DNA of 64,000 bases. Source: an uncultured Lachnospiraceae bacterium. Lineage in GTDB: Bacteria > Bacillota > Clostridia > Lachnospirales > Lachnospiraceae. The notes under the pieces were generated by a model, which was given only the letters and a program-made list of their open reading frames with translations, was not told the DNA's origin and ran no database searches. The DNA lies in NCBI GenBank assembly GCA_944383265.1, contig CALWOX010000003.1:124001-188000 (forward strand), written 5' to 3'. Shown here in pieces: positions 1 through 64,000 of the stretch (positions within the stretch are counted from its first letter, which is position 1; every line of letters begins with the position of its first letter). A program made the translations under genes and the position numbers.

Positions 1-323
1 CCCGACAGAGCTATGTTAAAGGGTATCTCCGAAATTACAGAGAAAATAAGCAGAGAACGAAGATATTTTTTCCTGTTTCTTGTATGTACAAAGCCCTCCA
101 CAAGAAGGAAGCAAAATATGGGAAAGGCTATCCTTCCCAATAACCTTAGTATCATATCGACGGCATATACTGAAGAATTGATCTCACCTGTCTGCGTAAA
201 TACAAAGCAGCGCTCAAGTATGATAGCTCCTATGTGATCGATGAACATAAAGGCCATTGCCGCAAGCTTAAGATCCGTTCCGGTAAAGCCCCTGCCTCTG
301 TGATTTTCAGCTGTAAGTTCCAT
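1..323 (-). CDS. TraX family membrane protein, N-terminal part (cut by window edge)
   Basis: The first 107 codons of a minus-strand gene that runs off the left edge. It starts at the ATG at 323, eight bases after a GGAGGG ribosome binding site (about 335-340). Seen: an N-terminal motif KLAAMAFMFIDHIGA in the first membrane segment, then a second hydrophobic stretch around IAFPIFCFLLVEGF; both are typical of the TraX family. Known: TraX of the F plasmid acetylates pilin, but the chromosomal copies common in Clostridia have no settled role. It follows the YqeC-MocA gene by 35 bases on the same strand and so may be read through from the molybdenum operon. Nothing ties it to molybdenum otherwise. 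Confidence 0.85.
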   Translation of the reverse strand, partial: MELTAENHRGRGFTGTDLKLAAMAFMFIDHIGAIILERCFVFTQTGEINSSVYAVDMILRLLGRIAFPIFCFLLVEGFVHTRNRKKYLRSLLIFSVISEIPFNIALS

Positions 324-358
324 ATATATTATTCCCTCCGTTATCTTTGAGGCTTATT

Positions 359-1687
359 TTATCTCATATCACAGGGCTCGTCCACATCTTTAAGCTTTTT
401 GCTCTCTATCTGATATATAAATACCTTCTCGGGATTTCTCTTAAGTATGCTCATGCAGCCTCTGTCCCCCTCAAGGCTCTCTATCTCGCAAAAACAGTCC
501 GAGCTTAAGGCGGCGGGATTTGACATGTGGCCATCTGTATACATTGCCGCCATGTCCTTTCCCGAATATATATAATATTTCAAAAAGTCCGCTATTGACC
601 GGCTGTCAAGCTCAGGCTGATCCGCCACGAAATAGCATACACTGTCGGCATTAAGCTCCCTTGAGACCTTGGCTCCGATCCTGACAGAGCCTGCTATTCC
701 CTCTGCATAGTCCGGATTAAACACCGGCCTTATATCTATTTGCCCGCACTCTTTACCATATGTTCCCTTGCCATATCTTACCTCATCATATCTTGTGGCA
801 TAATCGAAGTTTAGGATCTCGTCATATCTTGTCACTACAGTAATATAAAGCTTTGCCTTAAGAGAGCGTTCTCCGTTTGTACGGTTTATTATTTCATCAT
901 TGTCCTCCTCAAGGATCTTCCCGAGAAGTCCCGCAGCCCCCACAATATTGTCAAGTGTATTTAAAAACAAAGGCTTTCCTTTATAGCTCTCAAGGAGCTT
1001 ATTTTTCCCGAAGCGTCTCCCGTAGCCTGAGGCTGTCATGACAAGATTTATTCTAAGTTCCCTGTTCTCCTTTCCTGAAACGAGCTCCGAAAGAAAGTCC
1101 TTTCTCATATCACTCAGAAAAAAGCTGATTTTTTTTCCCGGATATTTATTTTTAAGAGGCTTGATATAATACTTTTCTGCAATATATCTTATGATATTAT
1201 CAGCAACTATAATATCATCAGATGTCCTGTCATCTGAAAATGCAGCCTTACATGACTCTGACATGCTCTTGAGCTCGGTTTCTTTTATAAGCTCAAACCT
1301 GTGGCATACTGTGCTCATCCTTCTTCCTATGGCGTGAGCTCCCATTACCACAACTGTTTCATCCGCATTTTCGGGGATCACAGGCTCATATTCTGCAGGT
1401 ACCTTAATAGGCATACGCCTTGAGCCGTCAGCCTCCACAAGGACTATATCCGCCTCCTCACAGCATTTTTTATACTTCTCATGGGATGGCGCCCCCAGCT
1501 TTCCCGACTCTACAGTTTTTCCCAAAAGGCGGATATTTTCAAATTTATCATAATCCCTGTCATTAAAAATATGAGTTGTCGTAGTAACGACAACCCTCTT
1601 TCCCATGGCGGCACAGGCCATAGCTTTTTTCTTAATATAGGTGCTCTTTCCTCCGGCACCGCAGACTGCTATAACATAAGCGCACAT
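359..1687 (-). CDS. Fusion: YqeC-type selenium/molybdenum protein with MocA-like nucleotidyltransferase
   Basis: A 442-residue two-domain protein. Residues 1 to about 205 match YqeC, with the P-loop-like GAGGKST at 10-16, VTTTTH near 35 and VEADGSR near 85. Residues from about 212 match MobA/MocA-like NTP transferases, with MTASGYGRRFGKNK at 217-230 in place of the usual LAAGxSxRMGxxK, and a late VADQPELDS motif. Known: YqeC and MocA occur with XdhC and SelD in selenium-dependent molybdenum hydroxylase maturation, MocA adding CMP to molybdopterin. Inference: it finishes the cofactor for such a hydroxylase. Start ATG at 1687 is six bases downstream of the xdhC stop, with GAGGT upstream. Usually the two halves are separate genes; the fusion is the oddity here. 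Confidence 0.85.
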   Translation of the reverse strand: MCAYVIAVCGAGGKSTYIKKKAMACAAMGKRVVVTTTTHIFNDRDYDKFENIRLLGKTVESGKLGAPSHEKYKKCCEEADIVLVEADGSRRMPIKVPAEYEPVIPENADETVVVMGAHAIGRRMSTVCHRFELIKETELKSMSESCKAAFSDDRTSDDIIVADNIIRYIAEKYYIKPLKNKYPGKKISFFLSDMRKDFLSELVSGKENRELRINLVMTASGYGRRFGKNKLLESYKGKPLFLNTLDNIVGAAGLLGKILEEDNDEIINRTNGERSLKAKLYITVVTRYDEILNFDYATRYDEVRYGKGTYGKECGQIDIRPVFNPDYAEGIAGSVRIGAKVSRELNADSVCYFVADQPELDSRSIADFLKYYIYSGKDMAAMYTDGHMSNPAALSSDCFCEIESLEGDRGCMSILKRNPEKVFIYQIESKKLKDVDEPCDMR

Positions 1688-1692
1688 AAATA

Positions 1693-2604
1693 TTACCTCG
1701 GACTCCTTATATCGGATAGCTTTAAGGTCTTTCCCTGCCTTACCTTTCTCCGTCCCTCAGCATCAGCCCTTACAAGGATAAGCTCCGCCGCTATGCTTAT
1801 GGCTATCTCCTCAGGGCTTTCCGCCCCTATCTGAAGCCCCAAAGGAGCGTAAAATCTCGCAAGGTCAGCCTCGGAAAATCCGTCCTCTGTGAGCTTTTTG
1901 TCTATGGTCTCAAGCTTTGCCCTGCTCCCTATAACGCCTATGAACATGGCCTTTGATAAAAGCACCTGTTTTTGGATCTCATAGTCGAATTGGTGGCCTC
2001 TTGTCATTATTATGACGTAGTCATGTTCCCCTATCCCGGTTTTTTCAACCACATCCTCATAGTCATCGCAGATTATCCTTTCGGCATCAGGGAAGTCCTC
2101 CCTTTTGGCAAAGTCCTTCCTGTCATCATAGACCGTGCAGAGAAATCCGAGCTTTGAAAGTACAGGGACAGTCTCCCTTGAAACATGCCCTCCTCCGAAT
2201 ATTATCACTCTCCCTTGATTTTTAAGATATTCATCTCTGATATGGTAAAGTACGGAAAGAGACTCATCTCTCTCATCCTCATTATTTGCCTTAAGGCATC
2301 GGAATGCAAGTTTTACGTTTCCTCCGCATATCATCCCGAGACCTGACACATCCTCTCTTGAAAGGGAATAGCTTTTCTCCATAGAGCCCGATTCCTTAAG
2401 CAGCTCCGCCGCATCAAGAGTGGCTTGATACTCTATCTTTCCGCCGCCTATGGTTCCCATGGAGTAGGCCTCCGAGTCTACCACCATATATGTGTCCTTT
2501 CCCCTGGGAGTTGAGCCCTCAGACTCTTCTATTTTTACGAGCATCAGAGACTCTCCCTTTTTTATCCTCTCCTCCGCCTTAAATGTCAATTCCTTAATAT
2601 CCAT
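1693..2604 (-). CDS. xdhC: XdhC/CoxI family molybdenum hydroxylase maturation factor
   Basis: A 303-residue protein with the two XdhC parts. The N-terminal region carries ESEGSTPRGKDTYMVV and MGTIGGGKIE; the C-terminal Rossmann region carries IFGGGHVSRETVPVLSKLG and IGVIGSRAK. Known: XdhC binds molybdenum cofactor, promotes its sulfuration and inserts it into xanthine dehydrogenase-type enzymes. Inference: here it serves a selenium- or sulfur-bearing hydroxylase encoded elsewhere, since none lies in the window. It starts two bases after the stop of the ModE-type regulator gene and ends just before the YqeC-MocA gene, so it is clearly in the same operon. Confidence 0.9.
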   Translation of the reverse strand: MDIKELTFKAEERIKKGESLMLVKIEESEGSTPRGKDTYMVVDSEAYSMGTIGGGKIEYQATLDAAELLKESGSMEKSYSLSREDVSGLGMICGGNVKLAFRCLKANNEDERDESLSVLYHIRDEYLKNQGRVIIFGGGHVSRETVPVLSKLGFLCTVYDDRKDFAKREDFPDAERIICDDYEDVVEKTGIGEHDYVIIMTRGHQFDYEIQKQVLLSKAMFIGVIGSRAKLETIDKKLTEDGFSEADLARFYAPLGLQIGAESPEEIAISIAAELILVRADAEGRRKVRQGKTLKLSDIRSPR

Positions 2605-2606
2605 AT

Positions 2607-2966
2607 TTATTCCGCCTGAAAATATTTTTCAAGGAGTTCCTTTCCCTTTTCGTTAAGCTCCGCATCCATACTGTCATATTTCTCAAGAAAGCTTCTTCCT
2701 TCATCTGTAAGTCGGCTTTTTCCGCCACCGTCTCCCCCGTTTTTTGATTCGAGAAGAGGAAAGCCAAGCTCCTTATCGGCCCTTCTCAGTATTTTCCATG
2801 CCTTTGAGTATGACATATCCATTATCTGTGCCGCACTGCGTATGGAGCCGTGCTCATCCACAAGGTGAAGAAGCCTTGCTATACCGGGACCGAAGAATTT
2901 TTCCTCTCCTGTTATTGTAACTCTGAGATTAAAGTTGAACCTTGACCCGTTATTTTTATCTGCCAT
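2607..2966 (-). CDS. ModE-type winged-helix regulator without molybdate-binding domain
   Basis: 119 residues consisting only of the LysR/ModE-like DNA-binding domain: EHGSIRSAAQIMDMSYSKAWKIL is the helix-turn-helix region (broken here at about residues 37-58), followed by FPLLESKNGGDGGGKSRLT, the typical ModE wing. Known: full ModE of E. coli adds two C-terminal TOBE domains that bind molybdate; short single-domain forms are common in Clostridia. Inference: it controls the surrounding operon, probably at the palindrome near 8340-8363. Without a TOBE domain it must sense molybdenum indirectly or act as a constitutive binder. RBS GGAGGGG precedes the ATG at 2966. Confidence 0.8.
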   Translation of the reverse strand: MADKNNGSRFNFNLRVTITGEEKFFGPGIARLLHLVDEHGSIRSAAQIMDMSYSKAWKILRRADKELGFPLLESKNGGDGGGKSRLTDEGRSFLEKYDSMDAELNEKGKELLEKYFQAE

Positions 2967-3002
2967 AACCCCTCCGATATGATTTATGATTTTTTGATGT
3001 TT

Positions 3003-3674
3003 TTACAGCTTTACAGTACCGCCCCTGTCTCCGAAGCAGTTCATTATGAATACAGTGGTAAAGGCCACGGCGAGTATCACCACAACATAGATCCATGCCT
3101 CGTCCATTCGCCCTGCAGCCACAGCTGAATAGACTGCAAGAGGCAGCGTCCTCGTCTTTCCCGCTATATTTCCCGCAAGCATCGCTGTAGCTCCGTATTC
3201 TCCCAGTCCCCTTGTGAGGGAAAGGACAGTTCCTGAAATAATTGACGGCAGGGTGCAGGGGACAAGTATGTATACAAGTATACCGAAATCGGACAGTCCC
3301 ATCATCTTTGCCTCGTCTATCATGCTTTGGTCTATCTGCTCAAAGCCTGATTTTGCGGAGCGATACATGAGAGGGAAGGACACTACCGTTGCCGATATGA
3401 CTGTTGCCACCCACGAAAAGGCAATTTTGATTCCGAATACTGTCTCAATAAACTCGCCTACAGGCCGCTTTGCCCCGAATATATAAAGAAGAAAAAAACC
3501 TGCTACAGTGGGGGGAAGTACCAAGGGCATAGTAAGTATGCCGTCAAGTACCGCCTTTTTTCTTTTGCTTTTTACTCCCACACACAGCCATGCGGCAAGT
3601 ATCCCCAGCACAAAAGTGATTGCTGTAGATGCCGCAGCTGTCCGAAGAGATATCCATATCGGTGAATAATCCAT
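3003..3674 (-). CDS. modB: Molybdate ABC transporter permease
   Basis: 223 residues with five to six membrane segments and the permease coupling loop near GLGEYGATAMLAGN, characteristic of ModB. Known: ModB dimers form the channel through which ModA-delivered molybdate passes, driven by the ATPase ModC. It lies 58 bases downstream of modA and 36 bases upstream of the regulator gene. No modC follows, which is unusual; the permease must pair with an ATPase encoded elsewhere, or a shared one. Confidence 0.92.
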   Translation of the reverse strand: MDYSPIWISLRTAAASTAITFVLGILAAWLCVGVKSKRKKAVLDGILTMPLVLPPTVAGFFLLYIFGAKRPVGEFIETVFGIKIAFSWVATVISATVVSFPLMYRSAKSGFEQIDQSMIDEAKMMGLSDFGILVYILVPCTLPSIISGTVLSLTRGLGEYGATAMLAGNIAGKTRTLPLAVYSAVAAGRMDEAWIYVVVILAVAFTTVFIMNCFGDRGGTVKL

Positions 3675-3732
3675 TAAAACTGACCTGCCTTAGAGCTTTA
3701 TTTTTTCAGAGTTACAGTCTGTATCCCGGCTT

Positions 3733-4569
3733 TTAATTTCGGCTCTGCCTGTTATCCGAAAAGCCGTATTCCTCAAATACCGCCATTGCCTCATCCGAGC
3801 ATATAAAGTCAAAAAATTTTTCAGCAGCCTCATCATCGTTAAGCCTTGCCACAGGATATACCACAGGTGAAGAAAGGCTTTCCTCGGGTGCCTCCGCTAT
3901 TATCCTTACTTTATCCGTAGTTGCGGCGTCTGTGGCATAAACTATACCGCACTCCGCCGAGCTCTCAGCCACCCAGTTAAGCACCTCTGTGACGTTTGTT
4001 CCGAAGCTTACCTTATCCTGTATCTCATTCCGGATCCCAAGGTTTGTGAGGCTTTCTTCCGAGTACTGACCTACAGGAACACTCTCCGGGTCTCCCAAGG
4101 CTATCATCTCAGCCTTTGTAATATCTTCAAAGCTTTGAATTTCCTCATTTTCAGATTCAGAAGGCACTATAAGGACTATCTTATTTTCAAGAAGCTCTGT
4201 TATGGAATCAGATACCACAAGTCCCTCCTCATTTAATGCATCCATCTGCTTTGTCGCCGCAGAGAAAAATATATCCGCATCAAGACCTGACTCTATCTGA
4301 GTCTGAAGTTTTCCTGAGGAGTCGTATGTTCCCTCAACAGTTATTCCCGGATTTTCCTCTTCAAACAGTGGAATAAGCTCCTCTGTAAACGCGTACTCAA
4401 GTGATGCTGCCGCGGCAAGTGTCACTGTGGCTTCTTCAGATACTTCCGTTGTCTCCTCGGAAATTAAAGTAGCGTCTGTATTATTATCCTCTGATCGTGT
4501 GTTTGAGGAGCATCCTGCAAGCATTGTCAAGGCTGCCGTAAAAATAACGATTCCCATAAATTTTTTCAT
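3733..4569 (-). CDS. modA: Molybdate-binding lipoprotein
   Basis: A periplasmic-type binding protein anchored as a lipoprotein. The start chosen is the ATG at 4569, which has AAGGAG upstream and begins a clean signal peptide ending in a lipobox (LAGC); an upstream in-frame start at 4611 would put extra charged residues before it. Seen: TLAAAASLEYAFTEELIPLF opens the mature domain, and DIFFSAATKQMDAL and the late ECGIVYATDA are typical ModA patches that line the oxyanion site. Known: ModA binds molybdate or tungstate and hands it to ModB. It has its own 110-base upstream gap with three 18-bp tandem repeats. Confidence 0.92.
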   Translation of the reverse strand: MKKFMGIVIFTAALTMLAGCSSNTRSEDNNTDATLISEETTEVSEEATVTLAAAASLEYAFTEELIPLFEEENPGITVEGTYDSSGKLQTQIESGLDADIFFSAATKQMDALNEEGLVVSDSITELLENKIVLIVPSESENEEIQSFEDITKAEMIALGDPESVPVGQYSEESLTNLGIRNEIQDKVSFGTNVTEVLNWVAESSAECGIVYATDAATTDKVRIIAEAPEESLSSPVVYPVARLNDDEAAEKFFDFICSDEAMAVFEEYGFSDNRQSRN

Positions 4570-4611
4570 TTCTTTTCGCTCCTTAATTTTAAAAATCCAT
4601 GTCAAACACAT

Positions 4612-4665
4612 TTTTTATCGTATCTGAAGTTTTTATTTTATCTGAAATTTTTATCGTATTTGAAG
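4612..4665. repeat. Three tandem 18-bp repeats upstream of modA
   Basis: Units at 4612-4629, 4630-4647 and 4648-4665 on the plus strand follow the pattern TTTTTATCGTATCTGAAG; unit 2 has TTTT in place of TCGT at its middle, and unit 3 has one change. They lie in the gap between the MOSC-MogA stop and the modA start, so they would be in the 5' leader of modA. Role unknown; binding sites or a slipped-strand expansion are both possible. Confidence 0.8.
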
Positions 4666-4679
4666 TCTTAACCTTCCTT

Positions 4680-5633
4680 CTACCTTCCGCACTCCCCGTC
4701 TGTGCCTCTCATAAGAAGTATTCCGTGCCCTATAGTGTCAAGTATTACTTCAAGGCTCTCCTCCACAGCCTTGGGGCTTCCGGGAAGGTTTACTATAAGG
4801 CTCCTTCCTCTTATGGCGGACACTCCCCTTGAAAGCATTGCCCTCTTTGTATATTTCATTGACTCAGCCCTTATGGCCTCGGATATCCCGGGAACCTGCC
4901 TGTCACATACCTCAAGAGTCGCCTCAGGAGTATTGTCTCTCAAGGCCATGCCGGTGCCTCCGCTCGTTACGATCAGTTCAGCCTGTCTCTGATCGCAGAG
5001 CCTTATGAGCTCACGCTTTATTCTTTCCTTGTCATCAGGTATTATCACCCTCTCAACAACGTCAAAGCCCGCACTGCTTAAAAGCTCCTCAGCCTTCGGA
5101 CCGCTTTTGTCTTCTCTGAGCCCCTGTGATCCCTTGTCACTCATGACAACCACTGCCGCCCTTATGGGGGCATCATTCGGAGGAAGCTTTCCGGTCATTA
5201 TGTCGCCCGTCTGTATGACCCCGCCTTTAATGACCTCTGCAAACACGCCCTGGGTCGGCATTATACACTCTCCCATTCTCTTGTATATAGCGCAGTGGGA
5301 ATGACATTCCTTTCCTATCTGGGTCATTTTTAATATAACGTCTCCGCAGCTTAAAACTGTCCCCACAGGAAGGTTTCTGAAATCTATCCCCTCCACCACA
5401 AGATTTTCTCCGAAGGCTCCATCCTTCACATCGGCTCCTCTTTTGTTGAAATCAAGCACTTTGTCATAGGAAAGGAGGCTTACCTGCCTGTGCCAGTTTC
5501 CGGCATGGGCGTCACCTTCTATTCCGTAATTTACCTTAAATATTGCACTCTCCACTCTGTGTTTTTCCGTGCCTCTTTTTTCGCTTATACATATGGCGTG
5601 GACTTTTCCTTTTATAATATTCTCCACAGGCAT
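4680..5633 (-). CDS. Fusion: MOSC domain with MogA/MoaB-type molybdopterin adenylyltransferase
   Basis: 317 residues. About 1-150 is a MOSC domain: YGIEGDAHAGNWHRQVSLLS and DGAFGENLVVEGID are its conserved parts, with GKECHSHCAIY supplying cysteines. About 155-317 is a MogA/MoaB domain, with VVMSDKGSQGLREDKSGP, VTSGGTGMALRDNTPEA and the closing VNLPGSPKAVEE. Known: MogA-type proteins adenylate molybdopterin before metal insertion; MOSC domains bind the finished cofactor or sulfur carriers. Inference: the fusion couples the activation step to sulfur handling. It starts with AAAGGAGG upstream and lies 22 bases downstream of the moaA stop. Confidence 0.9.
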   Translation of the reverse strand: MPVENIIKGKVHAICISEKRGTEKHRVESAIFKVNYGIEGDAHAGNWHRQVSLLSYDKVLDFNKRGADVKDGAFGENLVVEGIDFRNLPVGTVLSCGDVILKMTQIGKECHSHCAIYKRMGECIMPTQGVFAEVIKGGVIQTGDIMTGKLPPNDAPIRAAVVVMSDKGSQGLREDKSGPKAEELLSSAGFDVVERVIIPDDKERIKRELIRLCDQRQAELIVTSGGTGMALRDNTPEATLEVCDRQVPGISEAIRAESMKYTKRAMLSRGVSAIRGRSLIVNLPGSPKAVEESLEVILDTIGHGILLMRGTDGECGR

Positions 5634-5655
5634 TAAAATACCTCCTTTGTCTGAC

Positions 5656-6651
5656 TTATCCTCCTATGCGAAACATCTCCTTTGTCTCGCTTATCCTGTC
5701 TCTGTCCTCAAAGCAGTGCTCCACAGGCTTTTTTGAAAGGGCCTCTCTGAAGGACTCCCTGAGTCTTTCCTCCTTAAGTTCCTCTGAAAGGCTCTTATCT
5801 CTCAGTATTTTCCTGAGGTCCTTTCCGTCCTCAAAGCAAAGGCAATATTTGAGTACCCCTGTGCTCGTAAGCCTCATTCTGTTGCAGCTTTCGCAGAATT
5901 TTCCGCTGACTGCGGAAATAAAGCCTATGCTTCCCTTGAAGTCCTCTGCCCTGTAATATACTGCGGGGCCGTTTCCGTGCCTTTCACAGTCAGGTTTAAG
6001 TCCCGGATACTCCCTTTTAAGCAATGAGAGCACCTCGCTGTTATCCGCATATTTAAACTGAGTTCCATAGCCTATGGGCATCATCTCTATGAACCTGACA
6101 CACACATTTTTGTCCCTTGCAAGCCTTGCAAGTTCCGGTATTTCATCTGTATTTATGCCTTTCATGACAGCCGTATTTATTTTTGTATTTATTCCTGAAG
6201 CTATGGCCGCATCCACAGCTGAAAGGACCTTGTTGAGCTTGTCAAAGCCTGTTATCCTTTTATACTTTTCTCTGTCCAAGGTATCAAGGCTTATATTTAT
6301 ACCTGATACTCCCGCCGCCTTCAGGGCCTCAAGCTTATCCTCAAGCAGTACGCCGTTTGTGGTTATGGTTATGTCCTCTATTCCGGCTGTAGCCTTTAGC
6401 CTTGCTGTAAGCTCCTCGCATCCCAATCTCACGAGAGGCTCTCCTCCCGTTATCTTAAGCCTGGTTATGCCCTCCTTGGCGAAGGCCCTTACTATACTCT
6501 CTATCTCCTCAAAGCTTAAGATATCAGACATTTCCAAAAGCTCTATCCCCTTGGGCATACAATAGCAGCACCTTAAATTACATCTGTCTGTTATTGATAT
6601 GCGCAGGTAATCTATTTTTCTTCCCTGCTTGTCTCTGTTGTCAATACTCAT
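5656..6651 (-). CDS. moaA: GTP 3',8-cyclase (molybdopterin step 1)
   Basis: 331 residues. Radical SAM motif CNLRCCYC (C24, C28, C31) binds the first 4Fe-4S cluster. The second cluster site is FCESCNRMRL followed by a third Cys 13 residues on (YCLCF), and the chain ends in the Gly-Gly tail (RIGG) needed for activity. Known: MoaA rearranges GTP to 3',8-cyclo-dihydro-GTP, the substrate of MoaC. The ATG at 6651 is preferred to a GTG at 6672: it has GGAGAG eight bases upstream and sits one base after the moaC stop, implying translational coupling. Confidence 0.96.
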   Translation of the reverse strand: MSIDNRDKQGRKIDYLRISITDRCNLRCCYCMPKGIELLEMSDILSFEEIESIVRAFAKEGITRLKITGGEPLVRLGCEELTARLKATAGIEDITITTNGVLLEDKLEALKAAGVSGINISLDTLDREKYKRITGFDKLNKVLSAVDAAIASGINTKINTAVMKGINTDEIPELARLARDKNVCVRFIEMMPIGYGTQFKYADNSEVLSLLKREYPGLKPDCERHGNGPAVYYRAEDFKGSIGFISAVSGKFCESCNRMRLTSTGVLKYCLCFEDGKDLRKILRDKSLSEELKEERLRESFREALSKKPVEHCFEDRDRISETKEMFRIGG

Positions 6652-6652
6652 A

Positions 6653-7171
6653 TCACTTCTCTCCGGGCTCACCGCATTCCCTTACATATTCACCTGATTT
6701 GCCGCCGCTCTTTCTTAGCAAATGTATCTCCGTTATTTCCATTGCTCTGTCCACAGCCTTGCACATATCATAGATCGTAAGAAGGGCCGTGCTCACTCCT
6801 GTAAGGGCCTCCATCTCAACTCCTGTCTTTCCCTCACATTTTGCGGTGCATACCGCTTTTATATATTTAAGTCCTTTTCTCGGGCTTTGGGGAAGGACTC
6901 CCGGTTCAAAATCGATACTTACCTTGGTAAGATTGATTATGTGGCAAAGCGGTATCATTTCTGATGTTCTCTTTGCTCCCATAATGCCCGCTACTCTTGC
7001 CACCGAAAGCACATCTCCCTTTTTCATGTCTCCGTGTATGAGCTTTTCATAGCATTCCTCGCTCATACCTATAAAGCCCTCTGTCACAGCTTCTCTCTCT
7101 GTCACAGCCTTTGAAGTGACATCCACCATAAAGGCATTTCCGTTTTTATCCAAATGTGAAAATTCAGCCAT
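6653..7171 (-). CDS. moaC: Cyclic pyranopterin monophosphate synthase
   Basis: 172 residues, close to the family's usual 160. MIPLCHIINLTKVSIDFEP and EALTGVSTALLTIYDMCKAVD are the MoaC signatures; the final stretch contains the catalytic Lys and Asp (CKAVDR). Known: with MoaA it converts GTP into cPMP, the first stable intermediate of molybdenum cofactor. It has GGAGAGG before its ATG, follows the MoeA-like gene by 52 bases and is coupled to moaA. Confidence 0.96.
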   Translation of the reverse strand: MAEFSHLDKNGNAFMVDVTSKAVTEREAVTEGFIGMSEECYEKLIHGDMKKGDVLSVARVAGIMGAKRTSEMIPLCHIINLTKVSIDFEPGVLPQSPRKGLKYIKAVCTAKCEGKTGVEMEALTGVSTALLTIYDMCKAVDRAMEITEIHLLRKSGGKSGEYVRECGEPGEK

Positions 7172-7223
7172 AAGACCTCTCCGTATATCCTTAATAATCC
7201 TAATTAAACTTTTCCGCCGGATA

Positions 7224-8303
7224 TTAATGCTTTCCGAAACCGCAGTTGGGATATGTACATACAGGGCAATTCAGACAGAGCCCGCCTTCTCCCATAGCGT
7301 ACAGTTCCTCGGCCTTTACCTCATCGTCAGCCATTATCCTCGGAAGCACAAGGTCAAATATAGTCCTCTTTGCATACATTACACAGCCCGGAAGGCCCAT
7401 GACAGCCTTTCCCTCCGCGGTGTAAGCCAGCATGAACATAGCTCCGGGAAGCACAGGGGCTCCGTAGGTGACGATTCGGGCTCCCGTATTTTTTATGGCA
7501 AGCGGCGTCCTGTCGTCCGGGTCAACGCTCATTCCTCCGGTACACAGAACTATGTCAGCTCCGTTTTTAAGAAACTCATTTATCTTTTCCGTCACGGCAT
7601 CGCTGTCGTCATCACAGACCGCGTGGTCAGTGAGCTCCGCCCCGAATTCATTCATCTTTTCAATAAGTACAGGGGTAAAGCTGTCCTTTATCCTTCCCTT
7701 GAATACCTCGCTGCCTGTGTTTATTACAGCATATTTTTTCTTTTTAAAGGGCATAAGCTTTACAAGAGGCTCATCCGTTTGCTCTCTTAAGAGCTCCTCC
7801 ATTTTTTCCATCTTTTCCTTTTCTATGACGAGAGGGATTATCCTTGTCCCGCACAGCTTGTCTCCCTTTTTCACAGCTGTGTTTCCGTGTCTTGTCGCTA
7901 TCATCATCTGCCCGAAGGAGTTGACTGTATAAAGGCCTTTGCCGTTTATCTTAAGCAGTCCGTCCTCCTCGGCGCAGAGCTCTATCTTACCCTCCTTCGG
8001 AAGGCTTGCTGACATATGGTTAAATACCTTCTTTTCTCCGTTCTCTCCATAGGCATCCTCAAATCTTCCGCCCTGGCAAAGCCTCCTTAGTATTTCGGCT
8101 CCCTCGTCCTCATGAAGCATGCCCTCATCCTTCTCCCATACATAAATGTGCTCCTTTCCTACGGACAAAAGAACAGGTATATCCTCCTCCTTTATCACAT
8201 GTCCCTTCCTGAAAACAGGGCCCTTCTCCACGTCCTTTATTATCCTTGTGATGTCATGGCAGAGCACACATCCCACCGCATCTTTTGTATCTTTAAGCTT
8301 CAT
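7224..8303 (-). CDS. MoeA/MogA-like molybdopterin-binding protein with C-terminal Cys cluster
   Basis: First gene of the molybdenum operon, 359 residues. The N-terminal part resembles a small SAF/biotin-like half (VLCHDITRII, FRKGHVIKEEDIPVLLSVG). Residues from about 185 form a molybdopterin-binding domain: INTGSEVFKGRI, CTGGMSVDPDDRTP and GLPGCVMYAKRTIFD. It ends in LCLNCPVCTYPNCGFG, a four-Cys tail that may hold a metal or Fe-S centre. Known: proteins of this type accompany selenium-dependent molybdenum hydroxylases in Clostridia; MoeA proper inserts molybdate. Inference: it performs or regulates metal insertion. It lacks the full MoeA length of about 400. ATG at 8303 follows GAGGCGG. Confidence 0.82.
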   Translation of the reverse strand: MKLKDTKDAVGCVLCHDITRIIKDVEKGPVFRKGHVIKEEDIPVLLSVGKEHIYVWEKDEGMLHEDEGAEILRRLCQGGRFEDAYGENGEKKVFNHMSASLPKEGKIELCAEEDGLLKINGKGLYTVNSFGQMMIATRHGNTAVKKGDKLCGTRIIPLVIEKEKMEKMEELLREQTDEPLVKLMPFKKKKYAVINTGSEVFKGRIKDSFTPVLIEKMNEFGAELTDHAVCDDDSDAVTEKINEFLKNGADIVLCTGGMSVDPDDRTPLAIKNTGARIVTYGAPVLPGAMFMLAYTAEGKAVMGLPGCVMYAKRTIFDLVLPRIMADDEVKAEELYAMGEGGLCLNCPVCTYPNCGFGKH

Positions 8304-8323
8304 AAAGTTACCGCCTCTTATAT

Positions 8324-8374
8324 CGTTATTTTTTTAACGCGTTATTTTCCTAAAAATATAACGGTTATAGTATA
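8324..8374 (-). promoter_or_regulatory. Probable promoter of the molybdenum operon with ModE-like palindromes
   Basis: A 24-bp imperfect palindrome at 8340-8363 reads CGTTATTTT-N6-AATATAACG, the spacing of an E. coli ModE box (9-6-9). A second, shorter inverted repeat, CGTTA-N6-TAACG at 8324-8339, abuts it. Upstream (minus strand) is a -10-like TATACT at 8369-8374 with a weak, AT-rich -35. Inference: a repressor bound here would block transcription, so the short ModE-type protein of the operon is the natural candidate. Confidence 0.6.
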
Positions 8375-8383
8375 GCACTTTTG

Positions 8384-8430
8384 CATAAAAAAATAAAGCC
8401 CCCGTATCTCAAATAAGATACGAGAGCTTT
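8384..8430 (-). terminator. Intrinsic terminator after the nitroreductase gene
   Basis: Minus-strand hairpin 8430-8395 with CGTATCT/AGATACG and AAAGC/GCTTT arms, followed by a T-rich tract at 8393-8384. Its T tract overlaps the region where the -35 of the molybdenum operon should be. Confidence 0.85.
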
Positions 8431-8435
8431 AAGGA

Positions 8436-8960
8436 TCAAAATGTCTCGCAATGTATCTTTGACATTATAAGCTCGTCCTCAGTATGAGGCGTCGGCTTTT
8501 CCTCCGCTATTCCCACTGAAAGCAGTGCAAGAAGAGAAAAATTGTCAGGTACATTGAGGAGCTTTCTGCAAAAGGTATCTGTGCTTTCTCCGTTATCGAC
8601 TTCTCTCAGCCGTCCCTGTATCCAACAGCTTCCGAGACCTAGGTAGGATGCCATAAGATGCATATTTGTCATGGCTATGGAGCAGTCCTCCTGCCATACA
8701 TCGGTCTTTTCGGTGTCTCCGAACACAAGGATCGCGCAGCCCGCCTTCTCAAGCATCCTTACGCCTCCCTTTCTGCAGTGTGAGAGCTCCATGAGCTTTT
8801 CTCTGTCCTCCACCACAACAAATTCCCAGGGCTTTTTATTCTTACCCGATGGAGACGAAAGTCCGGCCTTAAGTATCATCATAAGCTTCTCATAAGGCAC
8901 AGGCTCACCTGTGTAATTCCTTACGCTTCTTCTTTTAAGCATCTCATTTAAAAGCTCCAT
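8436..8960 (-). CDS. Nitroreductase family protein
   Basis: 174 residues, a compact FMN-dependent nitroreductase. MLKRRSVRNYTGEPVP is the N-terminal FMN-phosphate motif, followed by AGLSSPSGKNKKPWEFVVVE and LGLGSCWIQG, all typical. Known: such proteins reduce nitro or quinone compounds with NAD(P)H; the native substrate is usually unknown. Start ATG at 8960 has AAGGAGGG upstream. It follows the APC permease by 40 bases on the same strand and ends at a strong terminator, so the two genes are probably cotranscribed. Confidence 0.9.
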   Translation of the reverse strand: MELLNEMLKRRSVRNYTGEPVPYEKLMMILKAGLSSPSGKNKKPWEFVVVEDREKLMELSHCRKGGVRMLEKAGCAILVFGDTEKTDVWQEDCSIAMTNMHLMASYLGLGSCWIQGRLREVDNGESTDTFCRKLLNVPDNFSLLALLSVGIAEEKPTPHTEDELIMSKIHCETF

Positions 8961-9000
8961 ATGTACCCTCCTTTTAAGAATATCTCACTTTGGAGTTATA

Positions 9001-10425
9001 TTACCTGGCTTCTCTCTTTTTTATCTGAGGAAGGATGATTCCCAGAGCTGTGAGAACAAAGGGTGTTATCACGTTAAGTGCCGTGGACGCGGGATCTCCC
9101 GGAACCCACATTCCGAAAATACAGCAAAACGCTGTGACAAAGAAGCACCATCCGCCTGCCACAAGGGCAAGTGTCCTGTTCTTTGTAAACTGATACTCGG
9201 AGCTGAATCTTCCGACAGTCTTTCTGAGGGCCATATATGCCACAAATACCCAGAGATAACGAAGTGGCATGGTAACAGAGTTAAGCTTGTTAAGCTGAGT
9301 AAGCACCGCAGCCGCTCCCGGAACAAAGGACTGTATGAGGATTATGCTTCCGGAAAGGATGATGACCATCTTTATTCCGTTTATATATGCCCCGTATTTA
9401 TTCTTCTTGAGAAGCCCTGAGGGAATGAACTCTCTTGCGTCCTCGTTGTCAAGAAGCATCCTCAAGGGTGCGTCAATACTGAGCACAAGGGTCGAAAACT
9501 GTCCTATAGCATTGCAGAGAGCATATATTATAAGGAAGAGATTTCCTACTCCGTAATACTCTCCGAGCTTTTCAAATGCCCAGTAGGAGCCGTTTGAAAC
9601 ATAGGAGTTGAAGCTCTCTGTGCTCTCGTTTATGACAGCGGGATCAAACATCATTCCCATTGCTACAGTACCAAGTATAGCACAAACTATTACCATTATG
9701 GCAAGAGCTATTATTCCTCTGGGGAAGCCCTTTGAAGGATTTTCCATCTTGTTTACATAGGGAGAGATCTTCTCGCAGCCTCCTACCGCAAAAACAAGGA
9801 TGGAAAGTGAGGTTATATACCCGAAGTTAAACTGAGGTATAAGGTTCTTTACCGAAAAATCAGGAGTAAGATATCCTCCCTGAGGGTTTATAGCAGGGGC
9901 AGCAAACATCATTATTATATAGAGTATAGACATAACGAACATGCTGGTTCCGGCTATAGTGGCAAGCTTCTTAAGGGGATTCAAGCCGCGGCTTGCAACC
10001 CAGCAGAAAAAGAGGAATACGGCAAGTGTAGCCATCTGAACTCCTATTGTGGGGAGCGTGTCATATGTGGTTCCGTTTTGGAATATCATCCAGCTGAGGG
10101 CCTTAAGTCCGCCGCTTCCCTTACTTGCAATATAGGTCACGTGGCAGGCCCAGTAGGTCCAACCCGCATAATACGCACATTTGGGGCCTATAGTTTTCAT
10201 TATCCATGAGCTTACTCCTCCTCCCGAAGTCTTAAAGGCGGAGCCCAGCTCTCCTACCATAAGTGAGTAGGGAACAAAGTACAGCAAAAACATCAATATC
10301 CAGCTGAATATTACCTGTATGCCGTTAAAATAGATGAATCCGTTGGCAACATTTCCGAAGCCCCATACTGTAGAGAACGCCATGAAGCCCAGAGTATACC
10401 ATTTGATCTTCTTAGAATTATCCAT
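9001..10425 (-). CDS. APC-superfamily amino acid permease
   Basis: 474 residues with about twelve membrane segments. TVWGFGNVANGF in segment 1 is the unwound substrate-binding region of APC transporters, and GCEKISPYVNKMENPSKGFPRG is the conserved loop after segment 6. It resembles the glutamate/GABA antiporter branch, but the substrate cannot be read from the sequence. The start at 10425 (AAAGGA upstream) is chosen over a TTG at 10473, which would add 16 hydrophilic residues. Its stop is 40 bases before the nitroreductase start. Confidence 0.88.
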   Translation of the reverse strand: MDNSKKIKWYTLGFMAFSTVWGFGNVANGFIYFNGIQVIFSWILMFLLYFVPYSLMVGELGSAFKTSGGGVSSWIMKTIGPKCAYYAGWTYWACHVTYIASKGSGGLKALSWMIFQNGTTYDTLPTIGVQMATLAVFLFFCWVASRGLNPLKKLATIAGTSMFVMSILYIIMMFAAPAINPQGGYLTPDFSVKNLIPQFNFGYITSLSILVFAVGGCEKISPYVNKMENPSKGFPRGIIALAIMVIVCAILGTVAMGMMFDPAVINESTESFNSYVSNGSYWAFEKLGEYYGVGNLFLIIYALCNAIGQFSTLVLSIDAPLRMLLDNEDAREFIPSGLLKKNKYGAYINGIKMVIILSGSIILIQSFVPGAAAVLTQLNKLNSVTMPLRYLWVFVAYMALRKTVGRFSSEYQFTKNRTLALVAGGWCFFVTAFCCIFGMWVPGDPASTALNVITPFVLTALGIILPQIKKREAR

Positions 10426-10483
10426 GAAACTAATCCTTTCTTTGTATTCACTGTGTCCATAGAAGGAGAACAAGTGTGCGGCT

Positions 10484-10512
10484 ATTATAACATGAATTTA
10501 TAGCTTTTATAA
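10484..10512 (-). promoter_or_regulatory. Probable promoter of the permease gene
   Basis: Minus strand: extended -10 TGTTATAAT (TATAAT at 10489-10484) with a weak -35 TTATAA at 10512-10507, 17 bases apart. It lies 59 bases before the chosen start. The rest of the 319-bp gap (10426-10744) holds AT-rich sequence and the guaB terminator. Confidence 0.55.
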
Positions 10513-10630
10513 ACGATTTTTTATTTTTGTGAAATTTCTATAAATTTTTTGCATATTATTGCAATTTTCGTGTTATATATCCGATTAAATCAAGTGAATA
10601 GTTCATATTAAACAAGTAAATAATTCATAC

Positions 10631-10681
10631 AAAAAGGGAGTATCGTTCGATCATCTGCTATGGATGATTGAACGATACTCC
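10631..10681 (-). terminator. Intrinsic terminator of guaB
   Basis: Minus-strand hairpin: 12-bp arm GGAGTATCGTTC at 10681-10670 pairs with 10648-10637, extended by a G-T wobble and ATCATC/GATGAT to a 19-bp stem with a 7-base loop. CCCTTTTTG follows at 10638-10630. It lies about 60 bases past the guaB stop. Confidence 0.9.
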
Positions 10682-10744
10682 GACATATCATTTTATTGAT
10701 AAAAGATAAAATATATAAATTTCCGTCGATTCCCGTCTTTAAAA

Positions 10745-12278
<1,534 letters not shown>

Positions 12279-12328
12279 GCAGAATTTAAACGGGATTTTA
12301 TCTTTTTTTGCGCCGAAAATAATTTTGT

Positions 12329-13678
12329 CTAATACACGTGAACAACTGTCCCCGCATCTACCTTCTCATATAGCTCCTTTGCCTTTTCATAAGGCATGTT
12401 TATACAGCCGTGTGAGCCTGAGTTCCTGTATATCTCACCGCCAAAGCTGCCTCTCCATGTGGCATCGTGAAGGCCTATGCCTCCGTTAAATGGCATCCAG
12501 AAGGATACAGGACTCTCATATGAATAGCTTCCGTCAGGCAGCTTCTCTCCCCTTAGGATCCTGTTTCTCTGCTTGTAATTTATCTTAAAAGTTCCGGGAG
12601 GCGTTGCATCACCTCTCCTCACATTTCCGGTGACACAGGGAGATTCCAATATTAGCTGACCTTCCGAAAAAAGTCTGACTCTCTGCTTTTCAAGAGAGAT
12701 GTCCACATAAAGAGGCCCCAAGGAAGGATCGTAGTCAATATGCACTCGTTTTAAAGGAAGATCGTAAATGTGAGTCTCCGTCTCAAGGGCCGCGGCAAAT
12801 CCGCTTCTGAAGGAATCGGCATCCAATACAAGCTTCCCCTCAGGATCCACGGCAGGCTCTGAATACTCCGCATACTCCGCTATAAGCGCCTCGCTTTTTG
12901 ACGCCACAAGCCTGCTGTCAAAATACGGCTCTCCCTGATCCTTTATTATCCATGAGTCCAGCTCCTCTGAGCTTATTATCCTTTCTCCCCCATCTGTTCT
13001 TATCACCAGATCCTTTCCCGCCATAAGCATCATCCTGTCAAGCCTTTGAACGAGCTCTTCGGAATCGCTCCTTATCTCGGGACTCTTAAACACATCGTCT
13101 GTCAGAGCTATCCTTCCCTTAAGCTCTTTTGTCCGGAGCTCCACAAATTCCCTGAAGACATCGGGCTCCACAGCATTTCCCTCCTTCTCAGGGATTAGCT
13201 CATAGCCCTTTTCAGGTATATGGCCGGATATCACTGCATCTTCAGGCTCCGTGAGCTCTGTATTTTCATAAAGCCTTTCCGAAAGTCCTGCGACCTTATC
13301 CGATGATACTGTGACTTCTCCTTCAATAATACGAGGCTCGGTAAATGGCAAAAGCAGGTTGTAGCGGTTTTCCCTGAAAAATTCCGAAAGCTCGTCATAT
13401 ATGTCAGCCTTTAGCTCTATGTCCTCTCCCGTAAACTCCGTCTCAAGGCCTCTTCCTGAAAGGATAAATTTCATTCCAGAAAGCTCTGTGTTTATGTCCT
13501 CTGCAGCCTCCCGGGGAGTTTTTTCGGATATATCAAATACATGTCCCGTCCCCTCTATCACCACCTTTGTATGGGGAAGGAATCTTTCTGCATAGAGTAT
13601 ACAAAACACTATAAACAAAGAGGTCACGGCAAAAATTATCACCGTGGCCTTCTTCTCAGTCGTTATTCTGCTGTCCAT
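12329..13678 (-). CDS. Membrane-anchored L,D-transpeptidase (YkuD) with PG-binding-like domain
   Basis: About 449 residues. One membrane anchor (ATVIIFAVTSLFIVFCILYA) near the N-terminus, a central extracellular region like the PG_binding_4 domain that precedes many clostridial transpeptidases, and a C-terminal YkuD catalytic domain. The active motif is HGCINMP preceded by SGS, with the conserved upstream GIGLHDATW. Known: such enzymes make 3-3 peptidoglycan cross-links outside the membrane. The start at 13678 is uncertain: a TTG at 13696 overlaps the stop of the radical SAM gene and lies only three bases after AAGGAG, whereas the ATG has a poor RBS. Confidence 0.88.
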   Translation of the reverse strand: MDSRITTEKKATVIIFAVTSLFIVFCILYAERFLPHTKVVIEGTGHVFDISEKTPREAAEDINTELSGMKFILSGRGLETEFTGEDIELKADIYDELSEFFRENRYNLLLPFTEPRIIEGEVTVSSDKVAGLSERLYENTELTEPEDAVISGHIPEKGYELIPEKEGNAVEPDVFREFVELRTKELKGRIALTDDVFKSPEIRSDSEELVQRLDRMMLMAGKDLVIRTDGGERIISSEELDSWIIKDQGEPYFDSRLVASKSEALIAEYAEYSEPAVDPEGKLVLDADSFRSGFAAALETETHIYDLPLKRVHIDYDPSLGPLYVDISLEKQRVRLFSEGQLILESPCVTGNVRRGDATPPGTFKINYKQRNRILRGEKLPDGSYSYESPVSFWMPFNGGIGLHDATWRGSFGGEIYRNSGSHGCINMPYEKAKELYEKVDAGTVVHVY

Positions 13679-13692
13679 ATTTAAACAGGAAA

Positions 13693-14562
13693 TCAAGCGC
13701 TCCTTACGAGGCTTTCCTCTCTCTTTCTCTCATTTTCTATGGCCTCATCAAGGTGCTTAAGCATTTTCTCCTTGTCATCGGGAAGATGCCCTCTCGTTCT
13801 AATCTCAAGCATGTCATGGAAGCCGTCATAGCTCTTTATCTCCACATCCAAAAGCTCGATGAGCCTTCTCTCCTCCATGAGGTTCTCAAGCTCCGTTGCG
13901 GGAATAAAAGTTCCCTTTTCTATCTCCCTGTAAAGGGGAGCTCTCCTGTGGAGAAAGATGGATGTATTTATTATCTTGTTGGGCTTTGTGTCATTGATAA
14001 AGCGCGCTGTGTTTTCCGCATTCTCAAGACCTCTTCCCTTTCCCGCGGTACCGAGCATCAGGTGGGCGCTGTAAAGTATACCTAATCTTTTCAGCCTCTC
14101 AAGTTCCCTGTAGGCCTCGGGAATGGTATGATCCTTTTTCATAAACTCCAGCACATCCTCCGTGCCGCACTCTATTCCGAGATATAGCTCGCGGACTCCG
14201 TTGTCGTAGAGAAGCTTCAGTTCGTCATCAGTCTTATCATGGATATTTGTAATAGTGGAATCCATGTTTATGTCATTACAAAGGGGAAAGTACTTGTGAA
14301 TAAGATCAAGTATCGCTAAAAGCCTGTCCGTCTTCATTCCGAAGGGATTTCCGTCACCCAAAAATATCCTCTTGGGACTTCCTCCGAGATTTTTGACTCT
14401 CAAAAGCTCCTCCTCGATCTTTTCCATGGGAAGCTCTCTGTATTTAAGATGCTTGAACAATGTGCAGAAGGTACATGCATTATATGAACAGCCCACTGCT
14501 ACAGGAAGCATATATGAGCCTCTTTCCATAGGCGGCCTGCAGATCTGACCTTCATAATCCAT
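13693..14562 (-). CDS. Radical SAM protein of unknown substrate
   Basis: 289 residues. Fe-S motif CSYNACTFC (C-x4-C-x2-C), as in the B12-independent Elp3/YgiQ-like branch, followed by RIFLGDGNPFGM and LGIECGTEDVLEFM, which form the SAM-binding barrel. The family member is widespread in Clostridia but its reaction is not known. RBS AAGGAGGTGAT precedes the ATG. It overlaps the transpeptidase gene's possible TTG start by a TTGA, so the two are probably cotranscribed, though no functional link is obvious. Confidence 0.85.
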   Translation of the reverse strand: MDYEGQICRPPMERGSYMLPVAVGCSYNACTFCTLFKHLKYRELPMEKIEEELLRVKNLGGSPKRIFLGDGNPFGMKTDRLLAILDLIHKYFPLCNDINMDSTITNIHDKTDDELKLLYDNGVRELYLGIECGTEDVLEFMKKDHTIPEAYRELERLKRLGILYSAHLMLGTAGKGRGLENAENTARFINDTKPNKIINTSIFLHRRAPLYREIEKGTFIPATELENLMEERRLIELLDVEIKSYDGFHDMLEIRTRGHLPDDKEKMLKHLDEAIENERKREESLVRSA

Positions 14563-14690
14563 AGGATCACCTCCTTAAAGCTTTTGACACATATTTTTTC
14601 CTACTTGTATCTACTTATATTTTATTGCCCGGAAAGGATGATGTCAAACCCAAATTACCTTTTACGAAAGTAATTTTTTCCTTTTTCAGC

Positions 14691-15536
14691 CTAAAATTTT
14701 ATAGTGTGAAGCAGCTTTATCCACTTAGGATCAAAGTGGTTTACTATTTCGCTGTGCCCTGTGTCCATGGCTTTTATTTTATCCATGTCCTCCCTTGTGA
14801 GAGAAAAATCAAACACATCAAAATTCTGCCTGATCCTGTCCTCGTGTATTGATTTCGGGATCACGACCACACCGCGCTGAATGTTCCAACGAAGCGCGAT
14901 CTGTGCGGCAGTTTTTCCGTATTTATTTCCGATCTCCGTTAAAATAGGATTTTTGAAAAAGTCATGCAAGCCTTCATTAAAGGGAGCCCACGCTTCCGGT
15001 ACGACATTGTACTCATTCATTGTGTCTATATTCAGCTGCTGTTGGAAGAAGGGATGCATCTCCACCTGATTTATCATAGGCCTTATTTCAAATGTCTCGC
15101 AAAGGTCGGAAAGAACATGGGGATAGCAGTTTGCCATTCCGATCGCCTTAAGTTTTCCGTCTTTATAAAGCTTCTCCAATCCCTTCCATGCATTTATATA
15201 ATCCCCCATAGGCTGGTGAAGAAGCATAAGGTCTATGTAGTCCGTGCCAAGGCGCTCCATAGACGATTCAGTCGCCTTAATTGCAGCCTCATAGGAAAAA
15301 TCCTGAATCCAAAGCTTCGTTGTAATAAATATCTCTTTCCTCGGTATCCCGCTTTCTCTTATGGCGTCGCCAACCGCCTTTTCATTCATATAAGCCTGTG
15401 CTGTATCAATAAGGCGATAGCCTGACTTAAGCGCTGTGAGCACCGCCTCCTTAGCCTCCTCATATTTCGGGATCTGAAAGACGCCAAATCCGAGCATAGG
15501 GATCTTTACGCCATTATATAAATTTCTGTATTCCAT
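14691..15536 (-). CDS. Aldo/keto reductase
   Basis: 281 residues, a single NADPH-binding barrel. The catalytic tetrad is visible: Asp of DTAQAY, Tyr in the same motif, Lys of TTKLWIQD and His of LLHQPMGD. VVIPKSIHEDRIRQN near the C-terminus binds the 2'-phosphate of NADP. Third gene of a TetR-led operon, 27 bases after its paralogue. Substrate unknown. Confidence 0.92.
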   Translation of the reverse strand: MEYRNLYNGVKIPMLGFGVFQIPKYEEAKEAVLTALKSGYRLIDTAQAYMNEKAVGDAIRESGIPRKEIFITTKLWIQDFSYEAAIKATESSMERLGTDYIDLMLLHQPMGDYINAWKGLEKLYKDGKLKAIGMANCYPHVLSDLCETFEIRPMINQVEMHPFFQQQLNIDTMNEYNVVPEAWAPFNEGLHDFFKNPILTEIGNKYGKTAAQIALRWNIQRGVVVIPKSIHEDRIRQNFDVFDFSLTREDMDKIKAMDTGHSEIVNHFDPKWIKLLHTIKF

Positions 15537-15563
15537 CCGATATCCTTTCTCATATTTTTAAGT

Positions 15564-16430
15564 TTACTTTTCATCAGCATGTACATCAAAAGCGCTGATA
15601 AGCATTTCAGCGACTCCCGGAGCATCAGGGTTATGGCATCCCTTTCCCTTATCAAGAGCTCGTATTTTCTCCATTTCATCCTCGCTTAATGAAAAATCAA
15701 AGATTTCCATATTGCTTTTGATCCTTGCGGGATTTGTCGATTTCGGAAAAATGATCGCTCCTTCCTGATATTCGAAGCGTAAAATTATCTGTCCCGGCTC
15801 CTTTTCGTGGGATTCCGCAATTTTCTTTATGACAGGCTCTTCAAGCATCTGTCTGTTGCCTTGCCCCAAGGGTCCCCATGCCTCAAGCTTCACGTCCGCC
15901 TTTGCCATGATTTCTCGGATCTCCCTCTGCTGAAAGTAGGGGTTGAATTCCACCTGATTTACTGAAGGCACTGTGTCAAACTGCGGCACAAAGCTGTTCC
16001 ATATCTTAGGAGTCATATTGCTCACTCCTATAGAACGGAGCTTTCCCTCGGCCTTTGCCTCCTCCATTGCCTTCCATGCTCCCGGCACATCACCGTAAGG
16101 CTGATGTATAAGGTAAAGGTCTATATAATCCATGCCAAGCTTTTCGAGAGAAGCCTCGATCCCCTTTTTTGCAGCCTCATAGCCGTAATCCTGAAGCCAT
16201 AGCTTGCTCGTAATAAAGAGCTCGTCACGGGGAATGCCGCTCTCCCTTACGGCTCTTCCCACCTCCCGCTCATTAAAGTAGGCGGCTGCTGTATCAATAT
16301 GTCTTATGCCGAGAGAAAGTGCCTCTCTTACAGCCCTGTATGTACTGCCGTCTGAAGGTATAAGGTAGGTTCCGAACCCGTAAGCAGGTATTTTAACTCC
16401 GTCATTTAAAGTAACTGTCTCAATTTTCAT
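15564..16430 (-). CDS. Aldo/keto reductase
   Basis: 288 residues, paralogue of the next gene downstream. The same tetrad is visible: Asp and Tyr of DTAAAYFN, Lys of TSKLWLQD, His of LIHQPYGD; FPKSTNPARIKSN is the NADP-phosphate site. It lies six bases after the TetR stop, so it is cotranscribed and very likely controlled by that repressor. Two adjacent reductases suggest carbonyl or aldehyde detoxification; this is inference. Confidence 0.92.
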   Translation of the reverse strand: MKIETVTLNDGVKIPAYGFGTYLIPSDGSTYRAVREALSLGIRHIDTAAAYFNEREVGRAVRESGIPRDELFITSKLWLQDYGYEAAKKGIEASLEKLGMDYIDLYLIHQPYGDVPGAWKAMEEAKAEGKLRSIGVSNMTPKIWNSFVPQFDTVPSVNQVEFNPYFQQREIREIMAKADVKLEAWGPLGQGNRQMLEEPVIKKIAESHEKEPGQIILRFEYQEGAIIFPKSTNPARIKSNMEIFDFSLSEDEMEKIRALDKGKGCHNPDAPGVAEMLISAFDVHADEK

Positions 16431-16436
16431 AAAAAA

Positions 16437-17072
16437 TCACTCTTCCTTTCCGTTCAAATAAGGCCTTATGATCAAGGGTAAGAAAATGTCGCAAAATTCT
16501 TTGGTGCGCTCTGTAAAGCTGTATGCTCCTCCCGACATGTCCCAGCAGAGCATTTCTCCGTAAAGGACATCTGTCAAGGTGTGGGCAAGCAGGTCTGCGG
16601 GAGTATCCTTTTTCAATTCATTTCTCTCTATTCCTCGCTCAAGCATCCCCTTCATAGAATCAATGTCCATGGAAAGCTTGCTTTTTTCGTAGCCGTCCTC
16701 CAAAAGATCGGGATCCACAGTATTCCTCACCCATTCCTGGCAAAGCTTCAGGCTGCTTTTCTCAATGTATCCCGAGAAATTTACCATATAAAATACCAAG
16801 CGTTCCATGAAGGTGCCCTCATAGGCCTGAGCCTTTTCATATATCTCCTTATACATCTCGTAGCTAAGGGCAAAAACGATATCCTCCTTGCGCTTAAAAT
16901 AGGTGTAAAAAGTACCGTTTGAAACACCGCAGGACTTTGTTATCTCTTCTACTGATGTATTTATAAGTCCCTTTTCACATACTATCCTTTTTGCCGCCTC
17001 TAAAAGCTTTCTTTTTGTTTCAAGTGCGGCAAGCTGTCTGTTTGTCATCTTGTTTTCCGTCTTTTTATCCAC
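16437..17072 (-). CDS. TetR/AcrR family repressor
   Basis: 211 residues. The N-terminal helix-turn-helix spans about 15-60 (SVEEITKSCGVSNGTFYTYF is the recognition part), the rest is a helical ligand domain. The start is a GTG at 17072 preceded by GGGAGGTGAC. It leads an operon with two aldo/keto reductases and has a perfect palindrome across its own promoter, so autoregulation is likely. Ligand unknown. Confidence 0.92.
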   Translation of the reverse strand: MDKKTENKMTNRQLAALETKRKLLEAAKRIVCEKGLINTSVEEITKSCGVSNGTFYTYFKRKEDIVFALSYEMYKEIYEKAQAYEGTFMERLVFYMVNFSGYIEKSSLKLCQEWVRNTVDPDLLEDGYEKSKLSMDIDSMKGMLERGIERNELKKDTPADLLAHTLTDVLYGEMLCWDMSGGAYSFTERTKEFCDIFLPLIIRPYLNGKEE

Positions 17073-17096
17073 CTTGTCACCTCCCTTACGTATTTG

Positions 17097-17131
17097 ATTG
17101 TATCACATTCATTGAATTAAAGTCAATGAAT
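17097..17131 (-). promoter_or_regulatory. Promoter and palindromic operator of the TetR-reductase operon
   Basis: A perfect 9-bp inverted repeat, ATTCATTGA (17107-17115) and TCAATGAAT (17123-17131), with a 7-base spacer. It covers the -35 (TTGACT, minus strand 17126-17121) and most of the 18-base spacer to the -10 (TACAAT, 17102-17097). Binding here would exclude RNA polymerase. Confidence 0.8.
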
Positions 17132-17185
17132 TTTATTCAGCATTATATATGAAAATCTGTTAATTATTTCATCTGATAATTTTAT

Positions 17186-17225
17186 TCAAAAAAAGAGCAG
17201 GTAAGCATTTTATCTTACCCGCTCT
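17186..17225 (-). terminator. Intrinsic terminator of the glnN-asnB-dapF-dapL operon
   Basis: Minus-strand hairpin 17225-17194 with AGAGC and GGTAAG arms (CTTACC and GCTCT opposite) followed by TTTTTTTGAATA. It lies 20 bases past the dapL stop. Confidence 0.88.
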
Positions 17226-17245
17226 GATCAATAATTCTTCTTAGC

Positions 17246-18454
17246 TTACCGAAGCTTCAAAAGCCTTTCAGCCGCCTCCTTTGTATCCTCGGGAGAGGCA
17301 AAGGCCGAAAACCTGAAATATCCCTCCCCGCAAGCTCCGAAGCCCGCTCCGGGAGTTCCTATCACCTGAACCTCATTTAAAAGAAGATCAAAGAAATCCC
17401 AACTCTTCATTCCGTTGGGGCATTCCATCCATACGTAGGGAGCATTTTTTCCTCCGCAGTGCCAAAGTCCGAGCTTTTCTGCAGTTTCTGAAAGAAGTCT
17501 TGCATTTTCTTTGTAAAGACTTATATTTTTCTTTATCTGTCGCTGTCCCTCAGGAGTAAATACCGCAGCACCGCCCCTCTGAATGATATATGATACACCG
17601 TTTGTCTTTGTTGTTCTGTTTCTCACCCACATATCATTTATATTCATTCCGCCTCTTTCAAGAGTCTTTGGGATAATGGTATATCCGAGCCTTGTGCCCG
17701 TAAATCCCGCTGTCTTTGAAAGTGAGCATATCTCTATAGCGCAGGTGCGGGCGCCCTCTATCTCAAATATACTGTGAGGCAGCTCGTCATCCTCTATGAA
17801 GGCCTCATATGCCGCATCAAAAAGTATTACAGAGCCGTACTTATTTGCAAGCTCCACCCATTCCTTAAGCCCTGCCCTGTCATAGACTGCTCCGGTGGGA
17901 TTATTCGGAGAGCAAATATATATAAGGTCAGGCACAGGCAAGCCTTCCCTTTTTAATTTATGCAGCAGTTCTGTTGGTGATGGCAGAAAATTATCAAACC
18001 GTCCGGATTCAAGATGTATTATCCTTCTTCCCGCCATAATGTTTGCATCCACATAGGCGGGATAAGCAGGCTCCGGTATCATAGCGCTGCAGCTTTTGTC
18101 AAAAAGATCCTGCAGGTCCCCGAGCTCATCACTTGCTCCTGATGAGACAAAGACCTCATCTTCAGAAAGTTCTATCCCTCTATTTCTGTAATATCCCGCT
18201 ACCGCGCCCCTTAAAAAAGGTGCTCCGCATTCAGGCATATACCCGTGGAAAGTCTTCTTCTCAGCCTGATCCTCTACCGCGGCATGAAGCTCCTTTATAA
18301 CAGCCTCACAAAGAGGAAGAGTAACATCTCCTATACCCATCCTGTAAAGCTTCTTTCCGGGATTTTTCAAGAGATAAGCCTCTATTCTTTTTGATATGTT
18401 GTAGAAAAGATACGAATCCTTAAGGTCGGAGTAATTCCTGTTAGGTATAAGCAT
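17246..18454 (-). CDS. dapL: LL-diaminopimelate aminotransferase
   Basis: About 402 residues, PLP-dependent fold type I. MLIPNRNYSDLKDSYLF, FHGYMPECGAPFLRGAVAGY and the Lys motif SLSKTAGFTGTRLGY are characteristic of DapL. Known: it makes LL-diaminopimelate directly from tetrahydrodipicolinate and glutamate, bypassing the succinylase or acetylase branches. The start at 18454 has AGGAGG upstream and overlaps the end of dapF by 14 bases. Its use of glutamate as amino donor fits its place at the end of a nitrogen-assimilation operon. Confidence 0.94.
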   Translation of the reverse strand: MLIPNRNYSDLKDSYLFYNISKRIEAYLLKNPGKKLYRMGIGDVTLPLCEAVIKELHAAVEDQAEKKTFHGYMPECGAPFLRGAVAGYYRNRGIELSEDEVFVSSGASDELGDLQDLFDKSCSAMIPEPAYPAYVDANIMAGRRIIHLESGRFDNFLPSPTELLHKLKREGLPVPDLIYICSPNNPTGAVYDRAGLKEWVELANKYGSVILFDAAYEAFIEDDELPHSIFEIEGARTCAIEICSLSKTAGFTGTRLGYTIIPKTLERGGMNINDMWVRNRTTKTNGVSYIIQRGGAAVFTPEGQRQIKKNISLYKENARLLSETAEKLGLWHCGGKNAPYVWMECPNGMKSWDFFDLLLNEVQVIGTPGAGFGACGEGYFRFSAFASPEDTKEAAERLLKLR

Positions 18455-19253
18455 TGACTTTTTCCTCCTGACATTCTCCTTCATATACAGTCACTGCGGG
18501 ACCCGTCATTATGGCCTCGCCCTTCTCATTTAAAAGTATTTCAAGTCTTCCTCCGTCAAGCATCACAGATACCTGAGAGAAAGGCTTTATAATTCCTTTC
18601 TTTAAGGCGGCCGCAACAGAGGCGCATGCCCCTGTGCCGCAGGCCATAGTAAGACCGCTTCCTCTCTCCCGGACCCGCATCCTTAGAGTTCCGTCCGGCC
18701 TTAGGCTTACAAATTCCACATTTACTCCATCGGGGAATGCACCGCTGTTTTCTATCTCAGCTCCAATCTCACATACAGGGACATCTTCCGCATCATCCAC
18801 AAATACCACCGCATGGGGATTTCCTACAGATACAGGTGTGAGCTCAAGCTTTCTTCCCATTATATATAATGTCTTTTTCTCTTCTGTCTTCACAGCGCCC
18901 ATATTTACGGTGACAGTCTCCACAGCACCTTCCGAGACGTGCAGCCAAAGCTCCTTGATGCCCGAGAGAGTTTCTATTTTCAGATGCTTATTTTTCGTAT
19001 AGCCCTTGTCATAGACATATTTTCCCACACAACGTATGCCGTTTCCGCACATTTTTGCCTCGCTTCCGTCAGCATTAAATATGCGCATGGAAAAATCAGC
19101 CTTGTCAGAACCTGAAATATATATCATGCCGTCAGAGCCCGCTCCGAAATGTCTGTCGGAAAGCGCGCGGGAAAGCGCTCTGATATTCTCAGGCACCTTC
19201 CCGTACACATACAGATAATCGTTTCCGAGCCCCTGCATCTTTGTAAAGTGCAT
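18441..19253 (-). CDS. dapF: Diaminopimelate epimerase
   Basis: 270 residues with both active-site cysteines: AKMCGNGIRC near residue 72 and TMACGTGACAS near 210. QGLGNDYLY at the start is typical. Known: it converts LL- to meso-diaminopimelate, the cross-linking residue of peptidoglycan and the lysine precursor. It acts on the product of the following gene, dapL. RBS AAGGAGGG; nine bases after the asnB stop. Confidence 0.97.
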   Translation of the reverse strand: MHFTKMQGLGNDYLYVYGKVPENIRALSRALSDRHFGAGSDGMIYISGSDKADFSMRIFNADGSEAKMCGNGIRCVGKYVYDKGYTKNKHLKIETLSGIKELWLHVSEGAVETVTVNMGAVKTEEKKTLYIMGRKLELTPVSVGNPHAVVFVDDAEDVPVCEIGAEIENSGAFPDGVNVEFVSLRPDGTLRMRVRERGSGLTMACGTGACASVAAALKKGIIKPFSQVSVMLDGGRLEILLNEKGEAIMTGPAVTVYEGECQEEKVNAYT

Positions 19254-19262
19254 AAGCCCTCC

Positions 19263-20846
19263 TTATTTTCCGCTGTCTCCGTAGTTTGACAGCACTCTTG
19301 CCGAAGGATCATCCACGTTGCAGCCCTCCCACGATCTGTTGGGCATCCAAAAGTCCGCTATCATCTCCGACTGTCCCGGATAATATTTCTCGAATATATC
19401 TCTGTACAGAAGAGATTCCTTTGTGAAGGGACGTGCGTGGTCATACTTCTTTATACCCTCCGAAAACTCCTCATCGCTGTACCTTGTCTCTGCGTATTCC
19501 TTAAGGTAATCAACCATAGAATGCCCCACAGCATCTGAAAATGCCGCCTTTTCTCTCCACAGTATGTCCTCGGGAAGCAGGCCGTCTCCTTCAAAGGCAT
19601 GCCTTAAAAGATACTTGCCCTTTCCGTATTTGTTGAGCTTAAGCTCGGGATCCACAGCCAGCACATATTTTACAAAGTCAAGATCCCCGAAAGGGACTCT
19701 TGCCTCAAGAGAGTTTACGGAAATGCACCTGTCAGCCCTCAGCACGTCATACATATGAAGCTCTCTTATCCTTTTTTGAGATTCCTCCTCGAATGCCTCG
19801 GCGGAAGGTGCAAAATCCGTATATTTGTAGCCGAAAAGCTCGTCTGATATCTCACCTGTGAGTATTACTCTTATATCCGTATTCTCATGTATGGCCTTGC
19901 ATACATGATACATACCGATGCTTGCCCTAATGGTGGTTATGTCAAAGGTCCCAAGGAGCTCTATCACACTCTCAAGTGAACCTATGACATCCTCAGGCGT
20001 CATATATACTTCCGTATGCCTGCTGCCTATAAAATCCGCAACCTCCCTTGCATACTTAAGATCTATGGCATCCTCGCTCATGCCTATGGCAAAGGTCCTT
20101 ATGGGAGTATCCTGCTCCCTCGCGGCTATGGCACAGACCAGCGAGGAATCAAGTCCTCCCGAAAGGAGAAAACCTACCTTTGAATCTGAGACAAGACGCT
20201 TTTTCACGCCCTCTGTAAGCTTGTCGTGTATGTTTTTGCATACGGCCTCAAGGTCATCGTGAATGAAGGAATCGACCTTCGTTATATCGCAGTAGCATGT
20301 AAATTTTCCGTCCTTGTAATAATGCCCGGGCGGGAAAGGCATTATCTTTTTGCAAAGCCCTGTAAGGTTTTTGGGCTCACTTGCAAGTACAAGGACTCCG
20401 TTTTTGTCATATCCGAAGTACATGGGACGTATTCCTATGGGATCCCTTGCGGCTATGAACTCGTCCTTTTCTTTGTCATATATTATGCAGACAAATTCTG
20501 CGTCAAGCATGGAAAACATGTCTGTCCCATACTCCCGATACATAGGCAAAAGTATCTCGCAGTCGCTGTCACTCTTAAAGCTGTAGCCCTTTTTCTTAAG
20601 CTCCTCTCTCAGCTTTTCAAAGCCGTATATCTCTCCGTTACAGACAGCATAGCTGCCGTCAAGCTCAAAGGGCTGCATGCCTTCCTCCGTAAGTCCCATT
20701 ACAGCAAGCCTGTGAAAGGCCAAAAGCCCGCTTCCCGTATCTGTTATCCTGCTGTCATCGGGCCCTCTTGATTCGGTTTTTGAAAAGCCCTCCTTAAACA
20801 GCTCCATGTCGTTACATATACCCAAATAGCCCATTACTGAACACAT
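19263..20846 (-). CDS. asnB: Asparagine synthetase (glutamine-hydrolysing)
   Basis: 527 residues. After Met removal the N-terminal Cys2 (MCSVMGYLG) is the glutaminase nucleophile; DGSYAVCNGEIYG is the class II glutaminase pocket. The synthetase domain has the pyrophosphate loop LLSGGLDSSLV near 235 and EARVPFGDLDFV. Known: it makes asparagine from aspartate and glutamine with ATP. It lies 69 bases after glnN, so the glutamine made by that enzyme can feed it; AGGAGG precedes its ATG. Confidence 0.96.
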   Translation of the reverse strand: MCSVMGYLGICNDMELFKEGFSKTESRGPDDSRITDTGSGLLAFHRLAVMGLTEEGMQPFELDGSYAVCNGEIYGFEKLREELKKKGYSFKSDSDCEILLPMYREYGTDMFSMLDAEFVCIIYDKEKDEFIAARDPIGIRPMYFGYDKNGVLVLASEPKNLTGLCKKIMPFPPGHYYKDGKFTCYCDITKVDSFIHDDLEAVCKNIHDKLTEGVKKRLVSDSKVGFLLSGGLDSSLVCAIAAREQDTPIRTFAIGMSEDAIDLKYAREVADFIGSRHTEVYMTPEDVIGSLESVIELLGTFDITTIRASIGMYHVCKAIHENTDIRVILTGEISDELFGYKYTDFAPSAEAFEEESQKRIRELHMYDVLRADRCISVNSLEARVPFGDLDFVKYVLAVDPELKLNKYGKGKYLLRHAFEGDGLLPEDILWREKAAFSDAVGHSMVDYLKEYAETRYSDEEFSEGIKKYDHARPFTKESLLYRDIFEKYYPGQSEMIADFWMPNRSWEGCNVDDPSARVLSNYGDSGK

Positions 20847-20915
20847 ATCAGTCCTCCTGATGAATTTTTTATAGATAATATCCGGTAAAATTATTTTTTT
20901 GCATTCAAGGGGACT

Positions 20916-23021
20916 TTAATTGACGCTGAAAAGTATATCCGCATAGGTAGGGAAGGGCCAATAGCTCTTTTCTGTAAGCCTCTCCGCCTCATCGCAGGGA
21001 AGCCTCAGCTCGCTCATCACGGGAAGCACCTCGTCTCTTATCATCTCCGACTCCCTGATTATGTCTCCCGCATCGTGGAGCGATAAAAGCGCATCCTCCA
21101 GCTCGTCCGTCTTTGCCGCTATTTCATCCGTAAGCTTTGAGAGCCTCTTTACAAGTCCCGCCTCATATCCGCAGGAGATATCGGGATCGAGAGATTTTTT
21201 AAAGCCTGCACTCTTTGCCACATCCGCCGCGTACCGCTCTATAGCAGGCGCTATCTGAGTCCTTGCCATGCCGACCATGGTATTTGCCTCTATGACTACA
21301 GCCTTGCAATAGTTCTCAAGCATTATGTCGCATCTTGACTTTAATTCAGCTTCTGTATAGACCTTATGAGACATAAGCATATCCACATTTTTCTTGTCCA
21401 AAAGATGAGGCATGCAGTCGGGAGTCGTGCGATAGTTAAGAAGTCCTCTCTCTTTAGTGGCTACATCTGTCCAGCTCTCATCGTATCCGTTTCCGTTAAA
21501 TATAATGTGCTTGTGGTCCTTTATGGTCTTTTTTATCATCTCATGGAGCGCCTGTTCAAAATCCTCCGCACCCTCAAGCCTGTCCGCATATATCTTCAGA
21601 GACTCCGCCACAGCGCTGTTAAGCATTATGTTGGTGCAGGCAATGCTGTTTGACGATCCGAGCATACGGAATTCAAACTTGTTTCCGGTAAAGGCAAAGG
21701 GCGAGGTCCTGTTTCTGTCTGTATTGTCTCTGTTAAACTTGGGCAATACATCGACTCCCAGCTTTACTCTTGTCTTCTTCGCTCCTTCATATGGAGTATC
21801 TGTCTCTATCGCTTTTAATACAGCACTGAGCTCGTCCCCAAGGAATATGGAGACCACGGCAGGCGGTGCCTCGTTTGCCCCAAGACGATGATCGTTTCCC
21901 GCTGTTGCAACAGCTATCCTTAAGAGATCCTGATAATCATCCACAGCCTTTATGACCGCGCAAAGGAAAAGAAGGAACTGGGCATTCTCATAGGGCGTGT
22001 CGCCGGGAGACAGGAGGTTCTTTCCCGTATCTGTGGAAAGTGACCAGTTGTTGTGCTTTCCCGAACCGTTCACTCCGGCAAAGGGCTTTTCATGAAGGAG
22101 GCATACAAGACCGTGCCTTGCGGCCACCTTCTGCATCATCTCCATGGTAAGCTGGTTGTGGTCTGTGGCTATATTTACAGTCTCATATATAGGTGCAAGC
22201 TCATGCTGGGCAGGTGCCACCTCGTTGTGCTCCGTCTTTGCAGGGATACCAAGCTTCCAGAGCTCCTCGTTAAGGTCCTCCATAAAGGCTGCCACGGCAG
22301 GCTTTATAGCTCCGAAATAGTGGTCGTCCATCTCCTGTCCCTTCGGAGGCTTTGCCCCGAAAAGAGTCCTTCCGGTAAATCTGAGGTCGGGACGTTTCTC
22401 ATACATCTCCTTTGTTATAAGGAAGTATTCCTGCTCAGGGCCTACAGAGGGACGGACGCACTTTACATCCTCATTTCCGAAAAGCTTAAGTACTCTAAGA
22501 GCCTGTCTGTTGAGAGCCTCCATAGATCGAAGCAGCGGAGTCTTTTTGTCGAGGGCATTTCCGTCATATGAGCAGAAGGCCGTAGGTATGCACAGTGTCT
22601 TTCCCTTTATAAAGGCATATGAGGTGGGATCCCATGCCGTATATCCTCTCGCCTCAAAGGTGGCCCTCAGGCCTCCGCTGGGAAATGATGAAGCGTCGGG
22701 CTCGCCCTTTATAAGCTCCTTTCCGGAAAACTCCATGATAACGCCGCCGTCGGGAGAGCCCGAAATAAAGCTGTCATGCTTTTCCGCCGTGATCCCTGTG
22801 AGAGGCTGGAACCAGTGAGTATAATGAGTGGCTCCCTTTGACACCGCCCAGTCCTTCATAGCATCCGCAACGGCATTGGCTACGCCTATATCAAGCTTTG
22901 CGCCCTCGTCTATAGTCTTTTTCAAGGTGTGGTACACATCGGCTGAAAGGTGAGCCTTCATAACTCTGTCGTCAAATACGAGGCTTCCGAAATAATCAGA
23001 TACAGTAAATAAAGTTCCCAT
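20916..23021 (-). CDS. glnN: Glutamine synthetase type III
   Basis: 701 residues, the length of GSIII (types I and II are 350-470). [15 protein letters not shown] opens the type III-specific N-terminal region; [37 protein letters not shown] and FRMLGSS are the metal and substrate motifs. Known: GSIII forms double hexamers and assimilates ammonium in many anaerobes. It is the first gene of an operon with asnB, dapF and dapL, behind a leader with an intrinsic terminator and an ANTAR-type hairpin. Confidence 0.97.
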
Positions 23022-23136
23022 ACAGGTTTCTCCTTTTTCATATTCATATTCTTAAATTTCGTATTAATCCCCCTGCAATTCTAATCCTCCGCCTGCTGCA
23101 GCTTTTTATGCGGATCATTAAATATATGCAAGGCTT

Positions 23137-23197
23137 AAAAATAAAAAAAGACAAAGACGCCAATAATGCCGGTAAACATTAAAGACGTCTTTGCCTT
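23137..23197 (-). promoter_or_regulatory. glnN leader attenuator with ANTAR-type hairpin
   Basis: Minus-strand leader RNA. A terminator has 19-base arms at 23195-23177 and 23168-23150 (17 pairs, three of them wobbles counted where present; two mismatches) and an 8-base loop, followed by a T-rich tract at 23149-23137. Its 5' arm overlaps a small hairpin at 23197-23182: AAGGC, loop AAAGAC, GTCTT. The hexaloop has A at position 1 and G at 4, the known ANTAR recognition pattern. The two structures cannot form together, so a bound ANTAR protein would let transcription continue into glnN. Only one such hairpin is visible; known sites have two. Confidence 0.75.
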
Positions 23198-23218
23198 CGT
23201 TTTGCTTATTTTTGTAGT

Positions 23219-23247
23219 GTTATACACCCCTCAAAAAAATTTGTCAA
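23219..23247 (-). promoter_or_regulatory. glnN promoter
   Basis: Minus strand: -35 TTGACA (23247-23242), 17-base spacer, -10 TATAAC (23224-23219). Transcription would begin near 23212, fifteen bases before the ANTAR-type hairpin. Confidence 0.85.
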
Positions 23248-23274
23248 CATATTTTTTCCGGTTATTCCTTCTTA

Positions 23275-23303
23275 TTGACAAATCTCTTATAAAGGTGTTT
23301 AAT
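23275..23303 (+). promoter_or_regulatory. Promoter of the glutamate synthase operon
   Basis: -35 TTGACA (23275-23280), 17-base spacer, -10 TTTAAT (23298-23303). It is divergent from the glnN promoter, with only 27 bases between the two -35 boxes. Start of transcription near 23310. Confidence 0.85.
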
Positions 23304-23308
23304 ATCAG

Positions 23309-23389
23309 AAAATGAGCAAAGGCGTTCATTTTGATACATAAAGCCTGACTATGGCTTTTATGTGTCGAAATGGGCGTCTTTTTGTTTTT
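23309..23389 (+). promoter_or_regulatory. Glutamate synthase operon leader: ANTAR-type hairpin and overlapping terminator
   Basis: Hairpin AAAATGAGC, loop AAAGGC, GTTCATTTT at 23309-23332: a 9-bp stem with a hexaloop having A1 and G4, the ANTAR pattern. Its 3' half (GGCGTTCATTT, 23321-23331) can instead pair with AAATGGGCGTC at 23368-23378, directly before the tract TTTTTGTTTTT (23379-23389). A separate hairpin (23333-23366) fills the loop of that terminator. Folding one excludes the other, so ANTAR binding would cause antitermination. Confidence 0.75.
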
Positions 23390-23414
23390 AATCCATATGA
23401 AAGGAAAGAGCTGT

Positions 23415-24509
23415 ATGAGATTGGAAGGCGAGTTAAGGATCCCCTCAGGCTGCGCCATAGCCGCCGTTATATCAAGGGTGGGAAAGCGTATGTCAGGGGA
23501 AGCTGTAACAGAAGCGATGAAGCCCATGCACGATCGCTCCAACGGTCTTGGAGGAGGCTTTGCGGGCTACGGTATATATCCCGAATATAAGGAGCTCTAT
23601 GCTCTGCATATGTTTTTTGATAAAAGGGACACAAGAAAAAGCTGCGAGATGTTTTTGAAGGAGCGTTTTGAGATAGTAAAAAGCGAGCTTATCCCCACAA
23701 GGAAGATGCCCGAGATAAAGGATGAGCCTATCATATGGAGATATTTTGTGGCTCCTCTCAAATCTGTAGTAAGCTCACTTCAGACAGATGAAAAGGAATT
23801 TGTGGCCCGCACCGTAATGAAGATAAACTCTGAAATGAACGGAGCCTTTGTATTCTCCTCCGGCAAAAATATGGGAGCCTTCAAGGCCGTAGGCTTTCCG
23901 GAGGATGTGGGAAGATTTTACAGGCTTGAGGAGTATGAGGGCTATTCCTGGGCCGCCCACGGCCGCTACCCTACAAATACACCGGGATGGTGGGGAGGAG
24001 CTCATCCCTTCACGCTACTTGATTTTTCCGTCGTTCATAACGGCGAGATATCCTCCTATGACGCAAATCGCCGTTTTATAGAGATGTTCGGCTACAAATG
24101 CACACTGAAGACTGATACCGAGGTCATTACTTATATAATGGACTATCTTGTGCGTGTACAGGGTCTTAACCTTGAGGAGGCGGCAAGCGTCATCGCCGCT
24201 CCCTTTTGGAGCACCATAAGTGCAAAGAAGGATCCCGAAGAAAAGGAAAAATACACATATTTAAGGACTGTATTTCCCAGCCTTCTCATTACAGGTCCCT
24301 TCTCCATAATCCTCGGCTTTAACGGCGGGCTCATGGCATTGAACGACAGGCTCAAGCTTCGCTCCATGGTTATAGGCGAAAAGGACGACAAGGTGTTTAT
24401 AGCAAGTGAGGAGGCCGCTATACGGGCCATGGAGCCTGATGCCGAAAATATATGGGCGCCTTCAGGAGGCGAGCCTGTTATAGTCAGAGTAAAGGACGGT
24501 GCTTATTAA
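23415..24509 (+). CDS. Glutamate synthase, glutamine amidotransferase subunit (split GltB)
   Basis: About 364 residues, equal to the N-terminal class II glutaminase domain of GltB. The catalytic Cys is C13 in IPSGCAIAAV; the residues before it are a short propeptide that must be removed. HGRYPTNTPGWWGGAHPF and VVHNGEISSYDANRRF are the glutaminase pocket. Known: it frees ammonia from glutamine and passes it to the FMN domain. The start is the ATG at 23415 after AGGAAAG; an earlier ATG at 23370 lies inside the leader terminator. Its stop abuts the next gene at 24510. Confidence 0.92.
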   Translation: MRLEGELRIPSGCAIAAVISRVGKRMSGEAVTEAMKPMHDRSNGLGGGFAGYGIYPEYKELYALHMFFDKRDTRKSCEMFLKERFEIVKSELIPTRKMPEIKDEPIIWRYFVAPLKSVVSSLQTDEKEFVARTVMKINSEMNGAFVFSSGKNMGAFKAVGFPEDVGRFYRLEEYEGYSWAAHGRYPTNTPGWWGGAHPFTLLDFSVVHNGEISSYDANRRFIEMFGYKCTLKTDTEVITYIMDYLVRVQGLNLEEAASVIAAPFWSTISAKKDPEEKEKYTYLRTVFPSLLITGPFSIILGFNGGLMALNDRLKLRSMVIGEKDDKVFIASEEAAIRAMEPDAENIWAPSGGEPVIVRVKDGAY

Positions 24510-26015
24510 ATGGGTGTTGAATTTATATATCCTGAATTTGAAGTCATAAGAAATGAAAGTCGCTGCATCGCCTGCAGAGTCTGCGAGAGGCAGTGTGCGA
24601 ACGAGGTACATTATTTCTGCCCTGAGACAGGGCTTATGATGAGCGACGAATCAAAGTGCGTGGACTGTCAGCGCTGCGTATCCCTTTGTCCCACAAGGGC
24701 CTTAAAGATAGTAAAGAGCGACTGCAGCTTAAGGGAGAATGCCAACTGGAAAAGCGATACCATAAAGGAGATATACAAGCAGGCCTCAAGCGGCGGTGTG
24801 CTTCTTTCGTCAATGGGAAGCCCCAAGGAGATGCCTGTATACTGGGACAAGCTTCTGATAAACGCATCTCAGGTCACAAATCCCTCCATAGACCCATTAA
24901 GAGAGCCAATGGAGACAAAGGTTTTCCTGGGTAAAAAGCCTGAAAGGATAGAACGCGATGAAAAAGGAAGGATAAAATGTGAGCTTACCCCTCAGCTTGA
25001 GCTCTCCCTCCCTGTAATGTTTTCCGCTATGAGCTACGGCTCCATAAGCTATAACGCCCATGAATCCCTTGCAAGGGCCGCCACCGCATCAGGGACCTAC
25101 TATAACACCGGCGAGGGCGGACTGCACAAGGATTTCTATTGCTACGGACCTCATACTATAGTTCAGGTGGCCTCAGGGCGTTTCGGGGTACATGAAGAAT
25201 ATCTCAATGCAGGTGCTGCCATAGAGATAAAGATAGGCCAGGGGGCAAAGCCCGGCATCGGAGGTCATCTCCCCGGCACAAAGATCGTCGGGGACGTTTC
25301 CGCCACAAGGATGATACCCGAGGGGACCGATGCCATCTCTCCCGCTCCCCACCACGATATTTATTCCATAGAGGATCTGCGTCAGCTGGTTTACTCTCTC
25401 AAGGAGGCCACAGGCTACAGAAAGCCTGTAATAGTAAAGGTGGCTGCAGTACACAATATTTCAGCCATAGCAAGCGGTATCGCAAGGAGCGGCGCCGACA
25501 TCATCGCCATAGACGGCTTCAGAGGAGGCACCGGAGCGGCACCTACAAGGATAAGGGATAACGTGGGTATCCCCATAGAGCTTGCTCTCGCCGCAGTGGA
25601 TCAAAGGCTGAGAGACGAGGGTATAAGAAATAATGTTTCACTTGTTGTAGGTGGAAGCATAAGAAGCGCCTCCGATGTGGTAAAGGCTGTGGCTCTTGGA
25701 GCGGACGCCTGCTATATAGCCACCGCCGCCCTTCTTGCTCTCGGCTGTCACCTTTGCCGTACCTGTCAAACGGGAAAGTGTAACTGGGGCATCGCCACCC
25801 AAAGACCTGACCTCGTAAAGAGACTGAATCCTGATATCGGCAGCGAACGCCTTATAAATCTCATGACAGCTTGGAAGCATGAGATAAAGGAGCTTATGGG
25901 CGGTATGGGAATAAATTCCATTGAAGCCCTTCGGGGCAACAGGCTCATGCTCCGCGGCGTGGGACTTACGGAAAAGGAGCTTTCCATACTTGGCGTGGCA
26001 CACGCAGGGGAATAG
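24510..26015 (+). CDS. Glutamate synthase, FMN-binding subunit with N-terminal ferredoxin domain
   Basis: 501 residues. Residues 18-65 form two 4Fe-4S sites: CIACRVCERQC and CVDCQRCVSLCPT. The rest is the glutamate synthase barrel, with TGEGGLHKD, IKIGQGAKPGIGGHLPG and GGTGAAPTRIRD for FMN and 2-oxoglutarate, and GCHLCRTCQTGKCNWG for the 3Fe-4S cluster. Known: this is the archaeal-type split form, in which 2-oxoglutarate plus ammonia gives glutamate. It begins directly at the stop of the amidotransferase gene. Confidence 0.95.
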   Translation: MGVEFIYPEFEVIRNESRCIACRVCERQCANEVHYFCPETGLMMSDESKCVDCQRCVSLCPTRALKIVKSDCSLRENANWKSDTIKEIYKQASSGGVLLSSMGSPKEMPVYWDKLLINASQVTNPSIDPLREPMETKVFLGKKPERIERDEKGRIKCELTPQLELSLPVMFSAMSYGSISYNAHESLARAATASGTYYNTGEGGLHKDFYCYGPHTIVQVASGRFGVHEEYLNAGAAIEIKIGQGAKPGIGGHLPGTKIVGDVSATRMIPEGTDAISPAPHHDIYSIEDLRQLVYSLKEATGYRKPVIVKVAAVHNISAIASGIARSGADIIAIDGFRGGTGAAPTRIRDNVGIPIELALAAVDQRLRDEGIRNNVSLVVGGSIRSASDVVKAVALGADACYIATAALLALGCHLCRTCQTGKCNWGIATQRPDLVKRLNPDIGSERLINLMTAWKHEIKELMGGMGINSIEALRGNRLMLRGVGLTEKELSILGVAHAGE

Positions 26016-26045
26016 AGCCTTAAGTAAAATTTCGGAGAATAAAAT

Positions 26046-26486
26046 ATGAAACGAATATATGTTAATGAAGACCGGTGCATCGGCTGCCGGCTGTGTGAAT
26101 ATAATTGCGCTTTTGCAAACTCGGGTATGCGGGATATGGCTCTTGCACTGAAAGGAAAAACTATCTATCCGAGAATTCATGTGGAAGGAGATGACAAGAT
26201 CACCTTTGCGGTATCATGCAGGCACTGTACAGACCCGATCTGTATGAAAAGCTGCATTGCGGGAGCTATCTATGATGATAACGGCGTTATCCGCATAGAC
26301 AAAAACAAGTGCGTCGGTTGTCTTACCTGCATATTGGTCTGTCCTTACGGTGCCCTTGCAAAGGGTGAAAACGGAGTGATGCAAAAGTGCGAGCTTTGTC
26401 TCAATAATTCCTGCGGAGAGCCCGCCTGTGTAAAAGGCTGTCCCAACAGGGCCATAGTTTATGAGGAGCGAGGTGAAAGTCTGTGA
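26046..26486 (+). CDS. 4Fe-4S ferredoxin-type electron-transfer subunit
   Basis: 146 residues with several Fe-S motifs: CIGCRLCEYNC, CRHCTDPICMKSC, CVGCLTCILVCPYG and CELCLNNSCGEPACVKGCP, the four-cluster pattern of DmsB/HycB-like subunits. Lying between the FMN subunit and a FAD oxidoreductase, it probably carries electrons from NAD(P)H to the synthase. RBS GGAGAAT precedes the ATG. Its stop overlaps the next start (GTGA). Confidence 0.9.
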   Translation: MKRIYVNEDRCIGCRLCEYNCAFANSGMRDMALALKGKTIYPRIHVEGDDKITFAVSCRHCTDPICMKSCIAGAIYDDNGVIRIDKNKCVGCLTCILVCPYGALAKGENGVMQKCELCLNNSCGEPACVKGCPNRAIVYEERGESL

Positions 26487-27715
26487 ATGAATATTTGATC
26501 ATCGGAAACGGCGTGGCCGCTGCCGCCGCAACAGAAGGCATAAGAAGCGTCGACAAAGCCGGCACAATTACCATCGTCTCAGAGGAAGCTCATCCTGTGT
26601 ATTGCCGCCCGCTTATCTCCTATTACCTTGAAAAAAAGACCGATATTTCAAAAATGAATTACCGTGACAAAGATTTTTATGAGAGGAACGGCTGCAAGGT
26701 GTTTTACGGAAAAAAGGCCGTCCGCCTTGATCCCGAAAAAAAGGAGGTAAAGCTTTGTGACGGCACAGTACTTCCCTACTCAAAGGTATGCATAGCCACG
26801 GGTTCATCCCCTTTTACTCCTGATTTTCCGGGAATCGATACTGTAGATAAAAAATTCGGCTTTATGACCCTTGATGATGCTTTGTCCCTTGAAAAGGCTG
26901 TAGGAAAGGATACACGGGTATTTATCATAGGTGCGGGGCTTATAGGCCTTAAATGTGCCGAGGGATTGAGGGCAATGACAGACTCCATAACTGTATGTGA
27001 CCTTGCCGACAGGGTTCTTTCAAGCATACTTGACTCGGATTGTGCGGCTCTGATGCAGGCACACATGGAGAAAAACGGTATCCGTTTTCTTCTCTCTGAT
27101 ACCGTAGAGCGCTTCGACAAAAATAAAGCCTATATGAAGAGCGGAAGGACCGTGGATTTTGATGTTCTTGTAACAGCTGTAGGCGTAAAGGCAAACACAT
27201 CTCTTGTAAAGGATGCAGGAGGCGCGGTAAACAGAGGAATAATCACTGACGAGCATATGAGGACCTCTCTCAATGACGTGTATGCCGCAGGCGACTGCTG
27301 CGAAAGCCGTGACATATCTTCAGGGACAAGTCATATCCTCGCTATACTTCCTAATGCATACATGCAAGGCTTTGCCGCAGGCGTGAATATGGCAGGAGGC
27401 GACCGGATTTTCGATAATGCGATACCGATGAATTCGATAGGCTTTTTCAGCCTTCATGCCATGACCGCGGGAAGCTATGACGGAGAACTCATTGAAGAAA
27501 AAAATGACCGCGAGCTCATGAAGTTTTTTGTAAAGGACGGGCTTTTAAAGGGCTTTATATTTATAGGAGAGCCCTCAAAGACGGGAATATATACCTCGCT
27601 TATAAGAGAACGGATCCCACTTGACACGATAGATTTCGAGCTTCTCAAAAAAGGAGCCGACTATATGGCCTTTTCGCCTGAAACACGAAGAAAAAAATTT
27701 GGAGGTGTGGTATAA
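26483..27715 (+). CDS. FAD-dependent pyridine nucleotide oxidoreductase (glutamate synthase electron input)
   Basis: 410 residues. Two Rossmann motifs: YLIIGNGVAAAAATEGIR for FAD near the start and FIIGAGLIGLKCAEGLR for NAD(P) near 150; VYAAGDCCE closes the FAD site. Starts at a GTG overlapping the ferredoxin stop, with GGTG upstream. Known: NADH-dependent split glutamate synthases use a small flavoprotein of this fold. Inference: it oxidises NAD(P)H and feeds the adjacent ferredoxin. Confidence 0.88.
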   Translation: MNEYLIIGNGVAAAAATEGIRSVDKAGTITIVSEEAHPVYCRPLISYYLEKKTDISKMNYRDKDFYERNGCKVFYGKKAVRLDPEKKEVKLCDGTVLPYSKVCIATGSSPFTPDFPGIDTVDKKFGFMTLDDALSLEKAVGKDTRVFIIGAGLIGLKCAEGLRAMTDSITVCDLADRVLSSILDSDCAALMQAHMEKNGIRFLLSDTVERFDKNKAYMKSGRTVDFDVLVTAVGVKANTSLVKDAGGAVNRGIITDEHMRTSLNDVYAAGDCCESRDISSGTSHILAILPNAYMQGFAAGVNMAGGDRIFDNAIPMNSIGFFSLHAMTAGSYDGELIEEKNDRELMKFFVKDGLLKGFIFIGEPSKTGIYTSLIRERIPLDTIDFELLKKGADYMAFSPETRRKKFGGVV

Positions 27716-27716
27716 T

Positions 27717-28439
27717 ATGTTTTTAATTGATGCCACGGGACTTGACCACAAAAAGCTTAATGAAAAGCTTGGCAGTGTAAAGGAAAGCTGCACCATAACC
27801 GACTGTCTCGGACAGCGTTTCATAGGCGCAGGCATGTCCGATAAAAATATAGTGATAGAGGGTATCCCCGGAAATGCCCTCGGAGCATATCTGAATGGAG
27901 CAGATATCACCGTTTCGGGTAATGCCCAGGATGCCGTCGGCGATACTATGAATGACGGAAGAATAGTTGTCTTCGGCAACATAGGCGACGCTGCAGGTTA
28001 CGCCATGCGCGGCGGCAAACTCCTTATAAAAGGCAACGCAGGTTACCGTGCCGGTATCCACATGAAGGCCTATAAGGAAAAGGTTCCGCTCATGATAATC
28101 GGCGGTAAAACAGGCAGCTTTCTCGGAGAGTATCAGGCGGGAGGCATAATAATAGTCCTTGATCTGTACGGAGAAGGGAGGCCTATAGTGGGAAATTATC
28201 CCTGCACAGGTATGCACGGCGGCAAGCTGTTTTTAAGGGGAGAATGTAAGGAAATACGCTTCCCCGATCAGGTCACTGCCGTCCCTGCCGGAAAAAATGA
28301 AATAGATGAGCTCAGGGGATATCTCACGGAGTTCTGCGATATATTCGAGTTTGATCTTGAAAAGGTACTCGACTCTCCCTTCACTGTGGTAACTCCCGAC
28401 AGCAAAAATCCCTACAGGCAGATGTACGTGGCAAATTAG
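27717..28439 (+). CDS. Glutamate synthase GXGXG (alpha-subunit C-terminal) domain protein
   Basis: About 240 residues of right-handed beta-helix: repeated GNAxGAY, GNAQDAVGD, GNIGDAAGYAMRGG and GNAGYRAG, the GXGXG domain that ends large GltB. Known: it is structural and links the glutaminase and FMN domains. The start at 27717 lies one base after the previous stop, with GGAGGTG at 27701-27707; an ATG at 27699 would overlap the previous gene. Confidence 0.93.
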   Translation: MFLIDATGLDHKKLNEKLGSVKESCTITDCLGQRFIGAGMSDKNIVIEGIPGNALGAYLNGADITVSGNAQDAVGDTMNDGRIVVFGNIGDAAGYAMRGGKLLIKGNAGYRAGIHMKAYKEKVPLMIIGGKTGSFLGEYQAGGIIIVLDLYGEGRPIVGNYPCTGMHGGKLFLRGECKEIRFPDQVTAVPAGKNEIDELRGYLTEFCDIFEFDLEKVLDSPFTVVTPDSKNPYRQMYVAN

Positions 28440-28458
28440 AAGAAAGCAGGTTTTCAAA

Positions 28459-29670
28459 ATGAAGTATTCAAAAGATGAAGTTATACAGTTTGTCATGGAG
28501 GACGATGTAAAATTTATACGTCTTGCCTTCTGTGATGTTTTCGGCAGACAAAAAAACATTTCCATAATGCCTGAGGAGCTTAAAAGGGCTTTTGAATACG
28601 GCATAGCCTTTGATGCCTCCGCCATAACAGGCTTCGGAGATGAGACCTACTCCGATCTCCTCCTTAAGCCCGATCCCGAAACATTGATGCAGCTTCCATG
28701 GAGGCCCGAGCACGGAAAGGTGGTAAGGATGTTCTCCTCTATCACCTATCCTGACGGAAGGCCCTTTGAATGCGATACGAGAAGTTTTCTTAAAAAGGCT
28801 ATGTCTGACGCTTCAAATGCCGGCTACTCATTTTATTTCGGCTCGGAGCAGGAGTTTTATCTTTTTGAGACGGATGATGAGGGAAATCCCACAAAAAGGC
28901 CCTATGACAGGGCGGGCTACATGGATATTGCCCCTGATGATAAGGGGGAAAATATACGTCGTGAGATCTGTCTCACCCTTGAGCAAATGGGCATATATCC
29001 CGAGAGGTCACATCACGAGGAGGGTCCCGGACAAAATGAGATAGATTTCAGATACTCCGATGCTCTTACCGCCGCGGACAATGCCATGACATTTCAGACT
29101 GTGGTAAAGACCGTGTCAAGGAGAAACGGCATCTTTGCGGACTTTTCCGCAAAGCCCTTAAAGGACGCCCCCGGAAACGGATTCCACATAAATATGTCTG
29201 TACAGCCCTGCGAGGGGACAGAAAATCTCAAGTATGTAATTGCAGGCATACTTGATAAGGTTGAGGATATGACGGCATTCTTAAATCCCACAGAAGCCTC
29301 CTACAAGCGCTTTGGTTCAAATAAGGCCCCCGGATACGTCTCCTGGTCTGATGAAAACCGCTCACAGCTTGTACGTGTGCCTGCGGCTGTAGGCGAATAT
29401 CGCAGAGCGGAGCTGAGATCTCCCGATCCCACAGCAAATCCTTATCTTGCCTTCGGACTTATGATATATGCGGGCCTTTACGGTATAGAAAATAAGCTTC
29501 CTCTCCCCGAGCCTGCAAACATAAATCTGTTCAGGGCTGATGATGCTACACTCTCCCGTTTTAAAAGGCTTCCTCAAAATCTCTTCGAGGCATGCAGGAT
29601 AGCCTCATCAAGCGAGTTTATAAGGAAGCATATGCCTGATGCCATCACATCCATGTACTGCGGAAGATAA
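28459..29670 (+). CDS. glnA: Glutamine synthetase type I, short form
   Basis: 403 residues, against 440-470 for the usual type I. The active motifs are complete: GSEQEFYLFE, HHEEGPGQNEIDF, PGNGFHINMS, FGSNKAPGYVSWSDENRS and AELRSPDPTANPYLAFG. The shortening is toward the C-terminus and internal loops; the adenylylation loop is absent. Known: it makes glutamine from glutamate and ammonia, the substrate of the synthase in this operon. It directly precedes the ANTAR gene by 105 bases, and glnN nearby is a second, type III enzyme. Confidence 0.94.
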   Translation: MKYSKDEVIQFVMEDDVKFIRLAFCDVFGRQKNISIMPEELKRAFEYGIAFDASAITGFGDETYSDLLLKPDPETLMQLPWRPEHGKVVRMFSSITYPDGRPFECDTRSFLKKAMSDASNAGYSFYFGSEQEFYLFETDDEGNPTKRPYDRAGYMDIAPDDKGENIRREICLTLEQMGIYPERSHHEEGPGQNEIDFRYSDALTAADNAMTFQTVVKTVSRRNGIFADFSAKPLKDAPGNGFHINMSVQPCEGTENLKYVIAGILDKVEDMTAFLNPTEASYKRFGSNKAPGYVSWSDENRSQLVRVPAAVGEYRRAELRSPDPTANPYLAFGLMIYAGLYGIENKLPLPEPANINLFRADDATLSRFKRLPQNLFEACRIASSSEFIRKHMPDAITSMYCGR

Positions 29671-29775
29671 GACAGGCGGCGCTTTGCCCGGGTATGCTCA
29701 AACCAACAAAGGTCGTCTGCTGATATATAATTTATTTTTATTTAATGAAGAAATAAAGCCGGAAGGAGGGAAAGC

Positions 29776-30360
29776 ATGAGTCTGAGAGAGCGCATTTACA
29801 GTGTTTTGTCAGTTTCCTCATCTCAAAAATTTGATGAAGCCCTTGGAGAGCTGATGCCCAAAACAAGGTACAGCCCTGTAATTACCGTAAAAAGCATAAG
29901 CCTTGCAAAGCGCGCCCTCTCCGAGCGCTCTTTCGATTTCCTTATTATAAACTCCCCTCTTCCCGACGGCACGGGTGAACGCTTTGCCATAGACTGCGCA
30001 GACACATCAAACACTGCCGTCCTCCTTATGGTAAAGGCCGATATACATGATGATGTACATGAAAAGGTTTCAGAATACGGAGTGTTCACCCTTCCGAAGC
30101 CTGTGTCAAGACTGACTGTAGCCCTTGCTCTCGGTTGGATGGAGAGTGCATCTGAAAGACTCAAAAAAGCCGAGAAAAGAACTCTCTCCGTTAAAGAAAA
30201 AATGGAGGAGATAAGGACTGTCAACAGGGCAAAATGGCTCCTCATAAGCGAGCTTAAAATGACAGAGCCCGAGGCCCACAGATATATAGAAAAGCAGGCT
30301 ATGGATCGCTGCATTACAAGAAAAGAGGTAGCAAGAGAAATAATAAAGCTATACTCCTGA
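29776..30360 (+). CDS. ANTAR-domain RNA-binding antiterminator with degenerate receiver
   Basis: 194 residues. About 1-120 has the receiver fold but lacks its acidic pair (IYSVLSVSSSQ) and has Asn where the phosphoacceptor Asp should be (FLIINSPLPDGTG); the Lys of LPKPV remains. About 135-194 is ANTAR: NRAKWLLISELKMTEPEAHR and a following KEVAREII. Known: ANTAR proteins bind paired hexaloop hairpins and block terminators. Inference: it reads the two leaders at 23137-23197 and 23309-23389. No histidine kinase is nearby, so control by a protein partner or ligand is likelier than phosphorylation. RBS GGAAGGAGGG. Confidence 0.92.
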   Translation: MSLRERIYSVLSVSSSQKFDEALGELMPKTRYSPVITVKSISLAKRALSERSFDFLIINSPLPDGTGERFAIDCADTSNTAVLLMVKADIHDDVHEKVSEYGVFTLPKPVSRLTVALALGWMESASERLKKAEKRTLSVKEKMEEIRTVNRAKWLLISELKMTEPEAHRYIEKQAMDRCITRKEVAREIIKLYS

Positions 30361-30406
30361 AGCTTGCAATTATAAAAGGCCAAGGTTCAGCCCGGCATCC
30401 ATTTAT

Positions 30407-30578
30407 GAAAATCAAAGCTTTTTGCTTATTAAGCCGTTTACGAAGTGAGCGTGAGCCTTATTAACTTCGAGCTTTTTCAATTGTTTGAGGAAACCTTGTG
30501 TTTCCGAGTTTTGAAAAAGCGAGGTAAGTTAAAGGGCGAGCACAAACGCAGTGGCTTTTGCAAAAAATTTTGATTTTC
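30407..30578. repeat. 172-bp nested palindromic element
   Basis: Outer arms of 19 bases, 30407-30425 and 30560-30578, match at 17 positions (GAAAATCAAA...TTTGATTTTC). Inside is a second pair, 30461-30480 against 30511-30532 (TTAACTT, GCTTTTTCAA), and a third, GGAAAC (30489-30494) against GTTTCC (30500-30505). It sits between the ANTAR gene and tRNA-Gln, with no long reading frame. It may be a miniature mobile element or a structured RNA; the sequence does not decide. Confidence 0.65.
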
Positions 30579-30590
30579 GTGAAAAATCTG

Positions 30591-30619
30591 TTGACATTTT
30601 CTTTTAAATATTGTAACAT
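30591..30619 (+). promoter_or_regulatory. Probable promoter of tRNA-Gln
   Basis: TTGACA (about 30591-30596) with a -10-like TAACAT about 17 bases on, ending about 16 bases before the tRNA. The -35 is consensus, the -10 is weak. Confidence 0.55.
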
Positions 30620-30634
30620 ATGTTCGTTGTTTGA

Positions 30635-30706
30635 AGCGCCATCGCCAAATGGTAAGGCAACGGACTCTGACTCCGTCATTTCAAGGTTCGAATCCTTGTG
30701 GCGCTG
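30635..30706 (+). tRNA. tRNA-Gln (CTG)
   Basis: 72 bases, no encoded CCA. Acceptor AGCGCCA (30635-30641) pairs with TGGCGCT (30699-30705). Anticodon loop CTCTGAC at 30665-30671 gives anticodon CTG (30667-30669); the T-arm contains GGTTCGAATCC. A terminator follows. Confidence 0.95.
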
Positions 30707-30715
30707 TTAAAAATT

Positions 30716-30751
30716 AAGACGTAAATCTCTGATGAGGTTTGCGTCTTTTTT
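30716..30751 (+). terminator. Intrinsic terminator after tRNA-Gln
   Basis: Stem of 12 pairs (two wobbles): AAGACGTAAATC at 30716-30727 with GGTTTGCGTCTT at 30736-30747, 8-base loop, then TTTTT. Confidence 0.88.
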
Positions 30752-30798
30752 CATAATTATCTTTAAATATCCCCATATAAAAGCAGGAGGCATAAAAT

Positions 30799-31686
30799 AT
30801 GAGATTTTACACGATTAAGATCAACGATGAATATCTGCCTGTCGTATCATCGGACGGTGGTAAAACAGGATATGATTTAAGACAGCTCGGCTTTCAAATA
30901 CAGAGCATGGCTGAATTTCTTCGCAAGGATCCATTAGAGAAACTGAGTCTTATCTCTGATGAAATAAAAAAGTCGGATCCCTCAAAGACTATAGGCCTTG
31001 AGCACGCTAAGATCTGTGCTCCCGTTATTCATCCCGATCAGGACATCATATGTCTCGGCATAAATTATTCTGAGCACGCAGCCGAGGCTTCGGGATTTTC
31101 AAAAGAAGCCTTCGGTGGCGAACGCCCCTATACAATTTATTTTTCAAAAAGAGTGAGCTATGCCTCAGGTGTATGCGATCCTATTCCCGCCTATGAGGAA
31201 TTGGTGGACAGTCTCGACTACGAGGTGGAGTTGGGTGTTGTAATAGGTAAAGACCTGAAAAAGGCAAGCGCCGAGGAGGCTTTAAGCAGTATATTCGGAT
31301 ATACTATTGTCAATGATGTAAGCGCAAGAAACCTTCAGACCCGCCACAAGCAGTGGTATCTCGGAAAAAGCCTTGACGGATTTTTCCCTATGGGGCCCTG
31401 CATCGTGACCGCCGATGAGATCGGCGATCCCGAAGATCTTGATATCAGCAGCACTGTAAATGACGAGCCCAGACAGCATAGCAATACCGGAAGGATGATC
31501 CAATCTGTGACGAATGCCATAGTTGAGCTGAGTCAGGGAATGACCCTTAAAGCAGGAACCATAATAGCTACAGGAACCCCTTCAGGAGTCGGAATGGGCT
31601 TTGATCCTCCCCGCTTCCTTAAAAAGGGAGATAAGGTCACATGCCGCATAGAAAATATCGGTGAGCTGACAAATTACGTCGAGTAA
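30799..31686 (+). CDS. Fumarylacetoacetate hydrolase family protein
   Basis: 295 residues. The C-terminal FAH fold is clear: ICLGINYSEHA, the metal-binding YEVELGVVIG, NDVSARNLQTRHKQW and GTIIATGTPSGVGMGFDPP. Known members cleave C-C bonds in 2,4-dioxo acids or hydrate dienoates using Mg or Mn. The substrate here cannot be read; it may belong with the alpha/beta-hydrolase and LysR gene nearby. RBS GGAGG before ATG at 30799. Confidence 0.9.
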   Translation: MRFYTIKINDEYLPVVSSDGGKTGYDLRQLGFQIQSMAEFLRKDPLEKLSLISDEIKKSDPSKTIGLEHAKICAPVIHPDQDIICLGINYSEHAAEASGFSKEAFGGERPYTIYFSKRVSYASGVCDPIPAYEELVDSLDYEVELGVVIGKDLKKASAEEALSSIFGYTIVNDVSARNLQTRHKQWYLGKSLDGFFPMGPCIVTADEIGDPEDLDISSTVNDEPRQHSNTGRMIQSVTNAIVELSQGMTLKAGTIIATGTPSGVGMGFDPPRFLKKGDKVTCRIENIGELTNYVE

Positions 31687-31737
31687 TGCTTTGTTTTGTC
31701 AGGTAATATTTTGTTTGTCAAGTAATGTTTTGAATAG
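31684..31737. repeat. About 20-bp tandem repeat at the end of the FAH gene
   Basis: Three units starting TAATG or TAATA: 31684-31703 (TAATGCTTTGTTTTGTCAGG), 31704-31722 and a partial one from 31723. The first T is the gene's own stop codon. Probably slippage duplication in the 3' untranslated part. Confidence 0.6.
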
Positions 31738-31753
31738 TATTCTGATCGGTATT

Positions 31754-32644
31754 TTACAGAAAAGCCTCCCGAAGCATTTTAAGAAACATCTCAGCAGCTG
31801 ACGAAAACACGGGGTTCTTCCTCCAGATAATATTTAATCCCGAGGAGAGCTCCGGAGTCAGCGGTCTGAAGCAAAGGCTGCTTTCCTCGGACGTATTTGC
31901 TATTTTATCTATAGTTACAGCGTAGCCCATGCCCGCCTCAACCATTATGGCCGCATTATAGACCAGATTAAAGGTCGTGACTATATCAAGCTTATCAAAG
32001 TCATCTCCGAACCATTCCAAAAACTTATTTCCCTGTCTTTCACCCGAAAGTACCTGTCGCGATAAGATAAGCGGCACACCTATAAGGTCCTCTTTTCTTA
32101 TGGACTCCTTTTCAGCCATTGGGCTGTCCTTTCTCATAAGAACTCCCCATGTATCCTTCAGCGGAATATTTATATAGTCATATTTTGAAATATCCGCAGG
32201 CTGTATCAGTATTCCGAAATCCAACAAGCCTCTGTCAAGACGCTCCGTCACATCCTCGGAATTTCCGCTGTATAAATGATACCGTATCCGAGGGTATTTC
32301 TTTCTAAGCTCTCTTGCTATCCCTGCAACAGGCTTTATGGCTTCAGTCTCGCCGCTTCCGATATAAATATCCCCTGATACGATATTTTCCATAGTAAAGA
32401 ATTCCGCTTCGGTCTTGTCTACTAAGGATATTATCTCTTGTGCACGCTTTTTCAGGATCATTCCTTCATCTGTCAGTATCATACTATGGCTTTTCCTGAC
32501 AAAAAGCTTTTGTCCAAGCTCATCCTCCAGATCATGTATCTGCCTTGAAAGTGTAGGCTGTGTCACATGAAGAAGATTCGCGGCATTTGTTATGCTTCCC
32601 TCTCGGGCTATCGCAAGAAAGTATCTAAGTACTCTTATCTCCAT
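31754..32644 (-). CDS. LysR family transcriptional regulator
   Basis: 296 residues. Helix-turn-helix at about 15-40 (GSITNAANLLHVTQPTLSRQ) followed by a two-lobe periplasmic-type effector domain (GDIYIGSGETEAIKP, RGLLDFGILIQP). Known: LysR proteins usually activate a divergent gene. Here that is the alpha/beta-hydrolase gene, 258 bases away; convergent to it is the FAH gene. Effector unknown. Confidence 0.94.
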   Translation of the reverse strand: MEIRVLRYFLAIAREGSITNAANLLHVTQPTLSRQIHDLEDELGQKLFVRKSHSMILTDEGMILKKRAQEIISLVDKTEAEFFTMENIVSGDIYIGSGETEAIKPVAGIARELRKKYPRIRYHLYSGNSEDVTERLDRGLLDFGILIQPADISKYDYINIPLKDTWGVLMRKDSPMAEKESIRKEDLIGVPLILSRQVLSGERQGNKFLEWFGDDFDKLDIVTTFNLVYNAAIMVEAGMGYAVTIDKIANTSEESSLCFRPLTPELSSGLNIIWRKNPVFSSAAEMFLKMLREAFL

Positions 32645-32902
32645 ATTTTTCTCCCATTATCAAAAATATTTTATGTAAAAACAAAATATACGGATTGCAC
32701 ATACTTAATATCATTATAAGATTTCAACTAACCTAATATTATTATATCTCCCGATGATATGCTTATAAAGCAAAAAATAGTTTTTGTTTTAGGTATTAGC
32801 TATTTTAATATGTCAAATATATAATTATTTCAGAATCGCAGAAGTACATAACTTAATGCGGAATCGCAGACATCAAATACAAATTTTATGGGAGGTATTT
32901 TT
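32645..32902. promoter_or_regulatory. LysR-hydrolase divergent control region
   Basis: 258 AT-rich bases. An inverted repeat CAAAAA-ATAG-TTTTTG lies near 32772-32787, and a direct repeat GAATCGCAGA occurs at 32833-32842 and 32861-32870, 28 bases apart, just before the hydrolase gene. These are candidates for LysR binding, not proven. Confidence 0.45.
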
Positions 32903-33889
32903 ATGGACGAAAAACTGATCTTGACCGAAGAATGGGATAAGACTTTTCCTGAAAGCGATATGGTTTGCCACAGCAAGGTGACCTTTAAAAACCGCTACGG
33001 CATCGAGCTTGCAGCGGACCTTTATAAGCCTGTAAACGCGGAGGGAAGGCTTTCTGCTATCGCCGTATGCGGGCCCTTCGGTGCGGTAAAGGAGCAGGCC
33101 TCGGGATTATACGCTCAGGTCATGGCGGAGAGAGGCTTTCTTACCATCGCCTTTGACCCTTCCTTTACAGGAGAAAGCGGAGGACATCCCCGATACATGG
33201 CATCTCCCGATATCAATACAGAAGACTTTCAGGCTGCCGTTGACTATCTTTCTCTGCGTGAGGATGCAGATCCTGAAAAGATCGGTATCATAGGTATCTG
33301 CGGATGGGGAGGCATGGCATTAAACGCCGCCGCAATCGACACTCGTATTAAGGCTACCGTGTCATCCACCATGTACGACATGACCCGCGTAAATACAAAG
33401 GGCTATTTTGACTCCGAAGACAGTGAGGCCGCACGATATGAAAAGAAAAAGGCATTAAATGCTCAGAGGCTTGAGGACCTGAAAAACGGTTCCTATTCCC
33501 TTGCAGGCGGCGTCGCCGATGAGGTGCCTGACGATGCGCCCTTCTTCGTAAAGGACTACCATGATTATTACAAGACTCGCCGCGGTTATCATCCAAGGTC
33601 ACTTAATTCCAACGGAGGCTGGAATATTACAGGCTGTATGTCATTTATGAACCGGTCAATTCTGAGCTACAGCAATGAGATACGCTCCGCAGTACTTATA
33701 GTTCACGGAGAAAAAGCCCACTCCTGCTATTTCAGCCGCGATGCTTATGACAATATGATAAAGGGAAATCCCTGCCCTGAAAACAAGGAGCTGATGATAA
33801 TCCCCGGAGCTGTTCATACTGACCTCTATGACAGAAAAGACGTCATACCCTTTGACAAAATGACAGAGTTCTTTAATAAATATATGTAA
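32903..33889 (+). CDS. Alpha/beta-hydrolase fold protein with Trp in place of the nucleophile
   Basis: About 328 residues, dienelactone hydrolase/YcjY-like. The nucleophile elbow reads GICGWGGMA, where relatives have Cys-x-Ser-x-Gly; the Ser position is Trp. The late His region (IPGAVHTDLYD) and acid remain. Other marks: AFDPSFTGESGG and VLIVHGEKAHS. Inference: it may have lost hydrolysis or use a different residue. Start at 32903 has GGGAGGT upstream; an ATG at 32888 is earlier but has no RBS. Divergent LysR probably controls it. Confidence 0.85.
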   Translation: MDEKLILTEEWDKTFPESDMVCHSKVTFKNRYGIELAADLYKPVNAEGRLSAIAVCGPFGAVKEQASGLYAQVMAERGFLTIAFDPSFTGESGGHPRYMASPDINTEDFQAAVDYLSLREDADPEKIGIIGICGWGGMALNAAAIDTRIKATVSSTMYDMTRVNTKGYFDSEDSEAARYEKKKALNAQRLEDLKNGSYSLAGGVADEVPDDAPFFVKDYHDYYKTRRGYHPRSLNSNGGWNITGCMSFMNRSILSYSNEIRSAVLIVHGEKAHSCYFSRDAYDNMIKGNPCPENKELMIIPGAVHTDLYDRKDVIPFDKMTEFFNKYM

Positions 33890-33977
33890 AAATGGCACAT
33901 CTACTCCCTTTTACACCCTTTTACTCGCTATTTTAGCCAAAATTGTATACAATAACCAATCTGCTTTCACGCAGCAA

Positions 33978-34022
33978 AAAAGCCTTGAAACCCGCATAAA
34001 ATAAGGATTTCAAGGCTTTTTT
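33978..34022. terminator. Bidirectional terminator between the hydrolase gene and the tRNA cluster
   Basis: Stem AAAAGCCTTGAAA (33978-33990) with TTTCAAGGCTTTT (34008-34020) and a 17-base loop, T tract on both strands. It can end the plus-strand hydrolase transcript and the minus-strand tRNA transcript. Confidence 0.88.
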
Positions 34023-34026
34023 CTCC

Positions 34027-34112
34027 TGCCGGTGGCCGGGGTCGAACCGGCACGGGTATTGCTACCCACAGGATTTTAAGTCCTGGGCGTCTGCCAATTC
34101 CGCCACACCGGC
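34027..34112 (-). tRNA. tRNA-Leu (TAA)
   Basis: 86 bases with the long variable arm of class II tRNA. Acceptor GCCGGTG pairs with CACCGGC; anticodon stem CAGGA/TCCTG with loop CTTAAAA gives TAA. Last of three tRNA genes on this strand. Confidence 0.95.
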
Positions 34113-34132
34113 GTATTTTTATAAAATAAAAA

Positions 34133-34206
34133 TGGTTCCTCGGGGACTCGAACCCAGGACCGACCGGTTATGAGCCGGTTGCTCTAACCAACTGAGCTAA
34201 GGAACC
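34133..34206 (-). tRNA. tRNA-Met (CAT), elongator type
   Basis: 74 bases. Acceptor GGTTCCT/AGGAACC; anticodon loop CTCATAA gives CAT. The sequence resembles elongator tRNA-Met of Lachnospiraceae rather than the initiator (no three G-C pairs) ; an Ile2 tRNA with lysidine cannot be fully excluded. Confidence 0.88.
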
Positions 34207-34233
34207 ATCTATTCCAAAATAAGGAATATAAAA

Positions 34234-34306
34234 AGCCGATATTCGGACTCGAACCGAAAACCTGCTGATTACAAATCAGCTGCTCTGCCAATTGAGCCAT
34301 ATCGGC
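34234..34306 (-). tRNA. tRNA-Thr (TGT)
   Basis: 73 bases. Acceptor GCCGATA/TATCGGC; anticodon stem GCTGA/TCAGC with loop TTTGTAA gives TGT. First gene of the Thr-Met-Leu cluster. Confidence 0.95.
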
Positions 34307-34314
34307 TTATTTCT

Positions 34315-34375
34315 CGTTGCTCTTTTCTACCCGAGCAACGAATGTTATTATAAAAGAAGGTATCAAATTTGTCAA
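34315..34375 (-). promoter_or_regulatory. Consensus promoter and leader hairpin of the tRNA cluster
   Basis: Minus strand: TTGACA (34375-34370), 17-base spacer, TATAAT (34352-34347), an exact sigma-A promoter. The leader then forms an 8-bp hairpin, CGTTGCTC (34340-34333) with GAGCAACG (34322-34315), just before tRNA-Thr. Confidence 0.92.
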
Positions 34376-34416
34376 CATATTTTTTAAAAATTTTCAGGCA
34401 AATTTTGAGGGAATTT

Positions 34417-35586
34417 TTAAGCGGTTTCTGCCACACCTTTGCAGTAAGTTTGAAGCACTGTATAGTCGTCATCCAAAACCACAATGTCCGCGTCATAGCC
34501 ATATGCTATCTTGCCCTTCCTGCCGCCCACGCCTATGCATACAGCAGGGTTTATGGTACATGAGTTTATTGCCGCGTCAATGGGGACTCCGCATTTCTCC
34601 ACCAGATTCTTAAGGCCTTTATTCATCCTTAAAGAAGAGCCTGCTATAGTTCCGTCTTCAAGATGTGCAAGGCCTTTTTTATCAACTGTGAGCCTTTTCC
34701 CGCAAAACATAAGGTCGTTTCTGTCCTCAGCGCCCTTAATGCTCAGGGAATCCGTAACCATGATCGCACGCTCTGCTCCTTTGGCATTGAAAAATATATT
34801 GACGGCATCCGGAGTGCTGTGCATGCAGTCGCAGATTATCTCTCCGTAAAGTTCCCTTATCCTTAGTGCCGCTCCCACAAGCCCCGGAGCTCTGTGCATA
34901 AAGGGGCTCATTCCATTATATACATGGGTAACGGAGGAGACACCGTTTGCCACAGCCATCACAGCGGTCTCAAGGTCTGCGCCGCTGTGTCCCATAGCTA
35001 CTGTAACTCCATGAGATACGCAGTACTTTATAAGTTCAAAATCTTTGTCATGCTCCGGCGCAAGGCTTATGTATCTTATATTTCCCTCCGCCGCCTTCTG
35101 AAACTCCTTAAATTCCTCCACATCAGGCTTTACACAGGCCTCCATAGGCTGAGCTCCCCTGTGAAGCGGATCCAAATAGGGACCCTCAAAATGAAGCCCC
35201 AATATCTCCGCTCCCATATAGCCCGACTTCATGACGGAGGCTACATTTTCAGCCACCTTCAAAAGTACTTCCTTTTTATCCGCAGATACTGTCGACAGAA
35301 AGGCTGTCACTCCCTCCTCCGGGACATGCCTTGCCCATTTCTTAAGGCCCTCCGCCTCAGCGTCATTCGTGTCAAAGCCGTATGCACCGTGGGTATGTAT
35401 ATCAATAAAGCCGGGAAGCACTCTTTTCTCGCCCCAATCACAGACCTCTGTATCCGAATCCGCCTCCGAGCCTTCCGTATTTGCATAGCAATAGGGAAGG
35501 ATAGCTGTTATCCTTCCCCCGTTGATCCTTATGCAGGCCTCTCTGAATCCGTTTGCTGTATAAACTCTTTTACTCTTTATTATCAT
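34417..35586 (-). CDS. nagA: N-acetylglucosamine-6-phosphate deacetylase
   Basis: 389 residues, amidohydrolase barrel. FIDIHTHGAYG, LGLHFEGPYLDPLHRGA, VAMGHSGADLE and THVYNGMSPF carry the metal and substrate ligands; TDSLSIKGA follows. Known: it makes glucosamine-6-phosphate and acetate in amino sugar recycling. No nagB is adjacent. Ribosome binding site is weak (no clear AGGAGG before 35586). It lies 24 bases after the aminopeptidase gene on the same strand. Confidence 0.94.
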   Translation of the reverse strand: MIIKSKRVYTANGFREACIRINGGRITAILPYCYANTEGSEADSDTEVCDWGEKRVLPGFIDIHTHGAYGFDTNDAEAEGLKKWARHVPEEGVTAFLSTVSADKKEVLLKVAENVASVMKSGYMGAEILGLHFEGPYLDPLHRGAQPMEACVKPDVEEFKEFQKAAEGNIRYISLAPEHDKDFELIKYCVSHGVTVAMGHSGADLETAVMAVANGVSSVTHVYNGMSPFMHRAPGLVGAALRIRELYGEIICDCMHSTPDAVNIFFNAKGAERAIMVTDSLSIKGAEDRNDLMFCGKRLTVDKKGLAHLEDGTIAGSSLRMNKGLKNLVEKCGVPIDAAINSCTINPAVCIGVGGRKGKIAYGYDADIVVLDDDYTVLQTYCKGVAETA

Positions 35587-35610
35587 ATTATCACAGTTTT
35601 TTATTTGCTT

Positions 35611-37401
35611 TTACTTCTCCACTTCCCTTGTAGCCTCAATAAGCCAGTCCTTCTCCTCTTCATCCATGTAAGGAAGGAGATTTTCCCTTACCTTCTTGTG
35701 GTAATCATTCAAAAGCCTTATATCGTTATCTGTCATTACAGAAGTGTCAAGGGCTGTAATGTCTATGGGAGCCATTGTAAGATGTCTGAATCTGAGGAAG
35801 GTCCCGAACTCATTTTCATAGTCCTTCTCGCTGAGTATAAGATTCTCTGTCCTTACGCCGTGGCTGCCCTCAATATACATTCCGGGCTCGTCAGACACAA
35901 GCATTCCCTCATAGAAAGGATATGAGTCAAGCCTCTCGGGAACGATCTTATATCTTATTCCTACTGGTCTCTCATGGACATTAAGGAAATATCCTACTCC
36001 ATGTCCTGTTCCGTGGTTGAAGTTGAGTCCTCTCCTCCAGAATTCCTCTCTTGCGGCATAATCGAGGGCGACTCCGCAGGTACCCTCAGGGAATCTCACG
36101 TCCGCAAGTCTCAGCATACTCATTACACTTAATGTAAAGTGAAGTCTTTCATCTTCGGTGAGTTCTCCGCAGGCCCATGTCCTTGTAACGTCTGTGGTCC
36201 CCTCATAGTACTGTCCGCCGGAATCCACAAGGTAAAGTCCCTTAGGCTCTATCACCGTATCATTTTCATAGCTCGGCGAATAATGGCACATAGCCGCATT
36301 TGCACCGTATGCGGATATAGTAGTGAAGCTCTCATCCGTAAATCCCTCATTCTGAGCTCTGAACTCATGGAGCTTTTCGGCTGTGCTCATCTCTGTCATC
36401 TTGATCTTTCCGACGTTTTTCTTAAACCAGCACATAAATTTTGTGAGAGCCGCACCATCCTTTATGTGTACCTTTATGATATTTTCTCTCTCCACCTTGT
36501 TCTTTACACACTTCATAAGGGTGGTGGGAAGGAGCTTATTTATAATGCGGCATTCCGAGGGGATACATCTCATAAGCTCATAATTGGTCTTATCCTCCTC
36601 AAGAAGGACTTTTCCCTTGAGGCTCTTCACATCCTCATATATCCTCTCAGGATCCTCGGAAAGCTCTACACCGAGTTCTGAAATATAAGCTCTAACCTCG
36701 TCTGTAAGATGCTCTTTTGCGGTATAGAGGACTGTTCTTTCCCCGTCTATGAGAAGATAAGCCAAAAATACAGGATTACACTTTATGTCGTCTCCTCTTA
36801 AATTAAGTGTCCATGCTATATCGTCAAGCATGGTAATGACATGGGCATCGGCGTTTAACTCCCTCATTTTTTCCTTAAGCCTTGCAAGCTTTGACTTTGC
36901 GGACTCGCCTGCGTATTTCTCGTCAAGTATAAATATCTTTTTGTAGTCATGTTCGGGTCTTCCTTCCCAGACCTCGCCTGCCATGTCCTTGTCGGATTTT
37001 ACCTTAACATGCTTTGCTTCAAGCTTTTCGATGAGGGCCTTGGCCTCGGAGTATGCCACAGTCTTTCCGTTAAAGCCGAAGCAGCCGTTTTCAGGCATGG
37101 CGTCCGAGATATAATCGCTTATGTCGGGAGTTCCCTTATCTCCCATCCTCATAAGGTCTATTCCGGAGTCCTTAAGCTGATTCTCGGCCTGAACAAAATA
37201 TCTTCCGTCTGTAAAAAGCCCCGCCTTATCGGCTGTTACCACAAGCTTTCCGGCAGAGCCTGTAAATCCTGAGATATAGGCTATCTCCCTGTAATGGGCT
37301 CCCACATACTCGGACTGATGCTCATCGTCCATCGTTATCATATATACGTCTGTTCCGTATTGCCTCATCTTTTCTCTAAGCTTTATCAATTCGTTTTTCA
37401 T
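35611..37401 (-). CDS. Xaa-Pro aminopeptidase, M24B family (aminopeptidase P type)
   Basis: 596 residues, the long three-domain form. Two creatinase-like N-terminal domains (ISGFTGSAGKLVVT, SGFTGSAG region near 45) precede the pita-bread catalytic domain, where the metal ligands are visible: DSGGQYYEGTTDVTR, NFNHGTGHGVGYFL, VSDEPGMYIEGS and VRTENL. Known: it removes an N-terminal residue before proline, usually in the cytoplasm. AAAGGAG precedes its ATG. Confidence 0.95.
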   Translation of the reverse strand: MKNELIKLREKMRQYGTDVYMITMDDEHQSEYVGAHYREIAYISGFTGSAGKLVVTADKAGLFTDGRYFVQAENQLKDSGIDLMRMGDKGTPDISDYISDAMPENGCFGFNGKTVAYSEAKALIEKLEAKHVKVKSDKDMAGEVWEGRPEHDYKKIFILDEKYAGESAKSKLARLKEKMRELNADAHVITMLDDIAWTLNLRGDDIKCNPVFLAYLLIDGERTVLYTAKEHLTDEVRAYISELGVELSEDPERIYEDVKSLKGKVLLEEDKTNYELMRCIPSECRIINKLLPTTLMKCVKNKVERENIIKVHIKDGAALTKFMCWFKKNVGKIKMTEMSTAEKLHEFRAQNEGFTDESFTTISAYGANAAMCHYSPSYENDTVIEPKGLYLVDSGGQYYEGTTDVTRTWACGELTEDERLHFTLSVMSMLRLADVRFPEGTCGVALDYAAREEFWRRGLNFNHGTGHGVGYFLNVHERPVGIRYKIVPERLDSYPFYEGMLVSDEPGMYIEGSHGVRTENLILSEKDYENEFGTFLRFRHLTMAPIDITALDTSVMTDNDIRLLNDYHKKVRENLLPYMDEEEKDWLIEATREVEK

Positions 37402-37427
37402 AAAGTCGCTCCTTTGATAGTATAATT

Positions 37428-38228
37428 TTATATAAGTCCAAGGTCCCTGCAGGCCTTGTAAATGCCGTCATTTTTTATATCGTCACATACCATATCCGCA
37501 GCCTCCTTGAGCTCCTTCACGGCGTTTCCCACAGCTATACCTGTGCCCGCCGTCTTTATTATCTCAAGGTCATTCATACTGTCGCCAAAGGCATAGGTAT
37601 CTCTTATATCTATTCCATAATGCTCGCAAAGACGCTTCAACCCATCCGCCTTGGAGTATCCTTTTTCCACAAGGTCCGCTCCTCTTCCCGAAGAAAAAGT
37701 CAGAAGCCTCATCATAGGAAATTCTCTCAGAAATGCCGCGTCATCCTCATCATTCCTTCCGGAGTAATAAAGGGCTCTCACAGGGAGCTTGTAAAGACCG
37801 TCAGCCGCCACAAAATTTCTTTTTATAAATTTATTGTAGGATCTGTCCGCCTCGGCCTTAAGCTCGGGATGTGTAAAATAATCCTTCCCGTCAACGGTAG
37901 TCCCGACGCTGAGTCCGTTTTTTTCGGCATAGTCCATTATCCTTTTCACAAGCTCAGGCTCCATGAGATGAAGCATAAAAAGCTCATCGCCTATGGTTAT
38001 CTTTGTGCCATTCTGATGTATTATGGCATCAGGCTTTACTATGTCCTTGAATTCCCTGCTGTAATAATTATCCATGTCGCGTCCGCTGGCTATAATAATA
38101 TAATAATGCGGACGCATTTTTTCTATGGCAAGCAGAGCGGAGGCGCATATCTCATTCTTGTCATTGTCCAAAAGAGTATGGTCAAGGTCAAAGCTGACTA
38201 TTCCCCTTTTTCCGGCCAAATCCCTCAT
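37428..38228 (-). CDS. HAD-superfamily (Cof-type, IIB) phosphatase
   Basis: 266 residues. Motif I FDLDHTLLDND at residues 12-22, motif II IIIASGRD, and motif IV YAFGDSMNDLEIIKTAG with the metal-binding Asp pair. Such proteins hydrolyse sugar phosphates or flavin phosphates; the substrate is not readable. GAGAAGAGG precedes the ATG. Confidence 0.92.
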   Translation of the reverse strand: MRDLAGKRGIVSFDLDHTLLDNDKNEICASALLAIEKMRPHYYIIIASGRDMDNYYSREFKDIVKPDAIIHQNGTKITIGDELFMLHLMEPELVKRIMDYAEKNGLSVGTTVDGKDYFTHPELKAEADRSYNKFIKRNFVAADGLYKLPVRALYYSGRNDEDDAAFLREFPMMRLLTFSSGRGADLVEKGYSKADGLKRLCEHYGIDIRDTYAFGDSMNDLEIIKTAGTGIAVGNAVKELKEAADMVCDDIKNDGIYKACRDLGLI

Positions 38229-38291
38229 ATCCTCTTCTCCTCTGTCCGAATCTGACTGAACCGATTTATATAAATCATCGTAAAATATCAG

Positions 38292-38738
38292 TTACTGCCC
38301 ATCCTTCATATTTTTGAGCTTTTCAAAGCACATCATATCGTCTTGAGTTATCTTAAGATTTGTGATGTACTCCTTTCCCGAGGGCTCCTTCACACTTATC
38401 TCTATAACGCTTCCCTCTGTGATTCCGCTCTCAGAAACAGCTCTCATAAAGGGCATGAGCTTCGGATGATTCGAAAAGAATCTGTCCGAAAGCGCCTTCA
38501 TCTCCATTACTTTTGACATCTGTGAAAAATTAAGCATATTTACCGTCTCTCCTCTTTCTATTTGTCTTCCTATTTCCTTGGGGAGCTCAATATCAGCCCC
38601 TCCGTCAGTATTTCTGAAGAAATATCTCTTATTCCATTTAAATATCGGTATGAAGAAAAAGCTGAAATACATGTAGGTCATGTAGACCTCGGGAGTCAGC
38701 TCCTTCATGCCGTTTCCTACCCCGCCTATAAATATCAT
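38292..38738 (-). CDS. Small protein of unknown function with a hydrophobic stretch
   Basis: About 148 residues. The start ATG at 38738 has AAAGG nine bases upstream; a TTG at 38756 is possible. A stretch YMYFSFFFIPIFKWNKRYFF near residue 20 is the only hydrophobic part and resembles that of small membrane-associated clostridial proteins that usually carry a zinc ribbon; none is present. It ends in a basic-acidic helix. It lies 63 bases upstream of the HAD gene on the same strand. Confidence 0.65.
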   Translation of the reverse strand: MIFIGGVGNGMKELTPEVYMTYMYFSFFFIPIFKWNKRYFFRNTDGGADIELPKEIGRQIERGETVNMLNFSQMSKVMEMKALSDRFFSNHPKLMPFMRAVSESGITEGSVIEISVKEPSGKEYITNLKITQDDMMCFEKLKNMKDGQ

Positions 38739-38756
38739 GCTGATCTGCCTTTGCAA

Positions 38757-38965
38757 TTCCCGGTATAAGACTTATAATTATGTGTATATGATGTTATTGG
38801 CAAAAGCCCCCAACCGGGTATATAATATATTCTTCATTATATATCTGTAATTCTTTTTTGCAAATATATAAAATTCAACCTGCTGAATCTTTACTTCTTT
38901 GCTGCAAGATTTAGCCGAGTGATTCTTTACTCTAATTTTTTATCCTATACGGAGGAACTGCATAT
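38757..38965. other. Intergenic region between the unknown gene and feoA
   Basis: 209 AT-rich bases separating two divergent genes. A direct repeat of GAATCTTTACT and GATTCTTTACT occurs near 38883 and 38919. On the minus strand a TTGCCA box with TAATTA 17 bases on could serve the unknown gene. No clear Fur or DtxR box was found. Confidence 0.4.
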
Positions 38966-39193
38966 ATGAAGCTTAATGAAGGAATTCCGGGACACTCCTA
39001 CAGAGTTGATAAGCTGAGCCTTCCCTTAAGGCTCACACTGAGGCTTGAGGTCCTCGGCATGACAGGAGGCACTACTGTACTTGTAATGAACACAAAAAGT
39101 CACGGAACCATGATAATAAAGATAAGGGGAACAAGATTTGCCCTTGGAAAAGGAATAACGGAAAATATAGATGTTGAGGAGGTGAAGGACTGA
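38966..39193 (+). CDS. feoA: FeoA-type ferrous iron transport protein
   Basis: 75 residues, an SH3-like domain. LRLEVLGMTGGTTVLVMNTK and RGTRFALGKGITENI are the FeoA signatures. Known: it supports the FeoB pore, mechanism unsettled. RBS GGAGGAA precedes the ATG. Its stop overlaps the feoB start (TGATG). Confidence 0.92.
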   Translation: MKLNEGIPGHSYRVDKLSLPLRLTLRLEVLGMTGGTTVLVMNTKSHGTMIIKIRGTRFALGKGITENIDVEEVKD

Positions 39194-41265
39194 TGGCTGC
39201 CGCATCAAAGGAAAAGGCTTCAAAGAAGCTTACAGTCGCTTTTATCGGAAATCCGAACTGCGGAAAGACCACCCTCTTTAACGCTTATACCGGTGCGAAT
39301 CTCAAGGTCGCCAACTGGCCCGGCGTAACTGTCGAGAAGGTCGAGGGCTCCATGAGATTTCAGGACTATGACATAAAGCTTGTGGACCTACCCGGAACCT
39401 ACTCTCTTACCTCATATACTATGGAGGAGAGCGTATCGAGAGACTTTATCTTAAGCTCCGATGTGGACGTGGTCATAGACGTGGTGGATGCCTCCTCTTT
39501 GGAGAGGAACCTGTACCTGAGCCTCCAGCTCATCGAGCTCGGAAAACCTGTCGTAGTGGCATTAAACATGATGGACATCGTTGAAAAGAGAGGTATGGAG
39601 CTTGACCTTCACAGGCTTCCCGAGATGCTGGGAGTACCTGTCATACCTGTATCCGCGAGAAAGCGCAGAGGTCTCGAGGTGCTTATACATGCCGCTGTTC
39701 ATCATAATGAGCAGAAGCATCCCGACCCTCTTATACATGAACACAAAGCAAAGACCGGCAGCAAGCATATCCACGATCACCACTCGGAGTTTGCCATGGT
39801 CTACTCCGATGAGATCGAGGACAAAATAGACCTTATAAAGGAAAGGCTAAAGGAAAAATATCCGGACCTGCAAAACCACAGATGGGCGTCTATCAAGTAC
39901 CTCGAGGGGGACACAGATATAGCAAAAAAATATCCTGTCGATGTCTCGGATATTATAAGCTCAAGCCTTGAGGACAGGATAATAAACGAAAAATTTGACT
40001 TTATTGAAGAGATAGTTGACGAATGTCTTGTAGGAAAGGATGAGAAGGCCGCAGTCACAGATAAGGTCGACAGATACCTCACAGACAAATATCTGGGGAT
40101 ACCGATTTTTTTGGCCATAATGGCCGTGGTATTCTTCCTGACCTTCACTGTAGGTGATTTTCTGAGCGGATATGTGGAGGTATTTATAGGCTTCCTTAAT
40201 GATGAGCTTTCTACTGCCCTTACATCCTTCGGAGCGGGCCCCGCAGTCATATCCCTTGTGTGTGATGGTATAATTTCCGGAGTAGGCGGAATAATTACCT
40301 TCCTTCCCAATATATTTATGCTGTTTCTCGCACTTGCCCTCCTTGAGGACAGCGGCTACATGTCAAGAGTCGCCTATGTAATGGACGGGATAATGGGAAA
40401 GCTCGGTCTCTCGGGAAGAGCCTTCATCCCCATGCTTTTAGGATTCGGATGTACAGTTCCCGCCCTTATGGCCTCGAGAGCCCTTGAGGACAAGAGAGAC
40501 AGGCTCAGGATAATGCTTGTTACTCCCTTTATGTCATGCAGCGCAAGGCTTACCATTTACATACTTTTCTCGGAGCTTTTCTTCGGAGATTATGCAATGA
40601 TAGCGGCCTACAGCATGTATGTCATAGGCATAGCCGTGGCAATAGGCACAGCATGGCTCATACATGTATTCTCAAAATCAAAGGCTGAAAACGCTCTCCT
40701 AATAGAGCTTCCCGAGTACAAGATGCCTGGAGCAAGGACTGTGTTTATCTATGTTTGGGAAAAGGTGAAGGACTTTCTTCAGAAGGCCGGCACCACCATA
40801 TTTGTGGCTTCCGTAATAATGTGGTTCATCCTAAACTTCGGTCCCTCGGGCTACAGTCCTGATATGGGACAGAGCTTCGGAGCCGCCATAGGAAAATATA
40901 TCGTTCCGATATTCGTTCCCATAGGACTTGGCTTCTGGCAGATAATAGTCGCCCTCATAGCGGGAATATCCGCAAAGGAGGTAGTTGTATCAAGCTGTGC
41001 CGTGCTTTTCGGTGTGGCAAACATAAGCTCTCCCGAGGGCATGAGCTCAATGCTCACTCAGCTTCAGGCTATGGGCTTCGGTCCCTTAAACGCCTTCTGC
41101 CTCATGGTATTCAGCCTCCTTTATGTGCCCTGTGCAGCCACAATCATTACTATAAAGAAGGAATCCGAAAGCACCGCCCACACTGTAAAATGCGTGCTGT
41201 TCCAGCTTGCTGTGGCATGGGGAATGACATTCCTGATTTATAATATCGGAAGGATATTATTCTAA
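39193..41265 (+). CDS. feoB: Ferrous iron transporter FeoB
   Basis: 690 residues. G domain first: P-loop GNPNCGKTTLF, switch NWPGVTVEK, DLPGTYSL, and NMMD for guanine; then a short helical region, and about nine membrane segments with the Cys-bearing LLGFGCTVPALMASR. Known: it imports Fe(II), coupled to nucleotide hydrolysis. It is paired with feoA and has a shared bidirectional terminator after it. No FeoC is visible. Confidence 0.96.
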   Translation: MAAASKEKASKKLTVAFIGNPNCGKTTLFNAYTGANLKVANWPGVTVEKVEGSMRFQDYDIKLVDLPGTYSLTSYTMEESVSRDFILSSDVDVVIDVVDASSLERNLYLSLQLIELGKPVVVALNMMDIVEKRGMELDLHRLPEMLGVPVIPVSARKRRGLEVLIHAAVHHNEQKHPDPLIHEHKAKTGSKHIHDHHSEFAMVYSDEIEDKIDLIKERLKEKYPDLQNHRWASIKYLEGDTDIAKKYPVDVSDIISSSLEDRIINEKFDFIEEIVDECLVGKDEKAAVTDKVDRYLTDKYLGIPIFLAIMAVVFFLTFTVGDFLSGYVEVFIGFLNDELSTALTSFGAGPAVISLVCDGIISGVGGIITFLPNIFMLFLALALLEDSGYMSRVAYVMDGIMGKLGLSGRAFIPMLLGFGCTVPALMASRALEDKRDRLRIMLVTPFMSCSARLTIYILFSELFFGDYAMIAAYSMYVIGIAVAIGTAWLIHVFSKSKAENALLIELPEYKMPGARTVFIYVWEKVKDFLQKAGTTIFVASVIMWFILNFGPSGYSPDMGQSFGAAIGKYIVPIFVPIGLGFWQIIVALIAGISAKEVVVSSCAVLFGVANISSPEGMSSMLTQLQAMGFGPLNAFCLMVFSLLYVPCAATIITIKKESESTAHTVKCVLFQLAVAWGMTFLIYNIGRILF

Positions 41266-41313
41266 AATCATACATGTGACTTGTTGTCATCAGATTTAAA
41301 AATGTGTATTTTA

Positions 41314-41335
41314 AAAGGCGGCTTCGGCCGCCTTT
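41314..41335. terminator. Bidirectional terminator between feoB and trpZ
   Basis: Nine-pair stem AAAGGCGGC (41314-41322) and GCCGCCTTT (41327-41335) with a TTCG tetraloop. T-rich sequence follows on the minus strand (TTTTAAAAT), while on the plus strand it is weaker. Confidence 0.9.
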
Positions 41336-41341
41336 CAAATT

Positions 41342-42115
41342 TTAATTTCCGCACTCTATGGATATCTCATTGAACTTAAGCAGTATATCCTCAACATTCA
41401 GATTCTTCTTTTCATCTCCTGAAAGGTCAAGCACGTTCTTTCCCTCATGCATCATTATAAGCCTTGTGCCATATTCCACCGCATATCTCAGATTGTGAGT
41501 TACCATAAGTGCGGTGATATTCTTTTCGCGGATGATCTTATCCGTAAGCTGCATTATAGTGTCTGCGGTCTTAGGGTCAAGGGCCGCCGTATGCTCGTCA
41601 AGGATCAGGAAATCTATGGGCGTCATTGTTGACATCAAAAGCGCCATGGCCTGTCTCTGGCCTCCTGAAAGCGCCCCGACCTTTACCTCAAGCTTATTCT
41701 CAAGTCCCAGTCCCAATCCCAAAAGCAGCTCCTTATAATAATCTGTCCTTCGCTTGTCGGTGCCTCTCCTCAGATTAAATGGTTTACCCTTTGTATCCGC
41801 AATGGCCATATTTTCAAGTATGGTCATATCGGGGCATGTGCCGAGGGCGGGATTCTGGAAAACTCGTCCTATATACTCGGCCCTCTTATACTCGGGGGTC
41901 TTTGTTATATCTTTATCTTCTATATATATTTTTCCGTCGTCCAAAGGAATGCTTCCGCATATGATGTTAAGCATACTGGTCTTTCCTGAGCCGTTTGAAC
42001 CGACTATTGAGACAAATTCTCCCTTTTCAACAGACAGATTGTAATTATCAAAGAGACACATCTCGTTTACAGTGCCCGGATTATAATATTTGCTGATATT
42101 TTCAAGCTTGAGCAT
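41342..42115 (-). CDS. trpZ: ABC transporter ATP-binding protein (tryptophan uptake)
   Basis: 257 residues. Walker A GSNGSGKTS, signature LSGGQRQAMAL, Walker B FLILDEHTAALDP. It overlaps the permease start by 14 bases and lies in the T-box-controlled operon. Known: TrpXYZ systems are found behind tryptophan T-boxes in Firmicutes; the substrate is inferred from the specifier, not from the protein. Confidence 0.88.
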   Translation of the reverse strand: MLKLENISKYYNPGTVNEMCLFDNYNLSVEKGEFVSIVGSNGSGKTSMLNIICGSIPLDDGKIYIEDKDITKTPEYKRAEYIGRVFQNPALGTCPDMTILENMAIADTKGKPFNLRRGTDKRRTDYYKELLLGLGLGLENKLEVKVGALSGGQRQAMALLMSTMTPIDFLILDEHTAALDPKTADTIMQLTDKIIREKNITALMVTHNLRYAVEYGTRLIMMHEGKNVLDLSGDEKKNLNVEDILLKFNEISIECGN

Positions 42116-42995
42116 TCTTCTTATGCCTCTCTTTCTTCATATTGCTTACCACAAGTATAGCAAGGAACAATACTGCTGTTATGAGCTTAAGATCTCCCGG
42201 ATTTAATCCGCAGTTTATGGCTATTGCCACGCAGGCCTTATATATAATGGAGCCGATAATAACTGCGGTCGTAGCCTTGATAAAGCTTACATTTCTGAAG
42301 ATCCTCGTTCCTATGATAACGTTTGCAAGTCCGATAACCACTGTTCCTGTTCCCATGCTGACCTCAAAGAAGCCCTGCTTCTGGCACATTATTCCTCCTG
42401 CAAGAGCCACAAAGCCATTGGCAAGAGCCAGTCCCAATATCTTTACAGTGCCCTTGTCCTTTGCCAGAGAGGTCACAAGCCTGTCATTGCTTCCGGCGGC
42501 CCTCAAAAGATACCCGGATCTGGTATTAAGGTAAAGATCAAGAAGTATCTTGCATATTATTACTATTATGAAGAGGATTATCACTGTGGCAAAGCTCCTC
42601 ATTCCCTCGGGAAAAAGGCTGCTTACAAGGGAGTTGCTGAAAATGGACTCCTTTGAGAATATAGACACGTTGGCTGCTCCCGCTATCCTCAGATTCAAAG
42701 AATATAAGCCAAGGCTTACGATAATTCCCGAGAGCAGGTCTCTTACCTTAAGCTTTACATGTATCACTCCCGTAACCATTCCTGCTATGACTCCGACTAT
42801 GAAGGCAACAGGAAAGGCAAACAGAGGGTTGGCTCCCCCCGCAATGAGAGCGGCTGTCACAGCCGCCCCCAGTGGGTATGTTCCGTCTACCGAGAGATCC
42901 GGAAAGTCCAGGATCGTGTAAGTTATATATACTCCGAGGGACATTATGGCATATATAAGCCCCTCCTCAAATATTCCCAAAATGATAGTATCCAT
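42102..42995 (-). CDS. trpY: ABC transporter permease (tryptophan uptake)
   Basis: 297 residues, about eight membrane segments, of the branched-chain-permease-like type: DFPDLSVDGTYPLGAAVTAAL and LGLALANGFVALAGGIMCQKQG are characteristic. It follows the binding protein gene by 55 bases and overlaps trpZ by 14. Substrate inferred from the UGG T-box. Confidence 0.88.
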   Translation of the reverse strand: MDTIILGIFEEGLIYAIMSLGVYITYTILDFPDLSVDGTYPLGAAVTAALIAGGANPLFAFPVAFIVGVIAGMVTGVIHVKLKVRDLLSGIIVSLGLYSLNLRIAGAANVSIFSKESIFSNSLVSSLFPEGMRSFATVIILFIIVIICKILLDLYLNTRSGYLLRAAGSNDRLVTSLAKDKGTVKILGLALANGFVALAGGIMCQKQGFFEVSMGTGTVVIGLANVIIGTRIFRNVSFIKATTAVIIGSIIYKACVAIAINCGLNPGDLKLITAVLFLAILVVSNMKKERHKKNAQA

Positions 42996-43050
42996 TTTTT
43001 ACCTCTGAATTTTACCTGATATATATTTACCGAATATATGTTTTTCGATT

Positions 43051-44151
43051 TTACTCTTCTATTGTATCGAACATCTCCGCCGCACTGTCTGTAAGCGTAG
43101 AAGGAAGCTCGATTCCAAGGTTCTCGGCAACCTTTATATTTCCGTAGAAGGAAGCTCCCTCTATAAGCTCGAAGTTCATATCTGATGCCTCAGCTTCACC
43201 CTTGAGGACCTTTGCAGCCATAGCTCCTGTCTGCTTTCCGAGAGATACATAGTCAAGTCCCATTGCCGCAAGGCAGCCCTTTTTGACCTGCTCTATCTCA
43301 GAGCCGAACACAGGAATGTTCTTTGCCGAAGCCTTTGAAAGGATTATGGGAAGAGAAGCAACTACAGTATTATCTGTTATCATTGTTACACAGTCCGCTT
43401 CATTTAAGAGAGTGTCAGCTGCAAGAGGGATATCAGCTGAAGTAGAGATTCCGCTCTCAACTATCTCAAAGCCATACTCTTCAGCAAGGCTCTTGTACTC
43501 CTCTACAGATGACTCCGAGTTTACCTCTGAGGTTGTATACATTATTCCAAGCTTCTTCGCATCGGGAAGTATCTCTCTTATCATCTTAAGCTGGTCTTCT
43601 ACAGGAAGCTTGTCCGATGTACCTGTGATATTTCCTACAGGAACTCCGTCAGCCCCTGCAAGCTCCGCCGCAACAGGATCTGTGACTGCTGTGTATATTA
43701 CAGGGATGTCTGTGTTCTTTGTAGCCGCATATGCCGACTGAGCCATGGGAGTTGCTATTGCACAGATAAGGTCAACTCCGCTTCCAACATAGCTCTGATT
43801 GATCTGTGATGCTATGGAACCGTCAGCATTTGCATTGTTGTATGTTACTTCAAGATTTTCGCCCTCTACTATTCCCGCCTCGGCAAGCCCAAGGAGAAAT
43901 CCCTCGCGGCAGTTATCAAGAGATCCATGCTCCGCAAACTGGCCTATACCTATGCTGAACTCTCCGTCATAAAGCTCTGCAGTACTTCCTGCCGCATCCG
44001 CTGTATTTGTTGTCTCAGCAGCCTCTACCGTCTGCGTATCAGCAGCTGCTGTAGTCTCCTCGCCTGATGAACCGCAGGCCGTAAGTCCCATTGCAAGAGC
44101 TGTCATAGCTGTAAATAACGCCGCCTTCTTGATAAGTTCCATTTTCTTCAT
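43051..44151 (-). CDS. trpX: Tryptophan-binding lipoprotein of an ABC transporter
   Basis: 366 residues. Signal peptide with a lipobox (LTACGSSG), then a Thr/Ala-rich linker and a Leu/Ile/Val-type two-lobed binding domain (YDGEFSIGIGQFAEHGSLDN, GVDLICAIATPMAQSAYAATK). First gene of an operon led by a T-box terminator with UGG specifier, which sets the predicted ligand as tryptophan. AGGAGG upstream; ATG at 44151. Confidence 0.9.
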   Translation of the reverse strand: MKKMELIKKAALFTAMTALAMGLTACGSSGEETTAAADTQTVEAAETTNTADAAGSTAELYDGEFSIGIGQFAEHGSLDNCREGFLLGLAEAGIVEGENLEVTYNNANADGSIASQINQSYVGSGVDLICAIATPMAQSAYAATKNTDIPVIYTAVTDPVAAELAGADGVPVGNITGTSDKLPVEDQLKMIREILPDAKKLGIMYTTSEVNSESSVEEYKSLAEEYGFEIVESGISTSADIPLAADTLLNEADCVTMITDNTVVASLPIILSKASAKNIPVFGSEIEQVKKGCLAAMGLDYVSLGKQTGAMAAKVLKGEAEASDMNFELIEGASFYGNIKVAENLGIELPSTLTDSAAEMFDTIEE

Positions 44152-44241
44152 TTGTCATTCCTCCATATGTGTTTTTTCAATCGGCATGACAAACATTTTT
44201 GTGAATACCTGCATCCTGTAAGGGATAGCCCGAATTCAAAT

Positions 44242-44526
44242 AAAAAACCCGGACAGTCTTAATAACTGTCCGGGACGAATATCTTAAATAAAATATCCGC
44301 GGTACCACCCGCCATTGGCATCTCTGCCCTCTTGTCCATATACCATCATATATGCCGCCCTTTAACGATTGCGGATTTCGTCGCTCCATACTATTTTATT
44401 CCGGAGCGCCCTCTAAAGCCCATTCAACTATACCCTCCGTACCGCCATCACACCATCGGCGACTCTCTCTGACTTCAAAATATAGCCTACTTACTCTTTA
44501 TCAACGGTTTGTCATGTTTGATTGTT
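44242..44526 (-). promoter_or_regulatory. Tryptophan T-box riboswitch leader
   Basis: Minus strand. Stem I contains the AG-box region and a distal loop typical of T-boxes near 44440-44470. The specifier loop reads TGAATGGGC, with TGG at 44422-44420, a tryptophan codon. The T-box sequence itself (GGTGGTACCGCGG, preceded by AATGGCG) spans 44316-44297. The terminator is a 10-pair stem, CCCGGACAGT (44274-44265) with ACTGTCCGGG (44257-44248), and a run of T at 44247-44242. Uncharged tRNA-Trp would favour the antiterminator and turn on trpXYZ. Confidence 0.94.
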
Positions 44527-44532
44527 GGTATA

Positions 44533-44561
44533 AAAATATCACCTGCAAGAGCTGTTGTCAA
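44533..44561 (-). promoter_or_regulatory. trpXYZ promoter
   Basis: Minus strand: TTGACA (44561-44556), 17-base spacer, TATTTT (44538-44533). Its -35 starts only eight bases after the surface protein stop codon. Confidence 0.85.
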
Positions 44562-44568
44562 GAGATTT

Positions 44569-47500
44569 TTAGTTATATCTGCCATTCCAAGCCCCTGTAT
44601 CATCAACATAGTAATTATCCGGCGTCCTGTCATTTATGTATAAGGAGCCATAGGGCTTGATATTCCCTCTTACCTTATAAACCCAAGCGCCGGTATTCGG
44701 ATCATAAAACCATGACTGTATAGGTGCTGTTTCATTAAAATAATACCAATTTCCGTTTATCTCCTTCCAGCCAAGCACCATTCTGCCATCTGCAGGCTCG
44801 AGATAATATGTGAAGCTGTCATAGGGATCCTTATACCAGCCTGTCACCATTCCTGTTTCTGTAGAAATATTATACCAGCCTGCAAGTTTATAATCATAAA
44901 CCCATCCTGATTTCAAATATCCGTTTTGTCCGAAAGCATACCACGATCCATTTACCTTTTCCCATGCGATCTGTTCTGCACTCTCTCCGTTTTCCTGCGA
45001 AAAGATATAACCTGCCGCTGTGCTTCCGTCAGCATAAATAAGCTTCCATCCTGTTTCATCCTGCTGCCAGTGAGAATAGCCTGATCCCTCCCCTGTAACA
45101 ACACCTAAAACATCATCAATTCTTCCTTTTTTGGGGTCATTTACAGTCGATACCGTTGAGGTCGTCTCGCTTCCTCCACTGCTGCTTGTGCCTCCGCTTC
45201 TGCCTGTAACTCTGTAGTTTTGAGCTGCTTTCTTGAGTGTATTGTCCTCCCTCGTACGGAACTCAACTCCAAGTGTATGCGTTCCTGTTTGGTTTGAAGC
45301 CTTAAGGGTCTGGCTACGGATAGTTATCCTGGTGCTTCCTGATTCAGAGTCGTAATCGACGCCCTCTGTAAGCTTTCTACCATCAAGGAATATGTCAGTA
45401 AACTCATCATAAACGCCTTCTGAAACAAATGTATGGTCCTCTGTTGAGCTTAATCTTATATCAGGTATCCTCTGAGTTACCTCGTAGCCTGCATCTGTTG
45501 AATTATCAACATTATAATCAGTATTATCCATTACATTGAGAGTATATGTCCTTGACATATCAGGGAATTCATCAATGCTGTTCATCATTCGTACAGTAAA
45601 GCGGAATTCTCCTGTCTCTGTAGGCACTCCATAAATTTCTCCGTTAGGCTTTACCTCCATTCCGTCCGGAAGGCTTCCGCCTGTAAGACGATAGCTTATC
45701 TTATTGCTGCTGTATTTATTGCTGTTCTGTATCATTGTTCCATAGGGGACATACTGAACCGCATCAGGAATATCCTCTGTAATTATCATAGGGTCACCTA
45801 CAGCTCCTGTTAAGGTAAGTACCGCAAGAACATCAGCTCCTGATTTTATAATCAAAGTTCCCTCCGCATCCATACCTTCTGCTCCGTCTTTGGCCTTAAG
45901 ACGTATTTTTGCGACATTCCATAGTTCATCCCCAAGGTTTCCTCCTGCAGTTCCATCAGGTACAAAGCCTTGTAATGTATCCGAAGCTCCCCCCTTGAGA
46001 TTCCAGTATTCATCAAGCTCCAAAGCCTCAGAATCCAATTCTACAGACAGATTTGAAATATCCTCTGTTCCTCTGTTTATAATAACGATATCATGCAAAT
46101 TATCATGAGGGCTATCTATAAATACCTCCCTGACAGAGGTTATTGTTCCATCTTCATCTTTCACGGTTTCTGCATCCTCATCAGCAAAGCTGTTGATATA
46201 AATACCGCTATCTCCCGCCTCAGGATTTATGATCTGTACCCAATAGTTCTTTGCGTCCTCCTTATTCTCGGCCGATGCGGAATACTGTACAGGTCCGTCT
46301 GAAAAGTCATGGGTATTCACTCCGCTTTCCTCAGGGCTGTCGCTGCCCTCAGTATAAAGGTTTATACCAGCTTGTGTGGAAAACTCTAAAGCAAGATCAG
46401 AAAGGTCCTCTTCGTCAGTCAATATCGTAATATAATTATATTCAGCATAAGAATCCTCATGTGAATCTATCACATAGCTTCTGCTGTCTTTAATACCTGT
46501 AAAGCTTACCAGAGTATCAGAGCTGAGAGCAACCTCATAGGCCTTTGTCTTAATAAGCGACTTATATATCTCCTGATCAGGATCACTGTCTTCACCTACA
46601 AATACTGTAAAATATACTCCATTGCTGTAATTTGCGTTATATCCTCCTCCGCTTGCTGACCCGGCAAAAAGGCTTTCCATTATATCCTCAGCCCCCTTGG
46701 ATTCGGCGTCTGCTATGCTGTCAAATTGTCCGACATAAGCTGCTGTTACCTGATTATTTGCTTCTGAACCTTCTCTGTAGTATCTGAATATAAGATTATA
46801 GCTGTCATCGGAAGGATACCCGGCTTTCAGCTCTATTGTACTTTCCGTAAATCCGTTTGACGTAAAGCTGTATGAGCTACTTATCACAGAAGTATTTTCT
46901 GAATAAAGGCCTGTGCTCAGGTAATTGCTGTCTGAGGTCACATATATATCTAAGGTAAACGGAAGGCAGCCTGTAGGTATTTCTCCCTTATATGATGTGA
47001 TCGTAAATTCCTTTGATCCTCTTAAATCAAACCTGTATCCGCCGTCAGTCTCCTCCATCTTCTGAGAATCCGCAAAGAACTGTTCTACAATATCATTATT
47101 TTCTTCAGCTTCTTCTACTGTATCGTACTTTCCTTCAAAAGCCCTGTATCCTTCTCCATTGTTCAAAGGATATATCTTATTGTTCGGTGAAAAAGCCACA
47201 AACACCTCATCTGCGTTATTGAGTTCTTCCTCTTCGAGTTCAATACTTATATGCCTCTCGTCCCTCTCACTGTCATAGTATTCATAAGATGCAACCGTAA
47301 GCTTTGTTCTGCTGCCGTCCTCTCCTTGCATATAGACCTCAGGGACCAACCAATTTCTCGATTCTGTTATCTGTATAGGTACGATATATCTTATGTTGTC
47401 TTCACCAAGTTGGCTCTCGTCTCCGACTATCATTTCCCATTCGACATCTTCGCGCCATGCTGTATCTAAGCTGAGATCCAAATAATCTCCCGGATGGCTT

Positions 47501-48543
47501 ATCTTATAGTCATCTTCATCTTTGATAGTCCACATTATACTGTCATCATCAGTAAGCTCATAGCTACCTGTAAAGATACTGTCCACACTTACCATAGTAA
47601 GCTCGACGGGAGTATAATCCGTCAGATCTATTTCAGCAAGCCTTACCTCCTCAAGGGGAAGAAGCGACATAGTACTTATCCCTCCTCCGCCATTGGTAAA
47701 GTGTTTTTTCTCAGGATATACGACTATTTTCTCACCTGCTACATTAAGAGTTATTCCTGTTACTGCATTATCATCAAAATAAGCTGAAACATAAAATTCA
47801 TGTCCGCCTATTTCCACACTGTCATCAGGAGTCATAAACCATTCTCTTGTGGTCTTTCCGTCATGGATAAACTCAACCTCATAGGGGAAAAAGGGATTTT
47901 CCTCAGGAATGTTTATAGTATAGCTTCCGTCCTCTTCAAAGCATGCATCTCCCTCTTCACCCTCATAGAAGGTCTCGCTGTCTACTACAGTGACATCCAT
48001 ATTTCCTGTATTGAAGATGATTTCGTCTGCAGATTTTGAAAAGATCTCGTCTTCAATTTTATTTTCTTCCTCAGAAAGTGCCTCTTTTTCGGCTTCATCT
48101 GTATTTGATCCTTTTTCAATCACGCCGGCTTCGGGCTTATTTTCAGAATCATTTTCAGCCTGTCCATCTGATTCGGATTCTTCCTCCTCTTTCATATCAG
48201 AATCCTTATTTTCCTCATTGTCCGACAGATTCTCATCCTCTGATTCTGAATTATACGGCTCATCTCCGCTCTCTTTTTCGTCATCAAATTCATCTTCTGT
48301 CTTTACATTGTCATCACTTTCTGATGACTTATCATCTTCGGATTCATCCTTCATGTCGTTTTCAGAATCAAAAGAATTATCAGATTCCTCCTCGTCTTCT
48401 TTTTCTTCCGCCTCTTTAAGGATATCCTTCTCCTGTTGCATTTGAAGGCTTGTCTCAGTCGGTTGCAATGCAAATATCGGCTGAGTCGGTATCATCAACA
48501 ATGCAGCCAGAATTACCGCAAGCCCCCTCTTGATGCTTTTCAT
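44569..48543 (-). CDS. Very large secreted surface protein with choline-binding-like C-terminal repeats
   Basis: 1324 residues. Signal peptide (KRGLAVILAALLMIPTQPIFA), then a region of about 140 residues made almost only of Glu, Asp, Ser and Lys. The middle is beta-rich, with a putative Ig fold of the He_PIG type (FVPDG to LNVMD region; SLPDGMEVKPNGEIYGVP). The last about 190 residues hold W-G-containing repeats (WEKVNGSWYAFGQNGYLKSG, GWKEINGNWYYFN) like choline-binding or cell-wall-binding repeats. It starts three bases after the kinase stop, so it is last in the Tad operon. Inference: an adhesin or pilus-associated wall protein. Confidence 0.85.
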   Translation of the reverse strand: MKSIKRGLAVILAALLMIPTQPIFALQPTETSLQMQQEKDILKEAEEKEDEEESDNSFDSENDMKDESEDDKSSESDDNVKTEDEFDDEKESGDEPYNSESEDENLSDNEENKDSDMKEEEESESDGQAENDSENKPEAGVIEKGSNTDEAEKEALSEEENKIEDEIFSKSADEIIFNTGNMDVTVVDSETFYEGEEGDACFEEDGSYTINIPEENPFFPYEVEFIHDGKTTREWFMTPDDSVEIGGHEFYVSAYFDDNAVTGITLNVAGEKIVVYPEKKHFTNGGGGISTMSLLPLEEVRLAEIDLTDYTPVELTMVSVDSIFTGSYELTDDDSIMWTIKDEDDYKISHPGDYLDLSLDTAWREDVEWEMIVGDESQLGEDNIRYIVPIQITESRNWLVPEVYMQGEDGSRTKLTVASYEYYDSERDERHISIELEEEELNNADEVFVAFSPNNKIYPLNNGEGYRAFEGKYDTVEEAEENNDIVEQFFADSQKMEETDGGYRFDLRGSKEFTITSYKGEIPTGCLPFTLDIYVTSDSNYLSTGLYSENTSVISSSYSFTSNGFTESTIELKAGYPSDDSYNLIFRYYREGSEANNQVTAAYVGQFDSIADAESKGAEDIMESLFAGSASGGGYNANYSNGVYFTVFVGEDSDPDQEIYKSLIKTKAYEVALSSDTLVSFTGIKDSRSYVIDSHEDSYAEYNYITILTDEEDLSDLALEFSTQAGINLYTEGSDSPEESGVNTHDFSDGPVQYSASAENKEDAKNYWVQIINPEAGDSGIYINSFADEDAETVKDEDGTITSVREVFIDSPHDNLHDIVIINRGTEDISNLSVELDSEALELDEYWNLKGGASDTLQGFVPDGTAGGNLGDELWNVAKIRLKAKDGAEGMDAEGTLIIKSGADVLAVLTLTGAVGDPMIITEDIPDAVQYVPYGTMIQNSNKYSSNKISYRLTGGSLPDGMEVKPNGEIYGVPTETGEFRFTVRMMNSIDEFPDMSRTYTLNVMDNTDYNVDNSTDAGYEVTQRIPDIRLSSTEDHTFVSEGVYDEFTDIFLDGRKLTEGVDYDSESGSTRITIRSQTLKASNQTGTHTLGVEFRTREDNTLKKAAQNYRVTGRSGGTSSSGGSETTSTVSTVNDPKKGRIDDVLGVVTGEGSGYSHWQQDETGWKLIYADGSTAAGYIFSQENGESAEQIAWEKVNGSWYAFGQNGYLKSGWVYDYKLAGWYNISTETGMVTGWYKDPYDSFTYYLEPADGRMVLGWKEINGNWYYFNETAPIQSWFYDPNTGAWVYKVRGNIKPYGSLYINDRTPDNYYVDDTGAWNGRYN

Positions 48544-48546
48544 TTC

Positions 48547-51411
48547 TCACTCCTCCTTTGTAAAATATGTCTCTCCCAAAGCTATAAGCTCCGGGAGTGA
48601 ATATAAGCGGCATTGCCGCAAATTTCCGTTCTTATAGTCAAAATAGGCTACATCATCCTTTATGTCGCAAAGACAAGGCAAATAGGCTACGACCTCAAAT
48701 TTTTCATTTAAAAGAAGCCCGTATCTTTCTCCTTCTGCTGTAACGTATTCCGTCATGATTCCCTCATCAGTCTCTGTAACATAGGTAAGATAATCATTTT
48801 CCGAAAGAGTAGCTACAAGCTTTCCTGTATCTGATTCATATACCTGCGCCGGCTCATGAAGATAAGAAGCTATCCGATATTTTTCAGTATAAAATTCCTC
48901 ATACAGGCTCTTATCAGGCGGTGCCTTTTTCTCTTCTGACCTTAGCTCTCCTGTTCCTGCATCATAGCGCCTTACAGTTCCGTCATACCAGATCACCTCA
49001 AGCATTGAGGAGCTCTCCTCTCTTATAAACTGCTGGTCATAAATATTTTCAGCATCGGGAAGCCTTTCCTCCGTTAGAAGCTTTCCTCCCATATCGTATA
49101 TTCTGAAGCCCTGATAATCAAACAGCATCACTGTTTTTCCATCAGCGCTTATACGGGCCTCGTCATGGATATACCTCCCGTCATAGCTCAAAAGCTGTGT
49201 ATCCTCATGCTGTTCAAGCCTCATAAGCCTTATTTCAGGATCACTGCGATTTGCTGTAATCGCGGCATTTTCAAGAAGATATACAAAGTCGTAATTCTTT
49301 TCGCCTGTCTCATAGGATACTCTCTGAGCTCTGCTGTCATAAAATGAGAATGCATTATCATCTGTAGCTGTAAGCACATATCCATTGTCTGCAGAAAAGC
49401 CTGTAATGTTGGCTTCCGGAGAATATGCAAGCTCTTTTTCCTCAAGTGTATCTTTATCAAACCGAACCAAAAGGCCTCCGTTGGCCAAGAAAATTCCTTC
49501 CTCATTTACACATATGTGATAATTGCTTCGGGATTCCTGACCTCCCAAATAAAAGGCGTCTGTTGTGTCGATTAAGCCAAATATCGATTGATCGCTTTTA
49601 TTTGCGCAAAATGCAAAATAATTTCCGCAAAAGCCTCCTCCGAAGCTGCCATACTCCGAGGTGTCATATATGATCATATCCCCATCGGAATCATTTAAGT
49701 CATATATACGCAGGCCCCCGTCTGAAAAGCTTACAGCAAGCATACTGCCATCATGATTCAGTGAAAAAATATTGTTATTCGGATTTGCAAAAATATCATT
49801 TGCTGCAACCGCCATGTGCTTCCCATCAAAGGATTTTTCCATGATTATTTTTCCATTATCCGCGTTGTATATTATTGCCTTTGATTCATCTCTGTTTACA
49901 GCCGCAATTGTTCCTTTGTCTCCTGACAGGGAGATGGCAGTCGCCTCTTCTCCGGACCAAAGGATTCTTTTTTCGGAAATGCTGTACTCTGCTATTCCGT
50001 CCTTTCCTGAAAATATAACTCTGTCTTCATCAGAGAATACGCACTCACAGAGAGCAGAGTCTGATGTGGCAAGCTCAGCCAAAAGTTCCCCCTCTTCTGT
50101 GTCAAATACAAGTATTTCCCCTGAACAGACAACGGCAAACATCCTTCCCATAGGAGATTTCGCTATATAAAACGGAGCCGAAGGGAGATCTATTATGCCG
50201 TCTGATTTATATCCGTCTGAAAGGTCATATACGCCTAACGCATCTGTCAAAGCCTTTTGAGCTTGCGCTGTAACAGGGGCATAAAAAATACTCTCCCCCT
50301 CAGGTATTGCTTTCAATGCAAGCCTTACAGCTTCAGCTCTATTTCCCTCTTCAAGACTGTTCTTTGAATACTCTGAAAGAGTAAAAGCCTCCTGTCTGCT
50401 TTCCATCTGCTTAAGGCCTGTAAATGTTGCCGCCCCTCCCGCTGAAAGCATTACAATCGATAGTAAAGCTGCCGATGCCATTCTTCTCCTGTGCCTTACC
50501 ACTCTTCTGTCATTTCTGTACAGCATGCGAAAAGCATCATACATTTCATCGGCAGTCTGAAACCGCATGTTCGGATCCGGCGACATGGCTTTTTCTATTA
50601 TTGCCGCAATGGCCGGACTGCATACATCTTTCGTAAGGGGAACAACCTTTAAAGCATCCTGCTGCGGCTTTACTCCTGATAAAAGATGATAAAGTGTGGC
50701 CCCCAGACTGTATATATCCGAGCGGACATCAAGCTTTACAGCGCGCCGGGAGCTTCCGGAATATGACATTTCTTCAAAAGAAAGGCTTTTCATTGTGAGA
50801 GTATCAGCCTCCTCAGGATCACATTCCGGCATGCCTACAAGCCTGTCTTGATCTGTTTCTTGCGATATATAACAGCTTCCGTAATGCTCAGGAGAAGCAT
50901 ATCCTCTGCTTCCTCCTACTTTAACAGCGCCGTCTTCGCCAAGAGCCAGGGCAATATTATAATCAATGAGACAAATATCTCCGTTTGGTCTAAGCATTAT
51001 ATTTGCGGGCTTTATATCTCCATGAAGTATTCCATGAGGCGGTCTGCTGTGTAAATAGCTTAAAGCCTCCAGAAGCTGAGCCGCCCAGGCTATTACCTTT
51101 GGTTGCGATGGTATCTCCCCTCTCTTTAACAGTTTGTCAAGGCTCTCACCCTCAATATAATCCATTACGGTATACACAATCCCATCCTGCTCCACAAAGT
51201 CGTATACCTGTGGTATATAACGATGGCTCAACCCCTTCAGCATGTCTACTTCTCTTCGGAGCACCTCCTGTTTTGCGGCAAGAGACCTTTTATCAGCCTT
51301 TAATACTATCTCCTTATCCAGTCTGAGATGTCTTCCCAGATAAACTATTCCACCTCCGCCTGAACCGATTTTTCCAAGAATCTCATATGTGCCCGCAATT
51401 ATTTGAGACAT
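48547..51411 (-). CDS. Membrane serine/threonine kinase with beta-propeller-like extracellular domain
   Basis: 954 residues. Kinase at about 1-300: GKIGSGGGGIVYLG, EIVLKADKR (the Lys), ILHGDIKPANIML with HGD in place of HRD, and CLIDYNIA with DYN in place of DFG; GYASPEHYG is the activation segment end. A membrane helix (AALLSIVMLSAGGAATFTGL) follows near 320. The outside part has repeated Trp/Asp strands as in WD40-like propellers (VFDTEEGELLAELA, IYNADNGKIIMEKS). Known: such kinases partner with PP2C and FHA proteins, both encoded just upstream. Inference: the propeller senses an outside ligand or the pilus. Confidence 0.9.
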   Translation of the reverse strand: MSQIIAGTYEILGKIGSGGGGIVYLGRHLRLDKEIVLKADKRSLAAKQEVLRREVDMLKGLSHRYIPQVYDFVEQDGIVYTVMDYIEGESLDKLLKRGEIPSQPKVIAWAAQLLEALSYLHSRPPHGILHGDIKPANIMLRPNGDICLIDYNIALALGEDGAVKVGGSRGYASPEHYGSCYISQETDQDRLVGMPECDPEEADTLTMKSLSFEEMSYSGSSRRAVKLDVRSDIYSLGATLYHLLSGVKPQQDALKVVPLTKDVCSPAIAAIIEKAMSPDPNMRFQTADEMYDAFRMLYRNDRRVVRHRRRMASAALLSIVMLSAGGAATFTGLKQMESRQEAFTLSEYSKNSLEEGNRAEAVRLALKAIPEGESIFYAPVTAQAQKALTDALGVYDLSDGYKSDGIIDLPSAPFYIAKSPMGRMFAVVCSGEILVFDTEEGELLAELATSDSALCECVFSDEDRVIFSGKDGIAEYSISEKRILWSGEEATAISLSGDKGTIAAVNRDESKAIIYNADNGKIIMEKSFDGKHMAVAANDIFANPNNNIFSLNHDGSMLAVSFSDGGLRIYDLNDSDGDMIIYDTSEYGSFGGGFCGNYFAFCANKSDQSIFGLIDTTDAFYLGGQESRSNYHICVNEEGIFLANGGLLVRFDKDTLEEKELAYSPEANITGFSADNGYVLTATDDNAFSFYDSRAQRVSYETGEKNYDFVYLLENAAITANRSDPEIRLMRLEQHEDTQLLSYDGRYIHDEARISADGKTVMLFDYQGFRIYDMGGKLLTEERLPDAENIYDQQFIREESSSMLEVIWYDGTVRRYDAGTGELRSEEKKAPPDKSLYEEFYTEKYRIASYLHEPAQVYESDTGKLVATLSENDYLTYVTETDEGIMTEYVTAEGERYGLLLNEKFEVVAYLPCLCDIKDDVAYFDYKNGNLRQCRLYSLPELIALGETYFTKEE

Positions 51412-51572
51412 TTTCCGTACTCCTCATAAAGCTTTCTTTTTATTCTTCGTCCTGTAATGGTAAATATGGCAATAAAAATACAGGCAAGAAGTACCGCAAG
51501 CGCCATAAGCAGTATTCCTCCATAAAATAAAATCTCACTCTCCGTAAAAATGTCTGTAAATTCCTTAATCAT
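51399..51572 (-). CDS. Small single-pass membrane protein
   Basis: 57 residues starting at ATG 51572 (GGGGG seven bases upstream), or 59 residues from 51578. It is one hydrophobic helix (ILLMALAVLLACIFIAIF) with a basic C-terminal tail RRIKRKLYEEYGK. It overlaps the kinase start by 13 bases and follows the prepilin peptidase by 14. Unknown function, fixed by position within the pilus operon. Confidence 0.65.
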   Translation of the reverse strand: MIKEFTDIFTESEILFYGGILLMALAVLLACIFIAIFTITGRRIKRKLYEEYGKCLK

Positions 51573-51586
51573 TAACATCCCCCATA

Positions 51587-52090
51587 CTACATAAGAATTC
51601 CTATAAGTGAAGCCAAGGCTATCGTCCATCCGAAGCTGAAACAGGAGTATTTGCCTTCTTGAGCAGATCCGAGTTCCCTTGAGACAAAAATCCCTGTAAT
51701 ATACCCACTGAGATCTTTTAAAGCATTCCTCCATTTATGCTTTCTTGTAATAATGAGCATAGCTGCGACACCCCCTATGATAAATGAGATGATTTCCACA
51801 AAGATAATAAACTTAAGGCCCGCAATCGCACCCACAGCCATATAAAGCTTTGAGTCCCCTGCCATTATGCCTCCTAACATCCATATAATGACAGTAAGTC
51901 CCCCTGCAAAGAGTCCTGCCAGCCCATCCGCAAAAAAGCCCGGTCCTCCTGCAAAAAGTCTTAACAGTATTCCTCCGATGATCCCAGTAAATGTCAGTTG
52001 ATTTGGAATCTTTCCTGTTTTGAGATCTGTCACCGCGCCTAACGAAGCTATAATAAAAGCCCCGATTTGAAAAATATTTTCTATATCCAA
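51587..52090 (-). CDS. Type IV prepilin peptidase (A24), short form
   Basis: 167 residues with about five membrane segments. First Asp in AVTDLKTGKIPN, second in GGIMAGDSKLYMAVG (AGD in place of GMGD). Known: A24 enzymes cut class III signals of Flp-type pilins after Gly. This is the second such gene of the operon, besides the one at 54660-55331, and resembles CpaA/TadV. The stop is followed by the small membrane protein gene. Confidence 0.88.
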   Translation of the reverse strand: MDIENIFQIGAFIIASLGAVTDLKTGKIPNQLTFTGIIGGILLRLFAGGPGFFADGLAGLFAGGLTVIIWMLGGIMAGDSKLYMAVGAIAGLKFIIFVEIISFIIGGVAAMLIITRKHKWRNALKDLSGYITGIFVSRELGSAQEGKYSCFSFGWTIALASLIGILM

Positions 52091-52116
52091 TTTGCTCTCT
52101 TACTCTCCCGAATTTT

Positions 52117-52887
52117 TTATCCTTGGGCTGCTTCAACCACTATTATTGAGACATTATCCTTTCCCTCGCCAATCGGAATCATTCTTCGTAACAGATTAAC
52201 CTTTTCTTCAGGAGATAGATCATTTCTCTCAAGTACCCGGCTTATTTCTTTATCCTCCAGTGCATTGTACAGGCCGTCGCTGCAAAGCATAAAGGTTTCA
52301 GTCGTTCCCAGCTCTCCTATAGTGAAATAACTCTCCGGAACTTCAAACATACCCATGCACATAGTAAGGACATTTTTCTTTTTAAAGCTTTTAAGTTCTT
52401 CTTCTGAAATCCTGCCTTCTCTTAAAAGCTGTGCTCTCAAAGTCTGATCTACAGTAAGCCTGCAAAGACCTTCCGAAGACAGCCTGTAAACTCTGCTGTC
52501 TCCCATATTCTCAATGTAAAAGCTGTCCTCGTAAATCAGCAGTAATGATAAGGTAGAACCGCATCTTGTATTATTTACTCTTTTAAACTCTAAAATACGA
52601 TTATTAATATCCCATATCTCCTGTTCCAGAAGCTCGCGGATGTCCTCCCTGTCGGTTCTTCCTGCCCGCATCATCTCAGGCAGGTCCTCATTCCACCACT
52701 CCTCAAACATGTCGGTTATAAATGAGCTTACCATTGCACCATAGGAAAGGCCCCCCATGCCGTCAGCCACAACAAAAAGCGCCGCATTTTTGTCTTCCGG
52801 ATTTCCCTGAAGGCATAATATACTGTCTTGATTTTCGGCCCTCAGATCTCCTCTGTCGGTAAGTGATCCGTATATCAAGGTGAGCAT
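52117..52887 (-). CDS. PP2C-type serine/threonine phosphatase
   Basis: 256 residues. Metal motifs RGDLRAENQDS near 13, FVVADGMGG near 39 and LCSDGLYNALED near 200. Known: such phosphatases reverse bacterial Ser/Thr kinases; the kinase lies three genes downstream. It starts two bases after the FHA gene stop, so coupling is very likely. Confidence 0.94.
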   Translation of the reverse strand: MLTLIYGSLTDRGDLRAENQDSILCLQGNPEDKNAALFVVADGMGGLSYGAMVSSFITDMFEEWWNEDLPEMMRAGRTDREDIRELLEQEIWDINNRILEFKRVNNTRCGSTLSLLLIYEDSFYIENMGDSRVYRLSSEGLCRLTVDQTLRAQLLREGRISEEELKSFKKKNVLTMCMGMFEVPESYFTIGELGTTETFMLCSDGLYNALEDKEISRVLERNDLSPEEKVNLLRRMIPIGEGKDNVSIIVVEAAQG

Positions 52888-52889
52888 GA

Positions 52890-54269
52890 TCAGCTCCTGT
52901 CCGCTGCGCAGCGCAGTGTGAATTCACTGTCTGCAAGGCTTATCCTGTCATTATCCTTAAGGGGATACGGAACATTGCTGTTTATTCTCTGTCCGTTTCT
53001 GTTTATATATGTTCCGTTTTTGGAATTTAGATCCTTAACATATATGTTTCCGTTCATATTTATGAATTCCGCATGTATTTTCCCCACATTGGGATTGGCT
53101 ACAGCAAAATCCACCTGTCTCGAAAGCCTTCCTATCAAAACGCTTTGTTTATCAAGGGGCACTCTCGTCATAACTCCGTTCACATAGTATTCAAGATAAG
53201 CCTCACCCTCTGTGCTGTAGTCCCAAAGCTCAGTCTCACCGTTTTCATCATCGTCATGCTGTGACTGTAGCTGTGGGTTCAGCTGAGGCTGTATACTCGG
53301 CTGCGGGTTTATTTGCTGCTGCGACTGTATATTAAGCTCTCCGCTAATTTCTTCTCTGATCCTGTTTTCTGTATTAACACTTTCGTGTATCTCAGGCATC
53401 TTCATATTCTCCGGTGTTCCCGGGCCTTCAAAATCGTTAAAGCTCTCAGAGCTCTTAAATCTTTCAGGTACTTTTACACTTTTGAAGCCTGCAGGCTTCG
53501 GCCTTTTATTATCTGCTTTAGCATCCTTCTTTTCCGCCTTCCCTTTTTCTTCGTTTTTTCTCTTTGACTTATTCACTCCGCTGTTTACATAGGCTTCCCT
53601 GTAAATTATTATTTCAGCCACTGCCAATACCAAAATAACGCCTAAAATATTTTTAATCGCCAATCCGCCCTCCGGAGTCTTGAACGCCCCAAACGAAAGC
53701 ATTGCAGCAAGAAAAACCATGATCACCGCCTGAGGAATAAGAAATTTCTTTTTTGCCTTTTCCCTTTCAGGGCTGCTGTTCTCGCAGCGTCGCGTAATAT
53801 TCTCTTTTTCTTCCCTTTTTTGCTTCTTTTCTTTCTTTTTCAGTTTTATTTGTTCTCTTTTTGAAATACCTTTATCTGTTTTTTCTTCCATACTCTGGCT
53901 ACGTATATATTCCGACTGTCCGATATCTACAGTCTGTTTCCGAGCTTGCGGAAGTCTTTCCGGAAATGGCATCTCCTGTAAAATGTTTTTCTGCTGTAAG
54001 TTCTCCTGCCAAGGGATTTCCTGTTTCGGTCCCTGTGGTAATGGGCTTTTACGTAAGAGTCCGTCCGCCGGCAAAGTCGTAAACACAGGAGTACTGTACC
54101 TGTTTATAACCTCTTCAATCTTCTCCAAAGAGAATGGCTCTGTATTAAGGGCTTCCAAAAGCACCTGAATGAAATTATCATTTGTTATCTCGATCTTTCC
54201 CCTGACTATAAGAGAAGTCAAAAGCTCCCTAACCTCTGCGGACTTTGAGTTTTTCATCGGAAGGTACAT
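52890..54269 (-). CDS. FHA-domain membrane protein, 3' part of a frameshifted DUF6382-FHA gene
   Basis: 459 residues as drawn from ATG 54269, but with no RBS there. It opens in the middle of a DUF6382 domain (FMYLPMKNSKSAEVRELL), then has a long charged Lys/Glu-rich region, two membrane segments (FLIPQAVIMVFLAAMLSF and KNILGVILVLAVAEIIIY), a Gln/Pro linker and a C-terminal FHA domain (VLIGRLSRQVDFAVANPNVG, DLNSKNGTYIN). Known: FHA domains bind phosphothreonine, so this is probably a partner or substrate of the operon's kinase. The DUF6382 start is in the preceding gene in another frame. Confidence 0.75.
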   Translation of the reverse strand: MYLPMKNSKSAEVRELLTSLIVRGKIEITNDNFIQVLLEALNTEPFSLEKIEEVINRYSTPVFTTLPADGLLRKSPLPQGPKQEIPWQENLQQKNILQEMPFPERLPQARKQTVDIGQSEYIRSQSMEEKTDKGISKREQIKLKKKEKKQKREEKENITRRCENSSPEREKAKKKFLIPQAVIMVFLAAMLSFGAFKTPEGGLAIKNILGVILVLAVAEIIIYREAYVNSGVNKSKRKNEEKGKAEKKDAKADNKRPKPAGFKSVKVPERFKSSESFNDFEGPGTPENMKMPEIHESVNTENRIREEISGELNIQSQQQINPQPSIQPQLNPQLQSQHDDDENGETELWDYSTEGEAYLEYYVNGVMTRVPLDKQSVLIGRLSRQVDFAVANPNVGKIHAEFINMNGNIYVKDLNSKNGTYINRNGQRINSNVPYPLKDNDRISLADSEFTLRCAADRS

Positions 54270-54637
54270 GAAATAAGGGCTGTATGTATCACCACATATA
54301 TATAATCAGGCTCCATGACATATCCCGACTCGGAAAGCTGATACTCACGTCCGTCTTGAACAGCCTCAGCTATGCCTTTTATTAATGCTATAAGCTCGCC
54401 TCTTTTAAGCTTGTTTCTTGTAAGAAGCATACTTAAAGGAGTTTTTGATGAGATATTGTAATATACTACTGTTTCTCCGTTTACCATCCTTTTCGACGCA
54501 GGAAGCGTATGCTTGATCTCATTTGCGGAGATCATTTCCAGCTGATAGCCTATTATTTCCTCATCCTTTGGGAAAGTAACGGCTATATAGCCGGATGAAC
54601 CGATATTCTCATAAGAAATCCTTAATTTTTCATTCAT
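54254..54637 (-). pseudogene. DUF6382 domain, 5' part of the frameshifted DUF6382-FHA gene
   Basis: 127 residues. MNEKLRISYENIGSSGYIAV and YYNISSKTPLSMLLTRNKL match the DUF6382 start; EPDYIYV is its usual strand. The frame then reads VIHTALISCTFR and stops, while the next frame reads DTYSPYFMYLP, the expected continuation. A single lost base, for example one G of a GGG run at about 54286-54288, would rejoin them. Either a real frameshift, a programmed one, or an assembly error. The classical start is ATG 54637. Confidence 0.7.
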
Positions 54638-54659
54638 AACGAAGTACCTCCACCATACC

Positions 54660-55331
54660 TCAGCTTATTAAAATAATGAAATGTATAAGCATCCCTGCCG
54701 TAAGGTACGGCACAAAGGGAATCTCTGTTTTAAGACTGAATCTCCGAAAAACAATAAACCAAACCGCTCCGATAAAAGACAATCCCATTGCCAGGAAGAT
54801 GAGCCAAAGTGTATAAAACCATCCTGCTGTCATTGCCGTGACCGCCAAAAGCTTTACATCTCCCATACCAAGTCTGCCTCTTAACAGAAAGCCTGCACCT
54901 GAAAGGAACAGAGAAAATACTATTCCGTCAATTAAGAAGCCTTTCAATTCATCAGGTCCCATTCCTGTAAAAGCCAAAAGCAATTGAGATATAAAAAAAA
55001 CAAGCAATATATTGTCAGGCACTACCCTCTTTTTTATGTCTGTACAAGTAAGTAGCAGATATGTAAGGAGCATATCCGCAAATCTTGCAGATAAAAGATT
55101 ACCGTTTTTCGGAAGGACTCCATAAAATTCTCCTCCAAGATAAGCAGAGAGATACCAGTTTCCCGCACATGCAATAAGCCATATCCCTGACGAAATAAAA
55201 AATGCTTTGCCTTGAAGAATATCTCGGAAAGTCGGCTTTGCATCTTTTATTACATCTTTTACATATACTGTCCTTATCCCGCCAAGTAATGCCGCAGCTA
55301 TAACAGACAAGGCCTCTGCCTCACTACTCAT
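54660..55331 (-). CDS. Type IV prepilin peptidase (A24), longer form
   Basis: 223 residues with about seven membrane segments. Catalytic Asp motifs CTDIKKRVVPDN and LGMGDVKLLAV; VPFVPYLTAG closes the domain. Known: cuts Flp-type pilin signals. It overlaps the TadE-like gene end by eight bases. Two A24 enzymes in one operon suggest divided substrates. Confidence 0.92.
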   Translation of the reverse strand: MSSEAEALSVIAAALLGGIRTVYVKDVIKDAKPTFRDILQGKAFFISSGIWLIACAGNWYLSAYLGGEFYGVLPKNGNLLSARFADMLLTYLLLTCTDIKKRVVPDNILLVFFISQLLLAFTGMGPDELKGFLIDGIVFSLFLSGAGFLLRGRLGMGDVKLLAVTAMTAGWFYTLWLIFLAMGLSFIGAVWFIVFRRFSLKTEIPFVPYLTAGMLIHFIILIS

Positions 55332-56055
55332 TTATATTTTCTCCTCTCATACCTCTTACACAGGCCCTATTCATCAAATTTATTTCAGGCATGATATCTA
55401 TAGGAAAGAGGGGATCAATGGTATAGCAAACTACTATATCCACAGTGGAACCGTCCTCAAAAAAATGAGAGGATGAAAAATCAAGCCCTGCCGTACCGCC
55501 GATAACTCTTAATGCCAAAAGCCTTTCATTGGCTGAGTTGCCGTTTGCATCAGCGCCTATATATCCCTCGACCATAGGCCTTACCACAAGCTCAAAAAGC
55601 CCGTCGTTTACTTCCTGACTTCCCTTGCTTATAAGTACGCTTCCTATATTTTTAAGGATATCCACAGGATCCGTCGTACCTGTATAGCTGCCTGAATAAT
55701 CACCACTGCTGAAGGCCTCATAAAGGTCCACCACATTTTCCACATCAGCATTGAATTGATCCACTCTCCCTGAGGCAGAGCTTTGCACGCCTGAGTTCAG
55801 ATCACTTAACCCCGACACCTGACAGATATAGCTGTACATGGATATTTCCTTTGCAGTCTGTGATACAGCGTGCTGTATGAGTCCGTAGGTATAAACTATC
55901 CTTATAATATAAAGGAAGGTAACTATTACCATCAAAAAAAACGGATATGCTATACTTGCCTCAAGAGTCAGCGCTCCTTTACAGTCGCGCTTTTTTCTCT
56001 GAGCTTTCGAATCTTCTTTTTTGTATTTTCTTTTTAAGCCCCTTAATATTCCCAT
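55324..56055 (-). CDS. TadE-like pseudopilin
   Basis: 243 residues. A class III signal DCKGALTLEASIAYPFFLMV has Gly then Glu at +5 before a membrane helix; the C-terminal domain is extracellular. Known: TadE/TadF are minor pilins of Tad systems. It starts 31 bases after the DUF5702 gene. The basic N-terminal stretch before the signal is long, as usual here. Confidence 0.85.
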   Translation of the reverse strand: MGILRGLKRKYKKEDSKAQRKKRDCKGALTLEASIAYPFFLMVIVTFLYIIRIVYTYGLIQHAVSQTAKEISMYSYICQVSGLSDLNSGVQSSASGRVDQFNADVENVVDLYEAFSSGDYSGSYTGTTDPVDILKNIGSVLISKGSQEVNDGLFELVVRPMVEGYIGADANGNSANERLLALRVIGGTAGLDFSSSHFFEDGSTVDIVVCYTIDPLFPIDIMPEINLMNRACVRGMRGENINE

Positions 56056-56086
56056 AGCTCCAAGTACTATTTATCTTTTATCCTTA

Positions 56087-58582
56087 TCAATATCCCAAAT
56101 ATATCTCATTTTCAAAATATAGCCTGCCGGTCAGACCTCCCGCCTCATAGTTTTTCTTAAAAGGCATCACACTGCCGAAAAGCATCCGAGTGGACAGACC
56201 TGTTTTTGCATTTAGATATGTATAAGCATTTGACATTCTGAAATCTCCCTGCTCATTTCTCATATTCATCTCTACAAGATCTGCCGTTCTCATTATCCGC
56301 TTTTCTCTGCCTTCTATAAGGCACATAATGAGAAGATAATCCTCGTAGCTCACGAAGACTCCCTTCTGTCCGTAGTTTTCTATAAGTGGCTGCCCATCAG
56401 GAAAATCATTTAGTACAATATTGTTCTTTGTTTTTACAAGCGGTATCCTGTACCCTCCGTCTATAAGGAAGCTCATATCAACATAAGTCTCTGCTGTTGC
56501 CCATGCCGTAATAAATATCCAATAAAATACTGTTTCAGGGACAACAAAGCCTGTGAGTGCGCTGGCTGCCGCAGCAGCCGCATGGCATGACGGACTGACT
56601 ACAGTCTTCTCGGAATTCATAGCAACAATGTTATTTGCCAGGCGTTCGGCAAATATTATGCCGTAAATTGTATTTTCGTTTGCCGCATCGCTTCTGTTTC
56701 CGAAAATTATGTATTCTATCTCACCTCTGAGAACTGTCTCCCTGTCCTTTTTCGGTGAAAATCGCATGTCCGGTTCTCCCTCGTCATGAGCATACCGCCA
56801 TTTCGGCATATAAAAGCTGTTCTTGTCAGACTCTGACATGCTGTTTCCTGAAAATTTTTCGACTCCTGTAAGCCTTGTTTTGAATGTGCCGAAAATATAG
56901 CTTAATCCAAGCACATCATCCCTTGCTGCCTCTGCTGCCTGTTGCACAAGACTCGGCTCCTTTGCTCCGCTTAATATATTCTTTGAGGTGCTCAGGTCTC
57001 CGTCCTCATTATAAAAGCCTGTGACTGAAGGGACACTGCTGCCGCTCTCAAAGGTTTTTGACGGTCTCTGTCCGTATATGTCCTCAGGAACCTCCTTGCG
57101 TTCCTCCTTAGAATCCTCCTTTACTTCATCGTTTCTTTCAGATTGCTTTTTTGCAATGTCACTGTTTATCTTCCGGCTTCCGTTTTCTTGAGCCTCCACT
57201 ACTGTTTTTGTAGGGTTTATTTCCTCCCATTGCACACCTTGGAAAAAGGCTGTTATTATAGTAATCGAAGGCATGTAGCTTCTTCCTTCGGAGCCTTCAA
57301 AGGCTGACTCCAAGTCGTCTGTTTTTTCATCAATGTTAAGATAGTAAAAATAATAAATTTCTTCCTGCTCTTCCGCTGAATCGTCCTCGTCCCCTCCGGC
57401 TCCTTCTCCGTTGCTCTCATCTCTCATACTTTCAAGCTCAGCTTTGTATCTCGTAAAGGCCGTCTCAATTTCAGTTATCACCTTATCTGTTTCCGAGGAC
57501 ATATATTTTGAATCTTTTAATGCCTTCAGAATATCGTCATTTAATATCTCATTTATCTTTACAAGGTATACATTTTTGTAATCATTTATATTTTTGTCCG
57601 CATCACTTATAAGATCTGCCACATCGCTGTTGTCTGAGGCTTTAGCATTGTTTTCTGTCTTAAAATCCTCAAGGCGTTTTATACCCTCATTAACCTCTTT
57701 TTCAGCCCTTTCAGCAAGGTTCAGGACTCTCCCGGCTTTTTCCGGAAGCGCCTTCAGCCCATTTATCAGATTTGATTTGTTTTTTTCGTACAGATTTGCA
57801 CTTGCCCGAGTATCCGCAGGAAGCTCCTCATCGCTTTCTACAGCTTCGGACCTTGTGACCTCCATCTTTGCACGGAGCGAATCACTATACATTATTGTCC
57901 AATTATCCACATTGGATACATAGGTATTCAGATCTCTTATAGCTTCTCGCAGCTCTGCAAGGGTCTTGTCCGCGGACATGTTTTTTTCGTCCACGTCCAT
58001 CTTATCCTCCATGACCTCTGCTGTTTCCTGTATCTTATCCTGTTCTGATTTTGCGGTGTCAAGATTTTCAAGTATACTGAAACGGTCGAGCATAACATAT
58101 ATTCCTCTGAATTTTGCATACTCCATCATCTGATTCTCCAAAACCTGCCACTCAGCAAGACAGTATTCAGGGGTTACCTCACATCTTTCCACTTTAAAAT
58201 CATAAAGATTAAGAAAACTCTTTCCCGAGTATGGGCTCCCTGCGCCTGCCGCATCCTTTAATATCTCCCAGAGCTTATCCGAATATGCCTCATCTCCAAG
58301 TCCTGATGCCAGAAGCGTCGCCTCAAGGCTTTCCTTATATATATCCCCAATCTTTGTCGGGTCATCTATCGCAAATAAACCATATTTATCCTTAAGAGCC
58401 GTATTATAATCCGCCAAAGCGCTTACAGCCGCCAGGTCCGCAGCCTCCTGAGTCATAGCTTTTGCCGAGACAAGTCTGCTCCCGTCAATAAGCACTGCCG
58501 AAAACAGTATAGTCGGCAGTGTTATTATCACAAGAAAGATAGAAATGGCTCCTTTTATTTTCTTGTTATTAAACAGCTTCAT
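56087..58582 (-). CDS. DUF5702-type pilus-associated protein
   Basis: 831 residues. A hydrophobic start KIKGAISIFLVIITLP with Gly then Phe at +5 resembles a pseudopilin signal; DGSRLVSAKAMTQEAADLAAVSAL follows (broken here), as in TadG-like proteins. A long helical middle is Glu/Lys-rich. Known: DUF5702 proteins occur in Clostridia Tad loci. Inference: a minor pilin or assembly component. It lies 40 bases downstream of the TadE-like gene at 58623. Confidence 0.82.
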   Translation of the reverse strand: MKLFNNKKIKGAISIFLVIITLPTILFSAVLIDGSRLVSAKAMTQEAADLAAVSALADYNTALKDKYGLFAIDDPTKIGDIYKESLEATLLASGLGDEAYSDKLWEILKDAAGAGSPYSGKSFLNLYDFKVERCEVTPEYCLAEWQVLENQMMEYAKFRGIYVMLDRFSILENLDTAKSEQDKIQETAEVMEDKMDVDEKNMSADKTLAELREAIRDLNTYVSNVDNWTIMYSDSLRAKMEVTRSEAVESDEELPADTRASANLYEKNKSNLINGLKALPEKAGRVLNLAERAEKEVNEGIKRLEDFKTENNAKASDNSDVADLISDADKNINDYKNVYLVKINEILNDDILKALKDSKYMSSETDKVITEIETAFTRYKAELESMRDESNGEGAGGDEDDSAEEQEEIYYFYYLNIDEKTDDLESAFEGSEGRSYMPSITIITAFFQGVQWEEINPTKTVVEAQENGSRKINSDIAKKQSERNDEVKEDSKEERKEVPEDIYGQRPSKTFESGSSVPSVTGFYNEDGDLSTSKNILSGAKEPSLVQQAAEAARDDVLGLSYIFGTFKTRLTGVEKFSGNSMSESDKNSFYMPKWRYAHDEGEPDMRFSPKKDRETVLRGEIEYIIFGNRSDAANENTIYGIIFAERLANNIVAMNSEKTVVSPSCHAAAAAASALTGFVVPETVFYWIFITAWATAETYVDMSFLIDGGYRIPLVKTKNNIVLNDFPDGQPLIENYGQKGVFVSYEDYLLIMCLIEGREKRIMRTADLVEMNMRNEQGDFRMSNAYTYLNAKTGLSTRMLFGSVMPFKKNYEAGGLTGRLYFENEIYLGY

Positions 58583-58622
58583 ATCTCCCCCATGTCATAG
58601 ATCAATATCAGGAGATTACTCT

Positions 58623-59300
58623 TTATTTGAGCAGATCTGTTATCCCCATTATTGCATCCTTTATGGCCTGATATCCCTTTTGTACACTTCCGAAAATCTT
58701 TGTCTGCTTCATCACATCTGCAGCAATATCCACATTTCTCACAAAATCCGCAGGATCCGTAACAGCTGAAACAGCCGTTGTATCAATTTCAAACGGTCCC
58801 TTCTTTCCGAACATCTCAGCAATAGAATCCACAGGCATCTTATAGCCGCTTTTTATATTGACCTTTACGCGCTTTGCAATGAGATAATCCTCAACCTCCA
58901 CATAGTCGCCCTTATTTTCTGTTTCTCCCCTTATAATGTCTCTTCTCCCAAGATTTTCGTCTATATATTTGTTTATTATGGCCGAATACTCGGCCTTACC
59001 TCCACCATCCATGAAAGGAACATTCCTGTATGGATCTCTAATCAGGAAGTCATCCAAGGTCTTTACTCCCTTTGACATATCGCTTACTCTTGAGCTGTAA
59101 ATAATCGAGCCTCTTTCTGAAGCCTGTATCGCAACACTCTGCACATTCACATTCTGATATAAAACCAGACCCATAAATAAAATAAAGATCAATGAAAAAA
59201 ACAATACTGAAAAGACCATAGTCGCTTCTATGGTCAGGTAGCCTTGCTCTGCTTTCAGTTTTTTCTTTATTTCTTTTGATATTCTCTTAAACTTTTTCAT
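58623..59300 (-). CDS. TadE-like pseudopilin
   Basis: 225 residues from ATG 59300; an earlier in-frame start would add 44 residues across the hairpin and has no RBS. Class III signal KAEQGYLTIEATMVFSVLFF with Glu at +5. Cut after Gly it leaves a long extracellular domain. Second TadE-like gene of the operon. RBS is weak (GGGAA). Confidence 0.85.
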   Translation of the reverse strand: MKKFKRISKEIKKKLKAEQGYLTIEATMVFSVLFFSLIFILFMGLVLYQNVNVQSVAIQASERGSIIYSSRVSDMSKGVKTLDDFLIRDPYRNVPFMDGGGKAEYSAIINKYIDENLGRRDIIRGETENKGDYVEVEDYLIAKRVKVNIKSGYKMPVDSIAEMFGKKGPFEIDTTAVSAVTDPADFVRNVDIAADVMKQTKIFGSVQKGYQAIKDAIMGITDLLK

Positions 59301-59322
59301 GATATAGTTCCCGGATACACGA

Positions 59323-59364
59323 GCTTTTGTCAAAGGCGGACAAAAAAGCCCGCCGAACAAAAGC
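59323..59364 (-). promoter_or_regulatory. Intercistronic stem-loop between flp and the TadE-like gene
   Basis: Minus-strand RNA hairpin: GCTTTTGT (59364-59357) with ACAAAAGC (59330-59323), and an inner GGCGG (59354-59350) with CCGCC (59339-59335). No T run follows, so it is not a normal terminator; it may stabilise the pilin message. Confidence 0.8.
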
Positions 59365-59385
59365 CTCAAAGAAAGCATTTTACAC

Positions 59386-59571
59386 TTACTCAGGTATTGA
59401 GGGTGCTTCGATAACGCTCTCATCAAATACAATTTTCATTATATTTTCAGCAAATTTCGTTATCTGCTCTCTAAATAAAAGAGCGATAACCATAAGAGCG
59501 GCTATAATCATAACTATTTCCACTGTGCCCATTCCCTCTTCCTCTGCCAAAAATCTTTTCATCATACTCAT
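59386..59571 (-). CDS. flp: Flp-type major pilin
   Basis: About 61 residues. Class III signal EEEGMGTVEIVMIIAALMVI, cut after Gly so that Met is +1 and Glu is +5; the mature pilin is about 47 residues. Known: Flp subunits polymerise into Tad pili. The start at 59571 has AAGGAGG eight bases upstream; an earlier in-frame ATG at 59592 lacks one. It follows tadC by 47 bases. Confidence 0.9.
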   Translation of the reverse strand: MSMMKRFLAEEEGMGTVEIVMIIAALMVIALLFREQITKFAENIMKIVFDESVIEAPSIPE

Positions 59572-59618
59572 ACATGTTTCCTCCTTCCGCAATTTTATGT
59601 ATATGATGCGGTTTTTAC

Positions 59619-60554
59619 CTACATTCCCGATGTCATGCTCAGGACGGCAGGTGTCGCCACTATCAAAACTATTCCCAAAAACATTATCATAAGTGGTATA
59701 AGTATCTTTGTGCCGGCCTCTTCACCCAACTGCTTTGCTGCGTTTTTTCTCATTTCCCAGCACTCATTTCCCTGTTCTCTCAAAACAGGGACAACCTCGG
59801 CTCCGCCTCTCTTCAGATTCATAACTATGACCGATACAAATTTTGTGACTTCCTTGACACGGCATCTTCTTGCAAATTCCTCGTATGCCGCCGCCTCGGT
59901 TTTTCCGGCCTTGATTTCCATTAGCGCATATCTCATCTCGTCGTATAAAATATGATCCTTTTTGTTTTCATTTATGATCTTTTCCCAGGCCTTTGATATA
60001 GTCATTCCCGCATTGACAAGGAGCGTAAGTTTGCTGATAAATTCGGGAAACTCCATTTGTATAGAGAGCCTCCTCTTTTCTGTTTTTTCCTTGAGGCTGC
60101 TGTCCACCAAAAAAGGTACTGCAAAAAAGCCTATTACTGCCACTGCCGAAAGAAGTAATCCATTAAATATATCTCCCTGAGAGCTCATAATGATTCCTGC
60201 AGCGGAAGCTATAAATGACATCAAAAGTGCTGCGCAAAGTCTGTATCCGCTATGAATATACATGTAAAACTCTGCATCTTTGGGCCCATAAAGCTCAAGT
60301 ATCTTCTGGTATACCTGATTTTTGTATCTTGCCAAAAAGGTCTTCAAATCCTTCGGAAGCAGTCTGTATAATGACATGTTGTCCGTCAAAAAAAGGCCTA
60401 ATGGGATAAAGTCCTTAAGTCCGAACTCCTCCTTATCAACATATTGCAGATATTCATCGTATACCCCTTTAGACTTGAAATAGCTCAAAAGAAATAATCC
60501 GGCAAAAATTATTAAAACTATTGCTGATATAACTACAGCTATAAACGACTCCAT
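59619..60554 (-). CDS. tadC: Tad inner-membrane platform protein TadC
   Basis: 311 residues, T2SF fold: helical cytoplasmic domain and membrane helices at the start, middle (LLLSAVAVIGFFAVPFLV) and end. EFISKLTLLVNAGMTISKAWEKI and NLKRGGAEVVPVLREQGNECWEMR are the family marks. Known: TadB and TadC form the platform that couples the ATPase TadA to pilus growth. Confidence 0.92.
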   Translation of the reverse strand: MESFIAVVISAIVLIIFAGLFLLSYFKSKGVYDEYLQYVDKEEFGLKDFIPLGLFLTDNMSLYRLLPKDLKTFLARYKNQVYQKILELYGPKDAEFYMYIHSGYRLCAALLMSFIASAAGIIMSSQGDIFNGLLLSAVAVIGFFAVPFLVDSSLKEKTEKRRLSIQMEFPEFISKLTLLVNAGMTISKAWEKIINENKKDHILYDEMRYALMEIKAGKTEAAAYEEFARRCRVKEVTKFVSVIVMNLKRGGAEVVPVLREQGNECWEMRKNAAKQLGEEAGTKILIPLMIMFLGIVLIVATPAVLSMTSGM

Positions 60555-60613
60555 ATCGTTATCTCCAACTTAAATAAGTATTTATACTTTTTACCTTAAA
60601 CATTTACCTTTCT

Positions 60614-61408
60614 TTAAATCTCGATCTTCATGATTTTAGAGCCTACCACATATGCCAAAACAAATATCGCTATCGCAACAGTCATTGCCATAATCCCGGG
60701 GATCTGTGTAAATACAGGTCTCATATAATCCCCTGATGTCAAGGCTAAAAACTCCACCAGGATCACAGGCATGATCATCATAAAATTGAATTCGTATTTT
60801 TTTCCTGAGATCATTGTATTTATTTCCTGCTTTATCTCAATCTTTTCACCTATTGTATTGGAGGTCGTCCTCATTACCTCTATCAAGTCCCCTCCTGTTC
60901 TTTTACAGGTAACAAATATGTCAACGAAATTGTCAATATCCTCAATATGAGCTCTCTCGGCAAACTGTCCGAACATCTCCTCGATGGTATTGTTCATGCC
61001 TATTCCTCTGAGGATATATTCCAATTCCTTGATAATATCCGTATCAGGATCAGGGTATATAACCCTAAGGTCGTTAAGCGAGTCCCTTATACCTGTCTCA
61101 ACTGATTTTCCGACAGATAATGCCGAAGACAATGAATAAAGCATATCTTTAAATTGAAGAGTCAGCATGTTTTTTCTTTTTTCAATTATCTGCTTAGTCC
61201 TTATGGCCGGGAATTTGACACAAAACAGCATGAGTAAAGCTGATATAAACGGGTTCTGATAAAAAACATAACCTACAAAAAACAATACCGCTGCCGCAAA
61301 GGCCATATTTATTATTTTTTCTTTCTTTGACATGATGTATATGTCATAATCTGTGAGTCCGTCTTCCCTTTGCTGCGGTTTTTCTTTATTTTTATTCTTT
61401 CCAAACAT
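60614..61408 (-). CDS. tadB: Tad inner-membrane platform protein TadB
   Basis: 264 residues, T2SF fold. Motifs MLYSLSSALSVGKSVETGIRDSL near 105 and TCKRTGGDLIEVMRTTSN near 170, two membrane helices in the first third and one at the end. It follows tadA by 10 bases and precedes tadC by 59. Partner of TadC. Confidence 0.92.
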   Translation of the reverse strand: MFGKNKNKEKPQQREDGLTDYDIYIMSKKEKIINMAFAAAVLFFVGYVFYQNPFISALLMLFCVKFPAIRTKQIIEKRKNMLTLQFKDMLYSLSSALSVGKSVETGIRDSLNDLRVIYPDPDTDIIKELEYILRGIGMNNTIEEMFGQFAERAHIEDIDNFVDIFVTCKRTGGDLIEVMRTTSNTIGEKIEIKQEINTMISGKKYEFNFMMIMPVILVEFLALTSGDYMRPVFTQIPGIMAMTVAIAIFVLAYVVGSKIMKIEI

Positions 61409-61418
61409 CTCTGTCCTC

Positions 61419-62654
61419 CTAAACCCTGTCAGAAACGCCTGCCATATGAAATTTATATGTATTTATCATAGGGTTTTCTGTTCTCTCAAGTCCCCCTATT
61501 ATCCTTCCGTCTTTTGTCTCCCCATGCTCCACAAATTTGTACAAAGCATTGAGCTTGATCTCTCCGTTTTCATACCCGACTACCTCAGTTATCTCAAGAG
61601 TCCTCCTTGACTTGTCACGAAGTCGTGAGAGCTGAATAATAATATCTAAAGCCGAAGCTATTTGCTGTCTTATGGCTTCTATAGGGATACTGTTTCCGGA
61701 TATGACCATTGTCTCAAGCCTTGAGAGCATGTCCTTGGTAGAATTGGAATGACCTGTGGAAAGAGAGCCGTCATGTCCTGTATTCATTGCCTGAAGCATA
61801 TCAAGAGCCTCCGCTCCTCTTACCTCTCCGACTATTATCCTCTCGGGTCTCATACGAAGTGATGATCTTATGAGATCTCTTATTGTCACCTCACCCTTTC
61901 CCTCCATGTTAGCGTTACGAGTCTCAAGTCTCACAAGGTTATCCACGCCCTTTATCTGCAGCTCCGCCGAGTCTTCTATGGTAATAACTCTCTCGTCCTT
62001 AGGTATCCAATTGGAAAGAGCATTCAGAAATGTAGTTTTTCCCGAGCCCGTACCGCCACTGATAAAGATGTTGTACTTTGCCCGCACCATCCGTTCCAGT
62101 ACCTCTGCCACCTCTGGAGTCAAGGAGCCGTAGCCTATGAGCTTTTCCATAGTCATCGGATCCTCAGGGAATTTTCTGATAGTCACTGTGGGGCCGTCCA
62201 AGGCTATCGGAGGCAACACCACATTTACACGGGATCCGTCCAAAAGTCTGGCGTCTACTATGGGATTAGCCTCATTTACTGTACGGTTTACCTTAGAAAC
62301 GATGTTTAAAATTACATTTTCAAGCTTTTCATCAGTTCCAAAGCTTACATCCTTTTTATATAAGCGCCCATCCTGCTCCACAAACACATTATGAGGGCCG
62401 TTTATCATGATCTCAGTAATGCTCGGATCGTCAACCAGTGGCTGCAGTACATCCAACCCGCGCATCGAATTAAATACACTTTCTGAAATATACTGTCTTT
62501 CAGTCAGCGGAATATACTTTTTCCCCGACTCCTCAGATACTATCTGAATAATCGTATCCCTTATCTCGTCATCACTAAGATTTCTGGTGAGATCCAGACG
62601 ATCCGATACCATAGCTCTGATTTGCCTGACATATGCTTCCATATTTTCAGTCAT
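61419..62654 (-). CDS. tadA: Pilus assembly ATPase TadA/CpaF
   Basis: 411 residues. Walker A SGGTGSGKTTFLNALS, Asp box ITIEDSAELQI, Walker B-region RPERIIVGEVRGAEAL and His box HSNSTKDMLSRLE. Known: hexameric secretion ATPase that drives pilus extension and retraction. The start at 62654 has GGAGGG seven bases upstream, better than a TTG at 62669. It follows tadZ by 22 bases. Confidence 0.96.
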   Translation of the reverse strand: MTENMEAYVRQIRAMVSDRLDLTRNLSDDEIRDTIIQIVSEESGKKYIPLTERQYISESVFNSMRGLDVLQPLVDDPSITEIMINGPHNVFVEQDGRLYKKDVSFGTDEKLENVILNIVSKVNRTVNEANPIVDARLLDGSRVNVVLPPIALDGPTVTIRKFPEDPMTMEKLIGYGSLTPEVAEVLERMVRAKYNIFISGGTGSGKTTFLNALSNWIPKDERVITIEDSAELQIKGVDNLVRLETRNANMEGKGEVTIRDLIRSSLRMRPERIIVGEVRGAEALDMLQAMNTGHDGSLSTGHSNSTKDMLSRLETMVISGNSIPIEAIRQQIASALDIIIQLSRLRDKSRRTLEITEVVGYENGEIKLNALYKFVEHGETKDGRIIGGLERTENPMINTYKFHMAGVSDRV

Positions 62655-62676
62655 ATCCGGTCCCTCCAATCAGCTT

Positions 62677-63801
62677 CTACTTATTCTCATTTAACAATTC
62701 AATAAGAGGACGAAATACAGGAAAGAGCATATCTCCCGATTTAAGAATATCCGCTTTCCTTAAAAAAACAGACATTTCTCCAATGCAGGCAACCGTCGAT
62801 GTCTTGCTCAAGGGACCATAAGTCTGTTGTAAACCGGAGCCAAGTCTCCCGGCTCCAAAGTTCATCCCACCTGCGTGCAATGAAGATGTTCTGTTTTGAA
62901 CAATGCGCAGCTTTTCAAAAATCCTTGTATATGAATCGTGCAGCATCGCCTCATCCAAAAAACGCGAAAGCTTTGCCGTTGCAGACTCTGTCGGTATGAC
63001 AGGTGTAAATATCACATTTGCTTCTGAAAGTATTTTTACAGTTTTTTCATTAAATGATGATGACAGGTCGATAATGAGCACATCGTATTCGGACTTTTCC
63101 TTTATAGTATTGATAAGGCTCGCCATCTCGGACGAGCTCGTCTCGCAATACTCCGATATGCTCTCCGGGCCGGCAATGTAAAAAAGGCCTGAATGAGGTT
63201 CTTTTGCTACAGCCTGTGCAAGCTTTATGCCCGCATTTATTCCCTTTGTTTTAACAGCCAAAAGCACATCAGACATAGATCCGTGCCCGTTTTCAAATAA
63301 TCCCTTAACAGAATCTATGTCCTCAAGATTTAAATAAAAAGTATTGATACCTGCCCTTGCACAGCAAACCGCCATTCCCAATGAAAGCACGGTCTTTCCT
63401 GATCCTCCGGACGGGCTGTAAAACACTGCCGTTTTTGTACAGCTGTTTCCGCAAACGACCTCATTTGAACCTGTAGCCTCCGCATATTTCAAAAGAATTT
63501 CATTAAGGAGGTTTTCTGTTTTTTGATACTTTGCTACAGAAACAAATCCCTGAGGGCATATTTCTCCTGCCGACAGAACAATTTTAAGCTTGATATTTTC
63601 CTTTGCAGACAAATCTTCATCCGCAAACTTTTCATCAACTATCAAAATATCGATATCTGTCTCATTTATGTACGCCTTAAGTAAATCTCTATCCGAAAAT
63701 ATATTCAGCTCAAGCTGCGGCGCCTTCTGCATAAAATAATCAGACAGGCACTCCTGATATAACCTGTCACTATCAGCCAAAACCACCTTTTTCTTTGTCA
63801 T
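62677..63801 (-). CDS. TadZ/CpaE-like pilus localisation ATPase
   Basis: 374 residues. First about 110 residues form a receiver-like domain (VVLADSDRLYQECLS, ILIVDEKFADE) without the usual Asp set; the rest is a MinD/ParA-type ATPase with the deviant Walker A SPSGGSGKTVLSLGMAVCCA and VLIIDLSSSFNEK. Known: TadZ/CpaE sets the pole or site of the pilus. First gene of the operon, with a consensus promoter upstream. RBS GGTGGTGAG. Confidence 0.9.
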   Translation of the reverse strand: MTKKKVVLADSDRLYQECLSDYFMQKAPQLELNIFSDRDLLKAYINETDIDILIVDEKFADEDLSAKENIKLKIVLSAGEICPQGFVSVAKYQKTENLLNEILLKYAEATGSNEVVCGNSCTKTAVFYSPSGGSGKTVLSLGMAVCCARAGINTFYLNLEDIDSVKGLFENGHGSMSDVLLAVKTKGINAGIKLAQAVAKEPHSGLFYIAGPESISEYCETSSSEMASLINTIKEKSEYDVLIIDLSSSFNEKTVKILSEANVIFTPVIPTESATAKLSRFLDEAMLHDSYTRIFEKLRIVQNRTSSLHAGGMNFGAGRLGSGLQQTYGPLSKTSTVACIGEMSVFLRKADILKSGDMLFPVFRPLIELLNENK

Positions 63802-63856
63802 ACCGGCTCACCACCCCCTGCAGCCATTTCATAAAGAAAGCATAAAAATCAATTAA

Positions 63857-63885
63857 ATTATAATAAAAACTATATTCAATGTCAA
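63857..63885 (-). promoter_or_regulatory. Tad operon promoter
   Basis: Minus strand: TTGACA (63885-63880), 17-base spacer, TATAAT (63862-63857). Exact sigma-A consensus. Confidence 0.9.
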
Positions 63886-63893
63886 TTTATATT

Positions 63894-63923
63894 ATCTTTT
63901 TGATAATGAAATATCTTTTTGAT
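63894..63923. repeat. Direct repeat between the Tad promoter and the XRE gene
   Basis: ATCTTTTTGAT at 63894-63904 and again at 63913-63923, a 19-base period, about two turns of DNA. It lies just upstream of the Tad -35 and close to the XRE start, so it may be an operator for the regulator. Confidence 0.7.
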
Positions 63924-63957
63924 TAATGTATTGTTTCTTCATAAAGGAGAATTTACA

Positions 63958-64000
63958 ATGATCGCTGATAAAATTAAGTCTCTTCGTGAAAAAAACGGTC
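63958..64000 (+). CDS. XRE-type helix-turn-helix protein, N-terminal part (cut by window edge)
   Basis: Fourteen codons: MIADKIKSLREKNG, the typical first helix of an XRE/Cro-type DNA-binding domain. AAGGAG lies eight bases before the ATG. It is divergent from the Tad operon. Only the start is visible, so the rest is unknown. Confidence 0.7.
   Translation, partial: MIADKIKSLREKNG

Follow-up and report, generated by a model that had tools for sequence, protein, structure and literature searches.

Organization of the glutamate synthase operon

The stretch of DNA analyzed in this study (the window, 64 kb in length) was found to contain an operon whose genes were read by Pfam as a split glutamate synthase, glnA, and ANTAR. 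The seven genes are co-directional and were found in the order amidotransferase, FMN synthase domain, Fe-S protein, oxidoreductase, GXGXG domain, glnA, and ANTAR. A glutamine synthetase gene lies divergently. The genes of the locus are as follows.

20916..23021, minus strand: GSIII, type III glutamine synthetase, divergent gene and second predicted target (Pfam GSIII_N)
23415..24509, plus strand: class-II glutamine amidotransferase part of the split glutamate synthase, first gene of the operon (Pfam GATase_2)
24510..28439, plus strand: other split glutamate synthase genes, namely the FMN-binding synthase domain, Fe-S protein, pyridine nucleotide oxidoreductase, and GXGXG domain (Pfam)
28459..29670, plus strand: glnA, glutamine synthetase, directly 5' of ANTAR (Pfam; neighborhood in relatives)
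29776..30360, plus strand: ANTAR protein, final gene of the operon, with a pseudo-receiver (Asn59 at the phosphoacceptor position), a long helix, and an ANTAR domain (Pfam ANTAR)

The ANTAR gene (29776-30360) was the final one of the seven co-directional genes, as an earlier note on this DNA had stated. The gap between glnA and ANTAR is 105 nt long and contains a TATAAT-like stretch. A consensus scan of the gaps between the seven operon genes, the 105-nt gap included, found no plus-strand promoter or terminator; this is weak evidence, because neither the promoter nor the terminator of the leader itself was picked up by the scan. Judged from their spacing, the seven genes would form one transcript. 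The genome of the organism (2.3 Mb, 97.5% complete) gave a single ANTAR match.

Alternative folds in the leader of the operon

The leader of the operon contained a promoter, a hexaloop hairpin, and an intrinsic terminator.

23275..23303, plus strand: TTGACA-17-TTTAAT, promoter serving the glt-glnA-ANTAR operon, with its -10 box 14 nt ahead of A1 of the hexaloop (sequence; own-genome pattern match; spacing in relatives)
23309..23332, plus strand: predicted antiterminator, a lone 9-bp hairpin whose hexaloop AAAGGC occupies 23318-23323 and whose predicted beginning lies at about +1 (sequence, conservation, covariation)
23318..23390, plus strand: intrinsic terminator made up of hairpin 23318-23381 and a U tract that begins at 23379 (folding)

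The arms of the hexaloop hairpin are AAAATGAGC (23309-23317) and GTTCATTTT (23324-23332), which form nine pairs, one of them G.U. The 5' arm of the terminator hairpin (23318-23381) consists of the hexaloop and its 3' arm, and this hairpin enters TTTTTGTTTTT from 23379. The earlier note had described a 9-bp hairpin with loop AAAGGC and a terminator that exclude one another; its coordinates, pair number, and loop were all correct when the sequence was read again, and the exclusion follows from the reuse of the loop and 3' arm by the terminator. It had also proposed an energy comparison of the two folds, which for 23309-23390 gave -38.7 kcal/mol for the terminator state and -24.1 kcal/mol for the hexaloop state. 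Beyond that note, the TTGACA-17-TTTAAT promoter (23275-23303) puts the predicted transcript start near 23309-23311.

The leader from 23300 to 23420 was found to have a folding energy of -42.3 kcal/mol, against -22.1 +/- 3.2 for shuffled sequences, none of which was as good (0/200). When growing transcripts from 23309 were folded every 6 nt, the hexaloop hairpin was the best fold between 24 and 60 nt and the terminator fold from 66 nt; binding would therefore have about 40 nt available, a figure that carries no information on whether the protein has time to bind. Among the 12 hairpins with a six-nt loop that overlap strong terminators in the window, A1 and G4 were present together in two, which are the glt and GSIII leaders. 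With looser limits, a third A1+G4 hairpin was found at 1089-1104, overlapping a weak hairpin of -9.5 kcal/mol. The promoter and hexaloop pattern gave two matches in the organism's own genome, both in this intergenic region, and one in the reversed control. A loose hexaloop pattern was dropped, as it gave 1160+928 matches in the same genome against 1021+1000 in the reversed control. Rfam searches with strict and with permissive settings yielded no credible match in the leader. Elsewhere in the window, a T-box leader was found at 44268-44513 (minus strand) with an Rfam score of 109.2.

The leader of the divergent GSIII gene, also beyond the earlier note, was found to be built on the same design.

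23219..23247, minus strand: TTGACA-17-TATAAC, promoter serving the divergent GSIII gene, with its -10 box 26 nt ahead of A1 (sequence; own-genome pattern match)
23181..23198, minus strand: second single hexaloop hairpin, GAAGGC[AAAGAC]GTCTTT (hairpin scan, folding)
23143..23202, minus strand: intrinsic terminator of the GSIII leader, overlapping its hexaloop hairpin (folding)

The terminator of this leader has an energy of about -28 kcal/mol, and the hexaloop stem comes 20 nt after the -10 box. The glt leader is thus of the tight type (14 nt), whereas the GSIII leader, with 26 nt, is longer and is still without room for a first hairpin. In some GSIII leaders of relatives, tandem hexaloop-terminator units were found 56-80 nt apart (12 pairs among 138 units). 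Such "double gate" cases are seen on the minus strand of L045 (14076-13971), on the plus strand of L262 (about 5500-5650), and in GSIII leaders at several loci.

Conservation and covariation of the hexaloop hairpin

The 100 scanned sources were the window, 19 regions of relatives picked after 120 genomes of the family had been searched, and 80 loci of public genomes (the best 80 of at least 525 relatives). In these sources, 475 hairpins with any 6-nt loop were found to overlap a strong terminator, the loop being left unselected. A1+G4 accounted for 166 of them, and the other fifteen loop classes for 16-36 each, so that A1+G4 was about eightfold over their mean. The terminator overlap was itself a selection criterion in the relatives. 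A promoter score of at least 9 was found in 128 of 164 A1+G4 units with 130 nt of upstream sequence and in 35 of 308 others. In the control of 18 eut regions, A1+G4 was without enrichment (23/227), and two other classes likewise gave 23. Around the ethanolamine ammonia-lyase genes of L185 and L199 (minus strand), clear dual-hexaloop leaders were seen, with 19 nt from A1 to A1.

A set of 94 leaders was defined by A1+G4, a terminator of -14 kcal/mol or lower, a promoter score of at least 9, and 8-22 nt from the -10 box to A1; 71 of 165 A1+G4 units lay outside this cut. The closing pair was C-G in 92 of the 94 promoter-proximal leaders. The second pair from the loop was G.U in 87/94 one-hexaloop leaders and in 5/15 dual leaders. 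This difference may reflect ancestry; the G.U pair may also make the antiterminator less competitive with the terminator, or be recognized by the protein. Over 8 stem pairs and 65 distinct rows, covariation gave 114 double-change cells against 51 +/- 7.5, a value reached in 0/500 shuffles. Much of this total is the difference between two leader types and not many independent events. Within the AGGC subtype the count was 13 against 6.0 (0/500 shuffles), and within the GAGC subtype it was weak, at 5 against 2.4, with 26/500 shuffles reaching the double-change count. The earlier note had treated loss of the hexaloop hairpin in relatives as evidence against its reading and had suggested a covariation check of the stem; the hairpin was found to be kept and the stem to covary.

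Behind 93 promoter-proximal units (a slightly different cut), the genes were gltGAT, the split amidotransferase, in 43 cases, GSIII in 30, glnA in 9, and others in 11. In the window, asnB (19263-20846, minus strand) comes after GSIII, and in the relatives L061, L242, and L291 a one-hexaloop leader has asnB as the closest query gene behind it. Asparagine synthesis may therefore belong to the regulon.

Presence of one hairpin instead of two

The distance from the -10 box to A1 was 14 nt in 44 of the 94 leaders and 15 nt in 31 more (75/94 together), and the distance from the -10 box to the stem was 6 or 7 nt in 43/94. The hexaloop leaders of Lachnospiraceae bacterium 3-1 and Mediterraneibacter massiliensis (L092, L110) both belong to the 15-nt group. 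Transcription usually starts 6-7 nt past the -10 box. With 14-15 nt to A1, the hairpin therefore begins near the predicted +1. When +1 was put 7 nt past the -10 box, one or more of the outermost pairs in the extended stem preceded +1 in 54/94 leaders, by one base in 27.

No A1/G4 hairpin of at least 4 bp was found within 60 nt upstream in any of the 94 leaders, against a mean of 3.7 for the other loop classes. With a 3-bp limit, 4/94 leaders had one, against a mean of 5.9. A downstream A1/G4 hairpin of at least 4 bp was found in 8/94 leaders against a mean of 6.9, which is no excess. The two hairpins joined by a short linker that mark a dual-hexaloop motif were absent from these leaders. The positive control consisted of 40 regions that surround ANTAR genes in many families of the phylum. 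Control leaders with 40-72 nt from promoter to A1 contained an upstream A1/G4 hairpin in 12/19 cases, against an average of 0.67 for other classes; the corresponding counts were 0/17 at 39 nt or less, 1/6 at more than 72 nt, and 2/12 for leaders without a good promoter. In the clade set, no upstream A1/G4 hairpin was found at any distance (0/138) or at 22 nt or less (0/92). Two-hairpin targets are detected where room exists, and the one-hairpin leaders are therefore a separate architecture. The view of the earlier note, that only one hairpin is present and that this is a simpler variant, was upheld by the upstream count of 0/94 together with the control values of 12/19 and 0/17.

A slower terminator as a replacement for the first hairpin was rejected, since the median distance from hairpin end to U tract was 36 nt in single leaders (n=94) and 37 nt in dual leaders (n=15; p=0.52). 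Stems were 7 bp long in single and 5 bp in dual hairpins, a difference that is biased because the minimum stem length used in collecting the hairpins was 5 bp for the single set and 4 for the dual set. In one-hexaloop leaders of several other families (L246, L247, L250, L252, L256, L261, and L264), a GTATAC-type palindrome was seen by eye just 5' of the -35 region; it is possibly an operator for a second regulator.

The ANTAR protein

The ANTAR protein matched Pfam ANTAR (PF03861) with 61.3 bits, the curated cut-off being 27.3. In profile searches against solved structures, Rv1626, EutV, AmiR, and NasR were found to match it. Its predicted model had a mean pLDDT of 90.3, and the top query-normalized TM-score among the 50 matches listed was 0.70, for RNA-bound EutV. 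An alignment of 99 sequences was made from the window and 98 of the 99 relative loci, one partial gene being omitted. The phosphoacceptor Asp was replaced by Asn in 98/99 aligned sequences, including the window (Asn59), and phosphorylation is therefore not expected; the receiver thus was without the Asp that characterizes a response regulator. The position of the EutV RNA-contact residue Met172 was Met in 99/99 sequences, and that of Tyr164 was His in 99/99, as in AmiR. glnA was found within 400 nt upstream of ANTAR at 18/19 and 75/80 loci.

In the phylum set, L262, L264, and L282, with leaders at 14-18 nt, have the Asn/His form, and L254, with one leader at 19 nt, is without it. L257 and L263 have the Asn/His form, and none of their leaders was classed as single. 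This form is absent from all 12 dual-leader loci, among which L249 has His with Asp. The distant ANTAR proteins of 11 further loci of the family (L029-L039) contained Gly at the phosphosite in 11/11 cases and His at the other position in 10. Their sequences suggest a second kind of pseudo-receiver, and it would therefore be the loss of Asp, and not Asn as such, that goes with the family.

Distribution in the family and the phylum

The strict promoter and hexaloop pattern matched 84 times, in 59 of the 120 family genomes, and its reversed control matched 8 times. It misses the organism's own genome, where the -10 boxes deviate. The pattern was found in 56/105 genomes with a match to this ANTAR protein and in 3/15 without one (Fisher p 0.025), a modest link. 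The one-hexaloop variant is conserved over many genera of the family. A similar pattern showed no enrichment in the phylum, with 13 matches in 11 of 149 genomes against 20 in the reversed control. Single phylum cases beside ANTAR genes are convincing, chiefly genome G172 of another family, which has the same divergent pair (L262).

Discussion

In our study, the glt leader is very probably an ANTAR-controlled transcription attenuator of the one-hexaloop type. Its ANTAR-type working is well supported, and the anatomy of the leaders strongly implies that one hexaloop suffices. Points that speak against this reading are the need of EutV for its first hairpin (PMC3369931), the pattern matches in three of the 15 family genomes that gave no match to this ANTAR protein, the lack of enrichment in the phylum, the failure of the strict pattern in the organism's own genome, the stem pairs that precede +1 in 54/94 leaders, and the 20 nt before the stem in the GSIII leader. 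RNA polymerase would start at about 23309-23311, and the hexaloop hairpin would therefore be the first structure able to form. An active ANTAR dimer would grip the loop through G4, as in the solved EutV complex, and hold the hairpin; the loop and 3' arm would then be unavailable to the terminator and the glt-glnA-ANTAR operon would be transcribed. With ANTAR inactive, the longer terminator hairpin would take over within about 40 nt and transcription would stop. The same protein would act on the GSIII leader and, being made from the operon that it opens, would form a positive loop. Because the phosphoacceptor Asp is missing, control of the protein probably lies with a partner or ligand, in the way that AmiC controls AmiR. 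The leading candidate for the partner is the neighbor-encoded GlnA; from the neighborhood, we infer that GlnA, perhaps in its feedback-inhibited form, may gate the ANTAR protein.

The leaders share with those of the EutV/eut system of Enterococcus faecalis the A1/G4 hexaloop, the closing C-G pair, the overlap with the terminator 5' arm, and a receiver-ANTAR protein. Unlike the leaders studied here, with one hexaloop near +1 and a pseudo-receiver, eut needs two hairpins, a 5-12 nt linker, and a phosphorylated receiver. Both eut hairpins have been called essential; eutP induction is lost or lowered when the first hairpin is deleted or the loops are mutated, and the linker length matters (PMC3369931). 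As described for the EutV structure, one dimer holds one hexaloop, the minimal site is one hexaloop, and the dimer is thought to visit both hexaloops in turn (PMC8934654). The same source expects lone hexaloops where polymerase imposes no time limit and calls for further work (PMC8934654). Predicted ANTAR targets at glutamate synthase genes were already known, found with a two-hairpin model (PMC3369931). The predicted nitrogen-gene targets, e.g., of Desulfotomaculum (Ramesh et al., 2012, PMC3369931), are similar in their metabolic genes and terminator overlap, but come from a two-hairpin covariance model that, as described there, is not built for one-hairpin leaders (PMC3369931). ANTAR antitermination and nitrogen-gene targets are thus known, and the one-hexaloop variant appears to be new. 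In the open literature, among the matches listed, we recognized no report of one-hexaloop terminator leaders or of this clade, and one may exist elsewhere.

AmiR of the AmiR-AmiC system of Pseudomonas aeruginosa is likewise a pseudo-receiver ANTAR protein, under partner control and not phosphorylation (PMC8934654). Unlike here, its partner is an amide receptor, and the amiE leader is described as having two hairpins (PMC3369931). AmiR also resembles the window protein in the His at the EutV Tyr164 position. NitR of Clostridium saccharobutylicum, encoded beside glnA, presumably represents the same glnA-ANTAR neighborhood in a clostridium. The BglG/SacY-type antiterminators are unrelated to ANTAR systems in both protein and RNA. 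In their RAT systems, as is predicted here, a single protein-held hairpin excludes the terminator (PMC3369931).

A canonical dual-hexaloop target, with a first hairpin that has degenerated or sits 5' of the predicted start, is an unlikely reading. It agrees with the two hairpins of the described ANTAR targets (PMC3369931, PMC8164766; the latter describes them as dual stem-loops) and with the four leaders that gain an upstream hairpin at the 3-bp limit. Those four are fewer than the mean of the other classes, as is the count of zero at 4 bp or more; the predicted promoter leaves no room for a first hairpin, and the method detects one where room exists. Less likely still, the terminator could be an attenuator run by another factor (a leader peptide, a riboswitch, or another RNA-binding protein), the A1/G4 loop being incidental. 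The Rfam result bears on this in neither direction, whereas the eightfold excess of A1+G4, the nearly constant closing C-G, the ANTAR gene inside the operon, and the nitrogen genes downstream argue against it.

Two hexaloops might still be required and be supplied in trans by divergent nascent RNAs or by tandem units, which we regard as slightly more remote again. Divergent pairs are present here and in L041, L042, L043, and L262, the 12 tandem pairs lie 56-80 nt apart, and the EutV crystal contains two hexaloops contributed by separate RNA molecules, although the authors find trans bridging unlikely (PMC8934654). Each tandem unit has its own terminator, and the glnA leaders of L085 and L296 are the single strict-pattern match on their contigs, as scanned at the locus. 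A chance hairpin before an ordinary terminator is hardly credible: 5-bp A1/G4 hairpins near weak terminators do arise by chance, e.g., at 1089-1104, but the conservation and covariation across relatives stand against it. The attenuator of the one-hexaloop type is therefore retained as the preferred reading.

The leaders bear on a conflict between eut genetics, which needs both hairpins (PMC3369931), and the EutV structure, in which a dimer holds one hairpin at a time (PMC8934654). Natural leaders with one hexaloop directly on the terminator are a test case for it. Published target searches, as described, demand two hairpins and would miss the one-hexaloop class (PMC3369931, PMC8164766). It is possible, and we propose it tentatively, that a class of leaders antiterminates with one hexaloop at the first transcribed bases, so that the two-hairpin rule is not general, and that it is paired with an unphosphorylatable ANTAR protein, whose phosphosite residue is Asn or Gly and whose loop-stacking residue is mostly His, gated directly by the adjacent-encoded glutamine synthetase. 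The leaders predict control of GS-GOGAT nitrogen assimilation in many members of the family, with a direct signal from GlnA to RNA as a possibility.
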